Shown here piece by piece: positions 1-64,000 of a stretch of 64,000 nt of DNA (the first letter of the stretch is position 1; every line of letters begins with the position of its first letter). A model generated the notes under the pieces. It searched no databases. It was not told the DNA's origin and was given only the letters and a program-made list of their open reading frames with translations. A program made the position numbers and the translations under genes. The stretch covers positions 364,044-428,043 of the forward strand of contig NZ_JAQSDA010000020.1 of assembly GCF_029945685.1 (NCBI RefSeq), written 5' to 3'. The DNA is from Polaromonas sp. (lineage in GTDB: Bacteria > Pseudomonadota > Gammaproteobacteria > Burkholderiales > Burkholderiaceae_C).

Positions 1-594
1 GGGCACCGGCGAGACCAGGCCGCCGTCCACATACTCGCGACCATTGATTTTGACCGGCACAAACACCGCCGGCACGGCGCTGGATGCCCGCACGGCCATG
101 CCGGTGTCGCCGCGCCGGAACAGCACCGGCTGGCCATTGCCCAGGTCCGTCGCCACGATGCCCAGCGGAATGGCCATGTTCTCCATCAGACGGCCGGCGA
201 CCAGATCATTCACATAACGACTCAGGGCCTCGCCGCGAAACATGCCGCGGCCGAAAATCGGCAGCATCCAGTCGGTGATCGCGACCTCTTCCATGGCCAG
301 GGCCGTCTGCTGCAGTTGCGCGCTGCTTTTGCCACTGGCGTAAAGGGCTGCGACCAGGCTGCCGGCCGAGGTGCCCACCACCACGGAGGGCCGGATGCCG
401 GCCTCTTCCAGCACCGCAATCACGCCTACATGGGCAAAACCGCGCGCAGCCCCGCCACCCAGCGCCAGGCCGATACGCAGCGGGCGCTGGGCCGCGCTCC
501 CGCTCACCGGCGCCCCCGGACCGGCAGGGCCGCTGGGCAGGCCGGCGCAACCGGCCAGCATGGCGAGCCCGGCCGCAACAGCAGACCGTGCCAC
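1..594 (-). CDS. Patatin-like phospholipase, lipoprotein (partial, C-terminus off window)
   Basis: Reverse-strand translation gives an oxyanion-hole motif GLALGGGAARGFAHVG followed by the nucleophile elbow GTSAG, and later a DGG box (YVDGGLVSP) that supplies the catalytic Asp. This is the Ser-Asp dyad layout of bacterial patatin-like lipases. The N-terminus ends a signal peptide with the lipobox-like LAGC, so an outer-membrane-facing lipoprotein is likely. The GTG at 594 is chosen because the signal peptide begins there. An in-frame ATG at 690 would add 32 residues but would place the Fur-like palindrome inside the gene. The ORF is absent from the track because it leaves the window at base 1. 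The exact substrate is unknown. Confidence 0.8.
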   Translation of the reverse strand, partial: MARSAVAAGLAMLAGCAGLPSGPAGPGAPVSGSAAQRPLRIGLALGGGAARGFAHVGVIAVLEEAGIRPSVVVGTSAGSLVAALYASGKSSAQLQQTALAMEEVAITDWMLPIFGRGMFRGEALSRYVNDLVAGRLMENMAIPLGIVATDLGNGQPVLFRRGDTGMAVRASSAVPAVFVPVKINGREYVDGGLVSPVP

Positions 595-654
595 CCGGCG
601 ACGCAGCCAGGTCGCCGCCCGGCCCGCCAAAGCTTTCGCGATCTCAAAGCTATT

Positions 655-667
655 GCGAATAATTCGC
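655..667. promoter_or_regulatory. Fur-like palindrome between patatin and iron-receptor genes
   Basis: GCGAATAATTCGC is a perfect 13-bp palindrome in an AT-rich stretch, 46 bp upstream of the iron(III)-binding protein gene. AAT/ATT half sites of this type are typical of Fur boxes in Burkholderiales. The neighbouring ferric-transport receptor supports iron control. The assignment to Fur is inference. Confidence 0.5.
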
Positions 668-712
668 GTTTGTATTACACTAATTTCCATTCCAACCTTC
701 ACAGCGAACACC

Positions 713-1768
713 ATGTTGAAAAAATCCCCGATTCTGGCCACCCTGGCTGTGGCTGCCACCCTGATGGGCGGCGCAGGCGGCGTCAGTGCGCAGGAACAGG
801 TGGTCAACCTGTATTCTGCCCGCCACTACCAGACCGATGAGGCGCTTTACAGCAATTTCACCAAAACCACCGGTATCAAGATCAACCGCGTGGACGCGGA
901 CGATGCCGGCATCCTCGCGCGCCTGAAGGCCGAGGGCGCAGCCTCCCCGGCCGACGTGATCCTGCTGGTGGACGCCGCGCGGCTGGCCAAAGGCGACAGC
1001 GAAGGCCTGTTCCAGCCGATCAAGTCGCCCCTGCTGGAAAAGGCGATTCCGGCACAGTTGCGTGCCCAGGCCACGCCTGAAGGCACGACCTGGTTCGGTT
1101 TTTCTACACGCGCCCGCCTCATCGTCTATGACAAGCTCAAGGTCAACAAGGCCGATGTCGACACCTACGAAGAACTCGCCGACCCGAAAAACAAGGGCCT
1201 GCTGTGCACCCGTTCGGGCTCGCATCCCTACAACCTGTCGCTGTTCGGCGCGGTGACCGAACACCTGGGCGCCGCCAGGGCCGAAGAGTGGCTCAAGGGC
1301 CTGGTGGCCAACATGGCCCGCCCGCCCAAGGGCGGCGACACCGACCAGATCAAGGGCGTGGCCAGCGGCGAATGCGGCATCGCGATCACCAACAGCTACT
1401 ACCTCGCGCGCATCCTGCGGTCTTCCGCGCCGGAAGACAAGGCGATTGCCGACAAGGTCGGCGTGGTGTTTCCCAACCAGCAGTCCTGGGGTACCCATGT
1501 GAACATCGCCGGAGCGGCCGTTGCCAAAAATGCCAAGAACAGCGCCAACGCGGTGAAATTCATGGAGTACCTGGCCAGCCCCGACGCGCAGAACTACTTT
1601 GCCAACGGCAACAACGAGTGGCCCGTCGTCGCGGGGGTGAAGGTCAGCAACCCGGCCCTGCAGGCCATGTCGGGCGGCAGCTTCAAGTCCGAGACCATCC
1701 CGATCAGCACCGTCGGCGCCAACCAGGTGAAGGTGCAGCAGATGCTGGACCGCGTCGGCTATAAATAA
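713..1768 (+). CDS. Fe(III) ABC transporter periplasmic binding protein (FbpA/FutA-like)
   Basis: The 351-residue protein has a Sec signal peptide (MLKKSPILATLAVAATL...VSAQ) followed by VVNLYSARHYQTDEALY, the usual opening of class 1 ferric-ion receptors. Residues near 225 read ITNSYYLARI; this tyrosine pair coordinates iron in the FbpA/FutA family. Start ATG 713 is chosen over the 371 start of the track because the upstream part would read through the promoter and has no signal peptide. No permease or ATPase gene lies beside it, so it probably works with a transporter encoded elsewhere. The Fur-like palindrome upstream suggests induction by iron starvation. Confidence 0.88.
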   Translation: MLKKSPILATLAVAATLMGGAGGVSAQEQVVNLYSARHYQTDEALYSNFTKTTGIKINRVDADDAGILARLKAEGAASPADVILLVDAARLAKGDSEGLFQPIKSPLLEKAIPAQLRAQATPEGTTWFGFSTRARLIVYDKLKVNKADVDTYEELADPKNKGLLCTRSGSHPYNLSLFGAVTEHLGAARAEEWLKGLVANMARPPKGGDTDQIKGVASGECGIAITNSYYLARILRSSAPEDKAIADKVGVVFPNQQSWGTHVNIAGAAVAKNAKNSANAVKFMEYLASPDAQNYFANGNNEWPVVAGVKVSNPALQAMSGGSFKSETIPISTVGANQVKVQQMLDRVGYK

Positions 1769-1774
1769 CGCTCC

Positions 1775-1860
1775 CACGTTCGCTCGCTTCGCGTAGCTTT
1801 CTGCCCCCCGAGGGGGCGCTGCGCCTGCAGGCCGGCAGAGCCGGACCCGCGGCCCCCGCT
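1775..1860 (+). repeat. GC-rich intergenic repeat-like segment
   Basis: The stretch carries GCTCGCTTCGCG and CCCCCCGAGGGGG hairpins. It resembles a dispersed GC-rich spacer I associate with Comamonadaceae genomes. No ORF fits here. It lies directly before the intrinsic terminator of the iron-receptor gene. Confidence 0.35.
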
Positions 1861-1880
1861 TGAAAAGAGAGCGCCCCGTT

Positions 1881-1913
1881 CATCAAAAAGCCCGGTCCGC
1901 CGGGCTTTTTGAT
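1881..1913 (+). terminator. Intrinsic terminator after iron-receptor gene
   Basis: AAAAAGCCCGG, a short loop and CCGGGCTTTTT form a strong symmetrical stem with T-tracts on both strands. It could therefore act in either direction. Confidence 0.85.
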
Positions 1914-1942
1914 GCGTGATTGTTATGCGTGATAATTGCCCC

Positions 1943-1964
1943 TTGACGTTGACGTTAACGTCAA
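1943..1964. promoter_or_regulatory. LiuR-type (MerR) operator candidate
   Basis: TTGACGTTAACGTCAA is a perfect 16-bp palindrome, preceded by an extra TTGACG half that could double as a -35 hexamer. ACGT-centred palindromes inside promoters are the known pattern for LiuR, the MerR-family repressor of branched-chain amino acid catabolism. The downstream dehydrogenase fits that regulon. Assignment is inference. Confidence 0.5.
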
Positions 1965-2007
1965 CTCCGCAACACCCTCCCCTCACTATTTCTCCAAGGA
2001 ACATCAC

Positions 2008-2766
2008 ATGGACATCGCAGGCAAAGTATTCATCGTCACCGGCGGGGCATCGGGTCTCGGGGAAGGCACGGCGCGCATGCTGGCGGCCAAAGGCGGCAAG
2101 GTGGTGATTGCCGACATGCAGGTTGAAAAAGGCGAGGCGATTGCCAAAGACATCGGTGGCGCCTTCGTCAAGTGCGATGTCAGCCAGGAGGCCGATGGCC
2201 AGGCTGTCGTCGCCAAGGCTGTGTCCATGGGCAAACTCATGGGCCTGGTCAACTGCGCCGGCATCGCACCCGCCGAAAAAACCGTCGGCAAAAACGGCGC
2301 CCACAACCTTGGCGTGTTCAGCAAGACCATCACGGTCAACCTGATCGGCAGCTTCAACATGATCCGCCTGGCCGCCGATGCGATGTGCAAGAACGAACCC
2401 GAAGCCACCGGCGAGCGCGGCGTGATGATCTCCACCGCTTCCGTCGCGGCCTACGACGGCCAGATCGGCCAGGCTGCCTACAGCGCGTCCAAGGGCGGCA
2501 TTGTCGGCATGACCTTGCCGATCGCGCGCGACCTGGCGCGCAACGGCATCCGCAACATGACGATCGCGCCCGGCATCTTCGGCACGCCCATGATGTTCGG
2601 CATGCCCCAGGAAGTGCAGGACTCGCTGGCCGCCTCCGTGCCCTTCCCCAGCCGGCTGGGCACGCCGCAGGACTACGCCAAACTCGCGCAGCACATTTTT
2701 GAGAACGACATGCTCAACGGGGAAGTGATCCGCCTTGACGGCGCGATTCGTCTGGCGCCGCGCTAA
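2008..2766 (+). CDS. SDR-family 3-hydroxyacyl-CoA dehydrogenase (type 2-like)
   Basis: The 252-residue short-chain dehydrogenase starts [20 protein letters not shown], with a TGxxxGxG cofactor loop. It has NCAG near residue 90 and the YSASKGG catalytic Tyr/Lys box near residue 163. Length, the early GGASGLG and the C-terminal [15 protein letters not shown] match the type 2 3-hydroxyacyl-CoA dehydrogenases that oxidise 2-methyl-3-hydroxybutyryl-CoA in isoleucine breakdown. ATG 2008 is preceded by AAGGA; the track start at 1936 lies inside the upstream palindrome region. The LiuR-like operator supports a branched-chain role, but a general fatty-acid role is possible. Confidence 0.82.
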
Positions 2767-2770
2767 GCTG

Positions 2771-2830
2771 CTCAAAAAAATGCTATCGTATTGATAGCTT
2801 CTTGCGCCCGCCCCGTCTGGGCTGAAGGCC
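2771..2830 (-). repeat. Comamonadaceae intergenic element, copy 1 (reverse)
   Basis: On the minus strand it reads GGGCGCAAGAAGCTATCAA then a loop and ATAGC. This is the core of the family described in the findings. Its outer end runs into the SDR terminator. Confidence 0.75.
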
Positions 2831-2866
2831 GATCTGACTGTAAACCCCGTCAGCTCGGCCTTTTTT
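2827..2866 (+). terminator. Intrinsic terminator after SDR gene
   Basis: GGCCGATCTGAC pairs with GTCAGCTCGGCC, with one mismatch, and is followed by TTTTTT. Confidence 0.85.
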
Positions 2867-2960
2867 CTGCTGCTTACAAAATCGGCCTCCCAGCGGGGCT
2901 GATCCGGCTCCGCCACACCGGGCTTGGGTTTACCATGACCCCTCCCCCACTGGAGAAGCC

Positions 2961-4841
2961 ATGAAAACCGTTGCCCCCGCGTTCATGACCAAGCACCCCG
3001 CTTTCCCGTCACCGCTTGCTGGCCTGGCCCTGGCCGCCGCCCTGCTGATGGCCGGTTGTGCCACGGCCCCGCCCTTCGCCTACAACGTGCCGGCGCAGCC
3101 CGAAGGCGCGTCGGGGTACACCGAAAAGCCCGGTTGGGCTGCCAGCAAATTCGCCGTCGCTGCGGCCAACCCGCTGGCCACCGATGCCGGCTATCAGGTG
3201 CTCAAGGCCGGCGGCTCGGCAATCGACGCGGCGATTGCCGTGCAGATGGTGCTCACGCTGGTCGAGCCGCAATCGAGCGGCATAGGTGGCGGCGCCTTTT
3301 TGCTGCACGCCAGCGGCGGCAAGGTCGAGGCTTTTGACGGCCGCGAAACCGCGCCGGCAGCCGCCGACGAAAAACTCTTTGTCGGCGGCGACGGCAAACC
3401 CCTGGCCTTCATCGACGGCGTGGTGGGCGGCCGTTCGGTCGGTGTGCCGGGCACGGTGCGCATGCTGGAGATGGCGCACCAGCAATACGGCAAGCTGCCC
3501 TGGGCGCAGCTCTTCGTGCCGGCCATCACACTGGCCGAGGGCGGATTCAAGGTCAGCGCACGGCTGGCCACCCTGCTGAAAACCGAGCCGCACCTGAAAA
3601 AAGACCCGGTGGCCGCCGCCTACTTTTACCAGCCCAACGGCGAGCCGCTGGCCGCCGGCAGCCTGCTGCGCAACCAGCCGCTGGCCGATGTCTTGAAAAA
3701 AATCGCCGCCGGTGGCTCCAGAGCCCTGCTTGAAGGCGACATTGCCCAGGCCATCGTGAGCAAGGTGCAAAGCCACCCGACCAACCCCGGCAAATTGAGC
3801 CTGGCCGACCTGGCCGGCTACCAGGCCAGAAAACGCGAGCCGATCTGCCACGACTACCGGGCGCAGGCACGCGACTACCGCATCTGCGGCATGCCGCCGC
3901 CCAGCTCGGGGGCGATTGCGGTCGGGCAGATCCTGGGCATCCTGAACAACACACCCGCTGCCACGCTGGGTCTGGTCACCGGCACCGGTGGCGACGGCGT
4001 CACACCCGCGCCCACACCGTCGGCCGACTGGCTGCACCTGTACACCGAAGCCGCGCGGCTGGCCTTTGCCGACCGCGCGCAGTACCTGGCTGACCCCGAC
4101 TTCGTGCAGCCGCCTGCAGGCAACTGGATGAGCCTGCTGGAGCCGGCCTACCTGGCCGAACGCGCCAGGCTGATCGCCGCGCAGCCCGGCGGACAAAGCA
4201 TGAAGGTCGCCAAACCCGGCCTGCCCGGCGGCATGAAAAGCGCCTACGCGCCCATGGCCGACCAGCCCGAATACGGCACCTCGCACATCAGCATCGTGGA
4301 TTCATTCGGCAATGCGATCGCCATGACCACCACCATCGAGGACGCTTTTGGCTCACGCCAGATGGTCAGGGGCTTCTTGCTGAACAACGAGCTGACCGAT
4401 TTCAGCTTTGCGCCCACCGATGCCGATGGCAAGCCCGTGGCCAACCGCGTGCAGCCGGGCAAACGCCCACGTTCGTCGATGGCGCCCACCCTGGTGTTTG
4501 ACAAGGCCACCGGCGAACTCGTGATGAGCGGCGGCAGCCCGGGCGGCGCGCTGATCATCCACTACACCGCCAAGACGCTTTACGGCGTGTTGAACTGGAG
4601 CCTGATGCCGCAGCAGGCCATCAACCTGCCCAACTTCGGCTCGCTCAACGGCCCGACCCTGCTGGAAGAAAAACGCTTTGCGCCGGCCACCGTCGACGCG
4701 CTCAAAGCCCGCGGCGCTGAAGTACGCGAAATGAACATGACCAGCGGCCTGCAGGCGATCACCCGCGGCCAGGCGCACGGCACGCCCTTGTGGCTGGGCG
4801 GCGCCGACCCGCGCCGCGAAGGCGTGGTGATGGGGGACTGA
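2961..4841 (+). CDS. ggt: Gamma-glutamyltransferase (glutathione hydrolase) precursor
   Basis: The 626-residue protein matches the full length of the GGT family. Its N-terminus carries a lipoprotein-like signal with lipobox LMAGC at about residues 30-34. The proenzyme cleaves itself before the nucleophile Thr in PEYGTSHISIVD, near residue 435. Downstream are the substrate-binding RPRSSMAPTLVF and the oxyanion GGSPGG. It cleaves the gamma-glutamyl bond of glutathione in the periplasm. The ATG at 2961 follows a GGAGAAG ribosome-binding site. It is monocistronic and convergent with the BrkB-like gene. Confidence 0.93.
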   Translation: MKTVAPAFMTKHPAFPSPLAGLALAAALLMAGCATAPPFAYNVPAQPEGASGYTEKPGWAASKFAVAAANPLATDAGYQVLKAGGSAIDAAIAVQMVLTLVEPQSSGIGGGAFLLHASGGKVEAFDGRETAPAAADEKLFVGGDGKPLAFIDGVVGGRSVGVPGTVRMLEMAHQQYGKLPWAQLFVPAITLAEGGFKVSARLATLLKTEPHLKKDPVAAAYFYQPNGEPLAAGSLLRNQPLADVLKKIAAGGSRALLEGDIAQAIVSKVQSHPTNPGKLSLADLAGYQARKREPICHDYRAQARDYRICGMPPPSSGAIAVGQILGILNNTPAATLGLVTGTGGDGVTPAPTPSADWLHLYTEAARLAFADRAQYLADPDFVQPPAGNWMSLLEPAYLAERARLIAAQPGGQSMKVAKPGLPGGMKSAYAPMADQPEYGTSHISIVDSFGNAIAMTTTIEDAFGSRQMVRGFLLNNELTDFSFAPTDADGKPVANRVQPGKRPRSSMAPTLVFDKATGELVMSGGSPGGALIIHYTAKTLYGVLNWSLMPQQAINLPNFGSLNGPTLLEEKRFAPATVDALKARGAEVREMNMTSGLQAITRGQAHGTPLWLGGADPRREGVVMGD

Positions 4842-4842
4842 A

Positions 4843-4902
4843 CAGAAAAAAAACGACTGCAGCCCTTGCAGGACGGGCGCAAAAAGCTATTGTTTTGGTA
4901 GC
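4843..4902 (+). repeat. Comamonadaceae intergenic element, copy 2
   Basis: CAGCCCTTGCAGGACGGGCG, then AAAAAGCTATTG and GTAGC. The 3' half overlaps the last codons and the stop of the convergent BrkB-like gene. Confidence 0.75.
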
Positions 4903-5798
4903 GCGCTGGTTCGCATCGGCTTGGCCGGTGCGTCCTGCTTGCCGGTGCCTAAACGTTCGTATTCCGAAATCACCTGCGCGCCCACCAGCAGCAGCGTCGC
5001 GGCCAGCTCCAGGCTCAGCAGGACAATGATGGCCGTGGTCAGCGAGCCGTACACCAGGCCAACCTGTGACAAGGTGCCAAAGTACCAGACCAGCAGATGG
5101 CGCGTCACTTCCCACAGCAGCGCCGCCGTGATGCCGCCAATCAGCGCATGGCGCAGCGAGAGCTTGCCGACCGGCATCACCAGGTAGACCGAGGTCAGCA
5201 CAAAAATCTCGCCGGCCAGGCCCAGCAGGTAAAGCAGCACGCCCGACATCCCGCTGAGCGACCAGCTGTAGCCCAGAAACTCCAGGCTCTGGTCGCCCAG
5301 GGCCTGGAAGCTGCCCGAGACCAGCGTCACCAGCAGCAAGCCCATACCCAGACACAGGATGTAGACGTAAGGCAGCAGCGCGGACACCAGGAAACGGCGG
5401 CGGCGTATCGCCACGCGGTGCAGGAAAATCACCGACATCGCGTTTTCCAGCACGGTGAAGGCCAGCGAGCTGAAAAACAGCATGGTGGCCAGCAGCACCC
5501 AGCCCATCAGTTCGCGGTGGGCGAGAAAGTTTTCCAGCTCGCTCACGATGAAGTCGGCCTGGCCCGGCGCCAGCCAGCCGATGTAGCGCCCCAGCGCCTC
5601 CAGCAGCGCCGACTGGTCAATCACATGCGACAGCGCAATCGCCATCAGGATCAGCAACGGAACAATCGACAGCAAGGCGTAATAAGCCACCGCCCCGGCC
5701 AGCAGCAAGCCCTGGTTGGCGCGAAAACCCCGCAACACGCGCAGCGCAAAGGCGCCGGGGTGCCGGATCACATAAGCGGCCTGGGGTCCGGGGGTCAT
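4887..5798 (-). CDS. YihY/BrkB-family inner membrane protein
   Basis: The 303-residue protein has about six predicted hydrophobic segments. It opens with the family hallmark LLLAGAVAYYALLSIVPLLIL, near residues 31-50. Blocks such as GSLTTAIIVLLSLELAATLLL near the C-terminus also match the BrkB/YihY group. Its members were once annotated as ribonuclease BN; their true role is unsettled. The last residues (ALPKQ) and stop are supplied by the repeat element described above, so the natural C-terminus may have been replaced. Confidence 0.88.
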   Translation of the reverse strand: MTPGPQAAYVIRHPGAFALRVLRGFRANQGLLLAGAVAYYALLSIVPLLILMAIALSHVIDQSALLEALGRYIGWLAPGQADFIVSELENFLAHRELMGWVLLATMLFFSSLAFTVLENAMSVIFLHRVAIRRRRFLVSALLPYVYILCLGMGLLLVTLVSGSFQALGDQSLEFLGYSWSLSGMSGVLLYLLGLAGEIFVLTSVYLVMPVGKLSLRHALIGGITAALLWEVTRHLLVWYFGTLSQVGLVYGSLTTAIIVLLSLELAATLLLVGAQVISEYERLGTGKQDAPAKPMRTSALPKQ

Positions 5799-5821
5799 GG
5801 CAGCGGCCTGTTTAACATCAA

Positions 5822-5873
5822 ATATGCCTCAAGCCCCTACCGGACATGCGCAAGCAGCTATTGTTTTTATAGC
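5822..5873 (+). repeat. Comamonadaceae intergenic element, copy 3
   Basis: CTCAAGCCCCTACCGGACAT, then GCGCAAGCAGCTATTG and ATAGC. It fills the gap between the BrkB-like gene and the acyl-CoA ligase gene. Confidence 0.8.
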
Positions 5874-5887
5874 GAACCAGCCTGGTG

Positions 5888-7534
<1,647 letters not shown>

Positions 7535-7638
7535 CTAAATCTCCTCGGGGTTGGGCGGTCTGTGCAGCCATGGTAGCCGCAGCCTGGCGCCTGGCCCTTG
7601 ACCCGCCTCACGTCCGGCGCTGGAGGCACAATACAGCC

Positions 7639-9609
7639 GTGGCCATTCCCCAATCATTCATCCAGGAACTGCTGGCGCGCGCCGACGTGGTGGACATCGT
7701 CGGGCGTTATGTACAACTCAAAAAAGGCGGCGCCAATTTCATGGGGCTGTGCCCCTTCCACGGCGAAAAATCACCTTCCTTCAGCGTGAGCCCGTCCAAG
7801 CAGTTCTACCACTGCTTCGGCTGCGGAAAAAACGGCAACGCCATCAGTTTTCTGATGGAGCACGGCGGCATGACCTTCGTTGAGGCCGTGAAAGACCTGG
7901 CCCAGCAGTACGGCCTGCAGGTGCCCGAAGACGACGTCTCGCCGCAGGAGCGCGCCCGCGCCGCCCAGGCGCGCGAGCAGCAGGCCACGCTCACAAGCGT
8001 GCTGGAAAAAGCCGGCATCGCCTACATCAAGCACCTGCGGAGCGCACCGCGCGCCATTGATTACCTCAAGGGCCGCGGCCTGTCCGGTGAAATTGCAAAA
8101 ACCTTCGGCCTCGGTTACGCGCCCGAAGGCTGGCGCGCACTGGCCAGCGTCTTCCCCGACTACAACGACCCGTTGCTGGTCGAAAGCGGGCTGGTCATCA
8201 CCGGCGAGCCGGGTGAGGAAAATTCGCAGGGCGAAGCCAAGCGTTACGACCGCTTCCGCGACCGCATCATGTTTCCGATCCGCAACGTCAAGGGCGAATG
8301 CATAGGTTTCGGTGGGCGCGTGCTGGGCGACGAAAAGCCCAAGTACCTGAACTCGCCGGAAACCCCGGTGTTCAGCAAGGGCCGCGAGCTCTACGGCCTG
8401 TTCGAGGCGCGCACCGCCCTGCGTGAACACGGCTACGCGCTGGTCACCGAAGGCTACATGGACGTGGTGGCGCTGGCCCAGCTCGGTTTTGCCAACGCCG
8501 TGGCCACCCTGGGCACGGCCTGCACCGCCGACCATGTGCAAAAACTGTTCCGTTTTACCGATTCGGTGGTCTTCAGCTTCGACGGCGACAGTGCCGGCCG
8601 CCGCGCCGCGCGCAAGGCGCTGGACGCCGCCCTGCCCTTTGCCACCGACGTACGCACCGTCAAGTTCCTGTTTTTGCCGGCCGAACACGACCCCGACAGC
8701 TACATCCGCGAACACGGCCAGGAAGGGTTTGCCGCCTATGTCGCCAAGGCCGTGCCGCTGAGCAGATTCATGCTCGAAGCCGCCGGCGAAGGCTGCGACC
8801 TGGACACCGCCGAAGGCCGCGCCCACATGGCCAGCAATGCGCGCCCGCTGTGGAGCCTGCTGCCCGACGGCACGCTCAAGCACCAGTTGCTCGCCGAGAT
8901 CGCCGACACCGTGCTGATCGACAGCCGCGAACTGCTGCAAATCTGGCAGCCGGCCGCGCCGCACTATAAAAACAGTAGCAGCTCGCGCACACCGGGCAAG
9001 GGCCAACGGCCTAAAACACCTGAAATGTCGGGCGGTGCGCCGGATTTCGGGGAGTTTTCCGGCAACTTCGCCGACCTGCACGACGAAGGCGCTTACGCTG
9101 CCTCGCTGCCCATGGACACGTCGCCGGCAGGCGGGTCTGCCGGCCGCAGCTTCGGCGCCAAGCCCGGTGCCAGCCGCCCGCCGCGGCGCATCGCCGGGCG
9201 GGTGTTGCCGGCCGGCCGGGAGGACCGGGTGCTGCGGCTGATGCTGACCGAGCCACAAAGCTGGGACAAGCTCAGCGGGGAAGAACACGTGCTGCTGTCG
9301 GAGCTGCCGGCGCCGCACGGCCCGCTGTTTGTCTGGCTGGAGAGCCAGCTGCACGAACACGGGCCGCAGCCCTGGGCGGCGCTGCGCGAGGGCCTGCGCG
9401 AGCACCCGCACGAGAAACACGCGATTGACCAGATCGCCCAGCTTCTGGACGGCATCGAGTGCGACTGGAACGAGGTCCGCGCCATCCTGGACCAGCTCCT
9501 CAAGCTCAAGCGCCAGCAGGAAATGGTTGATTTGCTGCCCCGGGTGCTGACCGACCCGGCGGCCAGGCAGCGTTACGAAGCCTTGTCCGGCCTGCTGAAA
9601 AATAGCTGA
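7639..9609 (+). CDS. dnaG: DNA primase
   Basis: The 656-residue primase has a CHC2 zinc finger (CPFHGEKSPSFSVSP then HCFGCG) at about residues 40-65. A central RNA-polymerase core follows, with the TOPRIM domain (VTEGYMDVVAL and FSFDGDSAGRRAA). The C-terminal DnaB-binding region is preceded by a variable linker. It makes RNA primers at the replication fork. GTG 7639 is preferred because VAIPQSFIQELLARADVVDIV is the conserved N-terminus. It sits upstream of rpoD, as in the macromolecular synthesis operon, but rpsU is not present here. Confidence 0.97.
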   Translation: MAIPQSFIQELLARADVVDIVGRYVQLKKGGANFMGLCPFHGEKSPSFSVSPSKQFYHCFGCGKNGNAISFLMEHGGMTFVEAVKDLAQQYGLQVPEDDVSPQERARAAQAREQQATLTSVLEKAGIAYIKHLRSAPRAIDYLKGRGLSGEIAKTFGLGYAPEGWRALASVFPDYNDPLLVESGLVITGEPGEENSQGEAKRYDRFRDRIMFPIRNVKGECIGFGGRVLGDEKPKYLNSPETPVFSKGRELYGLFEARTALREHGYALVTEGYMDVVALAQLGFANAVATLGTACTADHVQKLFRFTDSVVFSFDGDSAGRRAARKALDAALPFATDVRTVKFLFLPAEHDPDSYIREHGQEGFAAYVAKAVPLSRFMLEAAGEGCDLDTAEGRAHMASNARPLWSLLPDGTLKHQLLAEIADTVLIDSRELLQIWQPAAPHYKNSSSSRTPGKGQRPKTPEMSGGAPDFGEFSGNFADLHDEGAYAASLPMDTSPAGGSAGRSFGAKPGASRPPRRIAGRVLPAGREDRVLRLMLTEPQSWDKLSGEEHVLLSELPAPHGPLFVWLESQLHEHGPQPWAALREGLREHPHEKHAIDQIAQLLDGIECDWNEVRAILDQLLKLKRQQEMVDLLPRVLTDPAARQRYEALSGLLKNS

Positions 9610-9625
9610 TCCAGGCCCATTTTTG

Positions 9626-9655
9626 TTGCCCAAAAATGAGGCAACAGGGTATAAT
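9626..9655 (+). promoter_or_regulatory. Sigma-70 promoter upstream of rpoD
   Basis: TTGCCC and a perfect TATAAT are separated by 18 bp, just after the dnaG stop. Transcription would start near 9662, about 235 nt before the rpoD start codon. This leaves room for a long leader. Confidence 0.75.
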
Positions 9656-9661
9656 CCGATT

Positions 9662-9822
9662 TTCCGCTACGGCAAGCGCGACAGCAGCACCTCCGGTACC
9701 AGCCCCCCGCAAGAACGGGACCTCACAGGTTGAAGGGCCACCTCCCCGCAAGGACTGCACACCAAATGTTCGCCCAAACAACTTGCCTGCAAATGCCCAG
9801 CCGTCCGGCCCGGGCATTTTTT
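9662..9822 (+). ncRNA. Candidate structured leader or small RNA between dnaG and rpoD
   Basis: The segment begins at the predicted start of the TATAAT promoter and ends at a clear Rho-independent terminator. It contains no convincing ORF. Two similar blocks, CCCCCCGCAAGAACGGGA and CCTCCCCGCAAGGACTGC, repeat inside it. Because rpoD lies just downstream, it could be either an attenuator leader or an independent RNA of about 160 nt. I do not recognise it as a named family. Confidence 0.5.
9791..9822 (+). terminator. Intrinsic terminator inside the rpoD leader
   Basis: AAATGCCC pairs with GGGCATTT across a 13-nt loop and runs into TTTTTT. It lies 75 nt before the rpoD start codon. Confidence 0.75.
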
Positions 9823-9897
9823 GTGCCCGCGTGCTGACTTTCGTCAGGTGCCCGGGAACCCAGTCTGTTGAAGGAAGTTTTTCATCGGGAGTTCGCC

Positions 9898-12297
<2,400 letters not shown>

Positions 12298-12328
12298 TCC
12301 CCTGCCGGGGGCTTGTCCCGGGATGGAT

Positions 12329-12372
12329 AAAAAAAGCCTCAGGCCCGCGTCCAGCGGTCCTGAGGCTTTTTT
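12329..12372 (+). terminator. Intrinsic terminator after rpoD
   Basis: AAAAAAGCCTCAGG and CCTGAGGCTTTTTT form a long perfect stem with a 15-nt loop. Confidence 0.9.
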
Positions 12373-12420
12373 ATGGGTAAACGATGCCCTGCAGGCGAGC
12401 TGGCCGTCATCTCAAAATCT

Positions 12421-12480
12421 TGATCAAATCGGCCCCCGACCCTTTCTGGACGGGCGCTACCAGCTACTCAAACGATAGCA
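12421..12480 (+). repeat. Comamonadaceae intergenic element, copy 4
   Basis: CGACCCTTTCTGGACGGGCG then CAGCTACTC and GATAGC. It lies between rpoD and the alcohol dehydrogenase gene; that gap of about 290 bp otherwise holds only the rpoD terminator. Confidence 0.65.
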
Positions 12481-12590
12481 ACTGCCACTTGCTGGCCACA
12501 GCCTTTGGCGCAGGAGCCCGTGTCCTCGGGGCCAGCTCCCTACAATCCCATCACCAGCGCGGCAGGCGCCGTGACGAACCGGGAGTTCTT

Positions 12591-13640
12591 ATGCAAGCTG
12601 CTGTCCTTCACACCTTCGGCCACACCCTCAGCATCGAAGAGGTGCCGCGTCCGGTCCCGGGGCCGGACGATGTGCTGATCGCGGTCGAGGCCTGCGGCGT
12701 CTGTCACTCGGACCTGCACGTGGCCGAGGGCGACCAGCCCGCGCTCCAGGCCATCACCAAGCCTGACCTGATTCCCGGCCATGAGGTGGTCGGCCGTGTC
12801 GTCGAGCGCGGTGCCAACGTGACGCACCTGGCCCTGGGCGAACGCGTGGGCGTGGCCTGGAACCACAGCACCTGCGGCATCTGCGCGCCCTGCCTGGAGG
12901 GCCTGGAAAACCTGTGCCGCCGGGCCGTCATCACCGGCGTCATGGTGGACGGTGGCTACGCCGATTACATGGTGGCGCGTGCCAGCCACGCATTGCCGAT
13001 TCCCGCCACGCTGAGCTCCGAAGAAGCCGCGCCGCTGTTTTGCGCCGGGCTGACGGTGTACCGGGCGCTCAAGCGCGCCGGCGTGGCGGCCGGTCAGAAG
13101 GTCGCCGTGTTCGGCGTCGGCGGCCTGGGCCACCTGGCGGTGCAGATCGCGCGGGCCTGGGGCGCGGAGGTGATTGCGCTCGACCTGGATGCGGCAAAGC
13201 TGGTGCTGGCCAAGGAACTGGGCGCCGCGCAGGTGCTGAACGCCGGCAGCGCCGACGACATCAAGGCGCTGCGCAAGGCCGGCGGCGTGCACGTGGCCGT
13301 GGTCACCTCGGCCGCGCGGGCCGCCTACGACACGGCGCTCAAGTGCCTGCGGCCCAACGGCGTGTTGTCAGTAGTGGGCCTGCCCGCCGAGCCGCTGAGC
13401 TTTCCGGCACTGGCGCTGGTGGGGCTGGAAGCGCGCATTGTCGCCTCGTCGGTGGGCACGCGCGACGACATGCGCGCGGTGCTGCAGATGGCCGCCGACG
13501 GCCAGCTGCGCTGCATCATCGACACGCAGCCGCTGGCCGAGGTCAACGCGGTCTTCGAACGCATGCGCCGCGGCCAGATCAACGGCCGTGTGGTGCTGCG
13601 CTGTTGCGGCGACGCCCACGCAGACGGCCGCGCCGCTTGA
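12591..13640 (+). CDS. Zinc-dependent alcohol dehydrogenase (MDR family)
   Basis: The 349-residue enzyme has the catalytic-zinc region GVCHSDLHVAEG and the GHE box in IPGHEVVGRVVERG. The structural-zinc cysteines are in CGICAPCLEGLENLC, and the Rossmann GVGGLGHLAVQIAR lies near residue 175. This layout fits AdhP-like NAD(P)-dependent alcohol dehydrogenases that interconvert primary alcohols and aldehydes. ATG 12591 follows GGGAG; the track start at 12384 has no support. It is convergent with an aldo-keto reductase and appears monocistronic. The physiological substrate cannot be read from the sequence. Confidence 0.88.
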   Translation: MQAAVLHTFGHTLSIEEVPRPVPGPDDVLIAVEACGVCHSDLHVAEGDQPALQAITKPDLIPGHEVVGRVVERGANVTHLALGERVGVAWNHSTCGICAPCLEGLENLCRRAVITGVMVDGGYADYMVARASHALPIPATLSSEEAAPLFCAGLTVYRALKRAGVAAGQKVAVFGVGGLGHLAVQIARAWGAEVIALDLDAAKLVLAKELGAAQVLNAGSADDIKALRKAGGVHVAVVTSAARAAYDTALKCLRPNGVLSVVGLPAEPLSFPALALVGLEARIVASSVGTRDDMRAVLQMAADGQLRCIIDTQPLAEVNAVFERMRRGQINGRVVLRCCGDAHADGRAA

Positions 13641-13646
13641 TTTATA

Positions 13647-13702
13647 AGGAAGAGGCCTCCAACCCTTTCTGGACGGGTGCACCAAGCTCCTGTTTCAATA
13701 GC
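13647..13702 (+). repeat. Comamonadaceae intergenic element, copy 5
   Basis: GGCCTCCAACCCTTTCTGGA, then CAAGCTCCTG and AATAGC. It sits in the gap between convergent genes. It shares the CCCTTTCTGGACGGG variant with copy 4. Confidence 0.6.
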
Positions 13703-13737
13703 ACTCAAACCTGAAGCGCCCGGCCCCGACTGGCGCT

Positions 13738-14742
13738 TTAAAAGTCTTCAGTATCCACCTCGCTGCGGCTTTGGGTGCTGTAGCGATGACCGGTGACCGT
13801 GCCCTGGTTGATCAGCGCTTCCACCTTCGCGAAAACCTCGGTGCTGAGTTGCACCGCCGCCGAGCCCAGGTCCTCCTGCAGGTGCGCCACGCTGGTCGTG
13901 CCAGGAATCGGGATGATGTGCGGCGCCTTGTGCAGCAGCCAGGCCAGCGCGAGTTGTGCCGGCGTGCAGCCCGCCTCCTGGGCCAGCGCCTTGTAGGGCG
14001 GCAGCAGCTTCAAGTTGGCTGCGTAATTGTCGGGGGCAAAACGCGGCATGGCGCTGCGGATGTCCTTGGGCAGCAAGGTGCCGACATCGTGCAGCGCGTC
14101 ACACAGAAAGCCGCGCGCCACCGGGCTGAAGGCGACAAAGGCCGCGCCCAGTTGACGGCAGGTATCGAGCACGGCGATCTCGGGGTTGCGCGTCCACAGC
14201 GAATACTCGGTCTGCACGGCCGCAATCGGATGCACCGCATGGGCCTTGCGCAGCGTGCTGGCCGAGACTTCGGACAGGCCGATGGCCCGCACCTTGCCTG
14301 CGCGTACCAGTTCCGCCATGGCGCCCACGCTGTCTTCGATCGGCACCTTCTTGTCCCAGCGGTGCGGGTAGTAGAGGTCGATCACATCGGTCTGCAGGCG
14401 CTGCAGGCTGTCCTCGCAATTTTTGCGGATCGTCTCGGGCCGGCCGTCGATGACGCGTTTGATGCCATCGTCAAACTGCACGCCCGCCATGCCGCCTTTG
14501 CTGGCCAGCGTGAAGCGGCTGCGGTGTTTTGAGAGCACCCTGCCAATCAGGGTTTCATTGGCGCCAAAGCCGTACAGTGCAGCGGTATCGAACAGCGTGA
14601 CGCCGGCATCCAGCGCGGCCAGCAAGACGCGTTCGCCCTGCTCGGCCGACGGTGGCGTGCCGTAGGCGTGGCTCAGGTTCATGCAGCCCAGGCCGATGGC
14701 CGAGACGTCGAAGGGACCGATCTTGCGGACAGGAAGTGCCAT
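13738..14742 (-). CDS. Aldo/keto reductase
   Basis: The 334-residue TIM-barrel reductase has the usual GLGCMNLSHAYGTP opening. The catalytic Asp/Tyr are in LFDTAALYG (near residue 55), with the Lys in TLASKGG. The C-terminal NADPH-binding segment reads IPIPGTTSVAHLQEDLG. It resembles YakC/YhdN-type reductases. The gene lies just downstream of the lig operon on the same strand, separated by an 11-bp tandem repeat, so read-through from ligC is possible. A role in the aromatic pathway is not shown. Confidence 0.88.
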   Translation of the reverse strand: MALPVRKIGPFDVSAIGLGCMNLSHAYGTPPSAEQGERVLLAALDAGVTLFDTAALYGFGANETLIGRVLSKHRSRFTLASKGGMAGVQFDDGIKRVIDGRPETIRKNCEDSLQRLQTDVIDLYYPHRWDKKVPIEDSVGAMAELVRAGKVRAIGLSEVSASTLRKAHAVHPIAAVQTEYSLWTRNPEIAVLDTCRQLGAAFVAFSPVARGFLCDALHDVGTLLPKDIRSAMPRFAPDNYAANLKLLPPYKALAQEAGCTPAQLALAWLLHKAPHIIPIPGTTSVAHLQEDLGSAAVQLSTEVFAKVEALINQGTVTGHRYSTQSRSEVDTEDF

Positions 14743-14748
14743 GGTTTC

Positions 14749-14798
14749 TGTTCAGTTGTTGTTCAATGGCTGTTCAGTTGCTGTTCAGTTGCTGTTCC
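14749..14798. repeat. 11-bp tandem repeat (about 4.5 units)
   Basis: TGTTCAGTTGT, TGTTCAATGGC, TGTTCAGTTGC, TGTTCAGTTGC and a partial TGTTCC run head to tail. The array covers the last codons and stop of ligC and reaches to within a few bases of the aldo-keto reductase start. Confidence 0.85.
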
Positions 14799-15733
14799 AG
14801 GTCGTGCAGCACCTGGTAACACGGCAGCACTTTGGCGACGCTGGCATTGGGTTCGCGGCCTTCGCGGATGGCGGCAAAAAATTCGCGATCCTGCAGCTCG
14901 ATACCGTTCATGGACACGTCCACCTTGCTGACGTCGATCTTTTCTTCCTTGCCGTTGAAGAGGTCGTCGTAACGCGCCAGGTAGGTGGCGCTGTCGCCGA
15001 TGTAGCGGAAGAAGGTGCCCAGCGGCCCGTCGTTGTTGAAGGACAGGCTCAGGGTGCAGATGGCGCCGTTGGCCGCCTTGAGCTGGATGCTCATGTCCAT
15101 GGCAATGCCCAGTCCCGGGTGGATCGGCCCCTGGAGGGCATTGGCTTTCACGATGGGGCTGCCGCACTGATAAGCAAACAGGTCCACCGTGTGGGCCGCG
15201 TGGTGCCACAGCAGGTGGTCGGTCCAGCTGCGCGGCTGGCCCAGCGCATTCATGTTGCTGCGGCGGAAGAAATAGGTCTGCACATCCATCTGCTGGATGT
15301 TGAAGCGCCCTGCCGCAATTTCCTTGTGCACATACTGGTGGCTGGGGTTGAAGCGGCGCGTATGGCCGCACATGGCGACCAGCCCGGTCTGCTTCTGCAA
15401 GGCCACCACGTCCTGGGCGCCCTTGAGCGTGTCGGCCAGCGGGATCTCCACCTGCACGTGTTTGCCGGCCTTCATGCAGGCAATGCTCTGCTCGGCATGC
15501 ATCTGGGTCGGCGTGCACAGGATGACGGCATCCACTTCCTTGAGCGCCAGGCTGTCGGCAAGGTTGGTGGTGACATGGCCGATGCCGTATTTGGCAGCGA
15601 CTTCTTTCGTCTTCTCCAGATCGCGGCTGATCAGCGAAACAACTTCCACGCCTTCAATGTTCTTGATGCCGTCGAGGTGTTTGATGCCGAAGGCACCGGC
15701 GCCTGCGAGTGCAACTTTGATGGTTTTGCTCAT
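14774..15733 (-). CDS. ligC: 4-carboxy-2-hydroxymuconate-6-semialdehyde dehydrogenase
   Basis: The 319-residue Gfo/Idh/MocA-fold enzyme begins KVALAGAGAFGIKHLDGI, a dinucleotide-binding loop. The conserved VEIPLADTLKG and the HHAAHTVDLFAYQ segment match LigC/PmdC. It oxidises the ring-opened product of protocatechuate 4,5-cleavage, as its hemiacetal, to 2-pyrone-4,6-dicarboxylate with NADP+. Its ATG directly abuts the ligB stop (TAAATG), so the two are translationally coupled. The C-terminal residues come from the 11-bp tandem repeat. The neighbouring genes make the assignment firm. Confidence 0.92.
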   Translation of the reverse strand: MSKTIKVALAGAGAFGIKHLDGIKNIEGVEVVSLISRDLEKTKEVAAKYGIGHVTTNLADSLALKEVDAVILCTPTQMHAEQSIACMKAGKHVQVEIPLADTLKGAQDVVALQKQTGLVAMCGHTRRFNPSHQYVHKEIAAGRFNIQQMDVQTYFFRRSNMNALGQPRSWTDHLLWHHAAHTVDLFAYQCGSPIVKANALQGPIHPGLGIAMDMSIQLKAANGAICTLSLSFNNDGPLGTFFRYIGDSATYLARYDDLFNGKEEKIDVSKVDVSMNGIELQDREFFAAIREGREPNASVAKVLPCYQVLHDLEQQLNSN

Positions 15734-16597
<864 letters not shown>

Positions 16598-17032
16598 TCA
16601 TTTCTTACCGGCTTTGCCTTGGGGTTGGTGCTGGGCCTGGGCCGTGCCGTCTTCCCCGACCACGCGGTTGCCCTCGACGGAGCGGCCGCCGGCAATCATC
16701 ATGTCGCGGTATTCCTCTTCGGTCATGCCGGTCATGCTGCCGGCCATCTGCTGGAAGCTCTTGCCGTCGGTCGCGCCGATCTTGGCCAGGAAGTAGATGT
16801 TGCCACCGGCCTTGATGCAACGGTTCAGGTCGCGCGCCAGCACCGCCTGTTTCTGCTCCTCCGTCATCGGCCACTCGTCGAGGTAGGCGCGTTCGTTGGC
16901 CTTGAAGCGCGCACGGTTGTCGGCCTTCATCAGCGACATGCAGAACTGGTTCAGGTGGTAGCCCAGACGGGATTGTTCGGCGTCAAAAATGGTGGTACCG
17001 GGAACGTCGAGGTAGGGTTTTTCGAGGGACAT
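16598..17032 (-). CDS. ligA: Protocatechuate 4,5-dioxygenase, alpha subunit
   Basis: The 144-residue protein starts MSLEKPYLDVPGTTIFDAEQ and contains FCMSLMKADNRARFKANERA and GNIYFLAKIGATDGKSFQ. These are typical of the LigA helical subunit that caps the LigB active site. Start 17032 is chosen because the extra 46 residues of the track ORF are out-of-family and run into the upstream spacer. The C-terminal tail is Gln/Lys-rich. Confidence 0.93.
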   Translation of the reverse strand: MSLEKPYLDVPGTTIFDAEQSRLGYHLNQFCMSLMKADNRARFKANERAYLDEWPMTEEQKQAVLARDLNRCIKAGGNIYFLAKIGATDGKSFQQMAGSMTGMTEEEYRDMMIAGGRSVEGNRVVGEDGTAQAQHQPQGKAGKK

Positions 17033-17072
17033 GGTGGTTTCTCTTTGACCAGTGGTTACGCCTGGCGGCAGG

Positions 17073-18005
17073 TCAGCTCCAGTAAAGCCGGGTCGGGTTG
17101 TCCACCAGCAGCTTGTGCTGCAATGCGGGTGTGGTGGCGATATGGGGAATGTAGTCCACCAGCAGGCCATCGTCGGGCATGTGGTTTTTCAGGTTGGGGT
17201 GCGGCCAGTCGGTGCCCCACAGCACACGATCGGGGAAGCTCTCGACCAGGCGCCGGGCAAAAGGCACCACGTCGCGGTAGGCGTTCTGCTCGCCGTTCAG
17301 CGCCGGCGGGCCGGACACGCTGAGCCGTTCGGGGCAGCTGACCTTGCTCCAGATGTTGTCATGCTCGCGCATCATCTTCACAAACAGCCCGAACTCGGGG
17401 CCGTCCACCGGCTTGCTCACGTCTGGTCGGCCCATGTGGTCCACCACCACCGTGGTCGGCAGCGCGGTGAAAAAGTCGTACAGCTCGGGCAGGTCCTGGG
17501 CCTCGAAATACACCACCACATGCCAGCCCAGCGGCGCAATGCGCCTGGCAATTTCCAGCAAGACCTCGCGCGGCGTGAAGTCGGCCAGGCGCCTGACAAA
17601 GTTGAAGCGCGTGCCGCGCACGCCGGCGTCGTGCATGTCCCGGAGTTCGGCATCGGTGACGTTGCGGTTGACGGTGGCCACGCCGCGCGCCCTGTTGTTC
17701 GAGTGCCGCAGGGCATCGACCAGCGCACGGTTGTCGCTGCCGTGGCAGGTGGCCTGCACGATCACGTTTTTGTCAAAACCCAGGTGGTCGCGCAGTGCAA
17801 ACAGCTGGCCTTTGGAGGCGTCGCAGGGCGTGTACTTGCGCTCGGGCGCATAGGGAAACTGCGCGCCCGGGCCGAACACGTGGCAGTGCGCATCCACCGC
17901 GCCGGCAGGCAGCTTGAAGCGGGGTTGGGCGGGGCCGGCGTACCAGTCGAGCCAGCCCGGGGTTTTGGTGAAGTCGCCCGTCGCAGGTTTTTCCATCATC
18001 AGCAT
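17073..18005 (-). CDS. ligI: 2-pyrone-4,6-dicarboxylate hydrolase
   Basis: The 310-residue amidohydrolase-superfamily protein carries VDAHCHVFGPG, the HxH of strand beta-1. It also has VVDHMGRPD and the catalytic Asp region VLWGTDWPHPN. These agree with LigI/PmdD, a metal-independent lactonase of the family, which opens 2-pyrone-4,6-dicarboxylate to 4-oxalomesaconate. Several Met codons begin the ORF (MLMMEKP), so the exact start may shift by up to three residues. It lies between ligK and ligA in the operon. Confidence 0.93.
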   Translation of the reverse strand: MLMMEKPATGDFTKTPGWLDWYAGPAQPRFKLPAGAVDAHCHVFGPGAQFPYAPERKYTPCDASKGQLFALRDHLGFDKNVIVQATCHGSDNRALVDALRHSNNRARGVATVNRNVTDAELRDMHDAGVRGTRFNFVRRLADFTPREVLLEIARRIAPLGWHVVVYFEAQDLPELYDFFTALPTTVVVDHMGRPDVSKPVDGPEFGLFVKMMREHDNIWSKVSCPERLSVSGPPALNGEQNAYRDVVPFARRLVESFPDRVLWGTDWPHPNLKNHMPDDGLLVDYIPHIATTPALQHKLLVDNPTRLYWS

Positions 18006-18017
18006 TCAGTCGGTGTT

Positions 18018-18707
18018 TCAGTCGATGTACTTGAGGCCGGCCTTGGCCAGCGGTTCACGCATGTTGTACATGTCCAGACCCAGGATGCCGGAGCCCAGCC
18101 TGGCGCGTTTTTCACCTTCGTTGGCTTCACGCGCGGCGGCGGCATCGGCGGTCTTTGCCGCCAACGCGGCCGGCACCACCACCACGCCATCGTCATCGGC
18201 GACGATCACATCGCCGGGGTTGACGCTCATGCCCGCGCACACCACCGGGATGTTGACCGACCCCAGCGTCGCCTTGACCGTGCCCTTGGAACTGATGGCG
18301 CGGCTCCACACCGGAAAGCCCATCTCCTGCAGGGTTTTGACGTCGCGGCAGCCGCCGTCGATGATCAGGCCACGGGCGCCCCGCGCCATGAAGCTGGTGG
18401 CCAGCAGGTCACCGAAGAAGCCATCGGTGTTGTCGGTGGTGCAGGCCGCCACCACGATGTCGCCGGGCTGGATCTGCTCGGCCGCCACATGCATCATCCA
18501 GTTGTCGCCGGGCTGCAGAAGCACCGTGACCGCCGTGCCCGAGATCTGCGCTCCGGGGTAAATCGGCCGCATGTATGTTTTCATCAGGCCCACACGGCCC
18601 ATGGCTTCGTGCACGGTGGCCGAGCCGTATTTCGCCATGCGATCAGCCGCAGCGCGGTCGGCCCTTGTGATGTTGCGGTAAACAACGCCCAGTTCGTACA
18701 TGTTCAT
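18018..18707 (-). CDS. ligK: 4-carboxy-4-hydroxy-2-oxoadipate aldolase
   Basis: The 229-residue class II aldolase of the HMG/CHA (RraA-like) fold has the signature [19 protein letters not shown] and [17 protein letters not shown]. The Arg-Asp pair binds the substrate and the divalent metal. It cleaves 4-carboxy-4-hydroxy-2-oxoadipate to pyruvate and oxaloacetate, the last step of the route. Its start overlaps the ligJ stop by four bases. Confidence 0.94.
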
Positions 18708-19744
18708 TTCCCCTGTTTTTTGAGCAGCGCGTCGAGGCGCGGGAACACGCGGCGCGTGTTGGCTTCGTAAATCTGGTGCTTGTCCTCGGCGCTCAGGATA
18801 GGGGAAGCCTCGATGTAGCGCTTGGTGTCGTCGTAGTAGTTGCCGGTCTCCGGATCGATGCCCCGCACCGCGCCAATCATCTCCGAGGCAAACAGGACGT
18901 TTTTCACCGGGATCACGGTGTTGAGCAGGTTGATGCCCGGCTGGTGATACACGCAGGTATCGAAGAACACATTGTTGAGCAGGTGGTCCTTGAGCAGCGG
19001 ACGCTTCATTTCCTGTGCCAGACCGCGGAAGCGCCCCCAGTGGTAGGGCACCGCGCCGCCGCCGTGCGGAATCAGAAAACGCAGCGTCGGGAAGTCCTTA
19101 AACAGATCACCCTGAATCAGCTGCATGAAGGCCGTGGTGTCGGCATTCAGGTAGTGCGCGCCGGTGGTGTGGAAAGCCGGGTTGCACGAGGTCGAGACGT
19201 GGATCATGGCCGGCAGGTCGTACTCGACCATCTTTTCATAGATGGGGTACCAGAGCCTGTCGGTCAGCGGCGGGCTGGTCCAGTGCCCGCCGGAAGGATC
19301 GGGGTTGAGGTTGATGCCGACGTTGCCGTAATCCTTCACGCACTTTTCCAGCTCAGGGATGCAGGTGGCCGGATCGACACCGGGCGACTGCGGCAGCATC
19401 GCCACCGGCACGAAGTGGTCCGGGAACAGCTGGCTGACGCGGTAGCAGAGCTCGTTGCAGATGGCCGCCCAGGTGGACGAGACATTGAAGTCGCCGATGT
19501 GGTGGGCCATGAAGCTGGCGCGTGGCGAAAACAACGTGATGTCGCTGCCGCGCTCTTTCATCAGCCGCAGCTGGTTGGTCTCGATCGACTCGCGCAGCTC
19601 GTCGTCGCTGATCTTCAGCTCGGCCACCCTGGGCATCAGGGCCGGGTCCTGGATGCCGGCGATCTGCCGGTTGCGCCACGCTTCCAGCGCCTTGGGCGCC
19701 GTGGTGTAGTGGCCGTGGCAGTCGATGATCAATGATTTTTTCAC
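18704..19744 (-). CDS. ligJ: 4-oxalomesaconate hydratase
   Basis: The 346-residue amidohydrolase-fold protein begins [20 protein letters not shown] and contains [14 protein letters not shown] and [16 protein letters not shown], typical of LigJ/PmdE. It hydrates 4-oxalomesaconate to 4-carboxy-4-hydroxy-2-oxoadipate. I place the start at GTG 19744 because AGGAG lies five bases before it. The TTG at 19765 in the track would put that Shine-Dalgarno sequence inside the gene. Confidence 0.92.
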
Positions 19745-19780
19745 AAGGGTCTCCTGGGGAAGCAATGCAGGGGGTGTCTG

Positions 19781-20470
19781 TCAGGCCGGGTCCATGCCCT
19801 GGCGGCGCTTGGCCTCGGCGGCTTGCGGTGTGGTCATGAAGGCCAGCATGGCGCGCACCGCGTCGGCGTGGCGGGTGGCGCTGCACACGCCGGCAGAAAA
19901 AGTGGTGATGATCTGGATCGCCGGTGGCAAGGGCCCGAGCACGGTGATGCCTTCGAGGTGCATCAACTCACTCAGTTGCTGAAAGCCCAGCTCGACCTCG
20001 CCGCGCGCCACCAGCGAACCGACCGGAATGCCCGGCGGCGGTGTGATGATACGGCTCTTGATTTCGTCGGTCATGCCCCAGCGCTCGAACAAGCCGGCCA
20101 GCGCCACGCCGCTGGGCCCGGTCGAGTAACTGATGCTGCGCGCAGCCCGCACCGCCTCTCGCAGCGCGTCCTCCGTCGAGATGTCGGGTCTGGCCGCACC
20201 GGCGCGCACGGCAACGGCCACACCCGAACGGACCAGGTCCACCCTGCTGCCGGCCAGCACCTGGCCGGAGGCGATCAGCTTGTCGATCGCGTCGGACGCC
20301 AGGATCACCACATCCAAGGCCTCGCCGGCCTGCACGCGTTTGGCCGCATCGACCCCGCCGACCGACTCGACGGCCACGCGGCAGCCCGACTGCTGCTGGA
20401 AAGCCGCCACCAGATCGCCCAGTACCAGGCGGGTCGCCATGGAGGAAATGCCCTTGATGTCGGTTGTCAT
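19781..20470 (-). CDS. ModA-like substrate-binding domain protein of the lig operon
   Basis: The 229-residue protein has a periplasmic-binding-protein type II fold: LVAAFQQQSGCRVAVESVGG, ALDVVILASDAIDKLI and STGPSGVALAGLFERWG. These are familiar from molybdate/sulfate-type receptors. There is no signal peptide, so it probably acts in the cytoplasm. It is the first gene of the lig operon, divergent from the LysR regulator. A ligand-sensing or storage role for a pathway intermediate is conceivable, but I do not know its function. Confidence 0.75.
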   Translation of the reverse strand: MTTDIKGISSMATRLVLGDLVAAFQQQSGCRVAVESVGGVDAAKRVQAGEALDVVILASDAIDKLIASGQVLAGSRVDLVRSGVAVAVRAGAARPDISTEDALREAVRAARSISYSTGPSGVALAGLFERWGMTDEIKSRIITPPPGIPVGSLVARGEVELGFQQLSELMHLEGITVLGPLPPAIQIITTFSAGVCSATRHADAVRAMLAFMTTPQAAEAKRRQGMDPA

Positions 20471-20561
20471 GGCAGTCAGTCAGCGTGAGTGAGCGTGGAG
20501 GGTCATGCCTTTGATTGTGACGACGGCACTGCCCCGCGCCAAGGCAGCGCGGTTTCTAGCT

Positions 20562-20599
20562 GATATAACATACCGGCATTGATCGCAGCCTGTTATATC
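20562..20599. promoter_or_regulatory. LysR-type operator candidate (inverted repeat)
   Basis: GATATAACA and TGTTATATC form perfect 9-bp arms separated by 20 bp. They lie in the gap between the divergent lig operon and its LysR-type regulator gene, 63 bp before the regulator start. The wide spacing suggests two half-sites bound by a LysR tetramer. Confidence 0.6.
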
Positions 20600-20661
20600 C
20601 ATTCAGGACAACTGCAGAACAATGCCAGGACAACGCCGCAGACGCACCACCCCTCCCCGTC

Positions 20662-21594
20662 ATGGACCTCAAGCAGCTTGAATATTTTGTACGCGTGGCC
20701 GAACTCGGCAGCTTCACGCGCGCCTCGATTGCGCTGGACATTGCCCAGCCCGCACTGAGCCGCCAGATCCGCCTGCTCGAAGTGGAGCTGCGGCAGAACC
20801 TGCTGACCCGCAACGGGCGCGGCGCCCTCCCGACGGAAGCCGGCAAGCTGCTGCTCAAGCACGGGCGCGGCATCCTGCACCAGGTGGAAGTGGCCCGCGA
20901 AGAACTGGGCGCCGCGCGTGGCGCGCTGGCCGGCCGGGTGTCCATCGGCCTGCCGCCCAGCCTGTCCAAACTGATCACGGTCCCGCTCACCCGGGCTTTC
21001 CGCCAGCAGTTGCCGCTCGCCCAGCTGACGCTCACCGAGGGCTTTTCGGTGCTCATGCACGAGGGCCTGCGTGTGGGCAACCTCGACATGGCCGTGCTCT
21101 ACAACTCCGAGCGTTCACCCGAGCTGGACATCACGACGCTGCACACCGAAGAGCTGGTGCTGATTTCCCCCCGGACCAGTCTCAAGGCCGGTGCGGCGAA
21201 AAAAGGCCGGGCAGGCAAGCGGCAGCCCATCAGCCTCGCCGAGGTGGCCGAGCTGCCCCTGATCCTGCCCAGCCGCCCCAACGCTTTCCGCATCCTGATC
21301 GAGAGCGAAATGATCACCATCGGCCGCAAGCCGCAGATCACGCTGGAAGTAGACGGCCTGAACGCCATCCTGAGCCTGGTCAAGGAGGGCATGGGCCATG
21401 CCGTGTTGCCAAGCTACACGCTGAGCAACGTCGATGATCCAGCGCCCTTCCTGCTGCGCAGCATCCACTCGCCGCGCATCATGAGCGAGCTGATGCTGGC
21501 GCGCTCCTCGCGCCGCGCCAGCACCGACACGCAGAAAATGGCGGTCGAGGTGGTCAAGTCGGTGGTGGTCGAGGCCATCAAGCCTTATGCCTGA
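20662..21594 (+). CDS. LysR-family regulator of the protocatechuate 4,5-cleavage operon
   Basis: The 310-residue protein starts MDLKQLEYFVRVAELGSFTRAS and has the winged HTH QPALSRQIRLLEVELRQNL (residues 26-45), followed by a LysR effector domain. Its divergent position next to lig genes mirrors PmdR/LigR, which activate this pathway in response to intermediates. The binding site is probably the 20562-20599 inverted repeat. Its stop overlaps the convergent DUF1932 gene by ten bases. Confidence 0.88.
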   Translation: MDLKQLEYFVRVAELGSFTRASIALDIAQPALSRQIRLLEVELRQNLLTRNGRGALPTEAGKLLLKHGRGILHQVEVAREELGAARGALAGRVSIGLPPSLSKLITVPLTRAFRQQLPLAQLTLTEGFSVLMHEGLRVGNLDMAVLYNSERSPELDITTLHTEELVLISPRTSLKAGAAKKGRAGKRQPISLAEVAELPLILPSRPNAFRILIESEMITIGRKPQITLEVDGLNAILSLVKEGMGHAVLPSYTLSNVDDPAPFLLRSIHSPRIMSELMLARSSRRASTDTQKMAVEVVKSVVVEAIKPYA

Positions 21595-22487
21595 CCCGGT
21601 GGTTGCAGCAAGCGGTCCGCATAGTCCTGCCAGCGGGCGTCCTTGCCAAGGCCGGCAAACACGCCGGCCCGGGCCTGGTCGGCCACCCACTGCTGCTTGC
21701 CGGCAATCGCCGCCGCCATGAAAGGCTCGAAGCCGCCGCCGGCCTCTCGCACGGTGTTGGCCGCCTCGCGCATTTCCTCGGCACGGCGCTGGCCGTGCTG
21801 CACCACACGGCTGAAAAAGTAGGCGCCCTGCTTGTCCCAGTCGATGCTGGGGAAGGTTTCGGCCAGCGTCGGCAGCACGTGGTCCTCGACGCCGTAGGCG
21901 CGGGCCGTGGTGTAACTCTCGATGACCAGCGCCTCCAGGCCCTTGATCATCACGCTGCGGCACATCTTGATGGCGCTGGCCACACCAATCTTCTCGCTGA
22001 CGACCTTCGCATCCATGCCCCAGCCCGCCAGCACGCCGGCCAGTTCGGCCGCACGCGCGCCGCCCAGCAGCATAGGCACCTGGATGCCGTAGGGCGGCAC
22101 CGAGGTCATCACACCGGCTTCGACATAGTGCCCCCCCGCAGCGTCTATCAGTGCCGCGGCCTGCTGCCTGGTGCCGGGTGACGCGGAATTGAGGTCCAGA
22201 AAAATCGTGCCGCGCCGCACATGGGCGGCGGCCGCCTGCGCCACGGCCAGCGTGCTGGACGCCGTGACCGCCGAGATGATGAGGTCGGCCCGCGCGCACA
22301 AGGCCGCCATGGATGCAGACCCCGCCACACCGGCCTGCGCCGCATGGGCGCGCTGCGCGTCGCTCAGGGCCGGCGCCTCGAAGCTGAGGTCCCAGGCGCT
22401 GATGCCCGCCACCCGGTCCTTGAGGCCGGCGGTGAAAATTTTGCCGACCTCGCCATAACCCACCATGCCGATATGTTCAAACTTCAC
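21585..22487 (-). CDS. NAD(P)-dependent oxidoreductase with DUF1932 domain
   Basis: The 300-residue protein has an N-terminal Rossmann fold of the 6-phosphogluconate dehydrogenase type (HIGMVGYGEVGKIFTAGL) and a helical C-terminal DUF1932-like domain (GVASAIKMCRSVMIKGLEAL). It belongs with beta-hydroxyacid dehydrogenases, but the key Lys context differs from GarR. It is followed on the same strand by the regulator-convergent end and preceded by a Bug receptor gene. A role in a side branch of aromatic acid breakdown is inference only. Confidence 0.78.
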   Translation of the reverse strand: MKFEHIGMVGYGEVGKIFTAGLKDRVAGISAWDLSFEAPALSDAQRAHAAQAGVAGSASMAALCARADLIISAVTASSTLAVAQAAAAHVRRGTIFLDLNSASPGTRQQAAALIDAAGGHYVEAGVMTSVPPYGIQVPMLLGGARAAELAGVLAGWGMDAKVVSEKIGVASAIKMCRSVMIKGLEALVIESYTTARAYGVEDHVLPTLAETFPSIDWDKQGAYFFSRVVQHGQRRAEEMREAANTVREAGGGFEPFMAAAIAGKQQWVADQARAGVFAGLGKDARWQDYADRLLQPPGQA

Positions 22488-22550
22488 GGATGTTTCTCCT
22501 GTGCTTGATGGGTCCGCCTTGTCGCCGACCCGATCGCTTCATGCGCTTCG

Positions 22551-23516
22551 TTACTGGGTCGGAATCCTGGCGCGACGGATCACCTCGCCCCAGCGCCTGG
22601 TTTCACCGGCCAGCAGTTCGGCGGCCTGTTCGGGTGAACTGCCGCGCGCTTCGACGTTCAGCGCGGCCAGCTTCCTGCGCACCTCGGGCGCGTTGACGGC
22701 GGCCACCACTTCGCGGTTCAGCCGCGCAATCACACCGGGCGGCGTTTTGGCCGGTGCGGCCAGCGCGTTCCAGCTGGAGGCCACAAAGGTGGGCAGGCCG
22801 CTTTCTTTGGCCGTCGGCACCTCGGGCAGCACCGCGGCGCGCCTGTCGCCGGTGACAGCCAGCGCGCGCAGGGTGCCGGCCCGGATCTGCGGCAGGAGGG
22901 GGCCGAGGATCTCCACCGCCGCGTCGATCTGGCCGCCGCGCAGGGCCGTGACCACCGCCGGTGTGCCGTTGAACGGGACAATCTGCACGTCGGCCCCGGA
23001 GCTGATCTTGAACAGCTCGGCGGCCAGGTTCTGCGTGCTGCCGACGTTGATGCTGCCGAGGTTGAGTTTGCCGGGGTTGGCCCTGGCAAACGCCAGCAGG
23101 TCGCCAAGCGTGCGGAATTTCGAATCGGCGGGCGTCACCACGGCAATGTCGAAAAAGCCGAGCGTGGAGACCGGCGCGAAATCGCGCACCGCATCAAACG
23201 GCAGCGACTTGAACAGACCCGCACTGACCGCCGTGCCGTTGGACATCAGCAGCAGGGTGTGGCCGTCGGGCTCGGCCCGGGCCACCATCTCGCCGGCCAC
23301 CACCCCGCCGGCGCCGGGCTTGTTGTCGATCAGCACCGGCTGGCCCAGCGACTCGCCGAGTTTTTGCGCCACCGTGCGCGCGGTCAGGTCGGCCACGCCG
23401 CCTGCGCCAAAAGGCACCACGATGCGGATCGGTTTGCTGGGAAAGGTCTGGGCCGCGGCCGGCAAGGCCAGCATCAGGCAGGCCAGCAGGCTGGCGGCCA
23501 GGCGTTTAAAAATCAT
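22551..23516 (-). CDS. Bug-type periplasmic receptor (tripartite tricarboxylate transporter family)
   Basis: The 321-residue receptor has the signal peptide MIFKRLAASLLACLMLALPAAAQ, then FPSKPIRIVVPFGAGGVADLTAR and the GAGGVVAGEMVARAEPDGHT motif of Bug/TctC proteins. It binds a carboxylated solute in the periplasm. No tctA/tctB membrane genes lie near it. Start 23516 gives the signal peptide; the 60 bp upstream in the track are spacer. It is co-oriented with the DUF1932 gene. Confidence 0.88.
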   Translation of the reverse strand: MIFKRLAASLLACLMLALPAAAQTFPSKPIRIVVPFGAGGVADLTARTVAQKLGESLGQPVLIDNKPGAGGVVAGEMVARAEPDGHTLLLMSNGTAVSAGLFKSLPFDAVRDFAPVSTLGFFDIAVVTPADSKFRTLGDLLAFARANPGKLNLGSINVGSTQNLAAELFKISSGADVQIVPFNGTPAVVTALRGGQIDAAVEILGPLLPQIRAGTLRALAVTGDRRAAVLPEVPTAKESGLPTFVASSWNALAAPAKTPPGVIARLNREVVAAVNAPEVRRKLAALNVEARGSSPEQAAELLAGETRRWGEVIRRARIPTQ

Positions 23517-23607
23517 GGTGTCCTCGCGATCATTGGCACCGAGCCATTTTGGTCCATCCGGCGGCGCAGCCGGCACCAGCCAGGGGCTGCGCCGGCAGGA
23601 CCATGAA

Positions 23608-23663
23608 TCAAAAGTGGCTCCAGCCCTTATCTACCATGCGCAACCAGCTATCAATTCAGTAGC
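23608..23663 (+). repeat. Comamonadaceae intergenic element, copy 6
   Basis: GGCTCCAGCCCTTATCTACC, then ATGCGCAACCAGCTATCAAT and TAGC. It separates the Bug gene from livF. The following bases carry the tandem-like CAATCAATAGCCAATCAA. Confidence 0.8.
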
Positions 23664-23705
23664 CAATCAATAGCCAATCAACAGCAAATCAATGACAAAG
23701 CAGGG

Positions 23706-24402
23706 TCAGCGCGCCACACCCAGCAGTTGCTCAAGCAACTGCGGCTGATCAAGCAACTCGTCCGCCGTGCCGGCGTGCACCACCGTGCCGCGGTCCAGCA
23801 CCACCGCGCTGTCGGAGATTCTCAGGATCGCCTGCGGATGCTGCTCGACGATGATGGCCGACAGTCCTTCGTCCCGTGTCACGCGGCGAATCGCCAGCAG
23901 CAACTCCTCGACGATGATGGGCGCCAGGCCTTCGAGCGGCTCGTCGAGCAGCAGCAGGCGCGGGTTGAGCACCAGCGCGCGGCCGACTGCCAGCATCTGC
24001 TGCTCGCCGCCCGACAGCTGCGTGCCCAGGTTGGTCTTGCGTTCGCCCAGGCGCGGAAACATCTCGTAGACCCGGTCCGGTGTCCAGCGGCCCGGCCGCG
24101 CCACCGCGGTCAGGTTTTCATGCACCGTCAGCGACTTGAAGATGTTGCGCTCCTGCGGCACCCAGCCTATGCCGGCGGCGGCGCGTTCGTGCGGCGCCAT
24201 CTTGTGCAGCGCCTTGCCCGCCAGCAGGATACTGCCACCGTGCTGGCGCGTGGCGCCGGCCAGCGTGTTGATCAACGTGGTCTTGCCGGTGCCGTTGCGC
24301 CCCAGCAGCGCCAGCGTCTTGCCTTCATCCAGCGACAGCGACACACCCTGCAGCACCACCGCCTCGCCGTAACCGGCGCTCAGATTTTCAACCCGAAGCA
24401 GT

Positions 24403-24410
<8 letters not shown>
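23706..24410 (-). CDS. livF: Branched-chain/aromatic acid ABC transporter ATP-binding protein LivF
   Basis: The 234-residue ATPase has Walker A GRNGTGKTT, Q-loop, signature LSGGEQQ and Walker B LLLLDEPLEGLAP. The early SAGYGEAVVLQGVSLSL is typical of LivF. The start at 24410 (MAELLRVENL) overlaps the livG stop by 8 bp; the extra N-terminus in the track is a shadow of livG. It energises uptake with LivG. Confidence 0.92.
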
Positions 24411-25205
<795 letters not shown>

Positions 25206-25209
<4 letters not shown>

Positions 25210-26171
25210 GCGCCGCCCCGCTTCCGGAACCAGGTCCAGGGCCGCAGCAGGCGCTCGCGCCCGACCAGCACCAGCACCACCAGGAACAGGCCGATCCAGA
25301 AGGTCCAGTATTGCGGCGTGATGTTCGACAGCGTGTCCTGCATCAGCTTGAACACCACCGCGCCGACGATGCCACCGTAGAGCCAGCCGACACCGCCGAC
25401 CACCAGCATCAGCATCACGTCCGCCGAACGGTGAAACTCGAACAGGTCCAGCGACGCAAAACCCGTGGTCTGGGTCAGCAAGGCTCCGGCCGCCCCGGCC
25501 ACACCGGCCGCCACGGTGTACGACAAGGCGAGCCGCGACGACACCGGAATGCCAATGGCCATGGCGCGCAGCCGGTTGTCGCGGATCGCCGTCAGCGTCG
25601 CGCCAAACGGGGAATGCACAACGCGGCGCATCAGCAGGAAGAAAACCAGCAGCACGCTCAAGGCGTAATAAGCCGCCGTGCGGCCGGTCAGGTCAAACTC
25701 AAAACGCCCCAGCACCGGACCCATGACCACACCCTGCAGGCCGTCGGCGCCGCCTGTGAGCCAGTCCAGCTTGTTGGCCAGCTCCATCAGGATCAGGCCC
25801 GCACCCAGGGTCACCATGAGGCGTGTCAGGTCACTGCCGCGCATGATGGTCAGCGAGAACAGCGCCCCCGTGAGCGTCGCCACCGCCATGCCGAAGGCCA
25901 GACCCACCAGCGGATCGGGCATGACCAGCTTGGCAAACAGGGCCGCGGCATAACCGCCCAGGCCAAAAAAGGCCGCATGGCCCAGCGAGACGATGCCGGT
26001 GTAGCCGAGGATCAGGTCCAGCGATATCGCAAACAGGGCAACGATGGCGATCTCGCTGATCAGCATGGCATGGCCGGGCAACACCACGGGCGCGGCAAAG
26101 GCCAGCAGCCACAGCAGCGGCTCCCAGGCTTTCCATCGGCTTTGCTTGAGCAAGGATTGTTGGGCAGTCAT
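25206..26171 (-). CDS. livM: Branched-chain/aromatic acid ABC transporter permease LivM
   Basis: The 321-residue membrane protein has about nine hydrophobic segments and the LivM family blocks LDLILGYTGIVSLGHAAFFGLGGY and RDNRLRAMAIGIPV. Start 26171 (MTAQQSLL) is chosen; the eight-codon extension in the track would overlap livH. It forms the channel with LivH. Confidence 0.92.
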
Positions 26172-26172
26172 G

Positions 26173-27045
26173 TCACTTGCCTCCCTGGCGCACAAACAGG
26201 CCCTGCGGGCGCCAGATCAAAATCAGGATCATCAGGCTGTAGACAATAAAGGCGCCCAGCTTGGGGATGTAGTACTTGCCCGCCACGTCGGCAATGCCCA
26301 GCAGCAGCGCCGCCAGCAAGGGGCCGGTGATGGAAGAGGTGCCGCCCACGGCCACCACGATCAAGAAGTAAATCATGAATTTCAGGGGAAAGGTCGGGTC
26401 CAGGCCCAGCACCTCGGCACCCAGCGCGCCACCCAGGCCGGCCAGGCCAGAGCCGAAGGCAAAGGTGGAGAGGAACACCAGGTTGACGTTGATGCCCAGC
26501 CCCGCGGCCACGCGCTGGTCGTCGACCGAAGCACGCAAACGGCTGCCGAAACGGGTGCGTGCCAGCACATACTGCAGCGCCACCGTCAGCGCGGCGCAAA
26601 CGGCGATGATGAACAGCCGGTAGTGGCCCATGCCCAACACCCAGTCGCTGCTGCCGATTTCGGTGCGGCCCTTGAGCCAGCTCGGCAACTGAATGATCTG
26701 CTGGGTCGAGCCTATGAAATAGTCCACGCTGGCCACCGCCATGAAAACCAGGCCAATGGAAAACAGCACCTGGTCCAGGTGCGGCTTGTTGTACAGCGGC
26801 CGGTACAGGGTGCGCTCCAGCACAGCGCCCAGCAACGCCGAACCGATGAAGGCTATCGGCAGGCACCAGAGAAAAGGCACATCCAGGCGCTGCATCAGCA
26901 GCACCGTGATGTAGCCCCCCACCATGGCGAAGGCGCCATGCGCCAGGTTGATGAAATTCATCAACCCCATGGTCACGGCCAGACCCACCGCAAGGATGAA
27001 CAGCAGCATGCCGTAGGCAATGCCGTCAAAAAGAATGGTCAACAT
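26173..27045 (-). CDS. livH: Branched-chain/aromatic acid ABC transporter permease LivH
   Basis: The 290-residue permease carries the LivH motif MGLMNFINLAHGAFAMVGGY near the N-terminus, SVDDQRVAAGLGINV in the cytoplasmic loop and eight or so membrane segments. It ends 2 bp before livM starts. A 168-bp spacer with hairpins separates it from livJ. Confidence 0.93.
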   Translation of the reverse strand: MLTILFDGIAYGMLLFILAVGLAVTMGLMNFINLAHGAFAMVGGYITVLLMQRLDVPFLWCLPIAFIGSALLGAVLERTLYRPLYNKPHLDQVLFSIGLVFMAVASVDYFIGSTQQIIQLPSWLKGRTEIGSSDWVLGMGHYRLFIIAVCAALTVALQYVLARTRFGSRLRASVDDQRVAAGLGINVNLVFLSTFAFGSGLAGLGGALGAEVLGLDPTFPLKFMIYFLIVVAVGGTSSITGPLLAALLLGIADVAGKYYIPKLGAFIVYSLMILILIWRPQGLFVRQGGK

Positions 27046-27110
27046 GTTTTGGCCAGATAGTCAGAAGCTGATTGAAGGAGCCATTCCAGGAACGCCGCGG
27101 AACCGGCCTC

Positions 27111-27210
27111 GGCCGGCCCTGGGCCTGCCGAAGGGCCGGCCGCAGGCCTTGCCCCCCCCCCCTTGCAAGGGGGAAACAGGTTACACGCAGTGAGCCTGGG
27201 GGGGGGTGTT
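27111..27210. repeat. Hairpin plus C11/G9 homopolymer tracts between livJ and livH
   Basis: GGCCGGCCC and GGGCCGGCC form perfect 9-bp arms at 27111-27141. They are followed by a run of eleven C and, about 35 bp on, a run of nine G that can pair with it. On the transcribed minus strand these structures would follow livJ, so they may reduce read-through and make more receptor than permease. Confidence 0.6.
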
Positions 27211-27213
27211 CAA

Positions 27214-28389
27214 TTACTTGGCCTTGCCGGGGTCCTTGACGTCCTTGATCACATCAAATTCCACGTTGTACAGCTGGCCATCTTTTTTCTCGACCTTGCG
27301 CAGGTACACGTCCTGCACAATGTCGCGCGTCTGCGCGTCGATGAAAATCTTGCCGCGCGGGCTCTCGAAGATCTGGCCCTTCATGGCCTCCAGCAAGGCG
27401 TCGCCGCCGCCCTGCCCTTTGCTGGTTCTGAGCGCTTCGTAAATCACCCGCATGCCGTCGTAACCCCCCACGGCCATGAAGTTCGGGCGCAAGCCCTTGT
27501 TCGCCTTCCCGAAGGCCTCGACAAACTTCTTGTTCATGGCCGAGGGATGGGCCGCCGAATAGTGGTGGGAGGTGACCACACCCAGCGCGCCGTCACCCAT
27601 GTCGTTCAACTGGTCGTCGTCGGTCACGTCGCCGGTAGCGATCAGCCTGATGCCGGCCTTGTCCAGGCCGCGTTCCAGAAACTGCTTCATCACCGCCGCA
27701 CCCGCGCCGGACGGCACAAACACAAACAGCGCATCGGGCTTGCCGTCACGCACTTTTTGCAGGAAAGGGGCGAAGTCGGGGTTGCGCAGGGGCACACGCA
27801 GCGCTTCCGTCACCTGGCCGCCGTTAAAGGTCAGGCGTTCCTTGAAGTATTTTTCGGCATCCAGGCCGGGGCCGTAATCGGACACCAGCGTGATGACTTT
27901 CCTGATGCCGTTCTTGGGCGCCCAGTCGGCCAGCGCGACCGACACCTGCGGCAGCGTGAAACTGCTGCGCACGATGTAAGGCGAAGCCTGGGTGATGCTG
28001 GAAGTGGCCGCGGCCATCACCACCATGGGGGTCTTGGACTGCGTCGCAATCGGGGCCGTGGCCATGGCCGAAGGCGTGATGCCGAAGCCGGCCAGCACGT
28101 TGACCTTTTCATTGACCACCAGTTCCTGCGCCAGCCGGCGCGTGACGTCAGGCAAGCTGGTGTCGTCCTTGACGATCAGCTGGATTTTCTTGCCGGCAAC
28201 CGTGTCGCCGTTTTGCGCCATGTACAGGCGGGCGGCCGCTTCGATCTGGCGGCCTGTGGTGGCTTGCTGCCCGGTCATGGGCAGGATCAGGCCAATCTTG
28301 AAGGTGTTGCTGGTCTGCGCCATCACGCCGCCTGCGGCCAGTGTGGCGACAGCGAGGGCGATGCTGCCGAGAAAGATTCGTTTTTGCAT
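27214..28389 (-). CDS. livJ: ABC transporter periplasmic binding protein, LivJ-like (aromatic acid type)
   Basis: The 391-residue protein has a Sec signal peptide ending in GGVMAQ, then FKIGLILPMTGQQATTGRQIEA and LIVKDDTSLPDVTRRLAQEL, the type I periplasmic binding fold of leucine/amide/aromatic receptors. It is the first gene of livJHMGF. Its place beside vanAB and the lig operon suggests an aromatic or phenylpropanoid acid ligand rather than leucine; this is inference. Confidence 0.85.
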   Translation of the reverse strand: MQKRIFLGSIALAVATLAAGGVMAQTSNTFKIGLILPMTGQQATTGRQIEAAARLYMAQNGDTVAGKKIQLIVKDDTSLPDVTRRLAQELVVNEKVNVLAGFGITPSAMATAPIATQSKTPMVVMAAATSSITQASPYIVRSSFTLPQVSVALADWAPKNGIRKVITLVSDYGPGLDAEKYFKERLTFNGGQVTEALRVPLRNPDFAPFLQKVRDGKPDALFVFVPSGAGAAVMKQFLERGLDKAGIRLIATGDVTDDDQLNDMGDGALGVVTSHHYSAAHPSAMNKKFVEAFGKANKGLRPNFMAVGGYDGMRVIYEALRTSKGQGGGDALLEAMKGQIFESPRGKIFIDAQTRDIVQDVYLRKVEKKDGQLYNVEFDVIKDVKDPGKAK

Positions 28390-28529
28390 GGTCTCTCCAG
28401 AGGGTTCAAAAAAGGGGCGTTCAACGGGTCACGGGGAACTATCCCTGCGCGCGGGCAGATGCGCAAGATGGATTTCAGCCTTGCAGATATAGCAAATATG
28501 CATATCGAGGCGTTGGGGGGTTGGAGTGC

Positions 28530-29300
28530 TCAGCCGCGCTTGCGGATCAGGCGCACGCCGGGCATGCGCTCCAGGTCCTGGCTTTGCATGGCCTCGAGCA
28601 GGTTGCGCTGGGCGATGCGCGAGTGCTCGCGCATGATGGCTTCGGCACGTGCGCCTTCGCGCCGCTCGATGGCGTCCAGCACCTGGCGGTGCTGGTCCTG
28701 CGCCACGATCAGCATGTCACGCGCCTGCGGCGAGTTGGCCTGCGCCACGACAAAGCCGGAAGGTGAGGCAAACGGCAGGTTCACGACGCGTTCGAGTTCA
28801 CGCGCAATCACCGTGCTGCCGGCCATCTCGCTGAGCAGGTTGTGAAAGCGCTGGTTCAGCGTGACGTAACGCAGAAAAGACTCGTCGTCGAGGGCCGGCT
28901 GGCTCAGCACGCCGTCGATCTGCCCAAGACAGGCGCGCGCCTCGGCCAGCAGCGCGCCAGCTACCCCGCGTTCGGCCGCCAGCCGGGCTGACAACCCTTC
29001 GAGCGTGCCGCGCAGTTCAATCGCCTCGGACACATCGCGTTCCGAAAATGTGCGGACCGCATAACCGCCATTGACCAGCCCCTCCAGCAGGCCCTCCTGC
29101 TCCAGCCGCATCAGCGCCGCGCGAATCGGCGTGCGCGACACCCCGAGCTTTTCAACAATGGCCAGTTCGGCAATACGTGCGCCGCCGGGCAGCTCGCCAG
29201 CCAGAATCATTTCGCGCAGGCGCAGCTGCGCCTTGACGGTCTGGGAAGCGGACGGCTCCTGCGCTTCGGCGGCGGCCAGGGAAGTGGTTTTGTCGTTCAT
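28530..29300 (-). CDS. GntR-family regulator with FCD domain (VanR-like)
   Basis: The 256-residue protein has a winged HTH (LAIVEKLGVSRTPIRAALMRLEQEG, about residues 46-70) and a C-terminal FCD ligand domain with the metal-site histidines (RFHNLLSEMAG, QHRQVLDAIERRE). It is divergent from vanA and lies upstream of livJ on the same strand. VanR repressors of vanAB belong to this family and release DNA on binding vanillate. The TGTATACA sites in the intergenic region are likely its operators. Confidence 0.86.
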   Translation of the reverse strand: MNDKTTSLAAAEAQEPSASQTVKAQLRLREMILAGELPGGARIAELAIVEKLGVSRTPIRAALMRLEQEGLLEGLVNGGYAVRTFSERDVSEAIELRGTLEGLSARLAAERGVAGALLAEARACLGQIDGVLSQPALDDESFLRYVTLNQRFHNLLSEMAGSTVIARELERVVNLPFASPSGFVVAQANSPQARDMLIVAQDQHRQVLDAIERREGARAEAIMREHSRIAQRNLLEAMQSQDLERMPGVRLIRKRG

Positions 29301-29307
29301 TCGGATC

Positions 29308-29324
29308 TCAATGTATACAGCAAT
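29308..29324. promoter_or_regulatory. GntR operator candidate, site 1 (regulator side)
   Basis: TCAATGTATACAGCAAT, centred on the palindrome TGTATACA, lies 8 bp before the regulator start codon. It matches site 2 at 16 of 17 positions. Confidence 0.65.
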
Positions 29325-29381
29325 GACCTGTTCAGCATGAATTTTGCCCTATTCAACGCATATTTTGATAAATTAATGAAG

Positions 29382-29398
29382 TCAATGTATACATCAAT
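29382..29398. promoter_or_regulatory. GntR operator candidate, site 2 (vanA promoter)
   Basis: TCAATGTATACATCAAT is the second copy, 74 bp from site 1 (about seven helical turns). It would overlap the -35 region of a vanA promoter whose -10 could be CATAAT at 29411. Repressor binding here would block vanAB. Confidence 0.65.
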
Positions 29399-29503
29399 CT
29401 TGTTTTTTTGCATAATCGCCGCCTGAGACGCCAGCCGTTCGAAGCGGCCTTTATCTCCCAAAACGTCCCACCACCTACCCTCACACCTCTACGGACAAGC
29501 GTC

Positions 29504-30565
29504 ATGTTTCCCAAAAACACCTGGTATGTTGCCTGCACCCCCACCGAAATCGACGACAAGCCGCTGGGCCGGCAGATTTGCGGCGAGAAAATTGTTTTTT
29601 ACCGCGGCCCAGAAGGCAAGGTCGTCGCGATGGACGACTTCTGCCCGCACCGCGGAGCGGCCCTGTCGCTGGGAACGGTCTGTGAAGGCAAGCTGGTCTG
29701 CGGCTACCACGGCCTGGTGATGGAATGCGACGGCAAGGTCGCCTCCATGCCCGGCCAGCGCGTGCAGGGTTTCCCGCGCAACCGCAGCTTCCCGGTGGTC
29801 GAGCGCCACGGCTTCATCTGGGTCTGGACCGGTGACGAAAAACTGGCCAACGAAAGCAAAATCCCGCACCTCGACTGGGCCAACAACCCCGAGTGGGCCT
29901 ATGGCGGCGGCCTGTACCACATCCACTGCGACTACCGCCTGATGATCGACAACCTGATGGACCTGACCCACGAGACCTACGTCCACACCACCAGCATCGG
30001 CCAGAAGGAAATCGACGAAACGCCCGTCAGCACCAAGACCGAGGGCGACAGCGTGGTCACCAGCCGTTTCATGGAAAACGTGATGGCACCACCCTTCTGG
30101 CGCGCCAACCTGCGCGCCAACAACCTGGCCGACGACGTGCTGGTGGACCGCTGGCAGGTCTGCCGCTTCACGCCGCCCAGCCACGTACTGATCGAGGTCG
30201 GCGTGGCCCACGCCGGCAAGGGCGGCTACCACGCCGACCCTAAAGACAAGGTCAGCAGCATCGTGGTGGACTTCATCACGCCCGAAACCGAAACCTCGAT
30301 GTGGTACTTCTGGGGCATGGCGCGCAACTTCAACCCGAAGGACAAGGCGCTGACCGCGCAGATCCGCGAGGGCCAGGGCAAGGTGTTTGCCGAAGACACC
30401 GCCGTGCTGGAAGCGCAGCAGCGCAACCTTACGCTGTTCCCGCAGCGCAAGCTGCTGATGCTCAACATCGACGCCGGCGGCGTGCAGTCGCGCCGCATCA
30501 TCGACCGCCTCATCGCGCAGGAACAGGCACCAGCGCAAGCCCCAGCTCAACAGCAGGCCGCCTGA
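29504..30565 (+). CDS. vanA: Vanillate O-demethylase oxygenase subunit
   Basis: The 353-residue protein begins MFPKNTWYVACTPTEIDDKP. It has a Rieske 2Fe-2S centre (CPHRGAALSLG then CGYHGLVM, residues ~47-70) and the mononuclear iron motif NLMDLTHETYVH near residue 157. With VanB and NADH it removes the O-methyl of vanillate as formaldehyde, giving protocatechuate. ATG 29504 is preferred over the track start because the family begins there. The regulator sites upstream predict induction by vanillate. An alternative substrate such as syringate or another methoxybenzoate is possible. Confidence 0.9.
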   Translation: MFPKNTWYVACTPTEIDDKPLGRQICGEKIVFYRGPEGKVVAMDDFCPHRGAALSLGTVCEGKLVCGYHGLVMECDGKVASMPGQRVQGFPRNRSFPVVERHGFIWVWTGDEKLANESKIPHLDWANNPEWAYGGGLYHIHCDYRLMIDNLMDLTHETYVHTTSIGQKEIDETPVSTKTEGDSVVTSRFMENVMAPPFWRANLRANNLADDVLVDRWQVCRFTPPSHVLIEVGVAHAGKGGYHADPKDKVSSIVVDFITPETETSMWYFWGMARNFNPKDKALTAQIREGQGKVFAEDTAVLEAQQRNLTLFPQRKLLMLNIDAGGVQSRRIIDRLIAQEQAPAQAPAQQQAA

Positions 30566-30567
30566 CC

Positions 30568-31524
30568 ATGGACAGTCTTGAAGTCAAGGTCATCCGGAAA
30601 ACCATGGAAGCCGAGGGCATCACCAGCTTCGAGCTGGCCCGCGCCGACGGCGCGCCGCTGCCGGCCTTCAGCGCGGGCTCCCATGTCGATGTGCAGATCC
30701 CCGGCGGGCTGACGCGCCAGTACTCGCTGTGCAACGACGCCACCGAGCAGCACCGCTACCGCATCGCCGTGCTGCGCGACCCGGCCTCGCGCGGCGGCTC
30801 CATCGCCATGCACGATGCCGTGAACGAGGGCGACGTGATCCGCATCAGCCCGCCGAAAAACCACTTTCCGCTGCAGCACGCGCCGCGCACGCTGCTGCTG
30901 GCCGGCGGCATCGGCGTGACACCGCTGCTGTGCATGGCGCAGCGGCTGGCGGCCATCAACGCGGACTTCACCCTGCACTACTGCACCCGCTCGGCCGAAC
31001 GCACGGCCTTCCGCCAGGAGATCAACAGCTCGGCCTTTGCCGACAAGGTACGTTTCCACTTCGACGCCGGCCCGGCCGAGCAGAAACTCGACCTGCCGAC
31101 CGTGCTGGCCGCTGCCACCCCCGAGCACCAGCTGTATGTCTGCGGCCCCGCCGGTTTCATCACCCACGTGGTGGACAGCGCCAAGGCCAGCGGCTGGGCG
31201 AGCGAGCAGATTCACCTCGAGTATTTCGGCGCCGCGCCGCAGGACACCGCGGGCGACACCGGCTTCGAGGTGAAGATCGCCAGCACCGGCAAAAGCTACA
31301 CCGTGAGCGCGGAGCAGAACATCATCCAGGTGCTGAAGGACAACGGCATCGAGATCCTCACCTCCTGCGAGCAGGGCGTCTGCGGCACCTGCATCACGCG
31401 TGTGCTCGAAGGCGAACCCGACCACCGCGACATGTATTTCACCGACGAGGAGAAGGCGAAGAACGACCAGTTCACGCCCTGCTGCTCGCGCGCCAAAAGC
31501 AAAACCCTGGTGCTGGACCTGTAG
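30568..31524 (+). CDS. vanB: Vanillate O-demethylase reductase subunit
   Basis: The 318-residue reductase has an FMN-binding module with RQYSLCNDATEQHRYRIAVLR and an NAD-binding half (LLLAGGIGVTPLLCMAQRL, YVCGPAGFI). The C-terminal plant-type ferredoxin has its cluster cysteines in SCEQGVCGTC and a later CC. This order is that of class IA reductases such as VanB. It starts 2 bp after vanA and passes electrons from NADH to the VanA Rieske centre. Confidence 0.92.
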   Translation: MDSLEVKVIRKTMEAEGITSFELARADGAPLPAFSAGSHVDVQIPGGLTRQYSLCNDATEQHRYRIAVLRDPASRGGSIAMHDAVNEGDVIRISPPKNHFPLQHAPRTLLLAGGIGVTPLLCMAQRLAAINADFTLHYCTRSAERTAFRQEINSSAFADKVRFHFDAGPAEQKLDLPTVLAAATPEHQLYVCGPAGFITHVVDSAKASGWASEQIHLEYFGAAPQDTAGDTGFEVKIASTGKSYTVSAEQNIIQVLKDNGIEILTSCEQGVCGTCITRVLEGEPDHRDMYFTDEEKAKNDQFTPCCSRAKSKTLVLDL

Positions 31525-31585
31525 ACCCGCCATCGGTCGCTGTACCCTAGCAAGACATCCATAAATCGCGACTGGCAACTTGTTA

Positions 31586-31658
31586 CCGTTCGCCCTGAGC
31601 CTGTCGAAGGGCCCTTCGTCAAGCTCTGGACAGGCTTCGACAGGCTCAGCCCGAACGG
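31586..31658. repeat. REP-type inverted pair
   Basis: Arms of 24 bp with two mismatches (CTGAGCCTGTCGAAG and CTTCGACAGGCTCAG cores) flank a 25-bp centre. This is a widely dispersed proteobacterial intergenic palindrome. It lies between vanB and the MetE-like gene and could form a strong mRNA hairpin. Confidence 0.85.
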
Positions 31659-31739
31659 TGTGGTGTCACGACTGGTGGAAACATCATTAATATTCACATT
31701 GCCCTGCCCGATTTCAACGACCTCAAAGGAAAAAGAGAC

Positions 31740-32852
31740 ATGACCCAGCTCCCCGCCCGTTACGACCACGTTGGCAGTTTTCTGCGCCCCAAATATTTGC
31801 TGGAAGCCCGCGAGCAAAAGGCCAAGGGCGAGATCACGCCCGAGCAGCTGCGCAAGGTGGAAGACAAGGCCATCACCGAGATCGTCAAGTTCCAGGAAGA
31901 CGTGGGCCTGAAAAGCATCACCGACGGAGAGTTCCGCCGCACCTACTTCCACATTGACTTCCTCGAGCAGATCGGCGGCGTGAAAACCGACATCCCGGTC
32001 ACCATCGTGCGGCCCGACGGCACGCAGGAGCTGGCCCCGCCGGTGATGCGCGTGATCGACAAGGTGCGCCACGTCAAGGACATCCAGCTCGCCGACTTCC
32101 AGTACCTCAAGAGCCAGGTGAGCGCGGGCAACACGCCCAAGGTGACCATCCCCTCACCCACCATGCTGCACTTCCGCGGCGGCCGCGCCGGCATCAGCCG
32201 CGAAGCCTACCCCGAGCTCGACCCGCAGTTTTATGACGATGTGGCCAAGGCCTACGGCGACGAGCTGCGCAGCCTGGCCGCCGCCGGCTGCACCTACGTG
32301 CAGATGGACGACACCAACCTCGCCTACCTGTGCGACACCAAGATGCGCGAAGCCGCCCGCCAGCGCGGCGACGACCCCGACGAGCTGCCGCACCGTTACG
32401 CCGGCTTCATCAACAAGGTGGTGGCACAAAAGCCCGCCGGCATGCTGCTGGCCATGCACCTGTGCCGCGGCAACTTCAAGAGCACCCACGCCGCCGCCGG
32501 TAACTACGAACCGGTGGCCGAAGCGCTGCTCAAGGAGATGAACCTTGACGCCTACTTCATGGAGTACGACGACGACCGCTCCGGCGACTTCAAGCCCCTG
32601 CGTTTCCTGCCCAAAGGCAAAACCGTGGTGCTGGGCCTGGTAACCACCAAGTTCGGCACGCTGGAAAGCAAGGACGACCTGAAACGCCGCATCGAGGAAG
32701 CCGCCAAATACGCGCCGCTGGAGCAACTGGCCCTGTCACCGCAGTGCGGCTTTTCCAGCACCGTGCACGGCAACGACATCGCGGTGGAAGCACAGCGCGC
32801 CAAGCTGCGCCTGGTGATCGAGACGGCGCAGGAGGTGTGGGGTTCGGTCTGA
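31740..32852 (+). CDS. MetE-core-like cobalamin-independent methyltransferase
   Basis: The 370-residue protein is half the length of full MetE and equals the C-terminal catalytic barrel only, as in the YxjG/YxjH group. Visible blocks are YDHVGSFLRP, SITDGEFRRTYF and YVQMDDTNLAYL, with probable zinc ligands His and Cys in AMHLCRGNF and a C-terminal Cys in LSPQCGFSS. It may transfer methyl groups to a thiol; the donor is unknown. ATG 31740 follows AAAGGA. It lies downstream of vanB, past a REP hairpin, in the same direction. Confidence 0.8.
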   Translation: MTQLPARYDHVGSFLRPKYLLEAREQKAKGEITPEQLRKVEDKAITEIVKFQEDVGLKSITDGEFRRTYFHIDFLEQIGGVKTDIPVTIVRPDGTQELAPPVMRVIDKVRHVKDIQLADFQYLKSQVSAGNTPKVTIPSPTMLHFRGGRAGISREAYPELDPQFYDDVAKAYGDELRSLAAAGCTYVQMDDTNLAYLCDTKMREAARQRGDDPDELPHRYAGFINKVVAQKPAGMLLAMHLCRGNFKSTHAAAGNYEPVAEALLKEMNLDAYFMEYDDDRSGDFKPLRFLPKGKTVVLGLVTTKFGTLESKDDLKRRIEEAAKYAPLEQLALSPQCGFSSTVHGNDIAVEAQRAKLRLVIETAQEVWGSV

Positions 32853-32880
32853 TCACCTCGCCGACTGCTCAATAAAGAAA

Positions 32881-32911
32881 GGCCGCCGGCGACTGCCGGC
32901 GGCTTTTTTTA
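32881..32911 (+). terminator. Intrinsic terminator after MetE-like gene
   Basis: GCCGCCGGC, loop GACT, GCCGGCGGC and TTTTTTT make a perfect 9-bp stem. Confidence 0.93.
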
Positions 32912-32919
32912 TGCCTAAA

Positions 32920-32970
32920 TCTGGCGCAAGCCCTCAACAAAAAAGCGCAAGCAGCTATATTTTTAGTAGC
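32920..32970 (+). repeat. Comamonadaceae intergenic element, copy 7
   Basis: GCGCAAGCCCTCAACAAAAA, then GCGCAAGCAGCTATATTT and AGTAGC. The first block is degenerate but the second is intact. Confidence 0.75.
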
Positions 32971-32984
32971 GTTGAGGCTTGACC

Positions 32985-33737
32985 CTATGGTTTATTCCGA
33001 GCCCACGCTACGGCATCTGCCACATCTGAATCCTTAAGGCCAAGTCCAGCCAGCTTGGTTCGTCCCCCAAATTGTTCGAGCCTGGCACGCACCAACGGCT
33101 CCCTGTCGGGTTGACTGAGCAAGCCGGCCAACGCGTTGTTGAAATCGGGGTTGGCAAGCAGTTCGGCCACGCACTCCACCACATGCTGGCGTACATCCGT
33201 TGAGGCCTTGGACAGCTCTTGCACCAGCTCTGCACGCCCTTCAACCACGATGAGTATGTCTTACAGGTCGTGGCTGGTGTACACATCATTGCGGCCCCTG
33301 TCATAAAACGCCTCAAATTTGGTTGCCAGTAAGTAAGGCGCAGACAAATGACGCAGCACCAGCCCCGGAGCCACCTCGGTTTGCACTGCAGCGTCAAACC
33401 CTGCGCGGTACCAGCGGTTGGCAAAGCCAAGCCCCTTTTCATCCAGCGGCACCAGATCCAACTGCATGCGCTGCCAGAACCAGCGAAATGGCGGCGTGTT
33501 GTCTTCCATCGTCTGCTTGAAGCCCCGCTGCAACAGTTCGTCGGCCAATGCGTGGTAACCCGCCAGCGTGGCCACTTCCACAATGCCATCGACATGTTCT
33601 GTAGGCCGCACGTCCAGCAGATTGGGGCCAGGCAGTAAAAGACCGGTGGCACATCCACCCACAAAAACCACCCGATCGCACAGCGGCCCCAGTGCTTGGG
33701 CCATGCCTATCAACAAGGCAAGGTTGGGATTAGCCAC
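32985..33737 (-). pseudogene. AbiEii-like nucleotidyltransferase, interrupted by an in-frame stop
   Basis: Two ORFs in the same frame (33261-33737 and 32985-33248) read as one protein of about 250 residues if a TAA at 33261-33263 is ignored: ...YTSHDL*DILIVVEGRAEL. The first part has the GGCATG nucleotide-binding turn and RPTEHVDGIVEV, where family members normally have an acidic DVD-like motif. The loss of one carboxylate plus the stop suggests decay. Expected start is GTG 33737, overlapping the HTH gene stop by 8 bp. It would have been the toxin-like partner of that gene. Confidence 0.7.
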
Positions 33738-34383
33738 GCACAGGCCTTTCCAACGGCTTGGGCGCAGACGGGTCAATCAGCGCCTGCAAACGCTCCATGG
33801 CCATGCCCCGCTCTCTCGCGCGCCCCACGCGCAGAGCGTCAAACAGAGCCAGCATTTCATACAGCCTGGCGTCTTGCATGGCCGCAAACGGCACGCTGGG
33901 GTGCAAGGGCTCTATGCCAATGCCACGCATGGTGCCATTGGGGTGCGGCCACACGTAATCCTCAGACCCCGGCGCGAACACACCCGCAAATGCCGGGGCG
34001 CTGTGGCTTGTGGGCACACCGATGGTGGAAGGCGTCTTGTCGGCTGCAAAAGCGTATTTGGCCCCATGCAGCGCAAACTCAGCCAGCTGGCGCGCGTGGG
34101 GGCGCACCGGGTTGTCGGCAGGAGCATCTTCGCCGCTGACCCGCTTGCGCCGGGCCACGCGGTAAATAGCGGCAGGCTCGTGCACCGCCAGCGCGGCCAC
34201 TTCTGGCGCAAGAGCTTCGTGGTTCTGCGCCAGCAGCCCCGCCTGCAAGCCACGCTTGATGCAGGCGTGCGCCTCAGAGGCACTCAACCCCAGCTCCTGG
34301 GCCAGCCGCGCATATGTCCAGCGCTGATCGCCCCAGGCCACCAGCTTCAGGGCCACCACAAAGTCTTGAGGTTTGAGTTGCAT
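33730..34383 (-). CDS. Winged-helix HTH protein, partner of the nucleotidyltransferase
   Basis: The 217-residue protein starts MQLKPQDFVVALKLVAWGDQRWTYARLAQELGLSASEAHACIKRG, a MarR-like HTH in the first 60 residues. A C-terminal region without a clear domain follows. It overlaps the downstream nucleotidyltransferase by 8 bp, an arrangement seen in AbiEi/AbiEii-type pairs. An 11-bp inverted repeat covers its own start codon, suggesting autoregulation. The region is AT-richer by eye than the flanking catabolic genes, which points to horizontal gain. Confidence 0.7.
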   Translation of the reverse strand: MQLKPQDFVVALKLVAWGDQRWTYARLAQELGLSASEAHACIKRGLQAGLLAQNHEALAPEVAALAVHEPAAIYRVARRKRVSGEDAPADNPVRPHARQLAEFALHGAKYAFAADKTPSTIGVPTSHSAPAFAGVFAPGSEDYVWPHPNGTMRGIGIEPLHPSVPFAAMQDARLYEMLALFDALRVGRARERGMAMERLQALIDPSAPKPLERPVRG

Positions 34384-34423
34384 TAAATTCTATATTCCTG
34401 AATCCAGAATGCAGAATTTAATG
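34381..34423. promoter_or_regulatory. Autoregulatory operator candidate over the HTH gene start
   Basis: CATTAAATTCT and AGAATTTAATG are perfect 11-bp arms separated by 21 bp. Inside lies TTCCTGAATCCAGAA, itself nearly palindromic. The left arm includes the start codon. Confidence 0.6.
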
Positions 34424-34451
34424 GATTTACTTACCCTTGGCAAGCTCGCAT

Positions 34452-34508
34452 CGAAAAAGAGCTCCAGACCAATAACCACGGGCACAAGCAGCTATGTCTT
34501 TAATAGCA
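34452..34508 (+). repeat. Comamonadaceae intergenic element, copy 8
   Basis: AGCTCCAGACCAATAACCAC, then GGCACAAGCAGCTATG and AATAGC. It lies in the 238-bp spacer before the thioredoxin-like gene. The rest of the spacer shows no ORF of its own. Confidence 0.75.
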
Positions 34509-34621
34509 AATCACGCACCGCGCGCGTGCCCGCCGCCCTGCGGCCCCCCCCACCTTGCACCTACCGGGGCTTCCGGCAGTGGCGGCACGGCCCAACAAGG
34601 CCTAGACGATACTCATCCCCC

Positions 34622-35176
34622 ATGCCCACCACCCTGCTCCCCCGCTTCGCCGCGCACCTGCGCAACAACTGGAAAAACCATCTGCTGCAACTGGCCATGC
34701 TGGTGGCGATCGTGGCGGCGGTGCAGGCCTGGCAGACGCGGCATGTGCCGGCCGGGCCGGCACCCGATCTGGCCATCAGCGTCCTGCAGCCCGATGGCAC
34801 AACGATCCCCACCACGCTGGCCCAGTGGCGCCAGGCCCACCCCGGCCAGCCGGTCGCCCTGCACTTCTGGGCGGAATGGTGCCCCATCTGCCGCGCCGAA
34901 GAGAGCAGCATCACCCGGCTGGCGCAGGACTGGCCGGTATTGACGGTGGCCATGCAATCCGGCCCGGCGGCCAAAGTGATGCAGGTGCAGCAACAGCGCC
35001 AGCTGCCCTGGCAAACCGCCGTCGATACGCGCGGCGAGCTGACGCGTGCTTTCGGCTTCCAGTCGGTGCCCTCGTTTGTGGTGATTGACGGCCAAGGCCG
35101 GTTGCGCAGCGCCAGCGCCGGCTACACCACCGAGCTGGGCATGCGTTTTCGCCTGTGGTGGGTCAGGCTGTTCTGA
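34622..35176 (+). CDS. Membrane-anchored thioredoxin-like protein (ScsD/TlpA type)
   Basis: The 184-residue protein has one N-terminal membrane segment (NHLLQLAMLVAIVAAVQAW) followed by a thioredoxin fold with the active site FWAEWCPIC near residues 83-91 and the cis-Pro context SVPSFVVI. It resembles protein disulfide oxidoreductases of the ScsD type, facing the periplasm. Start 34622 is chosen because the earlier part of the track ORF is spacer containing a repeat. Its end overlaps the convergent DUF296 gene by 14 bp. Confidence 0.85.
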   Translation: MPTTLLPRFAAHLRNNWKNHLLQLAMLVAIVAAVQAWQTRHVPAGPAPDLAISVLQPDGTTIPTTLAQWRQAHPGQPVALHFWAEWCPICRAEESSITRLAQDWPVLTVAMQSGPAAKVMQVQQQRQLPWQTAVDTRGELTRAFGFQSVPSFVVIDGQGRLRSASAGYTTELGMRFRLWWVRLF

Positions 35177-35621
35177 GCCCGTCCTCGTCGCCGGCCTGGC
35201 GCCCAGCCTGTGTGATCTGAAGCTCAAGGTAGCCCGTCGCCGCATCCGGCTCGCGCGAGAACTCCCACCCTGGCAACAGCGCCAGCAACACCTCCGCCGT
35301 GGTGCGCACCGTGCAGCCCGGCGCCACATGGCCGCCCAACACTTCGCCACTCGCGGTGGACAGCGCCATGTGCAGGTGCGAGCTGCTGCGCGCGCCCTGC
35401 CCTGCGCCGTTGAACGCCACCGTGCCCGACAGGCTCAGGATTTCCATGTCGCCCGTCAGGCGGCGCGGCTGCTCCGCGCCCGCCAAACGCAGGCCCGCAC
35501 TCGACAGGCTGCCGATGCCCGACAGCACAAACGCCGCGCGGCAGTTGGCGCCGCGCACGGCCGCCTCGATGGCGCTGCGCAAGTCCTGGCCGGGGTTCAG
35601 TCGGATGGGAAGGGTTTGCAT
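35163..35621 (-). CDS. DUF296/PPC-domain protein
   Basis: The 152-residue protein consists of one PPC (DUF296) domain: CRAAFVLSGIGSLSSAGLRL, SSSHLHMALSTASGEVLGGHV and a metal-binding GxHLHM motif. In plants such domains sit in AT-hook proteins; the bacterial role is unclear. It is monocistronic. Confidence 0.85.
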   Translation of the reverse strand: MQTLPIRLNPGQDLRSAIEAAVRGANCRAAFVLSGIGSLSSAGLRLAGAEQPRRLTGDMEILSLSGTVAFNGAGQGARSSSHLHMALSTASGEVLGGHVAPGCTVRTTAEVLLALLPGWEFSREPDAATGYLELQITQAGRQAGDEDGLRTA

Positions 35622-35631
35622 GGTTTTCTCA

Positions 35632-35690
35632 CAAGAAATTGGCCTCCAGCCCTGGCTGCCCTTGCGCAGACAGCTATCAAATCAAGAGCA
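35632..35690 (+). repeat. Comamonadaceae intergenic element, copy 9
   Basis: GGCCTCCAGCCCTGGCTGCC, then CTTGCGCAGACAGCTATCAA and AGAGC. It fills the gap between the DUF296 and MazG-like genes. Confidence 0.75.
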
Positions 35691-35701
35691 AATCGCTGAC
35701 G

Positions 35702-36073
35702 TCACCCGCCCTGCTCCGGGTCGGTGCGGTCCGTGTATTTCTGGCTGGAGCCGCGGGCCCGGTCCACCGGGTACTTCTCGGCATTGACGGCCAACTTCAG
35801 CCGCGCCGCTTCCAGCAGGTCAATCTGCAGCTTGTCGCACAGCTGCAGCAGGTAGAGCAACACATCGGCCGCCTCGGCGGCCACCTCGGCTTTTTTGGGC
35901 GCGGCCAGGTGGCGGCTTTGTTCTTCCGTCAGCCACTGGAAGTGCTCCAGCAGCTCCGCCGCTTCCACCGACAGGGCCGACGCCAGGTTCTTGGGCGAGT
36001 GAAACTGTTCCCAGTCGCGCGCCTGGGCGAAGTCGCGCAGGGACTGGGTCAGGGAAGGAAGGTCGTGGTTCAT
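35702..36073 (-). CDS. MazG-like nucleotide pyrophosphohydrolase
   Basis: The 123-residue all-alpha NTP pyrophosphatase has the EAAELLEHFQWLTEEQ helix and EVAAEAADVLLYLLQLCDKL. Together these supply the ExxE-12-28-ExxD magnesium site. It resembles small dCTPase-like MazG proteins that hydrolyse non-canonical or excess nucleoside triphosphates in the cytoplasm. It lies 25 bp downstream of ccdB and may be co-transcribed with ccdAB. Confidence 0.88.
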   Translation of the reverse strand: MNHDLPSLTQSLRDFAQARDWEQFHSPKNLASALSVEAAELLEHFQWLTEEQSRHLAAPKKAEVAAEAADVLLYLLQLCDKLQIDLLEAARLKLAVNAEKYPVDRARGSSQKYTDRTDPEQGG

Positions 36074-36098
36074 GTCTTGGTATTTCCGGGCCGCGGTA

Positions 36099-36428
36099 TC
36101 AGCCCCAGGAGCGGGTCAGCAGTTCGTCGAGGGCATCGGCAATGGCCTGGCCGTGACCGGACAACGAGCCGGCCTGTTCACCGAGCTGATCGACCGGAAC
36201 CGACACCATGTCGAGCGGATGCAACACCACCTCGACACCTTCCACCTCAAACACCGGGTTCATGCGCGAACCCACGGTGGCCGCCTGGCCGGGCAGCGCC
36301 GTGCGGCGAACCAGCGGCACCACCATGCGCCGGCGATAGCGGTCGAACAAGGAGGACTGAACCACCACCACGAAGGGGATGGCATCCTTGAGCGGGCCCT
36401 TGTTGCGGTGGACGTCGAACTGGGCCAT
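36099..36428 (-). CDS. ccdB: CcdB-family toxin (gyrase poison)
   Basis: The 109-residue protein opens MAQFDVHRNKGPLKDAIPFVVVVQSSLFD and includes RRMVVPLVRR, the standard CcdB fold. CcdB traps DNA gyrase in its cleaved complex. It overlaps the upstream antitoxin gene by one base (TAATG). The CcdB C-terminal Trp-Gly-Ile is represented by RSWG, ending one residue short of the classic form. Confidence 0.9.
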   Translation of the reverse strand: MAQFDVHRNKGPLKDAIPFVVVVQSSLFDRYRRRMVVPLVRRTALPGQAATVGSRMNPVFEVEGVEVVLHPLDMVSVPVDQLGEQAGSLSGHGQAIADALDELLTRSWG

Positions 36429-36688
36429 TACAGCGTGGAGTGTTCGTCGGCAAACGAACCGACGGTGGCATGCACCGCGTTCCAGTCGGCGACGCAGGCA
36501 TCGGCGTGCTGCTGGTGTGCCAGGCGGGCCTGCTGCTGTCGGGTCACATAGTCGGTGAGCAACTCTTCCATGGTGGCGGAAAGATTGCTGGTGTACGTCT
36601 TGGCCTGCGCGACCAGGCCTTCGGTCAAGGTCAGGTTGACCGCGCGTTTGCGGGAGCTCGCAAGGGTGGCGGGAGCTGTGATGGGCAT
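36428..36688 (-). CDS. ccdA: CcdA-family antitoxin
   Basis: The 86-residue protein has an N-terminal ribbon-helix-helix DNA-binding half (KRAVNLTLTEGLVAQAKTYTSNLSATMEELL) and a C-terminal toxin-binding tail that includes WNAVHATVGSFADEHSTL. It neutralises CcdB and represses its own operon, probably at the ATGCGCAT palindrome 25 bp upstream. Confidence 0.88.
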   Translation of the reverse strand: MPITAPATLASSRKRAVNLTLTEGLVAQAKTYTSNLSATMEELLTDYVTRQQQARLAHQQHADACVADWNAVHATVGSFADEHSTL

Positions 36689-36712
36689 GATGAAATCCTC
36701 TCAGCGGTGTTC

Positions 36713-36731
36713 ATGCGCATATTATGCGCAT
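36713..36731. promoter_or_regulatory. ccdAB operator candidate
   Basis: ATGCGCATATTATGCGCAT has two ATGCGCAT half-sites, each itself palindromic, 3 bp apart. This is a suitable target for the ribbon-helix-helix CcdA. It lies in the promoter position of ccdA. Confidence 0.65.
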
Positions 36732-36790
36732 AAAACCTTGCAGGACTATTCAATGCCTGGAAATGACCGCGCACGTAGAAACCATTTACA

Positions 36791-36847
36791 CAAAAAAGTG
36801 GTTGCAGCTCAATAAATGCGGGCGCAAGAAGCTATCAAAACAATAGC
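36791..36847 (+). repeat. Comamonadaceae intergenic element, copy 10
   Basis: GCGGGCGCAAGAAGCTATCA and CAATAGC with a degenerate first block. It occupies the 371-bp gap between ccdA and the hydrolase gene. That gap otherwise shows only the ccd operator and no ORF I trust. Confidence 0.75.
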
Positions 36848-37059
36848 AATCAACCGACTCTCCAACAAGTCGGCAGTCAAACCAATCGGCCGCCGGGCTG
36901 GTTGACTGGTCGGCGTTCGCCGGACGCATCCTTTCATCCGCCCGAAACAGCATCTCGCGCCGCGGCCCGGCCGTTCCGTCGCAAGCCACTCCCGCGCCGG
37001 CCCTGGCGCTCCTAACATCGCGTCCAGTTTCAACCCCATCAACACCCACGGAGCTCACC

Positions 37060-38088
37060 ATGCACTTCTCACCGCACCGAATCACCCTCGCTTTCTGCGG
37101 CCTGCTGCTGACCACGGCCCAGGCCATGGCGGCGCAAGCCGGCTGGCGCCAGATCACCTTTCCAGCCACCACAGCCGACGCCGCGCCCATCGTAGCGGCC
37201 CTGTATTACCCCACGCAGGCGCCCGCCCGCACCATCGCCATGGGGCCGTTTTCGGTGAACGTGGCCATGCAGGCCGCGCCCGAGGCCAAAGTCAAGGGCC
37301 TGATCGTGCTGAGCCACGGCACCGGTGGCAGTGAACTCGCGCACAGCAGCCTGGCCGAGGCGCTGGCGCAGCAGGGCTACCTGGTGGCCGCCTTGCGCCA
37401 CCCCGGCGACAACTGGCAGGACCGCTCCTTGCGCCAGGGCAGCCTGGAGCGTTATGCCACCGAGCGGCCGCGGCAGGTTTCGCGCGTGATCGACGCCTTG
37501 CTGAACGACCCGTTATGGAAGGACCGCATCGCCAGCGACGCCAAGGGGCCACGCGTGGGCGCCATGGGGCATTCGGCCGGTGGTTACACCGTGCTGGCCC
37601 TGGCGGGCGGGCGGGCCGAGCCGGCACGCTTTGACGCGCATTGCAACACCGAGCGCGCCGAGGACCCGATTTTCTGCAACACCGGCAAAGAGCGCGCACC
37701 GGGAACGAGCAATGGCGCCGCAGCGCCGGCCATTCCGACCTTGACCGACACCCGCGTGCGCGCCGTGGTGGCCCTGGCGCCGATGGGGGCCTTGTTCACT
37801 GCCGCTTCGCTGGCGCAAGTCCGCATCCCGGTGGCGGTGTATGAGGCGCAGCAGGACCGTTTTCTGGTGCCGCGCTTCCATGCCGAATGGGTGGCCGCGA
37901 ACGTGCCCGGTGTTGCCATGCACCGCGTGCCCAATGCCTGGCACTTCGCGTTTCAGGACATGCCAACCATGCCCATCCCTTCTGAAGACGGCGACATCGG
38001 CGCCAACCCGCCCGGCTTTGACCGCGCTGCGTTTCTGGGCCAGTTGCAGCGTGAGCTTCCTGCGTTTTTTGACAAGGCCTTGAACTGA
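37060..38088 (+). CDS. Exported alpha/beta hydrolase (dienelactone hydrolase/PAF-acetylhydrolase-like)
   Basis: The 342-residue protein has a signal peptide ending near AMAAQA, an HGTGG oxyanion loop (IVLSHGTGGSELAHSSLAE), the nucleophile elbow GHSAGGY near residue 170 and a late His in NAWHFAF. It is thus a periplasmic serine hydrolase of the dienelactone-hydrolase-like group. The substrate is unknown. ATG 37060 follows GGAG. Confidence 0.85.
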   Translation: MHFSPHRITLAFCGLLLTTAQAMAAQAGWRQITFPATTADAAPIVAALYYPTQAPARTIAMGPFSVNVAMQAAPEAKVKGLIVLSHGTGGSELAHSSLAEALAQQGYLVAALRHPGDNWQDRSLRQGSLERYATERPRQVSRVIDALLNDPLWKDRIASDAKGPRVGAMGHSAGGYTVLALAGGRAEPARFDAHCNTERAEDPIFCNTGKERAPGTSNGAAAPAIPTLTDTRVRAVVALAPMGALFTAASLAQVRIPVAVYEAQQDRFLVPRFHAEWVAANVPGVAMHRVPNAWHFAFQDMPTMPIPSEDGDIGANPPGFDRAAFLGQLQRELPAFFDKALN

Positions 38089-38157
38089 CAGGTACCCTGC
38101 GGCGCCGCGTCCGCCTGTTTGATCTTTTCCAGAGACAGGGCAGTGAATGGGACTGTT

Positions 38158-38194
38158 CTCACCCTCGCCCTTCGGGAGAGGGCCGGGGTGAGGG
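38158..38194. repeat. CCCTCACCC-type REP palindrome
   Basis: CTCACCCTCGCCCTTCGGGA followed by GAGGGCCGGGGTGAGGG forms a long hairpin. A related inverted pair occurs at 45483-45561. It lies between the hydrolase gene and the DUF1801 gene. Confidence 0.8.
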
Positions 38195-38229
38195 CTTGAG
38201 CGTTCCGACTGTCATGATTTTTGAAACGC

Positions 38230-38646
38230 TCAATCGCGTGCGGGCTTGGAGTTCAGCGCCGCGGCGGCGCGTATCAGCGCCTTGAAGGCAGCTTCGTCGA
38301 TGGCATCGCCCTCCCCCAGATCAATCGCGCGCCGGGTGTTGCCTTCCAGGCTGGCATTGAACAGCCTGGCAGGGTCCTGCAGCGAAGCGCCCTTGGGGAA
38401 AGTCAGCTTCACCTTGGCCTTGTAGGTCTCGCCGGTGCAGAGGATGCCGTCACGTGACCAGACCGGCAGGCTCCACTTCCACTCCTCGACCACCGCCGGG
38501 TCGGCCTGGTGGATGAGCGAGCGGACTTTAGCCAGCGTCTTGCCGCGCCAGTCGTCCAGGCTTTTGATTTTTGCGTCGATCAGTTGGGAAGGGGAATCGG
38601 CTGACGCGCCTTCCTTCGGTTTGCCTTGACTGCGTTGACTATTCAT
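38230..38646 (-). CDS. DUF1801-domain protein
   Basis: The 138-residue protein contains LIHQADPAVVEEWKWSLPVWSRDGILC and YKAKVKLTFPKGASLQDPARLFNASL, the core of the small YdhG/DUF1801 family. Its function is unknown. The first ~20 residues are polar and variable. It stands alone before the HEPN/MNT block. Confidence 0.85.
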   Translation of the reverse strand: MNSQRSQGKPKEGASADSPSQLIDAKIKSLDDWRGKTLAKVRSLIHQADPAVVEEWKWSLPVWSRDGILCTGETYKAKVKLTFPKGASLQDPARLFNASLEGNTRRAIDLGEGDAIDEAAFKALIRAAAALNSKPARD

Positions 38647-38733
38647 GTTGGTGCCGCTTTACTCACGGTTGCAAGGTGCTGGCGGTGTGCGCCTTCCAGA
38701 GTTTCCGGACGAGCCCTTTAGTCGTTGTGGTCA

Positions 38734-39183
38734 CTACTTTTCAGCCAAAAATTCGGGGCGATGCGCTTGCAACCATGAAGTTGTTGTTGCAAGCAAATTA
38801 CTTGCCTGCTGAATGCATTCCGCCACCGACGCCGGCTCAATCAGGTTTCCACCGTAGTCGTTGAGGTTGCGCTTTCGACGCAGGGCATCCAGAACCCTCC
38901 ACACTTCAGGCGGCACGCCCATGGTGAGCTCCAATGACTGGATCATGGTCTGATGATGACCAGGGGTTGTCGTTGAAGGGCGATAGCCGTTTGCGCACAA
39001 CCCCACCATGGCACATTGCATGATGGCCTTGTAGGCTGCGTCAAACTGCGTTTCCGCGCTGATAGCTTTCACACCACTATCCGCCACATTTCTGCGGGCG
39101 GCAGCCAGCAAACGGCCAATTTCTGCGGCGCTGGAAACATGCGTGTTGAGCTGATTGACCTTCACCAAGTTGTCGAGACTCAT
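38734..39183 (-). CDS. HEPN-domain protein, partner of MNT nucleotidyltransferase
   Basis: The 149-residue, mostly helical protein starts MSLDNLVKVNQLNTHVSSAAE and contains RRKRNLNDYGG near residue 110. This resembles the catalytic or modified loop of HEPN toxins, though Tyr replaces the usual His of the RxxxxH motif. Start 39183 (ATG) is preferred to the TTG at 39189, which overlaps the upstream stop. It follows the MNT gene by 2 bp, the typical HEPN-MNT toxin-antitoxin order reversed. Assignment rests on gene pairing and this loop. Confidence 0.72.
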   Translation of the reverse strand: MSLDNLVKVNQLNTHVSSAAEIGRLLAAARRNVADSGVKAISAETQFDAAYKAIMQCAMVGLCANGYRPSTTTPGHHQTMIQSLELTMGVPPEVWRVLDALRRKRNLNDYGGNLIEPASVAECIQQASNLLATTTSWLQAHRPEFLAEK

Positions 39184-39185
39184 AT

Positions 39186-39776
39186 TCAACTTACCTCAGA
39201 CATCGTTAAGTCGTCGCCTATCAACCATAATTTCGGGCCCCTCCAAACCTGCGCGACGAAGCCACCCGGGTCTTTCAGCTTGAGCTTGAACTCCGATAAA
39301 GAAAACACAGCCGGATTTACTTCCCGGCGCAATTGCTCTTGTACCGGAACCAGCGCTTGTACAGCCCGACCAAAACCTACCGCCCCCACAATCATGACGT
39401 CTACGTCGCTGTATGCGTGCTCTTCTCCGCTGGCCATCGATCCGTAGACGAACGCAAATTCAACTTCGTCGCGAATCGGACTAAGCGCAGCACGCAAAAC
39501 GTCGACCAAGCCAGCTGTTTTGCGCAACAAACCCGCAAGTTCAGTGAATACTGGCGACTCTTTGTTAGCTTGGTAGTGCACTTGTCGCCCAACCTCTTTT
39601 CGATGAAGCAGGCCCAACTCGGCCAGCGCCCGCAAATCCCGGTGCAGCGAACCCGGCGATGTGCCAGTAAGCCGCGCCAGTTCGCGAACATGCAGGGACG
39701 CCTCCGGGTGCAGCAATAAGGCACTCAGTACTGCGGACCGGTTTTGCCCGAGGAGAAACGTTGCAATCGACGTCAT
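39186..39776 (-). CDS. MNT nucleotidyltransferase with N-terminal winged HTH (antitoxin-like)
   Basis: The 196-residue protein has a winged HTH (LHVRELARLTGTSPGSLHRDLRALAELGLL, residues 29-58) and a minimal nucleotidyltransferase domain with YGSMASGEEHAYSDVDVMIVG near residues 112-132, an intact GSx10DxD site. MNT proteins of this kind inactivate a paired HEPN RNase by adding AMP to it. The HTH suggests that it also represses its own promoter at the 29-bp palindrome upstream. ATG 39776 is chosen over TTG 39782. Confidence 0.85.
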   Translation of the reverse strand: MTSIATFLLGQNRSAVLSALLLHPEASLHVRELARLTGTSPGSLHRDLRALAELGLLHRKEVGRQVHYQANKESPVFTELAGLLRKTAGLVDVLRAALSPIRDEVEFAFVYGSMASGEEHAYSDVDVMIVGAVGFGRAVQALVPVQEQLRREVNPAVFSLSEFKLKLKDPGGFVAQVWRGPKLWLIGDDLTMSEVS

Positions 39777-39811
39777 GCCCAAATTCTAAGTCAATCGAAG
39801 CAAAAATGAGA

Positions 39812-39840
39812 ACATTTGAAGCAATTTTTGCTTCAAATGT
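39812..39840. promoter_or_regulatory. 29-bp palindrome upstream of the MNT/HEPN pair
   Basis: ACATTTGAAGCAA and TTGCTTCAAATGT are perfect 13-bp arms around TTT. A further GAAGCAAAAA copy lies just beside it. It overlaps the stop of the HEPN-like gene and ends 36 bp before the MNT start, so it may serve as operator, terminator or both. Confidence 0.65.
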
Positions 39841-40501
39841 CTTCGACAAACAACTGAGCAATCAGGTCCGTCACGATTTCAAAGGTCCCCAACACCGTGT
39901 TGTGCAGCGTGGCACTGCCATGGGCATAGTCGTTACGGATGCGAGGCAGGCTATCTTCAAAGATCTTTAGAAGATCGTGCGCATAGTCTTCTGGAACAGG
40001 CACTGGAGGCGCAGCGTCGCAAACCAGCTCGGTCAAACCATTGCTCTGCAAATAACGAATACGCTCAAGGGAGACGCGGTGTTCGGCCCGAAGGCGAGCC
40101 AGGCGCTCCGTGACTCTGAGGCCAATATTGGTCAACAGCTTCTCCTCGCGGGCTTTGGCAATCAAGGTACGCAATGTGGGGTGCCGCTTGGCCTGCGGAC
40201 CAAACTGTTCGGGGAACATGGGCGCAAGGCGCTCGCGCAAGGCAAACTCAAGTGTCGCAAGCACATGCTTTTCGGCCACCGGGTGAAACCGGTAAACAAA
40301 CCAGGCATACAGGTAGAGGTTTTTCGCGGTTTCGAAATGCACTCGAACCGGATAGGGAACAGAGTCCGACAGCAGGTACTCGCCTACGCGCTGCTGCCGT
40401 TGAGCGAGAGAATCGAACCGGTTCGTTCTTGGGTCCGGACCGAGCACCGCTTGCAGATCGCGAAGGCTGTCTGCAGAAACCACCGCCTCGAACGGTTTCA
40501 C
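39833..40501 (-). CDS. HEPN-like protein of unknown function
   Basis: The 222-residue protein is largely helical. Near its C-terminus it has LPRIRNDYAHGSATLHN, a clear RxxxxH motif of HEPN ribonucleases or HEPN-like scaffold domains. I set the start at GTG 40501, which overlaps the GIY-YIG stop by four bases (GTGA). The longer ORF of the track would read back through the GIY-YIG gene. The N-terminal half, with NLYLYAWFVYRFHPVAEKHVL, is not recognised. A defence or RNA-cleaving role is inferred from the motif and neighbours. Confidence 0.68.
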   Translation of the reverse strand: MKPFEAVVSADSLRDLQAVLGPDPRTNRFDSLAQRQQRVGEYLLSDSVPYPVRVHFETAKNLYLYAWFVYRFHPVAEKHVLATLEFALRERLAPMFPEQFGPQAKRHPTLRTLIAKAREEKLLTNIGLRVTERLARLRAEHRVSLERIRYLQSNGLTELVCDAAPPVPVPEDYAHDLLKIFEDSLPRIRNDYAHGSATLHNTVLGTFEIVTDLIAQLFVEDI

Positions 40502-41385
40502 AACCCGGCTTCCATGGCCTGTAGTTCTTTGAGTGTGCGGCCGAAAGCGTCTTTCCACTCAATGCGCCCATTGGCGCTGCGGCCCAGCAACACCGCCGCA
40601 GCCGTGCTGGGGGAGCTGAATACGTAGTCTTGTGTGAGTCTGTACGCGCTGCCGGGAGCCGCCGACTCCGGCACCAGCACGCCATTGGCAATCAATTCTT
40701 TTTGTCGCGTGTCGTACATGCCGCGCACATGTAGCTGCATGGACGGCACTGCTTCAGCAACGGCCTGCGACCCGGCTTTAACCACAAAACCTTGAGTGCC
40801 TTCGTAACCCGTGGCCACAATGCCTTTACCTTTGCACGTGAGTTGCGCCGTGGGCGTGGCCGCTTGCTTGGCAGGCAACTCAAACGCATGCACGCCCAGT
40901 ACCGGCAACATCCCCAGCATGTTGTCCAGAAACACCAGCATGTCGGCGCGATCGGCTTCGCTCAGCGTGGGTTCGGCAGGATGGTTGCCATTGTCCAGCG
41001 GCAGGCGCTTGGCTGTTTTGGCCAGGCGCACCAGATTGCTTTCCAGAAACTGCACATGCGCCTTGTTCAGTTGCCCCGGAGTAGCAACAAAGCAAACTGC
41101 CCGTGTCCAGAAGTCTTTCTGGGCGTAGTGGTTCTCAAGCCGTGGTTTGATGGGGTCGCCTTCGCCGATATAAAGCATGTCGCCTTCGCCATCTTCACGC
41201 GGACCAAGGAGCAAATAAACGCCGGTCTGGTTCAACTCCGGGCGCTGCTTCACCTGCGGCAACAAAGCGCGCGGAAACATCAATGCTTTGCCTACCCAAT
41301 TGGATCGCTCGACGAGGCGCAAGCCATCGGGGTCACCGTCAGCAACGAATATGCGAAGTGAAAACGGATTTCGACTTTCTGCCAT
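40498..41385 (-). CDS. GIY-YIG nuclease-fold protein with C-terminal DUF4357 domain
   Basis: The 295-residue protein has GVYLLLGPREDGEGDMLYIGEG (residues ~55-77), the GIY-YIG core, followed by the Arg region KPRLENHY. Its last 60 residues, YVFSSPSTAAAVLLGRSANGRIEWKDAFG, match the DUF4357 domain. Such proteins are usually uncharacterised but recur near restriction and toxin genes. It begins 2 bp after the HNH gene and overlaps the HEPN-like gene, so all three are probably translated from one message. Confidence 0.85.
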   Translation of the reverse strand: MAESRNPFSLRIFVADGDPDGLRLVERSNWVGKALMFPRALLPQVKQRPELNQTGVYLLLGPREDGEGDMLYIGEGDPIKPRLENHYAQKDFWTRAVCFVATPGQLNKAHVQFLESNLVRLAKTAKRLPLDNGNHPAEPTLSEADRADMLVFLDNMLGMLPVLGVHAFELPAKQAATPTAQLTCKGKGIVATGYEGTQGFVVKAGSQAVAEAVPSMQLHVRGMYDTRQKELIANGVLVPESAAPGSAYRLTQDYVFSSPSTAAAVLLGRSANGRIEWKDAFGRTLKELQAMEAGL

Positions 41386-41387
41386 AG

Positions 41388-42302
41388 CTAGCTCAACTCG
41401 CTGGTGGGAATTGAAACTTGTTCTATCAACTTGTCATTAGCTTCCTGAACCTTGACTTGAAGTATTGTTCTGAGTGATGCACGGCGACTGCTGTAATGCG
41501 CTTCTCTATGGTGATTGGGGCAGAGGGAAATTACGTTAGTGATGTTGTCTCTCCCCTTTTCGGACAAAGGCACTACATGATGCGTTTCCAGAAAAACTCG
41601 TCCGTCGTACTTCAAAAATCCGGGCACACCACAAAATTCACAAAATCCATCGGCACGCAGGAGTGCCGACTTCCGGACTTCAGCGCTGCGAACAAAAACT
41701 TTCCCGTTGGCGTCTCGTTGGTCGGGATAGCCTTCTCCAACGGACTCATCAAACTGATCGGTGAAGCGATCCGGCTCGGCGCCCCGCGTCACGACGCAGT
41801 CACCCGTAGTCTGGTCGTATGACGTTATGGCCCATGGCTCCGGGTCCAACGCTCTTCTGTAAACATGGGAAGGTTCCGAATCTGGATCTTCCGCAGTCCT
41901 CATGTCACCTTGGCAGACAATCACCCGAATTGGGATCTTGGTCCGAGCAGCTTGCTGGATGCATAGGTCCATTCTTGAGGCACGACGCTCCCAGGTCTTT
42001 CGCCCCGCTCTACCCATGCTAATACCGAACTGACGCGGATTGATTACCTGACGGACAGTCCCGCTCTGTTCCTCCATCGAGTCGAACCAAAGATTCAGCA
42101 CAACCACCTTTGCCGGTTCGACAAACGCCCATTCATAGCAATATTTTGGGTTACTGGCAGCGCGTAAAGGATTCGGGCCCTTGCGAAAATTCACCCAGTC
42201 ATTGACGCTAACACCCGCGTTACGAACAAGATCCATCACACGGGAGTGAGTCTTGGGATCAATTTCATCCAGAACGTTCTTTGATACAGAATCTTGAGTC
42301 AC
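41388..42302 (-). CDS. HNH endonuclease
   Basis: The 304-residue protein ends in an HNH nuclease domain: CEFCGVPG zinc knuckle, LETHHVVPLSEKGRDNITNVISLCPNHHREAH. The N-terminal ~130 residues (VSVNDWVNFRKGPNPLRAA, EWAFVEPAKVVVLNLWFDSM) form a region I cannot name but consider a target-recognition or regulatory domain. I place the start at GTG 42302, which has GGAGA upstream. The track start at 42425 is inside a fragment of a glutathione S-transferase gene. It heads the HNH, GIY-YIG, HEPN-like run. Confidence 0.85.
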   Translation of the reverse strand: MTQDSVSKNVLDEIDPKTHSRVMDLVRNAGVSVNDWVNFRKGPNPLRAASNPKYCYEWAFVEPAKVVVLNLWFDSMEEQSGTVRQVINPRQFGISMGRAGRKTWERRASRMDLCIQQAARTKIPIRVIVCQGDMRTAEDPDSEPSHVYRRALDPEPWAITSYDQTTGDCVVTRGAEPDRFTDQFDESVGEGYPDQRDANGKVFVRSAEVRKSALLRADGFCEFCGVPGFLKYDGRVFLETHHVVPLSEKGRDNITNVISLCPNHHREAHYSSRRASLRTILQVKVQEANDKLIEQVSIPTSELS

Positions 42303-42344
42303 TTTCCAGTCTCCAGATAAGAGTCCACGCGCTGAGGTCCTCAG

Positions 42345-42490
42345 CCAGCCGACGATGGCGAAGTCGGCTATTGAGATTTCTTGGGCTGCGGAGAAAGCGT
42401 GGCCGACCAGGCGGCGGTCCATCACGCCGTAGGCGTTTGGTCGCGACCATGAAGCGCTCCAGGCCGTAGCGGCGATCGGCTTCGTTTTTT
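42345..42490 (-). pseudogene. Glutathione S-transferase gene fragment (duplicate of the 43.1-43.8 kb gene)
   Basis: About 146 bp match bases 43258-43405 of the intact transferase gene at roughly four of five positions: EADRRYGLERFM in one frame, then, after a 2-bp deletion, MDRRLVGHAF and EISIADFAIVGW in another. The fragment lies directly before the HNH gene and supplies the false N-terminus of its track ORF. Confidence 0.85.
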
Positions 42491-42503
42491 GGGCGGTTCG
42501 CTG

Positions 42504-42716
42504 TCAGTCCCTCCAACTCGCGCACTTCCCATTTGACTTTCGGTAGCCCGGTCCGCCCTTGGAACCGCAACCTCCTCCGCCACTGCCACCACTACGGCCA
42601 CCGCTTCGGCCGCCGCCCCTTGACCCGCCTCGGGAGCCCCCCGAGCGGCCTTTTGCTTCCGCCTCCGCTCCCGCCAGAGCCGCAATCACCCACACAGCGA
42701 ATATCCGCCGTTTCAT
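42504..42716 (-). CDS. Small secreted Gly/Ser/Arg-rich protein
   Basis: The 70-residue ORF has a plausible signal peptide (MKRRIFAVWVIAALAGAEAEA), a low-complexity GRSGGSRGGSRGGG tract and a conserved-looking tail with cysteines (GCGSKGGPGYRKSNGKCASW). It overlaps the upstream ORF by ATGA, which supports translation. Function unknown. Confidence 0.6.
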   Translation of the reverse strand: MKRRIFAVWVIAALAGAEAEAKGRSGGSRGGSRGGGRSGGRSGGSGGGGCGSKGGPGYRKSNGKCASWRD

Positions 42717-42994
42717 GGCTTCGTACCGTCTTTTCCCGTGTAAGGGTTCACATTGCCCTTCTGGTTGTAGTTGTCATGCGAACTGCCGTTCGGATTGGTA
42801 GCATGACTTGGCGCAACATAGGTGCCGTCCTTTTTGACATAGCCGTTTACCTGGTGATTTTGGCTATTCACATGGCCTGAGCCACTTTGATGAGAACTGC
42901 TGTTATGCCCGCCCCCGTGGGCGCCTCCACCACCTTTGGCGACGGCACTTAGGCTTATGCCGCACATAGCAACAAGAATAAAAATCTTCTTCAT
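42713..42994 (-). CDS. Small secreted Gly/His/Asn-rich protein
   Basis: The 93-residue ORF has the signal peptide MKKIFILVAMCGISLSAVAKG, a Gly/His/Ser-rich middle and a tail with GYVKKDGTYVAPSHATNPNG and NPYTGKDGTKP. I have seen this last pattern in short exported proteins of Proteobacteria with no known function. It is the first gene of the pair and overlaps the next one by four bases. Confidence 0.68.
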   Translation of the reverse strand: MKKIFILVAMCGISLSAVAKGGGGAHGGGHNSSSHQSGSGHVNSQNHQVNGYVKKDGTYVAPSHATNPNGSSHDNYNQKGNVNPYTGKDGTKP

Positions 42995-43128
42995 ATGTCT
43001 CCTCGACGCCCGAAATGGACAGCGACAGTGTGTGCTCTAAACCGCGCTCTGGCATCCCCTGATTAGAGGAGAGTCCTTGAGTTTCGCAACTGGGACTGTT
43101 GCTGCACATCCAAGCGACTGGTTCGGGC

Positions 43129-43767
43129 TCATGCTGAGCGCTTCAACGCCACCCCAAACCCTCGGGCCACTGCCGGCCGCGCCATCATCCCCCGGTACCA
43201 CCGCAACACATTTGGGAAATCCGCCAGATCGATCTTGTGCCGGTCATGCCGCCAGACCCAGCCGACGATGGCGAAGTCGGCGATTGAAATTTCCTCACCT
43301 GCAAAGAAGGCGTGGTCGGCCAGGCGGCGGTCCATCACGCCGTAGAGGCGTTTTGTCTCGGCCATGAAGCGCTCCAGGCCGTAGCGGCGGTCGGCTTCGT
43401 CTTTGAGTGCGATGAAGTGGTGCACCTGGCCGGGCATGGGGCCAAAGCCGGCCATCTGGAACATCAGCCACTCCATCACCGCCACGCGGGCGCGCGGGTC
43501 CTTGGGCAAAAAGGTGCCGGTCTTTTCGGCCAGGTAGATCAGGATGGCGCCGGACTCGAAGACGCTGATGGGCTCACCGCCCGGGCCGTCGGGGTCGATG
43601 ATGGCAGGGATCTTGTTGTTGGGACTGATCTTCAGGAACTCGGGCGCGGTCTGCTCGCCCTGGGTGATGTCCACCACATGCACCTCGTAGGGCAGGCCCA
43701 TTTCCTCGAGGGCGACGGTGATCTTGCGGCCGTTGGGGGTGTCGAAGGCGTAGAGCTGGATGGGCAT
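43129..43767 (-). CDS. Glutathione S-transferase
   Basis: The 212-residue enzyme starts MPIQLYAFDTPNGRKITVALEEMGLPYEVHVVDI. It has the glutathione-binding NNKIPAIIDPDG and SVFESGAILIYLAEKTG of the thioredoxin-like half, then an all-helical half with SIADFAIVGWVWRH. It resembles YghU/Ure2-like transferases. Start 43767 gives the family N-terminus; the longer track ORF includes non-homologous residues. Part of its 3' half is duplicated 770 bp downstream. Confidence 0.9.
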   Translation of the reverse strand: MPIQLYAFDTPNGRKITVALEEMGLPYEVHVVDITQGEQTAPEFLKISPNNKIPAIIDPDGPGGEPISVFESGAILIYLAEKTGTFLPKDPRARVAVMEWLMFQMAGFGPMPGQVHHFIALKDEADRRYGLERFMAETKRLYGVMDRRLADHAFFAGEEISIADFAIVGWVWRHDRHKIDLADFPNVLRWYRGMMARPAVARGFGVALKRSA

Positions 43768-43897
43768 GGCGATTCCTTGTTGTGATGTATGCAGCCGGCA
43801 AGCCCGGGCCCACCGGCGAAAAACGCGAGTCTGACACAGGCGCGGCGGGCTTGCTGAGCGGCTGGCAACCACCGACGAGGACGGCGATACTAGGCCC

Positions 43898-45457
43898 ATG
43901 TCGCGCCGCCTCCCCGCTCTTTCCGCCTTCGCCGCTTGCTGTATCGCCCTGCTGCTGGCCACCGTCAGCAGCCTGGCCCTCGCCGCGCCGCCCGCCAACG
44001 ACACGCTGCGCATAGGCTCCAAACGCTTCACCGAGTCCTACATCCTCGCGCAGGTGCTGGCGCAGACGGCTGCGCCACACACGCCCACGCCGCCTTCGGT
44101 GCTGCAGGGCCTGGGCAACACGGCGATTGTTTATGAGGCGCTGCGCTCGGGCAGCATTGACCTGTACCCGGAGTACGTGGGCACCATCAGCCAGGAGATT
44201 CTCAAGGGTGAGGCGACCATGAGCACGCAGGCCATGAACACCGCGCTGGCGCCGCTGGGCCTGGGGGTGGCGGTGCCGCTGGGCTTCAACGACGGCTATG
44301 CGCTGGCCATGCGCGAAGACATGGCGCAGCGCCTGGGGATAACCTCGCTGAGCGACCTGGTGAAACACCCTGAACTCAAGCTGGGCCTGTCGAACGAGTT
44401 CATCGGCCGGGCCGACGGCTGGCGCGGGCTGGCGCAGCTTTACGGTGCGCCGCAAACACCGGTGGCGCTGGACCACGGGCTGGCCTATGACGCGATTTCG
44501 CAGAAGCAGGTGGATGTGATCGACATCTACACCACCGACGCCAAGATTGGCCACCTGGGCCTGCGCGTGCTGAAGGACGACAAGGCCTATTTTCCGCGGT
44601 ATGACGCGGTGCTGCTGTACCGGCTGGATGTGCCCACGCGTTTTCCGCAAGCCTGGGCGGCGCTGCAGAAGTTGGAGGGCAGCATCAATGAGACCGCGAT
44701 GATTGCCATGAACGCGCGGGCCGAACTCAAGGGTGTGGCGTTTGACGTCATTGCGCGGGACCATCTCACGGCCAAAGCGGGCGGCACGCCAGCCGCGGCG
44801 GCGGGCACAGGTACCGATGCCGGCCAGCGCGGCTTCTGGGCCAAACTTTTCGGCCCCGACCTGGCGCGGCTGACGCGCCAGCACCTGGCGCTGACATTCA
44901 TCTCGGTCGGGCTGGCGGCGCTGATGGGTATTCCGCTGGCGGTGTGGGTGTTTCCGCACCCGCGCCTGCGCGCCGTGGTGCTGGGCGCCACCGGGCTGAT
45001 GCAGACCGTGCCTTCGCTGGCGCTGCTGGCGATGCTGATCTCGCTGCTGGGCGTGATCGGCACCGCGCCGGCGCTGATTGCGCTGGCGCTGTATGCGCTG
45101 CTGCCCATCATGCGCAACACGGTGGCGGGCCTGGGCGAGGTGTCGGGCGGGCTGCGGCTGGCCGGGCAGGCGCTGGGCATGACGGCCGGCCAGCGCATGC
45201 GCCACATCGAGCTGCCGCTGGCGCTGCCGACGATTGTGGCCGGCGTGCGCACAGCCACCGCCATTGCGATTGGCACGGCGACGATTGCGGCCTTTATCGG
45301 CGCGGGCGGGTATGGCGAGCGCATCGTCACCGGCCTGGCGCTCAACGACGGCCAGTTGCTGCTGGCCGGCGCCCTGCCCGCCACCTTGCTGGCGCTGCTG
45401 AGTGAGGCGCTGTTCGAGGCGGTGGACTGGCTGATGCGGCGGCGCCGGGCCGGCTGA
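43898..45457 (+). CDS. Osmoprotectant ABC transporter, fused substrate-binding and permease protein (OpuBC-OpuBB type)
   Basis: The 519-residue protein begins with a signal/anchor segment, then a choline/betaine-type receptor domain (LRIGSKRFTESYILAQVLAQ; residues ~35-290) and continues into a permease with about five membrane helices (HLALTFISVGLAALMGIPLAVW, MQTVPSLALLAMLISLLGVIG, GIGTATIAAFIGAGGYGE-like). This receptor-permease fusion imports quaternary ammonium compounds. No ATPase gene is adjacent in the window, so it must be encoded elsewhere or shared. Confidence 0.88.
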   Translation: MSRRLPALSAFAACCIALLLATVSSLALAAPPANDTLRIGSKRFTESYILAQVLAQTAAPHTPTPPSVLQGLGNTAIVYEALRSGSIDLYPEYVGTISQEILKGEATMSTQAMNTALAPLGLGVAVPLGFNDGYALAMREDMAQRLGITSLSDLVKHPELKLGLSNEFIGRADGWRGLAQLYGAPQTPVALDHGLAYDAISQKQVDVIDIYTTDAKIGHLGLRVLKDDKAYFPRYDAVLLYRLDVPTRFPQAWAALQKLEGSINETAMIAMNARAELKGVAFDVIARDHLTAKAGGTPAAAAGTGTDAGQRGFWAKLFGPDLARLTRQHLALTFISVGLAALMGIPLAVWVFPHPRLRAVVLGATGLMQTVPSLALLAMLISLLGVIGTAPALIALALYALLPIMRNTVAGLGEVSGGLRLAGQALGMTAGQRMRHIELPLALPTIVAGVRTATAIAIGTATIAAFIGAGGYGERIVTGLALNDGQLLLAGALPATLLALLSEALFEAVDWLMRRRRAG

Positions 45458-45482
45458 GCGCCCGAAAGGCTGCTGTTTGTGG

Positions 45483-45561
45483 CCCCCTCGCCCTCCGGGA
45501 GAGGGTTGGGGTGAGGGCCGCCGACCCTCACCCCTGCCCTCTCCCGGGGGGAGAGGGAGTA
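45483..45561. repeat. CCCTCACCC-type REP inverted pair
   Basis: GGGAGAGGGTTGGGGTGAGGG and CCCTCACCCCTGCCCTCTCC form a long imperfect hairpin between convergent genes. It is related to the single copy at 38158-38194. Confidence 0.85.
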
Positions 45562-45598
45562 AATCAGCCCGGGCTGCCTGAGCGCTTGTTTTTACTTT

Positions 45599-45662
45599 TC
45601 ACAAGCCAAATCGACCTCCAGCCCTTACCTGACGTGCGCCAGCAGCTACTAAATAAATAGCA
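45599..45662 (+). repeat. Comamonadaceae intergenic element, copy 11
   Basis: GACCTCCAGCCCTTACCTGA, then CGTGCGCCAGCAGCTACTAA and AATAGC. It ends five bases from the stop of the convergent Bug gene. Confidence 0.8.
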
Positions 45663-45666
45663 CTTT

Positions 45667-46644
45667 TCAGTCCAGTTTGATGCCGGCAGCCGCCACCACG
45701 GCGGCCCAGCGCTTGCGTTCCTGGTTGAAGAAGGCGTCCTGCTCGGTGGGCGACATGGTGGCCACTTCGGCGCCCTGCCCGCTCAGGCGCGCGCGGATGT
45801 CGGGGCTGCGGATGATCTTGATGAGCTCGGTGTTCAGGCGGTTCACGATGGGCTGCGGCGTGCCGGCGGCCACCAGCACCCCTTGCCAGGTGCCGGACTC
45901 GAAGCCGGTGATGCCCTGCTCCTGCAAGGTTGGCACGTTGCCGATCAGCGGCATACGGGTAGCCTTGGACACGCCGAGGATCTTGAGCTGGCCGCTTTGC
46001 ACAAACGGCAAGGTGGCCAGCATGCCGTTCATCAGCACCTGGGTCTGGCCGGCAACGGTGTCGTTGACGGCCTGCGAGCCGCCCTTGTAGGGGATGTACT
46101 GCCACTTGGCGTTGCTGGCGCGCTCGACAGCCACGCCGGCCAGGTGCGGCGCGCTGCCCATGGCGGTGACGGCGAAGTTGAGCTGGGACTTTTGCGACAG
46201 CGCCACCAGCTCCTTGAGGTTGTTGGCCGGCACCGAAGGGTGCACCACCAGCAGGTGCGGCGAATAAGCCAGCATGGTCACGCCGCGCAAATCCTTGCTC
46301 GGGTCGAAGGGCAGCTTGGTGTACACCGAGGGGCTGATGGCCAGCGCGCCGGTGTCGCACAGCAGCAGCGTGTAGCCGTCGGGCGCCGACTTGGCAACCA
46401 GGTCGGCACCCAGGTTGCCATTGGCGCCGGCGCGGTTTTCCACAATCACGGGCTGCTTGAGGGCTTCCGACAGCGCCTGGCTGATGGAGCGGCCGATGAT
46501 GTCCGACGAGCCGCCCGGCGGGTAAGGCACGATCAGGCGGATGGGTTTGGACGGCCAGGCGGGGGCTTGCGCCTGCACGCCCGAAGCAGCGGCCAGGCCC
46601 AGGGCCACGGATGATGCGAGAACCTTGCGGCGATTGATGCTCAT
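45667..46644 (-). CDS. Bug-type periplasmic receptor at the end of the gar operon
   Basis: The 325-residue receptor has a twin-arginine-like start (MSINRRKVLASSVALGLAAASG), then WPSKPIRLIVPYPPGGSSDIIGR and the ADLVAKSAPDGYTLL motif of TctC/Bug proteins. It is the last gene after garR on the same strand, so a sugar-acid ligand is plausible. No tctAB genes are present. Confidence 0.88.
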   Translation of the reverse strand: MSINRRKVLASSVALGLAAASGVQAQAPAWPSKPIRLIVPYPPGGSSDIIGRSISQALSEALKQPVIVENRAGANGNLGADLVAKSAPDGYTLLLCDTGALAISPSVYTKLPFDPSKDLRGVTMLAYSPHLLVVHPSVPANNLKELVALSQKSQLNFAVTAMGSAPHLAGVAVERASNAKWQYIPYKGGSQAVNDTVAGQTQVLMNGMLATLPFVQSGQLKILGVSKATRMPLIGNVPTLQEQGITGFESGTWQGVLVAAGTPQPIVNRLNTELIKIIRSPDIRARLSGQGAEVATMSPTEQDAFFNQERKRWAAVVAAAGIKLD

Positions 46645-46683
46645 GTCTGTCTCCTGTGTGATGAAAAGAGGGGTGCCGCCGGC

Positions 46684-47580
46684 TCAGGCCTTGGCGACTT
46701 CGTGCTTGGCCATCAGCTCCAGTGCGCGCACCAGGGCCGAGTGGTCCAGGTCCTGCATGCCGTTGGCGCTGCACACCTGCATCAATTGCGCGGCACCGGC
46801 GGTCTGCGGCAGCGCCAGGCCCAGCGTGCGGGCACCGCTGAGTGCCAGGCCCAGGTCTTTCTGGTGCAGGCCGATGCGGAAACCCGGGTTGAAGGTGCGC
46901 TTGATCATGCGTTCGCCGTGCACTTCCAGAATGCGCGACGACGCAAAGCCGCCCATCAGCGCCTGGCGCACCTTGGCCGGGTCGGCGCCGGCCTTGCTGG
47001 CAAACAGCAGGGCTTCGCCGACGGCGGCAATGTTGAGCGCCACGATGATCTGGTTGGCCACCTTGCAAGTCTGGCCGTCGCCGTTGCCGCCGACCAGCGT
47101 GATGTTTTTGCCCATCAGTTCGAACAGCGGCTTGACGCGCTCGAAGGCCGCATCGGGCCCGCCGACCATGATGGTCAGGCTGGCGGCCTTGGCGCCGACT
47201 TCACCACCGGACACCGGCGCGTCGACGTAGTCGGCGCCGAGTTCGTTTATTTTTGCCGCGAAGTCCTTGGTGTCCATGGGCGAGATCGAGCTCATGTCGA
47301 CGACGGTTTTGCCCTTCTCCTTGCTCTTCAGGCCAGCGGCCACGCCCTTGTCGCCGAACAGCACCTTCTGCACGTCGGGCGTGTCGGGCAGCATCATGAA
47401 AATGATGTCGGCCTTTTCGGCCACTTCCTGCGCCGAGGCACAGGCCACGGCCTGGCCGGTCAGCAGCTCGGCGGGCACCTTGCTGCGCGTGGCCAGGAAA
47501 ACCTCGTGACCGGCCTTGATGAGGTGGGCGGCCATGGGTGCGCCCATGATGCCCAGACCGATAAAACCCAGCTTGCTCAT
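46684..47580 (-). CDS. garR: 2-hydroxy-3-oxopropionate (tartronate semialdehyde) reductase
   Basis: The 298-residue beta-hydroxyacid dehydrogenase has GFIGLGIMGAPMAAHLIKAGH, DAPVSGGEVGAKAASLTIMVGG and the catalytic Lys region GDGQTCKVANQIIVALNIAA near residue 170. It reduces tartronate semialdehyde to D-glycerate with NAD(P)H. Its place beside garL and garD fixes the role in aldarate breakdown. Confidence 0.93.
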   Translation of the reverse strand: MSKLGFIGLGIMGAPMAAHLIKAGHEVFLATRSKVPAELLTGQAVACASAQEVAEKADIIFMMLPDTPDVQKVLFGDKGVAAGLKSKEKGKTVVDMSSISPMDTKDFAAKINELGADYVDAPVSGGEVGAKAASLTIMVGGPDAAFERVKPLFELMGKNITLVGGNGDGQTCKVANQIIVALNIAAVGEALLFASKAGADPAKVRQALMGGFASSRILEVHGERMIKRTFNPGFRIGLHQKDLGLALSGARTLGLALPQTAGAAQLMQVCSANGMQDLDHSALVRALELMAKHEVAKA

Positions 47581-47631
47581 TTCAATCTCCAGTGATCGTT
47601 AAAAATAATCTGCGTGCCATGACCAGCGATG

Positions 47632-47680
47632 TCGGAACGCGGGCCATGGATCCCGGCTCAAGGCCGGGATGACACAGGGG
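47632..47680. repeat. Dispersed CCGGGATGAC-type palindrome
   Basis: ATGGATCCCGGCTCAAGGCC GGGATGACA is a common proteobacterial intergenic palindrome. It lies in the 114-bp gap between garL and garR and could form an mRNA-stabilising hairpin. Confidence 0.7.
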
Positions 47681-47694
47681 AAAACGGAAAAAAC

Positions 47695-48477
47695 CTAGGC
47701 GGCGTACTTGTCGCGCAACGCCTGCGTGGCCGAGCGGAACACGCCCAGGTCGCTGCCGACGGCCACAAAGGTGGCGCCCATGGCCATGTAGCGCCGCGCG
47801 TCGGCCTCCACCGGCGCGAGGATGCCCGTGGGTTTGCCGCAGGCTTTCGCATCGGCAAACACCGCGGCAATGGCGGCCTGCACCTCGGGGTGGCCGGCGT
47901 TGCCCAGGTGGCCCAGGCCGGCGGCCAGGTCGGACGGGCCGACAAAAATGCAGTCCACGCCGTCGAGCGCCGCAATGTCGCGCGCCGCGGCCACGCCAGC
48001 GCGGCTTTCGATTTGCACCATTACGCAGATGTGTTCGTTGATCGACTTGAAGTAGTCGGGCACGGTGCCGTAGCGGTTGCTGCGCTGGGACACCGACACG
48101 CCGCGTATGCCCTGGGGCGGGTAACGGGTGGCCGACACCGCGCGTTTCGCTTCGTCCACACTTTCGACAAAGGGCACGAGGAAGTTGTAGAAGCCGGCAT
48201 CGAGCAGGCGCTTGATCTCGACCTCGTTGTTGGACGATGGCCGCACCACCGGCGCGCTGGGGCTGTCTTTCAGCGCCATCAGCTGCGGGATGAAGGTGGC
48301 CACATCGTTGGGCGAGTGTTCGCCGTCGAGCAGGATCCAGTCGAAACCGGCCACGCCCAGCACCTCGGTGGTGATGGCGTTGGACAGCGAGGACCAGCAG
48401 CCGATCAGCGTCTTGCCGGCCCGCAGGTCGCGCTTGAAGCTGTTGGGAAAGGGTTGGTAGGCAGTGGCTTGGGTCAT
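47695..48477 (-). CDS. garL: 5-keto-4-deoxy-D-glucarate aldolase (HpcH/HpaI family)
   Basis: The 260-residue class II aldolase has [37 protein letters not shown] and [15 protein letters not shown], holding the metal-binding Glu and Asp. It cleaves 5-keto-4-deoxyglucarate to pyruvate and tartronate semialdehyde. The family is promiscuous, but the operon context favours GarL. Confidence 0.9.
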
Positions 48478-48529
48478 GTTTTTCTCGGGTGGATTCTTTT
48501 GCAGGGTTGTCTTGAGGGGTGTTCTGGGT

Positions 48530-50128
48530 TCAGGTCACCGGTGCAGGGTTGAACAGCACCAGCGCGTTGTGCAGCTTCCAGTGTTCGGCCCAGGTTTTCT
48601 TGCGGCCGCTGGCGACGTCGAGCATCAGGTGAAACAGCTCCCAGCCCACGTCGGCGATGCTGGCGTCACCATCAGCGATGCGGCCGGCGTTGATGTCCAT
48701 CAGGTCGTGCCAGCGCCGGGCCAGGTCGCTGCGGGTGGCGACCTTGATCACCGGGCATTCGGCCAGGCCGTAAGGAGTGCCGCGGCCAGTCGTGAAGACG
48801 TGCAGGTTCATGCCGGCGGCCAGCTGCAGCGTGCCGCAGATGAAGTCGCTGGCCGGCGTGGCGGCGTAGATCAGGCCCTTTGTCAGGCCTTGCTGCCTGA
48901 GCTTTTCGCCGGGCGCGAGCACGCCGCTGATGGGCGCGCTCCCCGACTTGACGATGGAGCCCATGGCTTTTTCGACAATGTTGGACAGCCCGCCCTTCTT
49001 GTTGCCGGGTGTGGTGTTGGCACTGCGGTCCACCTGGCCTTTTTGCAGGTAGGCGTCGTACCAGGCCATCTCGCGGATCATCGCTTCGGCGACTTCGGGC
49101 GTGCTGGCGCGCGCGGTCAGCTGGGCGATGCCGTCGCGCACCTCGGTGGTTTCGGAAAACATCACCGTGGCGCCGGCGCGCACCAGCAGGTCGGTGCAAA
49201 AACCCACGGCGGGGTTGGCCGTCACACCCGAGAAGGCATCGCTGCCGCCGCACTGCACACCCACCACCAGCTCGCTGGCCGGCACGGTTTCACGGCGGCG
49301 CGCATTGAGCTTTTCCAGGTGCAGCACCGCCGCCTGCATGATGGAGTCGATCATGGACATGAAGCCCACGTGGTTCTCGGCCTGCAGGCAGACCACGTCC
49401 AGCGGCGCATCGGCAGAAATACCGACATCGGCCACGCTGCGTTCGTCGACGATCTGTATCGTGCCCGGCGGCAGCAGGCGCTCGGGCTGCAGCTTCTCGC
49501 AGCCCAGGCTGACCACCATCACCTCGCCGCCGAAGTTGGGGTTCAGGCTGATGTTGCGCAGCGTGCGGATGGGAATGATGGCGTCGGGCGCGTCGATGGC
49601 GACGCCGCAGCCGTAGGTGTGCTCCAGCCCCACCACGTCATCGACGTGGGGAAATTTCGGCAGCAGCTCGGCCTTGATGCGCTGGACGGCAAAGTCCACC
49701 ACGCCGGCGACACACTGCACGGTGGTGGTGATGGCCAGGATGTTGCGGGTGCCGACCGAACCGTCGGCATTGCGGTAACCCTCGAAGGTGTAGCCTTCCA
49801 GCGGCGCGGCTGCCGGCGGCTTCACCGTGGCGATGGGCAGGCTTTCGAGCCCGCGCGCGGCGGGCATCTCGAGCAGGCGCTCGTGCACCCAGCTGCCGGC
49901 CGGGATGTCTTTCAGCGCGTAACCGATGGGCACGTTGTAACGCAGCACCGCACTGCCCTGCGGCAGATCCACCAGGGCCACCTTGTGACCCTGCGGCACT
50001 TTGTCCCGCAGCACCAGGCCGTCGGGCAGCACGGCGCCCGGCGGCAGGCCACCGTCGTTGGCCACGATGGCGACATTGTCCGCATCGTGCATGCGGATGC
50101 AGAGGGGTTGGAGCGGGTCAGCGCGCAT
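48530..50128 (-). CDS. garD: Galactarate dehydratase
   Basis: The 532-residue protein has an N-terminal SAF-like domain (residues ~10-95) and the UxaA-like core with [33 protein letters not shown] and [10 protein letters not shown]-like [21 protein letters not shown]. It dehydrates galactarate to 5-keto-4-deoxyglucarate with a metal cofactor. Its ATG overlaps the lactonase stop by one base (TGATG). Confidence 0.95.
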
Positions 50129-51219
50129 CAGAAGTCAACAATTTCCACCCAGTTCGGGTTCTTGCCGACCGGCTGGCTCTTGCCCGCGCCGGGCAGGCCG
50201 GTGGCGCTGTCGATGGCATGCAGCGAAACGCTGTGCGAGTCCTGGCCGGCGGCAACCAGAAAGCGCCCTGTCGAATCGACGGCAAAGCCGCGCGGGGTTT
50301 TTTCGGTCGGCGTCTGGCCCACGACCTGCAGCAGTCCGGTGGCGGCATCGACCTTGAAGGTGGTCAGCGTGCTGGAGGTGCGCTCCGAGCCATAGAGGTA
50401 GTTGCCGCCAGGCGCGATCTGCAGGTCGGCCGCCCAGACCTTGCCGGCAAAGCCCGGCGGAACCACCGTGCTGCGCTGCAGGTGGCTCATGGCGCCTTTT
50501 GCCGCGTCGTAGGCGAACACGTCCACCCCGCCGTCGAGCTCGTTGATCAGGTAGGCGTGTTTTTGCGCCTTGTCCCACAGGAAATGGCGCGGCCCGGTTT
50601 TGGCCGGAGACACATTGACCAGGGGCGGATCATTGGCGCTCAGCGTGCCGCTGGCCGCATCAAAACGCCAGCTCGACAGGTTGTCGCCGCCCAGGCTGGT
50701 GGCAAACACATAACGGCCCGACGCGTCGGCGTGGATGGCATGCGCATTGGGCGCGGTGCGGACCAGCTGCTGCACCGCACCGACCAGGCCGTCATTGCCG
50801 ACACTGTTGACGGTAATCTTGTGGCCGCCGTAAGACGCCGCGAACAGCCACTTGCCGGTAGGGTCCAGGTCGATGTTGGCCATGCTGTCGGCCAGCGCCG
50901 CCTCACCCAGCTTTTTGAGCGCGCCCGTCGCCCCGTCGATCGCGAAGGTGATCACGCGAAACGGCTGCGAGCGGCTCGCCACGTAAAGGAATTTTCTGTC
51001 TTTGCTCACCACCATCGGCATGGCGACGCCGCCCACCGGCACCGTGGCCACCGGCTTGAGCTGGCCGGCCGCGTGGTCCAGCTGCAGCACCGAGATGTCC
51101 TGGCTGTCGGCGTTGGAGACGTACACCCAGGTGGCCGCGCTGCTGGCGCCCGTTGCCGCCGTGGCTGCCGCCAAGGCCGCGAGCGTCACGCCATGGCGAA
51201 TCGATGTTCCCTTGGTCAT
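50128..51219 (-). CDS. Lactonase of the 7-bladed propeller type (aldarolactonase candidate)
   Basis: The 363-residue protein has a signal-like N-terminus ([19 protein letters not shown]) and then the [16 protein letters not shown] opening and repeated blades of the Pgl/YbhE lactonase family, ending PNWVEIVDF. Placed between the TRAP genes and garD, it probably hydrolyses galactaro- or glucaro-lactone made by Udh. If the signal peptide is real the enzyme is periplasmic, which would be odd for that role. Confidence 0.82.
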
Positions 51220-51324
51220 GGAAGTCTCCTTGTTATTGCGGAAAACGCCTGCTTTGCCGACGGGCCAGGGCCGCCGGCAGCGCGGATGCTCTGGGGTACG
51301 CAGGCGGCAGCCATCTTGCCCACC

Positions 51325-52608
51325 TCAGACGCCCACCAGGCGCGGCAGCCACAGCGACAGTGCGGGCACGTAGGTCACGATGCCCAGCACCACCACCAGC
51401 AGCGCAAAAAACGGCATCAGCGCGCGCACGACTTTTTCGATGGGCAGCTTGCCCACGGCACTGCCGACAAACAGCACGGTGCCTACCGGCGGCGTGATCA
51501 GGCCGATGCCGAGGTTGACGATCATGATCATGCCAAAATGCACCGGGTCCACGCCGACAGCCGTCACCACCGGTAGCAGGATGGGCGTGAGGATCAGGAT
51601 CAGCGCCGCCATGTCCATCAGCGTGCCCAGCACCAGCAGCATGAAGTTGATGGCCAGCAGGATCAGGTAGCGGTTGTCGGTCATCGAGGTCAGCAAGGCG
51701 GTGACCTTCAGCGGGATCTGCATCAACGTCATGATGTAGCCGAAGGCCGCCGCAAAGCCGATCAGGATCATCACGATGGACACCGTTTTCACGGTGCGGT
51801 GCATCAGCCTGGGCAGGTCGTTCCACTTGTAGTCGCGGTAGATGAACATGGTCACGAAAAATGCCCAGAGCACGGCGATCGAGGCCGACTCGGTGGCCGT
51901 GAACACGCCCGACAGAATGCCGCCCAGAATGATGACCATGGTCATCAGGCCCCAGAGGGCGTCGGCGCAGATGCGCAGCGCCTGCTTCAGCGGAATCGCA
52001 TGCCCCTTGGGAAAGTTGCGCTTGCGCGCGATGTAAAGGCAATAGGTCGCCAGCGTCAGGCCCAGCAGCAGGCCCGGCAATACGCCAGCCATGAACAGCG
52101 CGGCCACCGAGATGGAGCCACCGGCGGCCATGGAGTAAATGACCGCGTTGTGGCTGGGCGGAATCAGCGTCGCCTGGATGGAGCCGCTGACCGTCAACGC
52201 GGTCGAGAAGTCGCGCGGATAGCCCTTTCGGACCATCTCGGGAATCATCACCGAGCCGATGGACGCCGTGTCGGCGACCGACGAGCCGGAGATGGCACCA
52301 AAAAAGGTGGACGCCAGGATGTTGACCAGCGACAGCCCGCCGCGCACAAACCCCACCAGCACGCTGGCAAAGGCCACCAGGCGGCGCGACATGCCGCCTT
52401 CGGCCATGATGGCGCCGGCCAGCACGAAGAAGGGGATGGCCAGCAGCGAGAACTTGTTGACGCCGCTGGCGATCTGGATCATGACCGCGTCCAGCGGCAG
52501 CTCTATCCACACCGCGCCGATCAGGGCGGCCAGGCCCAGGGAATAGGCGACCGGCATGCCGATCAGGATCAGCACGATGAAACTTCCGAGTAAAACGAGT
52601 GCGTCCAT
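51325..52608 (-). CDS. dctM: TRAP transporter large permease subunit DctM
   Basis: The 427-residue protein has about twelve hydrophobic segments and the DctM hallmarks GVNKFSLLAIPFFVLAGAIMAEGGM, SGSSVADTASIGSVMIPEM and GLITPPVGTVLFV. It forms the sodium-driven channel for the solute delivered by DctP. It ends 105 bp before the lactonase start and begins 2 bp after dctQ. Confidence 0.95.
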   Translation of the reverse strand: MDALVLLGSFIVLILIGMPVAYSLGLAALIGAVWIELPLDAVMIQIASGVNKFSLLAIPFFVLAGAIMAEGGMSRRLVAFASVLVGFVRGGLSLVNILASTFFGAISGSSVADTASIGSVMIPEMVRKGYPRDFSTALTVSGSIQATLIPPSHNAVIYSMAAGGSISVAALFMAGVLPGLLLGLTLATYCLYIARKRNFPKGHAIPLKQALRICADALWGLMTMVIILGGILSGVFTATESASIAVLWAFFVTMFIYRDYKWNDLPRLMHRTVKTVSIVMILIGFAAAFGYIMTLMQIPLKVTALLTSMTDNRYLILLAINFMLLVLGTLMDMAALILILTPILLPVVTAVGVDPVHFGMIMIVNLGIGLITPPVGTVLFVGSAVGKLPIEKVVRALMPFFALLVVVLGIVTYVPALSLWLPRLVGV

Positions 52609-52610
52609 GG

Positions 52611-53141
52611 TCAGGCCTCCGCCGCAGAGTCATCCACCTGGTGGTCGAAACGCACCACGGCGCGCCCATGCTGGGCGCCGAGAAAGAGCTTCTCGAGCAC
52701 AAACACCAGCGTGCACAGGCCACCCAGCGGCAGCGGCGCGTAGGTCAGGCCCACCGGAATCGACGGAATCGCCGCCAGCGACTGGCTCATGGTTTCCATC
52801 GAGAGCTTGAAGCCCCAGATGATCATGAAGAGGCTGGCGAGGATCATCAGCAGATCGACCACCACCGAAAAAACCTTCTGCAGTTCCGGCGGCAGCCGGT
52901 CGGTGACCATGCCGACGGCAATGTGGGCGCCGGCACGGTAACCGGCGGCCGCACCGATGAAAGTGAACACCACCATCAGCAAAATGGCAATCGGCTCGGG
53001 CCACTGCGCGCCGTAACCGAGCACATAGCGGGCAAACACGCCCACCGGAATGATGAGGCTCATGGCCACGATGGACAGGCCGGCGACCCAGATGCAGGCC
53101 AGGTACAGCCCGTCGATGGCTCGTTGAAGGGTGTGGATCAT
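52611..53141 (-). CDS. dctQ: TRAP transporter small permease subunit DctQ
   Basis: The 176-residue membrane protein has four hydrophobic segments and the family block VFARYVLGYGAQWPEPIAILLMVVFTFIGAAAGYRAGAHIAVG. It partners DctM. Confidence 0.92.
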   Translation of the reverse strand: MIHTLQRAIDGLYLACIWVAGLSIVAMSLIIPVGVFARYVLGYGAQWPEPIAILLMVVFTFIGAAAGYRAGAHIAVGMVTDRLPPELQKVFSVVVDLLMILASLFMIIWGFKLSMETMSQSLAAIPSIPVGLTYAPLPLGGLCTLVFVLEKLFLGAQHGRAVVRFDHQVDDSAAEA

Positions 53142-53295
53142 GTTGGTTTTCTCATGCCCGCCGGCCGGCCCTCGGGTGGACCGGCTTGCGCGCCTTGTTC
53201 ATGACGCTGCCGCGGCAGCGCCGGGGGACGCAGAGAGCCGGCCCGCGCCGCTTCCTGCCTCCAGCTTCGTTCTTCTGCTTTTTACTCGCTGCTTC

Positions 53296-54279
53296 TTACT
53301 TGACGTCGGCGATACGCTTCATCAGGTCGGCGTACGGCGCGCCGTACTTGGCACGCACCGGTGCGGTGGCGTCAAAAAACAGCTTCTGGTCGACCTCGGT
53401 GAACTGCACGCCGGCGGCCTTGAGCTTGACCGTGTAGTCGGCCACGCTCTTGTCCCACAGCACGCGCTGCTCGAACTGCGCTTCGCGGCCAAACTTCTTG
53501 ACCAGCGCCTGCTCGTCCTTGCTCAGCTTGTCCCAGGTCACCCTGGACATCACCAGCATTTCGGGAATGATCAGGTGGTTGGTCTGGGCGTAGTACTTGG
53601 TGCCGGTGGTGTAGTGGTTGGAGGTGAACAGGCTGGGCGGGTTGTTCTCGGCACCGTCGATGACGCCGGTCTGCAGCGCGCTGAAGACCTCGCCGTAACC
53701 CATGGAGATGCCATTGCCGCCCATGGCGTTCATGGTGTCGACAAACAGCGGGTTGCCCATCATGCGGACTTTCACGCCCTTGAGGTCGGCCGGGGTCTTG
53801 ACCGGCTTCTTGGTGTACAGGTGGCGCGAGCCGCCGTCCATCCAGGCCAGCGCCACCATGCGGGTCGGGCCATTGGACACCTTGTCGAGGATTTCCTGGC
53901 CGATGGGGCCGTCGATCACGGCGCGCATGTGGGCTTCGTTGCGGAACACGAAGGGCATGTTGAAGACATTGACGTCGGGCACCACGGCACCGACAGGGCC
54001 CAGCGAGGTGCGCAGGATGTTGATGGCGCCGATCTGGGTCTGCTCGATCATGGTTTTTTCGTCACCCAGCACGCTGCCGGGGTACATCTGCATCCTGAAC
54101 TTGCCCTTGGTGGCCGCCTCAAGCTTTTTGCCCAGGTTTTCGGTGGCCACCACGGTCGGGTAGCCGGCCGGGTGCACGTCCGCGGCCTTGAGGACGGTTT
54201 GCGCCTGCGCGGCCAGCGGCAAGGCGAAAGTGGCAGCGGCCAATGCCGCCGAGGCGATGATTTGTCTGCGGAAAGTCAT
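53296..54279 (-). CDS. dctP: TRAP transporter substrate-binding protein DctP
   Basis: The 327-residue receptor has the signal peptide IIASAALAAATFALPLAAQAQ, then VLKAADVHPAGYPTVVATENLGK and the conserved Arg in KGVKVRMMGNPLFVDTMNAMG, which binds the substrate carboxylate. Its neighbours make hexuronates or aldarates the likely ligand. A 154-bp spacer separates it from dctQ. Confidence 0.93.
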   Translation of the reverse strand: MTFRRQIIASAALAAATFALPLAAQAQTVLKAADVHPAGYPTVVATENLGKKLEAATKGKFRMQMYPGSVLGDEKTMIEQTQIGAINILRTSLGPVGAVVPDVNVFNMPFVFRNEAHMRAVIDGPIGQEILDKVSNGPTRMVALAWMDGGSRHLYTKKPVKTPADLKGVKVRMMGNPLFVDTMNAMGGNGISMGYGEVFSALQTGVIDGAENNPPSLFTSNHYTTGTKYYAQTNHLIIPEMLVMSRVTWDKLSKDEQALVKKFGREAQFEQRVLWDKSVADYTVKLKAAGVQFTEVDQKLFFDATAPVRAKYGAPYADLMKRIADVK

Positions 54280-54404
54280 GGTTGTCTCCTTGTAGGAATG
54301 GTTATGAATGACGGAAGGGAACAGGAAAAAACGTCGGCCTGGCCGGGCGCTCGCTGCTTGCGTTGCGGCAGTCCACCGGGAGTACGGCGCCGGTGCTCAT
54401 GGCA

Positions 54405-55214
54405 TCAATCGGCAAACGGGCCGGCTTTGACAAAACCGCCGCCTTGGAACTGCACCGCCGGGTCGCCGAGGTCGGGGGCCGGGGTGCGGGCGTACACCGC
54501 CTCCCGGAAGATGTCCGAGCTGTCCCGCGGCGCGTAACCAATGTGACGCGCGCGGCTGTTGTCCCACCAGGTGACGGCGTTGTCGGACATGCCGAACACA
54601 ATGCTGTGCCCGAGCACCGGGGTGGTCAGGCAGGCGGTGATCAGGCGGTGCAGGTCGTCGAAACTCAGCCAGGTCGCCAGCATGCGCCGGTCTTTCGGCT
54701 CGGGAAAGGAGGAGCCGATGCGTACACAGGCCGTTTCGATGCCGTAGCGGTCAAAGTAGAAACGCGACAGGTCTTCGCCAAAAGCCTTGCTGACGCCATA
54801 CAGGCCGTCCGGTCTGGCCGGCGCATCGGCATCGATGGTTTCGCTCTGGCGATAAAAGCCAGTGACATGGTTGGAGCTGGCAAACACCACGCGCTTGACG
54901 CCGTGTTTGCGCGCCGCTTCATACAGGTTGTACAGGCCCAGGATGTTGGCCTGCAGGATGGGCCCGAACGGACCTTCGACCGACACGCCGCCCAGATGCA
55001 CGATGGCCTGCACGCCCTGGACCATGGCGTCGACGGCCGCGGCATCGGCCAGATCGGCCAGCACCACCTCTTCCTCCGCGCCGGCAGCGCCGAAGTCCAA
55101 ACGGTCCGACAGGCGCAACACACTGCAGTTGGCTTTCAGGCGGCCCCGCAAGGCCTGGCCCAGCCCGCCGGCGGCGCCGGTGAGCAGCAGTTTTTCGTGA
55201 GCCCGGATGGTCAT
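54405..55214 (-). CDS. udh: Uronate dehydrogenase
   Basis: The 269-residue extended SDR has TGAAGGLGQALRGRL near the N-terminus, HLGGVSVEGPFG, and the catalytic Tyr/Lys in LYGVSKAFGEDL near residue 136. Length and motifs match NAD-dependent uronate dehydrogenases that oxidise D-galacturonate or D-glucuronate to the aldarolactone. It is the first gene of the minus-strand arm, divergent from the FadR-type regulator. Confidence 0.9.
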   Translation of the reverse strand: MTIRAHEKLLLTGAAGGLGQALRGRLKANCSVLRLSDRLDFGAAGAEEEVVLADLADAAAVDAMVQGVQAIVHLGGVSVEGPFGPILQANILGLYNLYEAARKHGVKRVVFASSNHVTGFYRQSETIDADAPARPDGLYGVSKAFGEDLSRFYFDRYGIETACVRIGSSFPEPKDRRMLATWLSFDDLHRLITACLTTPVLGHSIVFGMSDNAVTWWDNSRARHIGYAPRDSSDIFREAVYARTPAPDLGDPAVQFQGGGFVKAGPFAD

Positions 55215-55319
55215 GCTTGTCTCTGGTTGAAAATGGAGGGTGACAAACGCTGGTCAAACGCTGATCAAACGCTGGACTTTTGCATCAGGTTTGCTAAAGT
55301 GGCTTCAATTCAATAAGAT

Positions 55320-55365
55320 ATCAGTTATACGTTGTCTGATGACTAAGAATTTTTAATGAGACAAC
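55320..55365. promoter_or_regulatory. FadR-type operator region between udh and its regulator
   Basis: GTTATACGTTGTCTGAT at 55324-55340 recurs with three changes at 56266. Around it, ATCAG/CTGAT (55320-55340) and GTTGTCT/AGACAAC (55331 and 55365) form two overlapping inverted repeats. The region serves both divergent promoters. Confidence 0.6.
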
Positions 55366-55423
55366 ATCCCCTGTCAAGTGTTTTCTGGTCCGATCAAGGC
55401 AAACCCCTACCCGAGCAAACCCG

Positions 55424-56197
55424 ATGGAATCGAACGTAACGGCCACCCCTCTTGACGACGCACCGCGTGTGCGCCGCCCGCGCGGCCTGGTCACCGAAAT
55501 TGTTGAAAGCCTGGCGGCCAGCATCCGTGCGGGGCAGCTCCTGCCCGGCGACAAACTGCCCACCGAGGCCGAAATCATGGCCCGTTTCGATGTGAGCCGG
55601 ACGGTGGTGCGTGAGTCGATTTCCAAACTGCAGGCCTCCGGCCTGGTGGAAACGCGCCACGGCATTGGTACCTTTGTGATCGAAAACCGCGACGCCGGCA
55701 ACTTCAAAATTGCCGCGGCCGACTTCGCCACGGTGGCCGATGTCATTTCTGTGCTGGAGTTGCGCATCAGCCTGGAAACCGAGGCGGCCGGCCTCGCTGC
55801 CCAGAGGAGAAGCACCGAAAACCTCGAGGCCATGGCCACGGCGCTGCGGGCCTTCCAGGACTCGATCCACGCGGATTCCGACGCCGTTCCGCCGGACTTC
55901 CAGTTCCACATGGAGGTGGCGCGCGCCACCGGCAACCGCCACTTTGCCGACCTCATGACCTACCTGGGCACCATGATCATTCCGCGCACCCGCGTGAACA
56001 CGCCGCAAAGCGCGCCCGAAGGCCGCTTGAGTTATTTGCAGCGCGTCAACGGCGAGCACGAAAGCATTTACAACGCCATTCGCAGCCAGGATGCCGACGC
56101 CGCCCGCGCCGCCATGCGCACCCACCTCTCGAACAGCCGGGAGCGGCTGCGCAAAGGCCAGGCCGCCGAGCCGGCCAGCCCTCCGGCGACGAGCTGA
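55424..56197 (+). CDS. GntR/FadR-family regulator of the hexuronate cluster
   Basis: The 257-residue protein has an N-terminal winged HTH (LPTEAEIMARFDVSRTVVRESISKLQASGLVETRHGIGTFV, residues ~45-85) and a C-terminal FCD domain (ELRISLETEAAGLAAQRR, FQFHMEVARATGNRHF). It resembles UxuR/ExuR/GguR-like repressors that sense sugar-acid intermediates. Divergent from udh and followed by gudD, it probably controls both arms. Confidence 0.87.
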   Translation: MESNVTATPLDDAPRVRRPRGLVTEIVESLAASIRAGQLLPGDKLPTEAEIMARFDVSRTVVRESISKLQASGLVETRHGIGTFVIENRDAGNFKIAAADFATVADVISVLELRISLETEAAGLAAQRRSTENLEAMATALRAFQDSIHADSDAVPPDFQFHMEVARATGNRHFADLMTYLGTMIIPRTRVNTPQSAPEGRLSYLQRVNGEHESIYNAIRSQDADAARAAMRTHLSNSRERLRKGQAAEPASPPATS

Positions 56198-56265
56198 GCT
56201 GCGCTGAACGGGCGGGCTGGCGGCGGCCGAATCAGGGAATTCCCCGAGAGGAAGAAGTTTTCCGT

Positions 56266-56282
56266 GTTGTACGATGACTGAT
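56266..56282. promoter_or_regulatory. FadR-type operator candidate before gudD
   Basis: GTTGTACGATGACTGAT matches GTTATACGTTGTCTGAT upstream of the regulator at 14 of 17 positions. It lies 35 bp before the gudD ATG. Confidence 0.6.
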
Positions 56283-56316
56283 CTTTAAATTGACTCATCG
56301 ACCCATTTCTGCCTCT

Positions 56317-57675
56317 ATGCCTGACGCCCGCTCCTTCTCCCCGGCAGCTTCGCAAACGCCGCGCATCACCCGCCTGCAAGTCATTCCGGTCGCCGGCCAT
56401 GACAGCATGCTGCTCAACCTGAGTGGCGCACACGGACCGTTTTTCACGCGCAACCTGCTGCTGCTGACCGACAGCGAAGGCCGCATGGGTGTCGGCGAGG
56501 TGCCGGGCGGCGAGAAAATCCGCAGCACGCTGGAGGATGCGCGTGCACTGGTCGAAGGCCAGTCCCTGGGCCACTGGAACCAGGTCCTGGACAGCCTGCG
56601 CACGCAATTTTCCGGGCGCGACAGCGGTGGCCGCGGCAACCAGACCTTTGACCTTCGCGTGGCCATCCACGCGGTGACCGCCGTGGAAAGCGCCCTGCTC
56701 GACCTGCTGGGCCAGTTTCTCGGCGTGCCGGTGGCAGCCCTGCTGGGCGAAGGCCAGCAACGCGATTCCGTCGCCATGCTGGGCTACCTGTTTTACATTG
56801 CCGACCGCCGGCAAACCAGGCTGGCCTACCGCAGCGAGCCGGACGCGGGCGACGACTGGCTACGGCTGCGCCATGAGCCCGCGATGGACGCCCGGGCCGT
56901 GGTGCGGCTGGCCGAAGCGGCGCACCAGCGTTACGGCTTCAAGGACTTCAAACTCAAGGGCGGCGTGCTGCGCGGCGAGGAAGAAATCGAGGCCATCATT
57001 GCGCTGTCGGAGCGCTTCCCCGACGCGCGTATCACGCTGGACCCGAATGGCGGCTGGCTGCTGGAAGACGCGGTGCGTCTGTGCCGCGACCGGCAGCGGG
57101 AACTGGCCTACGCCGAAGACCCCTGCGGCGCCGAAGGTGTTTTCTCCGGCCGTGAAGTGATGGCGGAGTTTCGCCGCGCCACCGGCCTGAAAACAGCGAC
57201 CAACATGATCGCAACGGACTGGCGCGAACTTGCGCACGCGGTCACCCTGCAGGCCGTCGACATTCCGCTGGCCGACCCGCACTTCTGGACCATGCAGGGC
57301 TCGGTGCGGGTGGCACAGATGTGCCAGACCTGGGCCCTGACCTGGGGCTCCCACTCCAACAACCATTTCGATGTGTCGCTGGCCATGTTCACCCACGTCG
57401 CGGCGGCTGCACCGGGCAAGGTCACCGCGATCGACACCCACTGGATCTGGCAGGACGGCCAGCGCCTGACAAAAAAATCTCTGCAGATCGTGGACGGCAG
57501 CGTGGCCGTACCCAAAACGCCCGGCCTGGGCGTGGAACTCGACATGGCGGAGGTTGAAAAGGCCCACCAGCTTTACCTGCAGCACGGCCTGGGCGCGCGC
57601 GACGATGCCATCGCCATGCAGTACCTGCTGCCCAACTGGACCTTCAACCCCAAGATGCCCTGCATGGTCCGGTAA
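56317..57675 (+). CDS. gudD: Glucarate dehydratase
   Basis: The 452-residue enolase-superfamily enzyme has [19 protein letters not shown], holding the KxK base near residue 215, the metal-binding LDPNGGW and AYAEDPCG, and the His/Asp dyad region [20 protein letters not shown]. It dehydrates D-glucarate, and often L-idarate, to 5-keto-4-deoxyglucarate. The ATG at 56317 is preferred to TTG 56290; neither has a strong ribosome-binding site. Confidence 0.94.
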
Positions 57676-57728
57676 TTTTCCGCTCTGAATTCCGCACTGA
57701 TTTTCATCACCATAAAAAGGAGACAAAC

Positions 57729-58715
57729 ATGAAACGCCGCTCATTGATTCAAACCGCCCTGGCCACGGCCGCACTTCTCCCCCTTTTTGGCTCCGCCGTC
57801 GGGTGGGCCCAGGACAAATGGCCGTCCAAGCCCATCAGCTACATCGTGCCCTTCCCGGCCGGTGGCACGACCGACATCCTCGGGCGGCTGATCGGCCAGA
57901 AGCTGGGCGCGGCGCTGGGGACGACCATCGTGATCGAGAACAAGGGCGGTGCCGGCGGCAGCGTCGGTTCGGAAATTGCCGCGCGCGCACCGGCCGACGG
58001 CTACACCATGCTGGGCGGCACCATCAGCTCGCATGCCATCAATGTGAGCCTGTACCCCAAGCTCGGCTACGACCCGATCAAGTCCTTTTCACCGGTGGTG
58101 CTGATCGGCTCGAACCCGGTGGTGCTGATCGTCAAGGCGGACAGTCCCTACAAGACCTTGCAGGACGTGTTGGCTGCGGCGAAAGCCAAACCGAAAACCA
58201 TTTCGTCGGCATCGGCCGGCAACGGCACCTCGCAGCACATGACGCTGGAGCTGCTGGGCTTCAAGTCGGGCACGCAGTTCGTCCATGTACCGTACAAGGG
58301 CAGCGGCCCGGCCATCCAGGACGTGATTGGCGGCCAGGTCGACATGATGTTTGACACCACGGTGGTTGCCGGCCCGCACATCCAGAGCGGCAAGGTACGC
58401 GCCATCGCCGTGAGTTCGGCCAAACGCCTGGAGTCGCTGCCCAACGTGCCAACCATTGCCGAGTCGGGCGTGCCCGGCTTCGAGGTGGTGTCCTGGCAAG
58501 GCATTTTTGTGCCGGCCGGCACCCCCAAACCCATCATCGAACGGTTGCACGCGGAGATCATGAAGATCCTGCAGATCCCTGAAATGCAGGACCGGCTCAA
58601 AAGCCTGGGCATGCAGCCTTCCAGCATGACACCCGATCAGGTGGCCGCCTTCCAGAAGGCCGAAGTCGAGAAGTGGGCGCAAGTCATCAAGGCCGCCGGC
58701 ATCAAGCTTGAGTAA
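57729..58715 (+). CDS. Bug-type periplasmic receptor following gudD
   Basis: The 328-residue receptor has a signal peptide ending GWAQ, then WPSKPISYIVPFPAGGTTDILGR and EIAARAPADGYTMLGG. It is the third Bug gene in the window without tctAB. Its place after gudD suggests a sugar-acid ligand. RBS AAGGAG lies before the ATG. Confidence 0.9.
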   Translation: MKRRSLIQTALATAALLPLFGSAVGWAQDKWPSKPISYIVPFPAGGTTDILGRLIGQKLGAALGTTIVIENKGGAGGSVGSEIAARAPADGYTMLGGTISSHAINVSLYPKLGYDPIKSFSPVVLIGSNPVVLIVKADSPYKTLQDVLAAAKAKPKTISSASAGNGTSQHMTLELLGFKSGTQFVHVPYKGSGPAIQDVIGGQVDMMFDTTVVAGPHIQSGKVRAIAVSSAKRLESLPNVPTIAESGVPGFEVVSWQGIFVPAGTPKPIIERLHAEIMKILQIPEMQDRLKSLGMQPSSMTPDQVAAFQKAEVEKWAQVIKAAGIKLE

Positions 58716-58731
58716 CAGCGGCGCGTCCAGA

Positions 58732-59748
58732 ATGCGTGTGGGTGTCGTGGGCGCAGGCCAGGCCTGCGCTCCCCACTTGCAAAGCCTGCAGGACCTGCAG
58801 GCCGAGCTGGAGCTGGCCTGGGTCATAGGCCGCGATGCGGAGCGCTTGGCTGCGCTGGAGCTGCCCGTCGGCACGCGCACCAGCACGCGGCTGGAAGACC
58901 TGCTGGAAGACAAAACCGTGCGGGCGGTGCTGGTGTTGACACCACCGAACACCCACCTGGACATCGTGCGGCGAGTGGCCGGGGCCGGCAAACATGTGCT
59001 AGTGGAAAAACCGCTGGAAGTCAGCCTGGACAAGGCGCAGCAACTGGTGGAAAGCTGCGAGCGCGAGGGCGTGAAGCTGGCCGTGATGCTGCAGCACAGG
59101 ATGCGCGAGGCCGCCCGTGCGCTGGCGCAACTGGTTGCCGGCGGCACGCTGGGAGAGCTGGTCAGCGCATCAGCCAGCGTGCGCTGGTGGCGCCCGCAGG
59201 CTTATTACGACGAACCCGGCCGCGGCACGCTGGCGCGCGACGGCGGCGGCGTGCTGATGACCCAGGCTATCCACACGCTGGACCTGCTGCTGTGCCTGAC
59301 CGGCATGCCCGACACGGTGAACGCCATGGCCAGCACCAGCGCCATGCACCGCATGGAATGTGAAGACACGGTTGCCGCCGTGCTGCACTACCCGAACGGC
59401 GCCATAGGCAGCATGGACGCGACCACCGCGGCTTACCCGGGGTTCCCCGAGCGGATCTCACTGAACTTCACCAAGGGCTCGGCCACGCTCGAAGCCGGGG
59501 AGTTTCACGCCGAATTGCTGGACGGCCGGACATTCCATGCCGGCACGCGGCAGGCGTCGGGTTCCGGCGCGAACATGATGGCCTTCGACCACCAGGCTCA
59601 CCGCGCGGTGCTGCAGGATTTTGTGGCAGCGATCCGCAACCACACCGAGCCCGCCGTCACCGGTCGCTCGGCCCTGCAGGTGCACCGGCTGATTGCGGCC
59701 ATGATGGCGTCGTCTGGCAGCGGCGCCACCGTATCGCCGACGGCCTGA
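58732..59748 (+). CDS. Gfo/Idh/MocA-family oxidoreductase
   Basis: The 338-residue protein has the Rossmann loop MRVGVVGAGQACAPHLQSL, LVEKPLEVSLDKAQQLVE (EKP motif) and a C-terminal alpha/beta domain with GGGVLMTQAIHTLDLLLCLTG. It is a predicted NAD(P)-dependent sugar or cyclitol dehydrogenase. The ATG at 58732 is chosen; a TTG at 58708, overlapping the Bug stop, is the alternative. The cluster suggests an aldose or uronate derivative as substrate. Confidence 0.86.
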   Translation: MRVGVVGAGQACAPHLQSLQDLQAELELAWVIGRDAERLAALELPVGTRTSTRLEDLLEDKTVRAVLVLTPPNTHLDIVRRVAGAGKHVLVEKPLEVSLDKAQQLVESCEREGVKLAVMLQHRMREAARALAQLVAGGTLGELVSASASVRWWRPQAYYDEPGRGTLARDGGGVLMTQAIHTLDLLLCLTGMPDTVNAMASTSAMHRMECEDTVAAVLHYPNGAIGSMDATTAAYPGFPERISLNFTKGSATLEAGEFHAELLDGRTFHAGTRQASGSGANMMAFDHQAHRAVLQDFVAAIRNHTEPAVTGRSALQVHRLIAAMMASSGSGATVSPTA

Positions 59749-59777
59749 AGCCGGCTCTTTCGGCTACGCTTGGGGCC

Positions 59778-60413
59778 ATGACCCCCACCCCCACGCCCTC
59801 CCCCCCGCCGGCACCGCTGCACTTCTACTTCGACTTCATCTCGCCCTTCGGCTACTTCGCATCACTGCGCATCGAGCCGCTGGCGGCGCGGCACGGCCGC
59901 AGCGTCGAATGGCGCGCCATGCTGCTGGGCGTGTCGGTGCTGAAGGTCATGGGATTGAAGTCGCTGCTCGACACGCCGCTCAAGGGCGACTACATCCGCC
60001 GCGACGCGAAACGCTACATGCGCCGCCACGGCCTGGAGGTGAAACGCGATCTGGACGATGCGGTGATGGACCCGCGCGCTGCGGGCCGCGCTTTCTACTG
60101 GGTCAAGCACCACCACCCGGCCCTGGCCGCGCCGCTGGCCCACGCGATTTACCACGCCTACTGGGCCGAAGGCCGGGACCTGTCCACCGCGGAGGCGGTG
60201 GCGGCCATAGCCCTGCCTGAGGGCCTGGACGCGCAGCGCCTGCGCGAAGGCATAGCGAGCGAGGAGGCCAGGCAGTGGCTGCGCAGTGCCGTCGAAGCCT
60301 CGCTGCAAGCCGGCATTTTCGGCTCGCCCACCGTGGTGGTGGATGGCGAGCCCTTCTGGGGTGTGGAAACCCTGGGGCTGGTGGAAGAGTGGCTGGACAG
60401 CGGCGGCTGGTAA
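59778..60413 (+). CDS. HCCA-isomerase-like DsbA-family protein
   Basis: The 211-residue protein has FYFDFISPFGYFASLRIEPL, with Ser where thioredoxins have Cys, and GIFGSPTVVVDGEPFWGVETLGL. These are the marks of 2-hydroxychromene-2-carboxylate isomerases, kappa-class glutathione transferase relatives. True naphthalene-pathway neighbours are absent, so it may act on another glutathione-dependent isomerisation. It is convergent with and directly abuts the acyl-CoA synthetase gene. Confidence 0.85.
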   Translation: MTPTPTPSPPPAPLHFYFDFISPFGYFASLRIEPLAARHGRSVEWRAMLLGVSVLKVMGLKSLLDTPLKGDYIRRDAKRYMRRHGLEVKRDLDDAVMDPRAAGRAFYWVKHHHPALAAPLAHAIYHAYWAEGRDLSTAEAVAAIALPEGLDAQRLREGIASEEARQWLRSAVEASLQAGIFGSPTVVVDGEPFWGVETLGLVEEWLDSGGW

Positions 60414-62255
60414 TCAGGCTTCAGAAAAAACAAACGCCACCGGCACCGCAATCGCGGCCAGGCGTTCGCGCAGCCGGCGCTCCAGCGCATCATCACGCGC
60501 CGACGCAATCGTCACGACGGCAGACAGGGCGCCCCCGCGTTCTTCGCCCCGCACGCTGGCGCCCTGGACGTCTGCCAGCATCTCGGCCAGCTTGACCTCG
60601 ATGGCGCGCAGGCGCAGCGCCGGCTTGTAGATCTTGCCGATGGCCGTGACCGGCATCACGTCGATGATGGTCACGCGTTTGGGCGCCGCCGGCCGCTCGT
60701 ACACATGGGGCACCACCTCGGCCAGCAGCGTGGCCGGGTCGCAGCTCGCACCCGGTTTGAGCGTGACAAAGGCCACGGGCAACTCGCCGGCATAGGCGTC
60801 GGGCTCGCTGACCACGGCGCACAGGGCCACCGCCGGGTGTGCCAGGAAAGCGTCTTCGACGAGACCGGGGTCGATGTTGTGCGAGCCGCGGATGATCACG
60901 TCCTTGGCGCGGCCGGTCAGGTGGATGTAACCCTGCGCATCGATGTGGCCAAGATCACCGGAGACCAGCCACGGGCCCTCGAACATGCCGGTGTTGCGCG
61001 CAGCCTCGATGTAGCCCGGGCTCACATGCGGGCCGCGCAGCACGATGACGCCGGTGTCACCCACCGCACAGGTTTCGTCCAGCTGCGCCACGCCGCCCTG
61101 CCAGGGCACGGCACGCACCTCGGTGTAGGGCAGGCGCAGGCCGGTGGAGCCGGGCACACGCGGCGCCGCAAGCGGCTCGATGGACACCAGGCCGGCGCAC
61201 TCGGTCATGCCCAGGATGTTGCGCACCGCGATGCCCGGCTTGCGCTCGAACTGCGCGGCCAGCTCCGTGGGCAGCGGCGAGCCGCCGGTGTAGGCGACCT
61301 TGATGGACGAGATGTCCGCATCCACCGGCAGGTTGGCCAGCGTCGCGAGAATGGTGGGAACGCAGGCCAGCGCGGTCACGCGCTCGCGTTCGCAGAACTT
61401 CCAGTAGTTTCTGGTGAAGGCAGCGTTGCGCATGCCGCTCAGCGTGGGCAGGACCTGGGTCGCGCCTATGGCCAGCATGGACAGGCCGTACACAAAGGCG
61501 CCGGCCACATGAAACAGCGGAAAGCCGTTGAGCTCTACCGTGTGTTCGTCGAAGCCGTAAAACTGATGGGCAAACCAGCCGGTGTGCGCCTCGTTGCCGT
61601 GGGTGTGCTGCGCCAGTTTGGGCGAGCCGGTGGTGCCGCCTGTATGAAAGCAGGCGGCGATGCACTGCGGCGTGAGTTGGGGATCAAACGCCAGCACGTC
61701 GCCGTGTTGCGCCAGTCGGTCCTGGAACACCGGCACGCCCGGCGCCGCGCTGTTTCCGACGCGAATCTGCAGCACCGGCAGGCGCCGGATCGCCAGCACT
61801 TTCTCGACCATGGGCCAGAGCGAAAGCTCGTCATTGGGGCCGAGCGCAACCATCACTTTGGCGCCAGAGGCTTCCAGCAGGGCCGCAATGTGCTCGGGCT
61901 GCAGCAGGTAGTTGATCGGGCAGGCCTTGCCCGCCAGTTGCGCGCCCCAGAGTGCGAATTGCGTCTCGGGTATGTTCGGCGCCAGAATGGCCACCGTATC
62001 GCCAGGCCCGACGCCCATGGCGCGGAACAGGTTGGCCGCCCGGTGGATCTGCGCCAGCAGTTCGGCGTAACTCACGACGGTGGGCGGTTGCAGCAGGTCC
62101 CCGCTGGGCAGGTAGCGAAATGCATCACGGTGCGCAAAACGCTGCGCCGCCTGGGCGATCAGGCCGTAGGTGGTGCGCGCCGGGATCGCCTGTTCGTAGG
62201 GCGTGCGCTCCAGCGCCTCAATGTCGGCCAGCCCCAGGAAGGCGGTCGTGGTCAT
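60414..62255 (-). CDS. Acyl-CoA synthetase (AMP-binding, ~610-residue type)
   Basis: The 613-residue ANL enzyme has FHTGGTTGSPKLAQHTHGNE, a variant P-loop, then the LGMTECAGLVSIEP adenylation motif, WLVSGDLGHIDAQGYIHLTGRAKD and PVTAIGKIYKPALR with the catalytic Lys. It belongs to a branch with a Lys-Leu-Ala-Gln-His P-loop that is not tied to one substrate. Overlapping the amidohydrolase gene by 4 bp and facing a crotonase, it probably activates an aromatic or phenylpropenoic acid. Confidence 0.87.
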   Translation of the reverse strand: MTTTAFLGLADIEALERTPYEQAIPARTTYGLIAQAAQRFAHRDAFRYLPSGDLLQPPTVVSYAELLAQIHRAANLFRAMGVGPGDTVAILAPNIPETQFALWGAQLAGKACPINYLLQPEHIAALLEASGAKVMVALGPNDELSLWPMVEKVLAIRRLPVLQIRVGNSAAPGVPVFQDRLAQHGDVLAFDPQLTPQCIAACFHTGGTTGSPKLAQHTHGNEAHTGWFAHQFYGFDEHTVELNGFPLFHVAGAFVYGLSMLAIGATQVLPTLSGMRNAAFTRNYWKFCERERVTALACVPTILATLANLPVDADISSIKVAYTGGSPLPTELAAQFERKPGIAVRNILGMTECAGLVSIEPLAAPRVPGSTGLRLPYTEVRAVPWQGGVAQLDETCAVGDTGVIVLRGPHVSPGYIEAARNTGMFEGPWLVSGDLGHIDAQGYIHLTGRAKDVIIRGSHNIDPGLVEDAFLAHPAVALCAVVSEPDAYAGELPVAFVTLKPGASCDPATLLAEVVPHVYERPAAPKRVTIIDVMPVTAIGKIYKPALRLRAIEVKLAEMLADVQGASVRGEERGGALSAVVTIASARDDALERRLRERLAAIAVPVAFVFSEA

Positions 62256-63130
62256 GCGGCAGCAGCTTGCCCCAGGCCCAGCAGCCGCATCGCATTGCCT
62301 TTGAGGATGCCGGGCATCACTTCCGGCTTGAAGCCGGCGTCTTCAAAATCCTTCATCCAGCGGTCAGGTGTGATCAAGGGGTAGTCGCTGCCGAACAGGA
62401 TGCGGTCCTTGAGCAGTGTGTTGGCGTACTGCACCAGCTGCTTCGGGAAATATTTCGGACTCCAGCCCGACAGGTCGATCCAGACGTTGGGTTTGTGGGT
62501 CGCCACGCTGAGCGCCTCGTCCTGCCAGGGAAAGCTGGGGTGCGCCATGACGATCTGCATGTCGGGGAAATCAATCGCCACGTCGTCGAGGTGCATCGGG
62601 TTGGAGTATTCGAGCCGCAGGCCGCCGCCGCAGCGCATGCCGCTGCCGATGCCGCTGTGCCCGGTGTGGAAGATGGCAGGCATCTTGTACTCGTTGATGA
62701 CTTCGTAAATCGGCCAGGCCATCTTGTCGTAAGGGTGGTAACCCTGCACCGTAGGGTGGAACTTGAAACCCTTGATGCCGTGGCCCTCGATCAGCCGGCG
62801 TGCCTCGCGTGCGCCCATTTTTCCCTTGTGCGGGTCGATGCTGGCAAAGGCCATCATCATGTCGCTGTTTTTCTGCGCGGCTTCGGCGATTTCCTCGTTG
62901 GGAATGCGGCGCCGGCCCATCTGCGTCTCGGCATCGACCGTGAACATGATCAACCCGATCTTGCGTTCGCGGTAGTAGGCCACTGTTTCCTCAATCGTCG
63001 GCCGGCGGCTGTTCTTGAAGTACTTGTCGGCGGCGCGGTCGTATTCCTCGCCATAGTTGTCGAACGGGTTCCAGCAGCTGACCTCGGCGTGGGTGTGGAT
63101 GTCAATGGCAATGAGGTTTTCGTAGTCCAT
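62252..63130 (-). CDS. Amidohydrolase-family protein (decarboxylase/hydrolase type)
   Basis: The 292-residue TIM-barrel protein has IDIHTHAEVS (HxH), KGFKFHPTVQGYHPYDK, IFHTGHSG, MAHPSFPWQDEAL and the terminal Asp in ILFGSDYPLITPDRW. It resembles the ACMSD/gamma-resorcylate decarboxylase branch. That branch also includes hydrolases of 4-hydroxyphenyl-beta-ketoacyl-CoA in hydroxycinnamate side-chain shortening. Start 63130 (MDYENLIAIDIH) is preferred to 63160. Confidence 0.82.
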   Translation of the reverse strand: MDYENLIAIDIHTHAEVSCWNPFDNYGEEYDRAADKYFKNSRRPTIEETVAYYRERKIGLIMFTVDAETQMGRRRIPNEEIAEAAQKNSDMMMAFASIDPHKGKMGAREARRLIEGHGIKGFKFHPTVQGYHPYDKMAWPIYEVINEYKMPAIFHTGHSGIGSGMRCGGGLRLEYSNPMHLDDVAIDFPDMQIVMAHPSFPWQDEALSVATHKPNVWIDLSGWSPKYFPKQLVQYANTLLKDRILFGSDYPLITPDRWMKDFEDAGFKPEVMPGILKGNAMRLLGLGQAAAA

Positions 63131-63212
63131 GCTGTCTCCTGGTGGTTCGACTTGTTGCACACCGCATGCGGGTTAACACCGAGAAATGAGGCGGCAAAGT
63201 CAATTGAATTGG

Positions 63213-63231
63213 TTATTGTTTATAACAATAA
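63213..63231. promoter_or_regulatory. MarR-type operator candidate between divergent genes
   Basis: TTATTGTT and AACAATAA form perfect 8-bp arms around TAT, 24 bp before the crotonase start. AT-rich short-spaced palindromes of this kind are typical for MarR-family repressors of aromatic acid genes. No MarR gene is within the window. Confidence 0.6.
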
Positions 63232-63254
63232 TCGATGCAACTTGCAAACCTCCC

Positions 63255-64000
63255 ATGAGCACCCAAAAAACCTCCTCCGACCTCCAGCTTGAACTTCGCG
63301 GCGACCACCAGGAGATCGCCGTGATCCGCCTGAGCCGTCCCGCCAAACGCAACGCCCTCAACGACGGGCTGATTCTGGCGATGCGCGACATGTTTGACAA
63401 CCTGCCGGCCACCGTGCGCGCGGCCGTGATCCACGGTGAAGGCGCCCATTTCTGCGCCGGCCTGGACCTGGGCGAGCTGCAGGAACGCGACGCCGGCCAG
63501 GGCCTGCACCACTCCCGCATGTGGCACGCAGCGCTGGAGCGGGTCCAGTACGGCCCGGTGCCGGTGATTGCCGCGCTGCACGGCGCGGTGGTCGGCGGCG
63601 GGCTGGAACTGGCCAGCGCCTGCCACATCCGTGTGGCCGACGCATCCGCTTTTTTCGCCTTGCCGGAAGGTTCGCGCGGCATTTTTGTCGGTGGCGGCGG
63701 ATCGGTGCGCATCCCCAAGCTGGTGGGCGTCGCCCGCATGACCGACATGATGCTGACCGGCCGTGTCTACAACGCCGAAGAAGGCGAACGCGCCGGGTTC
63801 GCGCAGTACCTGGTGCCCGAGGGTCAGGCCTTCGACAAGGCGCTGGCGCTGGCGCAGCGGGTGGCCACCAATGCACCGCTGACCAACTACGCACTGATGC
63901 ACGCCCTGCCCCGCATCGCCGAGCAGTCCGCCGACCAGGGCTTCTTCACCGAGTCCCTGATGGCCGCCATCGCGCAGAGTGCGCCCGAGGCCAAGGCCCG
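63255..64000 (+). CDS. Crotonase-family enoyl-CoA hydratase/isomerase (partial, C-terminus off window)
   Basis: The visible 248 residues hold the crotonase fold: IRLSRPAKRNALNDGLILAM, the oxyanion-hole GEGAHFCAGLDLGEL, AALHGAVVGGGLELASACHIRVAD and ALPEGSRGIFVGGGGSVRIPKLVG, with a Glu at the second catalytic position. It could hydrate an enoyl-CoA such as feruloyl- or coumaroyl-CoA. The opposite-strand acyl-CoA synthetase and amidohydrolase suggest a three-enzyme side-chain pathway. Confidence 0.88.
   Translation, partial: MSTQKTSSDLQLELRGDHQEIAVIRLSRPAKRNALNDGLILAMRDMFDNLPATVRAAVIHGEGAHFCAGLDLGELQERDAGQGLHHSRMWHAALERVQYGPVPVIAALHGAVVGGGLELASACHIRVADASAFFALPEGSRGIFVGGGGSVRIPKLVGVARMTDMMLTGRVYNAEEGERAGFAQYLVPEGQAFDKALALAQRVATNAPLTNYALMHALPRIAEQSADQGFFTESLMAAIAQSAPEAKA

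Follow-up and report, generated by a model that had tools for sequence, protein, structure and literature searches.

Several described systems resemble parts of the locus studied here. PrrC is an HEPN RNase encoded beside the EcoprrI restriction operon, and it carries an ABC ATPase sensor domain. EcoKMcrA, ScoMcrA and TagI are type IV modification-dependent HNH endonucleases, and the type VII system MntA-HepT, like the candidate pair PDC-M05A/B, consists of an MNT nucleotidyltransferase with the motif GS-x10-DxD followed by an HEPN partner. Families of HEPN proteins are coupled to restriction-modification (R-M) systems (Anantharaman 2013, PMC3710099), and defence genes have been found embedded in type I R-M operons, namely DarTG2 between hsdS and hsdR (PMC12255303) and TgvAB (PMC11411939).

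In the window (the whole 64-kb stretch of DNA that was analysed), a run of five open reading frames on the minus strand at 38734-42302 had been singled out from the letters, and we found all five of them present and intact. Their spacing was likewise confirmed, with a 2-bp gap between the HNH and GIY-YIG genes, a 4-bp overlap (GTGA) between the GIY-YIG and HEPN-like genes, and a 2-bp gap between the MNT gene and its HEPN partner. The 56 bp between the HEPN-like gene and the MNT gene had not been remarked on. The features of the locus, with the evidence for each, are as follows:

43129..44031, minus strand: resident GST gene, which anchors the variable site on the left (kept in relatives G004 and G017, where the DNA past GST differs)
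42345..42490, minus strand: partial duplicate of the adjacent GST gene, a scar on the left side of the island (147 bp, 88% identity to the intact GST)
41388..42302, minus strand: McrA-like (type IV-like) HNH endonuclease whose N-terminal domain has no assigned fold (Pfam HNH, PADLOC mREase_IV, 6ghc, Foldseek)
40498..41385, minus strand: GIY-YIG nuclease with C-terminal DUF4357 (DUF4357 2.8e-20; PDC-S14 6.7e-100)
39833..40501, minus strand: putative HEPN-like RNase from an uncatalogued family, with the motif RNDYAH (R-x4-H) (37-row alignment, AlphaFold, weak ApeA-like Pfam matches)
39812..39840, no strand assigned: 29-bp perfect palindrome ACATTTGAAGCAATTTTTGCTTCAAATGT, which may be an operator for MNT, a terminator for the three genes upstream, or both (longest in the window; half-site recurs)
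39186..39776, minus strand: MNT nucleotidyltransferase carrying an HTH at its N-terminus, a candidate antitoxin or regulator (PDC-M05A 1.6e-72; GS-x10-DxD intact)
38734..39183, minus strand: HEPN protein paired with MNT, whose variant motif RNxx[DE]Y lacks the canonical His (PDC-M05B 1e-62)
38230..38646, minus strand: DUF1801 gene, which anchors the variable site on the right (relatives' homology restarts within it)

The AT-richness judged by eye in the original prediction is real, the island having 55-56% GC and its flanks 64-66%. Close relatives have the flanking GST and DUF1801 genes too, but with other genes between them. We rejected a plasmid or a phage as the source of the cassette as a whole, since its DNA had no plasmid match and the HEPN-like protein no phage match; only three copies of the HEPN-like family were on viral contigs. 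No hsd gene, nor anything recognisable as an hsd remnant, was found within the island or adjoining the cassette, which thus lacks the hsd genes on both sides that would place it inside a type I R-M operon, and the island contains no methyltransferase. The host's hsdM and hsdS are on another contig. Because no hsd genes lie beside the cassette, the usual partner of the GIY-YIG and HEPN-like proteins may be missing here.

The HNH gene likely starts at the GTG at 42302, which has GGAG upstream; a longer frame from the GTG at 42425 was rejected because its start falls inside the GST duplicate. The protein matched Pfam HNH (1.3e-8), PADLOC mREase_IV (8.9e-18) and the EcoKMcrA chain 6ghc (9.3e-17 by sequence and 7e-6 by Foldseek). 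EcoKMcrA, TagI and ScoMcrA were its matches, with 6ghc, 6ghs and 5zmm returned by Foldseek. In the alignment, residues H242, N256 and H265 of the McrA-type HNH catalytic domain were invariant. Like these enzymes, the protein has its HNH domain in the C-terminal part and no adjoining cognate methyltransferase. However, its N-terminal domain matched none of their readers: residues 1-185 had no Pfam or PDB sequence match, no known modified-base reader domain was found, and the Foldseek matches rest on the HNH domain. An SRA reader is not claimed for the N-terminus, where Foldseek matches to SRA had a probability of 0.3 or lower. Since the N-terminal reader matches nothing, modification dependence is predicted from the relatives of the HNH domain, and the gene product is probably a modification-dependent, type IV-like DNA endonuclease.

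The second protein matched PDC-S14 (PADLOC), a GIY-YIG/DUF4357 phage-defence candidate for which we found no tested mechanism, with 332 bits over residues 6-292. The match extends over the whole protein with no difference in sequence, and what differs is that the window copy lies outside a type I operon. No Pfam GIY-YIG match was obtained at E 0.1; the motifs of a GIY-YIG nuclease (GVY, YIG, R82, H86, E115 and N132) are kept in the alignment. Its nearest homologues, 77-79% identical, are the copies in type I R-M operons L019 and L248, and type I operons of other phyla also contain the gene. For both the GIY-YIG and the HEPN-like families, the search for PDB sequence relatives gave no convincing match.

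The HEPN-like protein contains the RNDYAHG motif that had been read from the sequence, and RNDYAH is nearly invariant in its family. Its AlphaFold model (pLDDT 92.9) is all-helical and places the R-x4-6-H motif in a helical bundle. The structure search gave no PDB match below E 0.001, and the Foldseek matches of best probability were HEPN toxins with E above 1, so that a HEPN fold is only weakly suggested by this search. With ApeA-like HEPN (PF18739) and other R-M-linked HEPN families (PMC3710099), the HEPN-like family has in common the R-x4-H motif and the association with R-M operons. Weak ApeA-like Pfam matches were obtained for 7 of the 37 members (best 7.8e-4); the window protein itself matched neither PF18739 nor any other family. 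No family of their own exists for the 37 members in Pfam, NCBIfam or PADLOC, a comparison that did not take in Bxe_C0808 (PMC3710099). The view that the run is not a recognised system therefore stands for the HEPN-like family, and falls for the GIY-YIG protein, which is PDC-S14, and for the MNT/HEPN pair, which is PDC-M05. Other sampled genomes of the same genus contained no HEPN-like copies, and the nearest homologues were those of L019 and L020 (tree clade 98/95). Elsewhere, the gene is attached to systems of several kinds, among them type I, type IIG, McrBC, SIR2-HerA and Dsr1-containing ones.

For the GIY-YIG gene, the HEPN-like gene and the MNT/HEPN pair alike, nearest homologues are found between hsdS and hsdM in type I operons of the same bacterial family. 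L019, L020, L248 and L253 are hsdR-hsdS-[slot]-hsdM operons; in the first three, hsd genes flank the slot on both sides, and the slot of L253 holds only the MNT/HEPN pair. Among 26 operons of this kind in which both hsdS and hsdM were mapped, 25 have a variable gap of 1.2-7.2 kb between the two genes. The GIY-YIG and HEPN-like genes co-occur at L019, L020, L046/L054, L052 and partly at L038, and the MNT/HEPN pair also joins them at L020, L033 and L188. The gene order is beyond chance: in L020, a Ramlibacter type I operon, GIY-YIG (a pseudogene), HEPN-like, MNT and HEPN follow one another between hsdS and hsdM, and parts of this order recur in several other loci. The earlier reading of the locus as a defence module is supported, the module being a transferred one. 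As with DarTG2 (PMC12255303) and TgvAB (PMC11411939), the homologous loci have accessory defence genes at a variable site of a type I operon, but the slot is a different one (hsdS-hsdM), the gene content is other, and the window copy lies outside any type I operon.

The MNT/HEPN pair is a unit separate from the first three genes. It occurs without the other three in the relative G017 (L170, nearby) and at L253, which also hold its nearest homologues (56-61%). The palindrome at 39812-39840, the longest perfect one in the window, spans the junction of the HEPN-like and MNT genes, and the half-site ACAwTTGAAGCA is also found upstream of the two nearest MNT homologues (L170 and L253). The adjacent proteins matched PDC-M05A and PDC-M05B with 241.5 and 208.5 bits. 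The pair has the architecture of MntA-HepT, the MNT motif included; however, the MNT protein adds an N-terminal HTH and reached 24.5 bits against the NCBIfam MntA profile, whose cut-off is 60, and in the HEPN motif, which is R-x4-H-x-Y in type VII pairs and whose variant form is shared by five homologues, the His is replaced by Asp/Glu, so that the pair was not assigned to type VII. The suggestion that it may act as an addiction module is consistent with its separate upstream region and independent occurrence.

The original prediction had joined the HNH, GIY-YIG and HEPN-like genes into one effector unit. It is unlikely that they form one dedicated, undescribed antiphage complex acting jointly. 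The 2-bp and 4-bp spacing is tight, the GIY-YIG gene adjoins the HEPN-like gene in several other loci, the L052 row contains an HNH protein, HEPN-like and GIY-YIG beside type I genes, and a DUF4357-HNH fusion is present on a Thioclava plasmid (L098), all of which would fit such a complex. But the HNH protein of L052 is a different one, PDC-M01B-like. The nearest relatives of the window HNH gene are solo genes, and among the loci examined no near-full-length homologue had a GIY-YIG or HEPN-like neighbour. The HEPN-like gene, in turn, is swapped among many systems and switches context repeatedly on its tree, where the type I label takes 5 changes, at least 3 of them forced by well-supported branches. 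The expected adjacency of the three genes thus holds for GIY-YIG with HEPN-like and fails for HNH, and a fixed HNH-GIY-HEPN system was rejected as the main reading because of these HNH homologues.

It also seems quite improbable that the HEPN-like protein acts as a general regulator or binds RNA and is not a defence nuclease. Such a role would explain why the gene lies between or beside fadJ and fadA, in a beta-oxidation operon, at six Gallionellaceae loci of one clade (99/98), but some 20 further loci fall within operons for restriction or candidate defence, and the R and H of the motif, here R189 and H194, are retained in at least 90% of the 37 sequences. Decay is a very improbable account, under which the cassette is a type I R-M remnant that has lost hsdR, hsdS and hsdM and has no present function. 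The closest homologues of four of the genes are in type I operons, the hsd genes are missing here, and the GIY-YIG pseudogene of L020 indicates that this gene can decay in a type I setting. Against this, the five frames are all open, the active-site motifs of the HNH, GIY-YIG, HEPN-like and MNT proteins are intact, the island has no recognisable hsd remains, and a scan of 40 type I loci did not find HNH among the slot cargo, giving a single weak match to a generic HNH.

We consider the locus to be, with good probability, a horizontally acquired composite defence cassette, in which a type IV-like nuclease is combined with two accessory genes relocated from restriction operons and with an MNT/HEPN unit that regulates itself. 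The anatomy, the conserved active-site motifs, the recurrent contexts and the independence of the pair are observed; the antiphage function, like each biochemical activity, is predicted. The HNH gene comes first and is followed in the same operon by the GIY-YIG/DUF4357 and HEPN-like genes, with the independently regulated MNT/HEPN pair last. Invading DNA would be attacked by the HNH and GIY-YIG enzymes. By analogy with PrrC beside EcoprrI, the HEPN-like RNase may act as a second line when defence at the DNA level fails or is inhibited, cleaving RNA and bringing the cell to a halt; unlike PrrC, it lacks an ABC ATPase sensor domain and has no restriction operon alongside. The HEPN partner would be restrained by the MNT enzyme, probably via nucleotide transfer as in MntA-HepT, and the HTH of MNT may repress the pair through the palindrome. 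More tentatively, and with some doubt, we propose that the HEPN-like gene defines a new guard RNase family, whose members would plug into unrelated DNA-cutting systems (type I, IIG, McrBC, SIR2-HerA and McrA-like HNH), sense the failure of the partner nuclease and shut the cell down; GIY-YIG/DUF4357, a frequent co-passenger, may belong to the sensing unit.

An unlabelled gene run has thereby been resolved into testable parts. The analysis adds an uncatalogued HEPN family that clearly tends to attach to restriction systems, together with an hsdS-hsdM cargo slot in one clade of type I operons, the accessory genes of which also occur in stand-alone islands. Should the HEPN-like protein commonly back up unrelated nucleases, it would become directly testable how a single RNase can guard many different restriction enzymes.

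All five genes of the nuclease and HEPN run described in the original prediction were found as intact ORFs on the minus strand:

41388-42302, minus strand: HNH protein, ORF intact
40498-41385, minus strand: GIY-YIG/DUF4357 protein, ORF intact
39833-40501, minus strand: HEPN-like protein, ORF intact
39186-39776, minus strand: MNT-HTH protein, ORF intact
38734-39183, minus strand: HEPN partner of MNT, ORF intact

HNH and GIY-YIG are 2 bp apart, GIY-YIG and HEPN-like overlap by 4 bp, and the gaps before MNT and before its HEPN partner are 56 bp and 2 bp, respectively. The GC content of the island is 55-56% versus 64-66% in its surroundings, in agreement with the AT-richness claimed by eye. In profile searches (PADLOC profiles included), the HNH protein matched HNH (1.3e-8) and mREase_IV (8.9e-18), the GIY-YIG protein matched DUF4357 (2.8e-20) and PDC-S14 (6.7e-100), and the MNT protein and its HEPN partner matched PDC-M05A (1.6e-72) and PDC-M05B (1e-62), respectively. 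The HEPN-like protein had zero family matches in the same searches.

A search of 85,462 species genomes for the HEPN-like gene yielded 44 loci, two of which (L046 and L054) have sequence in common. R189, N190, A193, H194, and G195 were nearly invariant in the alignment of the family (37 rows). The structure model was all-helical (pLDDT 92.9); Foldseek against the PDB gave nothing significant, the most probable matches being HEPN toxins. An ApeA-like HEPN was matched weakly by 7 of the 37 members (best 7.8e-4), and PADLOC and NCBIfam gave scattered weak matches only. HEPN-like genes were found with type I genes (L016, L019, L020, L030, L032, L037, L038, L045, L046, L048, L051, and L052), type IIG (L033 and L060), McrBC (L035), SIR2-HerA (L055), and other PADLOC candidates (L029, L050, and L061). 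The type I label required five changes on the tree, at least three of them forced by well-supported branches; because it changes repeatedly, partners have been swapped. The exception was one Gallionellaceae clade (L022, L024, L027, L028, L031, and L034; 99/98), in which the gene accompanies fadJ and mostly fadA. This setting looks like a beta-oxidation operon, so that a defence-type gene would reside in a housekeeping operon. At L021, the HEPN-like gene is immediately downstream of TniB and TniQ genes and thus could be moved as cargo of a transposon. In L002 (8001-9847), a plasmid of Paraburkholderia sabiae, an IS5-family transposase splits the gene.

The window HEPN-like sequence clustered with those of Curvibacter (L019) and Ramlibacter (L020) on the tree (98/95). 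The L019 order is hsdR-hsdS-ORF-HEPN-like-GIY-hsdM, in which a single ORF on the opposite strand precedes hsdM, and that of L020 is hsdR-hsdS-PDC-S20-GIY-HEPN-like-MNT-HEPN-hsdM, where the GIY-YIG/DUF4357 gene (~7552-8000) is a frame-disrupted pseudogene whose internal deletion removes the catalytic core. Shorter combinations were GIY-MNT-HEPN in the window's own genus (L188) and HEPN-like-MNT-HEPN (L033). With L019 HsdM as query over 251 genomes of the window's bacterial family, 42 gave a strong match. In 25 of the 26 type I operons with both hsdS and hsdM mapped (L019, L020, and L051 included), a gap of 1.2-7.2 kb (median about 2.4 kb) separated the two, measured between BLAST matches, so that gene ends are approximate. 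Residents of this gap include GIY, HEPN-like, and MNT/HEPN. The cargo of this slot varies among the hsdR-hsdS-hsdM operons of the family (L243-L273, L019, and L020), and nine cargo ORFs belong to one recurrent cluster, mostly of 470-660 aa proteins.

The GIY-YIG alignment showed GVY, YIG, R82, H86, E115, and N132 to be conserved. Homologues occurred repeatedly inside type I operons (Prosthecochloris, Rhodococcus, Salinibacter, and Parabacteroides) and on about ten viral or prophage contigs, and the closest (77-79%), those of L019 and L248, both occupy the gap between hsdS and hsdM in operons of one type I clade. Four of the five window genes thus have close relatives among the cargo of this gap and, judged by these nearest relatives, may have been transferred from it. 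On a different contig, the host carries hsdM and hsdS genes of its own.

The C-terminal part of the HNH protein is a McrA-type HNH, matching EcoKMcrA (6ghc) at 9.3e-17 by sequence and 5.7e-25 by profile. Foldseek with a model of moderate quality (pLDDT 74.5) also returned 6ghc (7.2e-6), with TagI and ScoMcrA next, and the HNH residues are retained. The protein is probably a modification-dependent DNA endonuclease. Its N-terminal domain (residues 1-185), which homologues share with the motif NPKYCYxWAF, has no match to any known domain. Near-full-length homologues on plasmids, genomes, and viral contigs had no adjoining GIY-YIG/DUF4357 or HEPN-like gene. On a Thioclava plasmid (L098, 3569-4357), a DUF4357 domain is fused to an HNH domain of the window's McrA-like type.

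A GST gene flanks the island on one side and a DUF1801 gene on the other. G004 and G017, the two closest relatives having both anchors, carry other DNA in the interval, and their homology with the window picks up again inside DUF1801. The site is variable, and the simplest reading of the island is an insertion there. In G017, an MNT/HEPN pair with identities of 61% and 56% lies just past DUF1801, without the other three genes. Because a repeated 147-bp piece of the GST gene (88% identical) sits directly upstream of HNH, a longer HNH frame was rejected as an artefact of this scar. Two small ORFs at 42504-42994, between the GST gene and this fragment, are Gly-rich, begin like signal peptides, and match no family. 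A dispersed repeat of ~115 bp (38119-38234) has several more copies in the host genome and G004 (80-89% identical).

The MNT protein has an intact GS-x10-DxD motif, and RNxx[DE]Y was present in all five homologues of its HEPN partner, without the usual His. The stop codon of the HEPN-like gene falls within a perfect 29-bp palindrome, the longest of the window and also terminator-like by score, that lies 5' of MNT. The half-site of this palindrome, ACAwTTGAAGCA, is found again upstream of both closest MNT homologues (L170 and L253); in more distant ones (L020, L033, and L188), the repeated motif is another one, CCC-N-GGGTAT in form. The pair is thus likely to be a separate autoregulated unit.

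HEPN RNases coupled to restriction systems, including PrrC, ApeA, and AbiJ, have been reviewed (PMC3710099), and PrrC senses restriction inhibition (PMC12707154). Defence genes within type I operons include DarTG2, located between hsdS and hsdR at what is described as a probable hotspot of recombination (PMC12255303), and the type IV system TgvAB (PMC11411939). Therefore, this kind of arrangement was already known. The new elements are the HEPN-like family with the breadth of its partners, and a stand-alone GIY/HEPN-like/MNT cassette, of predicted functions, behind a McrA-like HNH.
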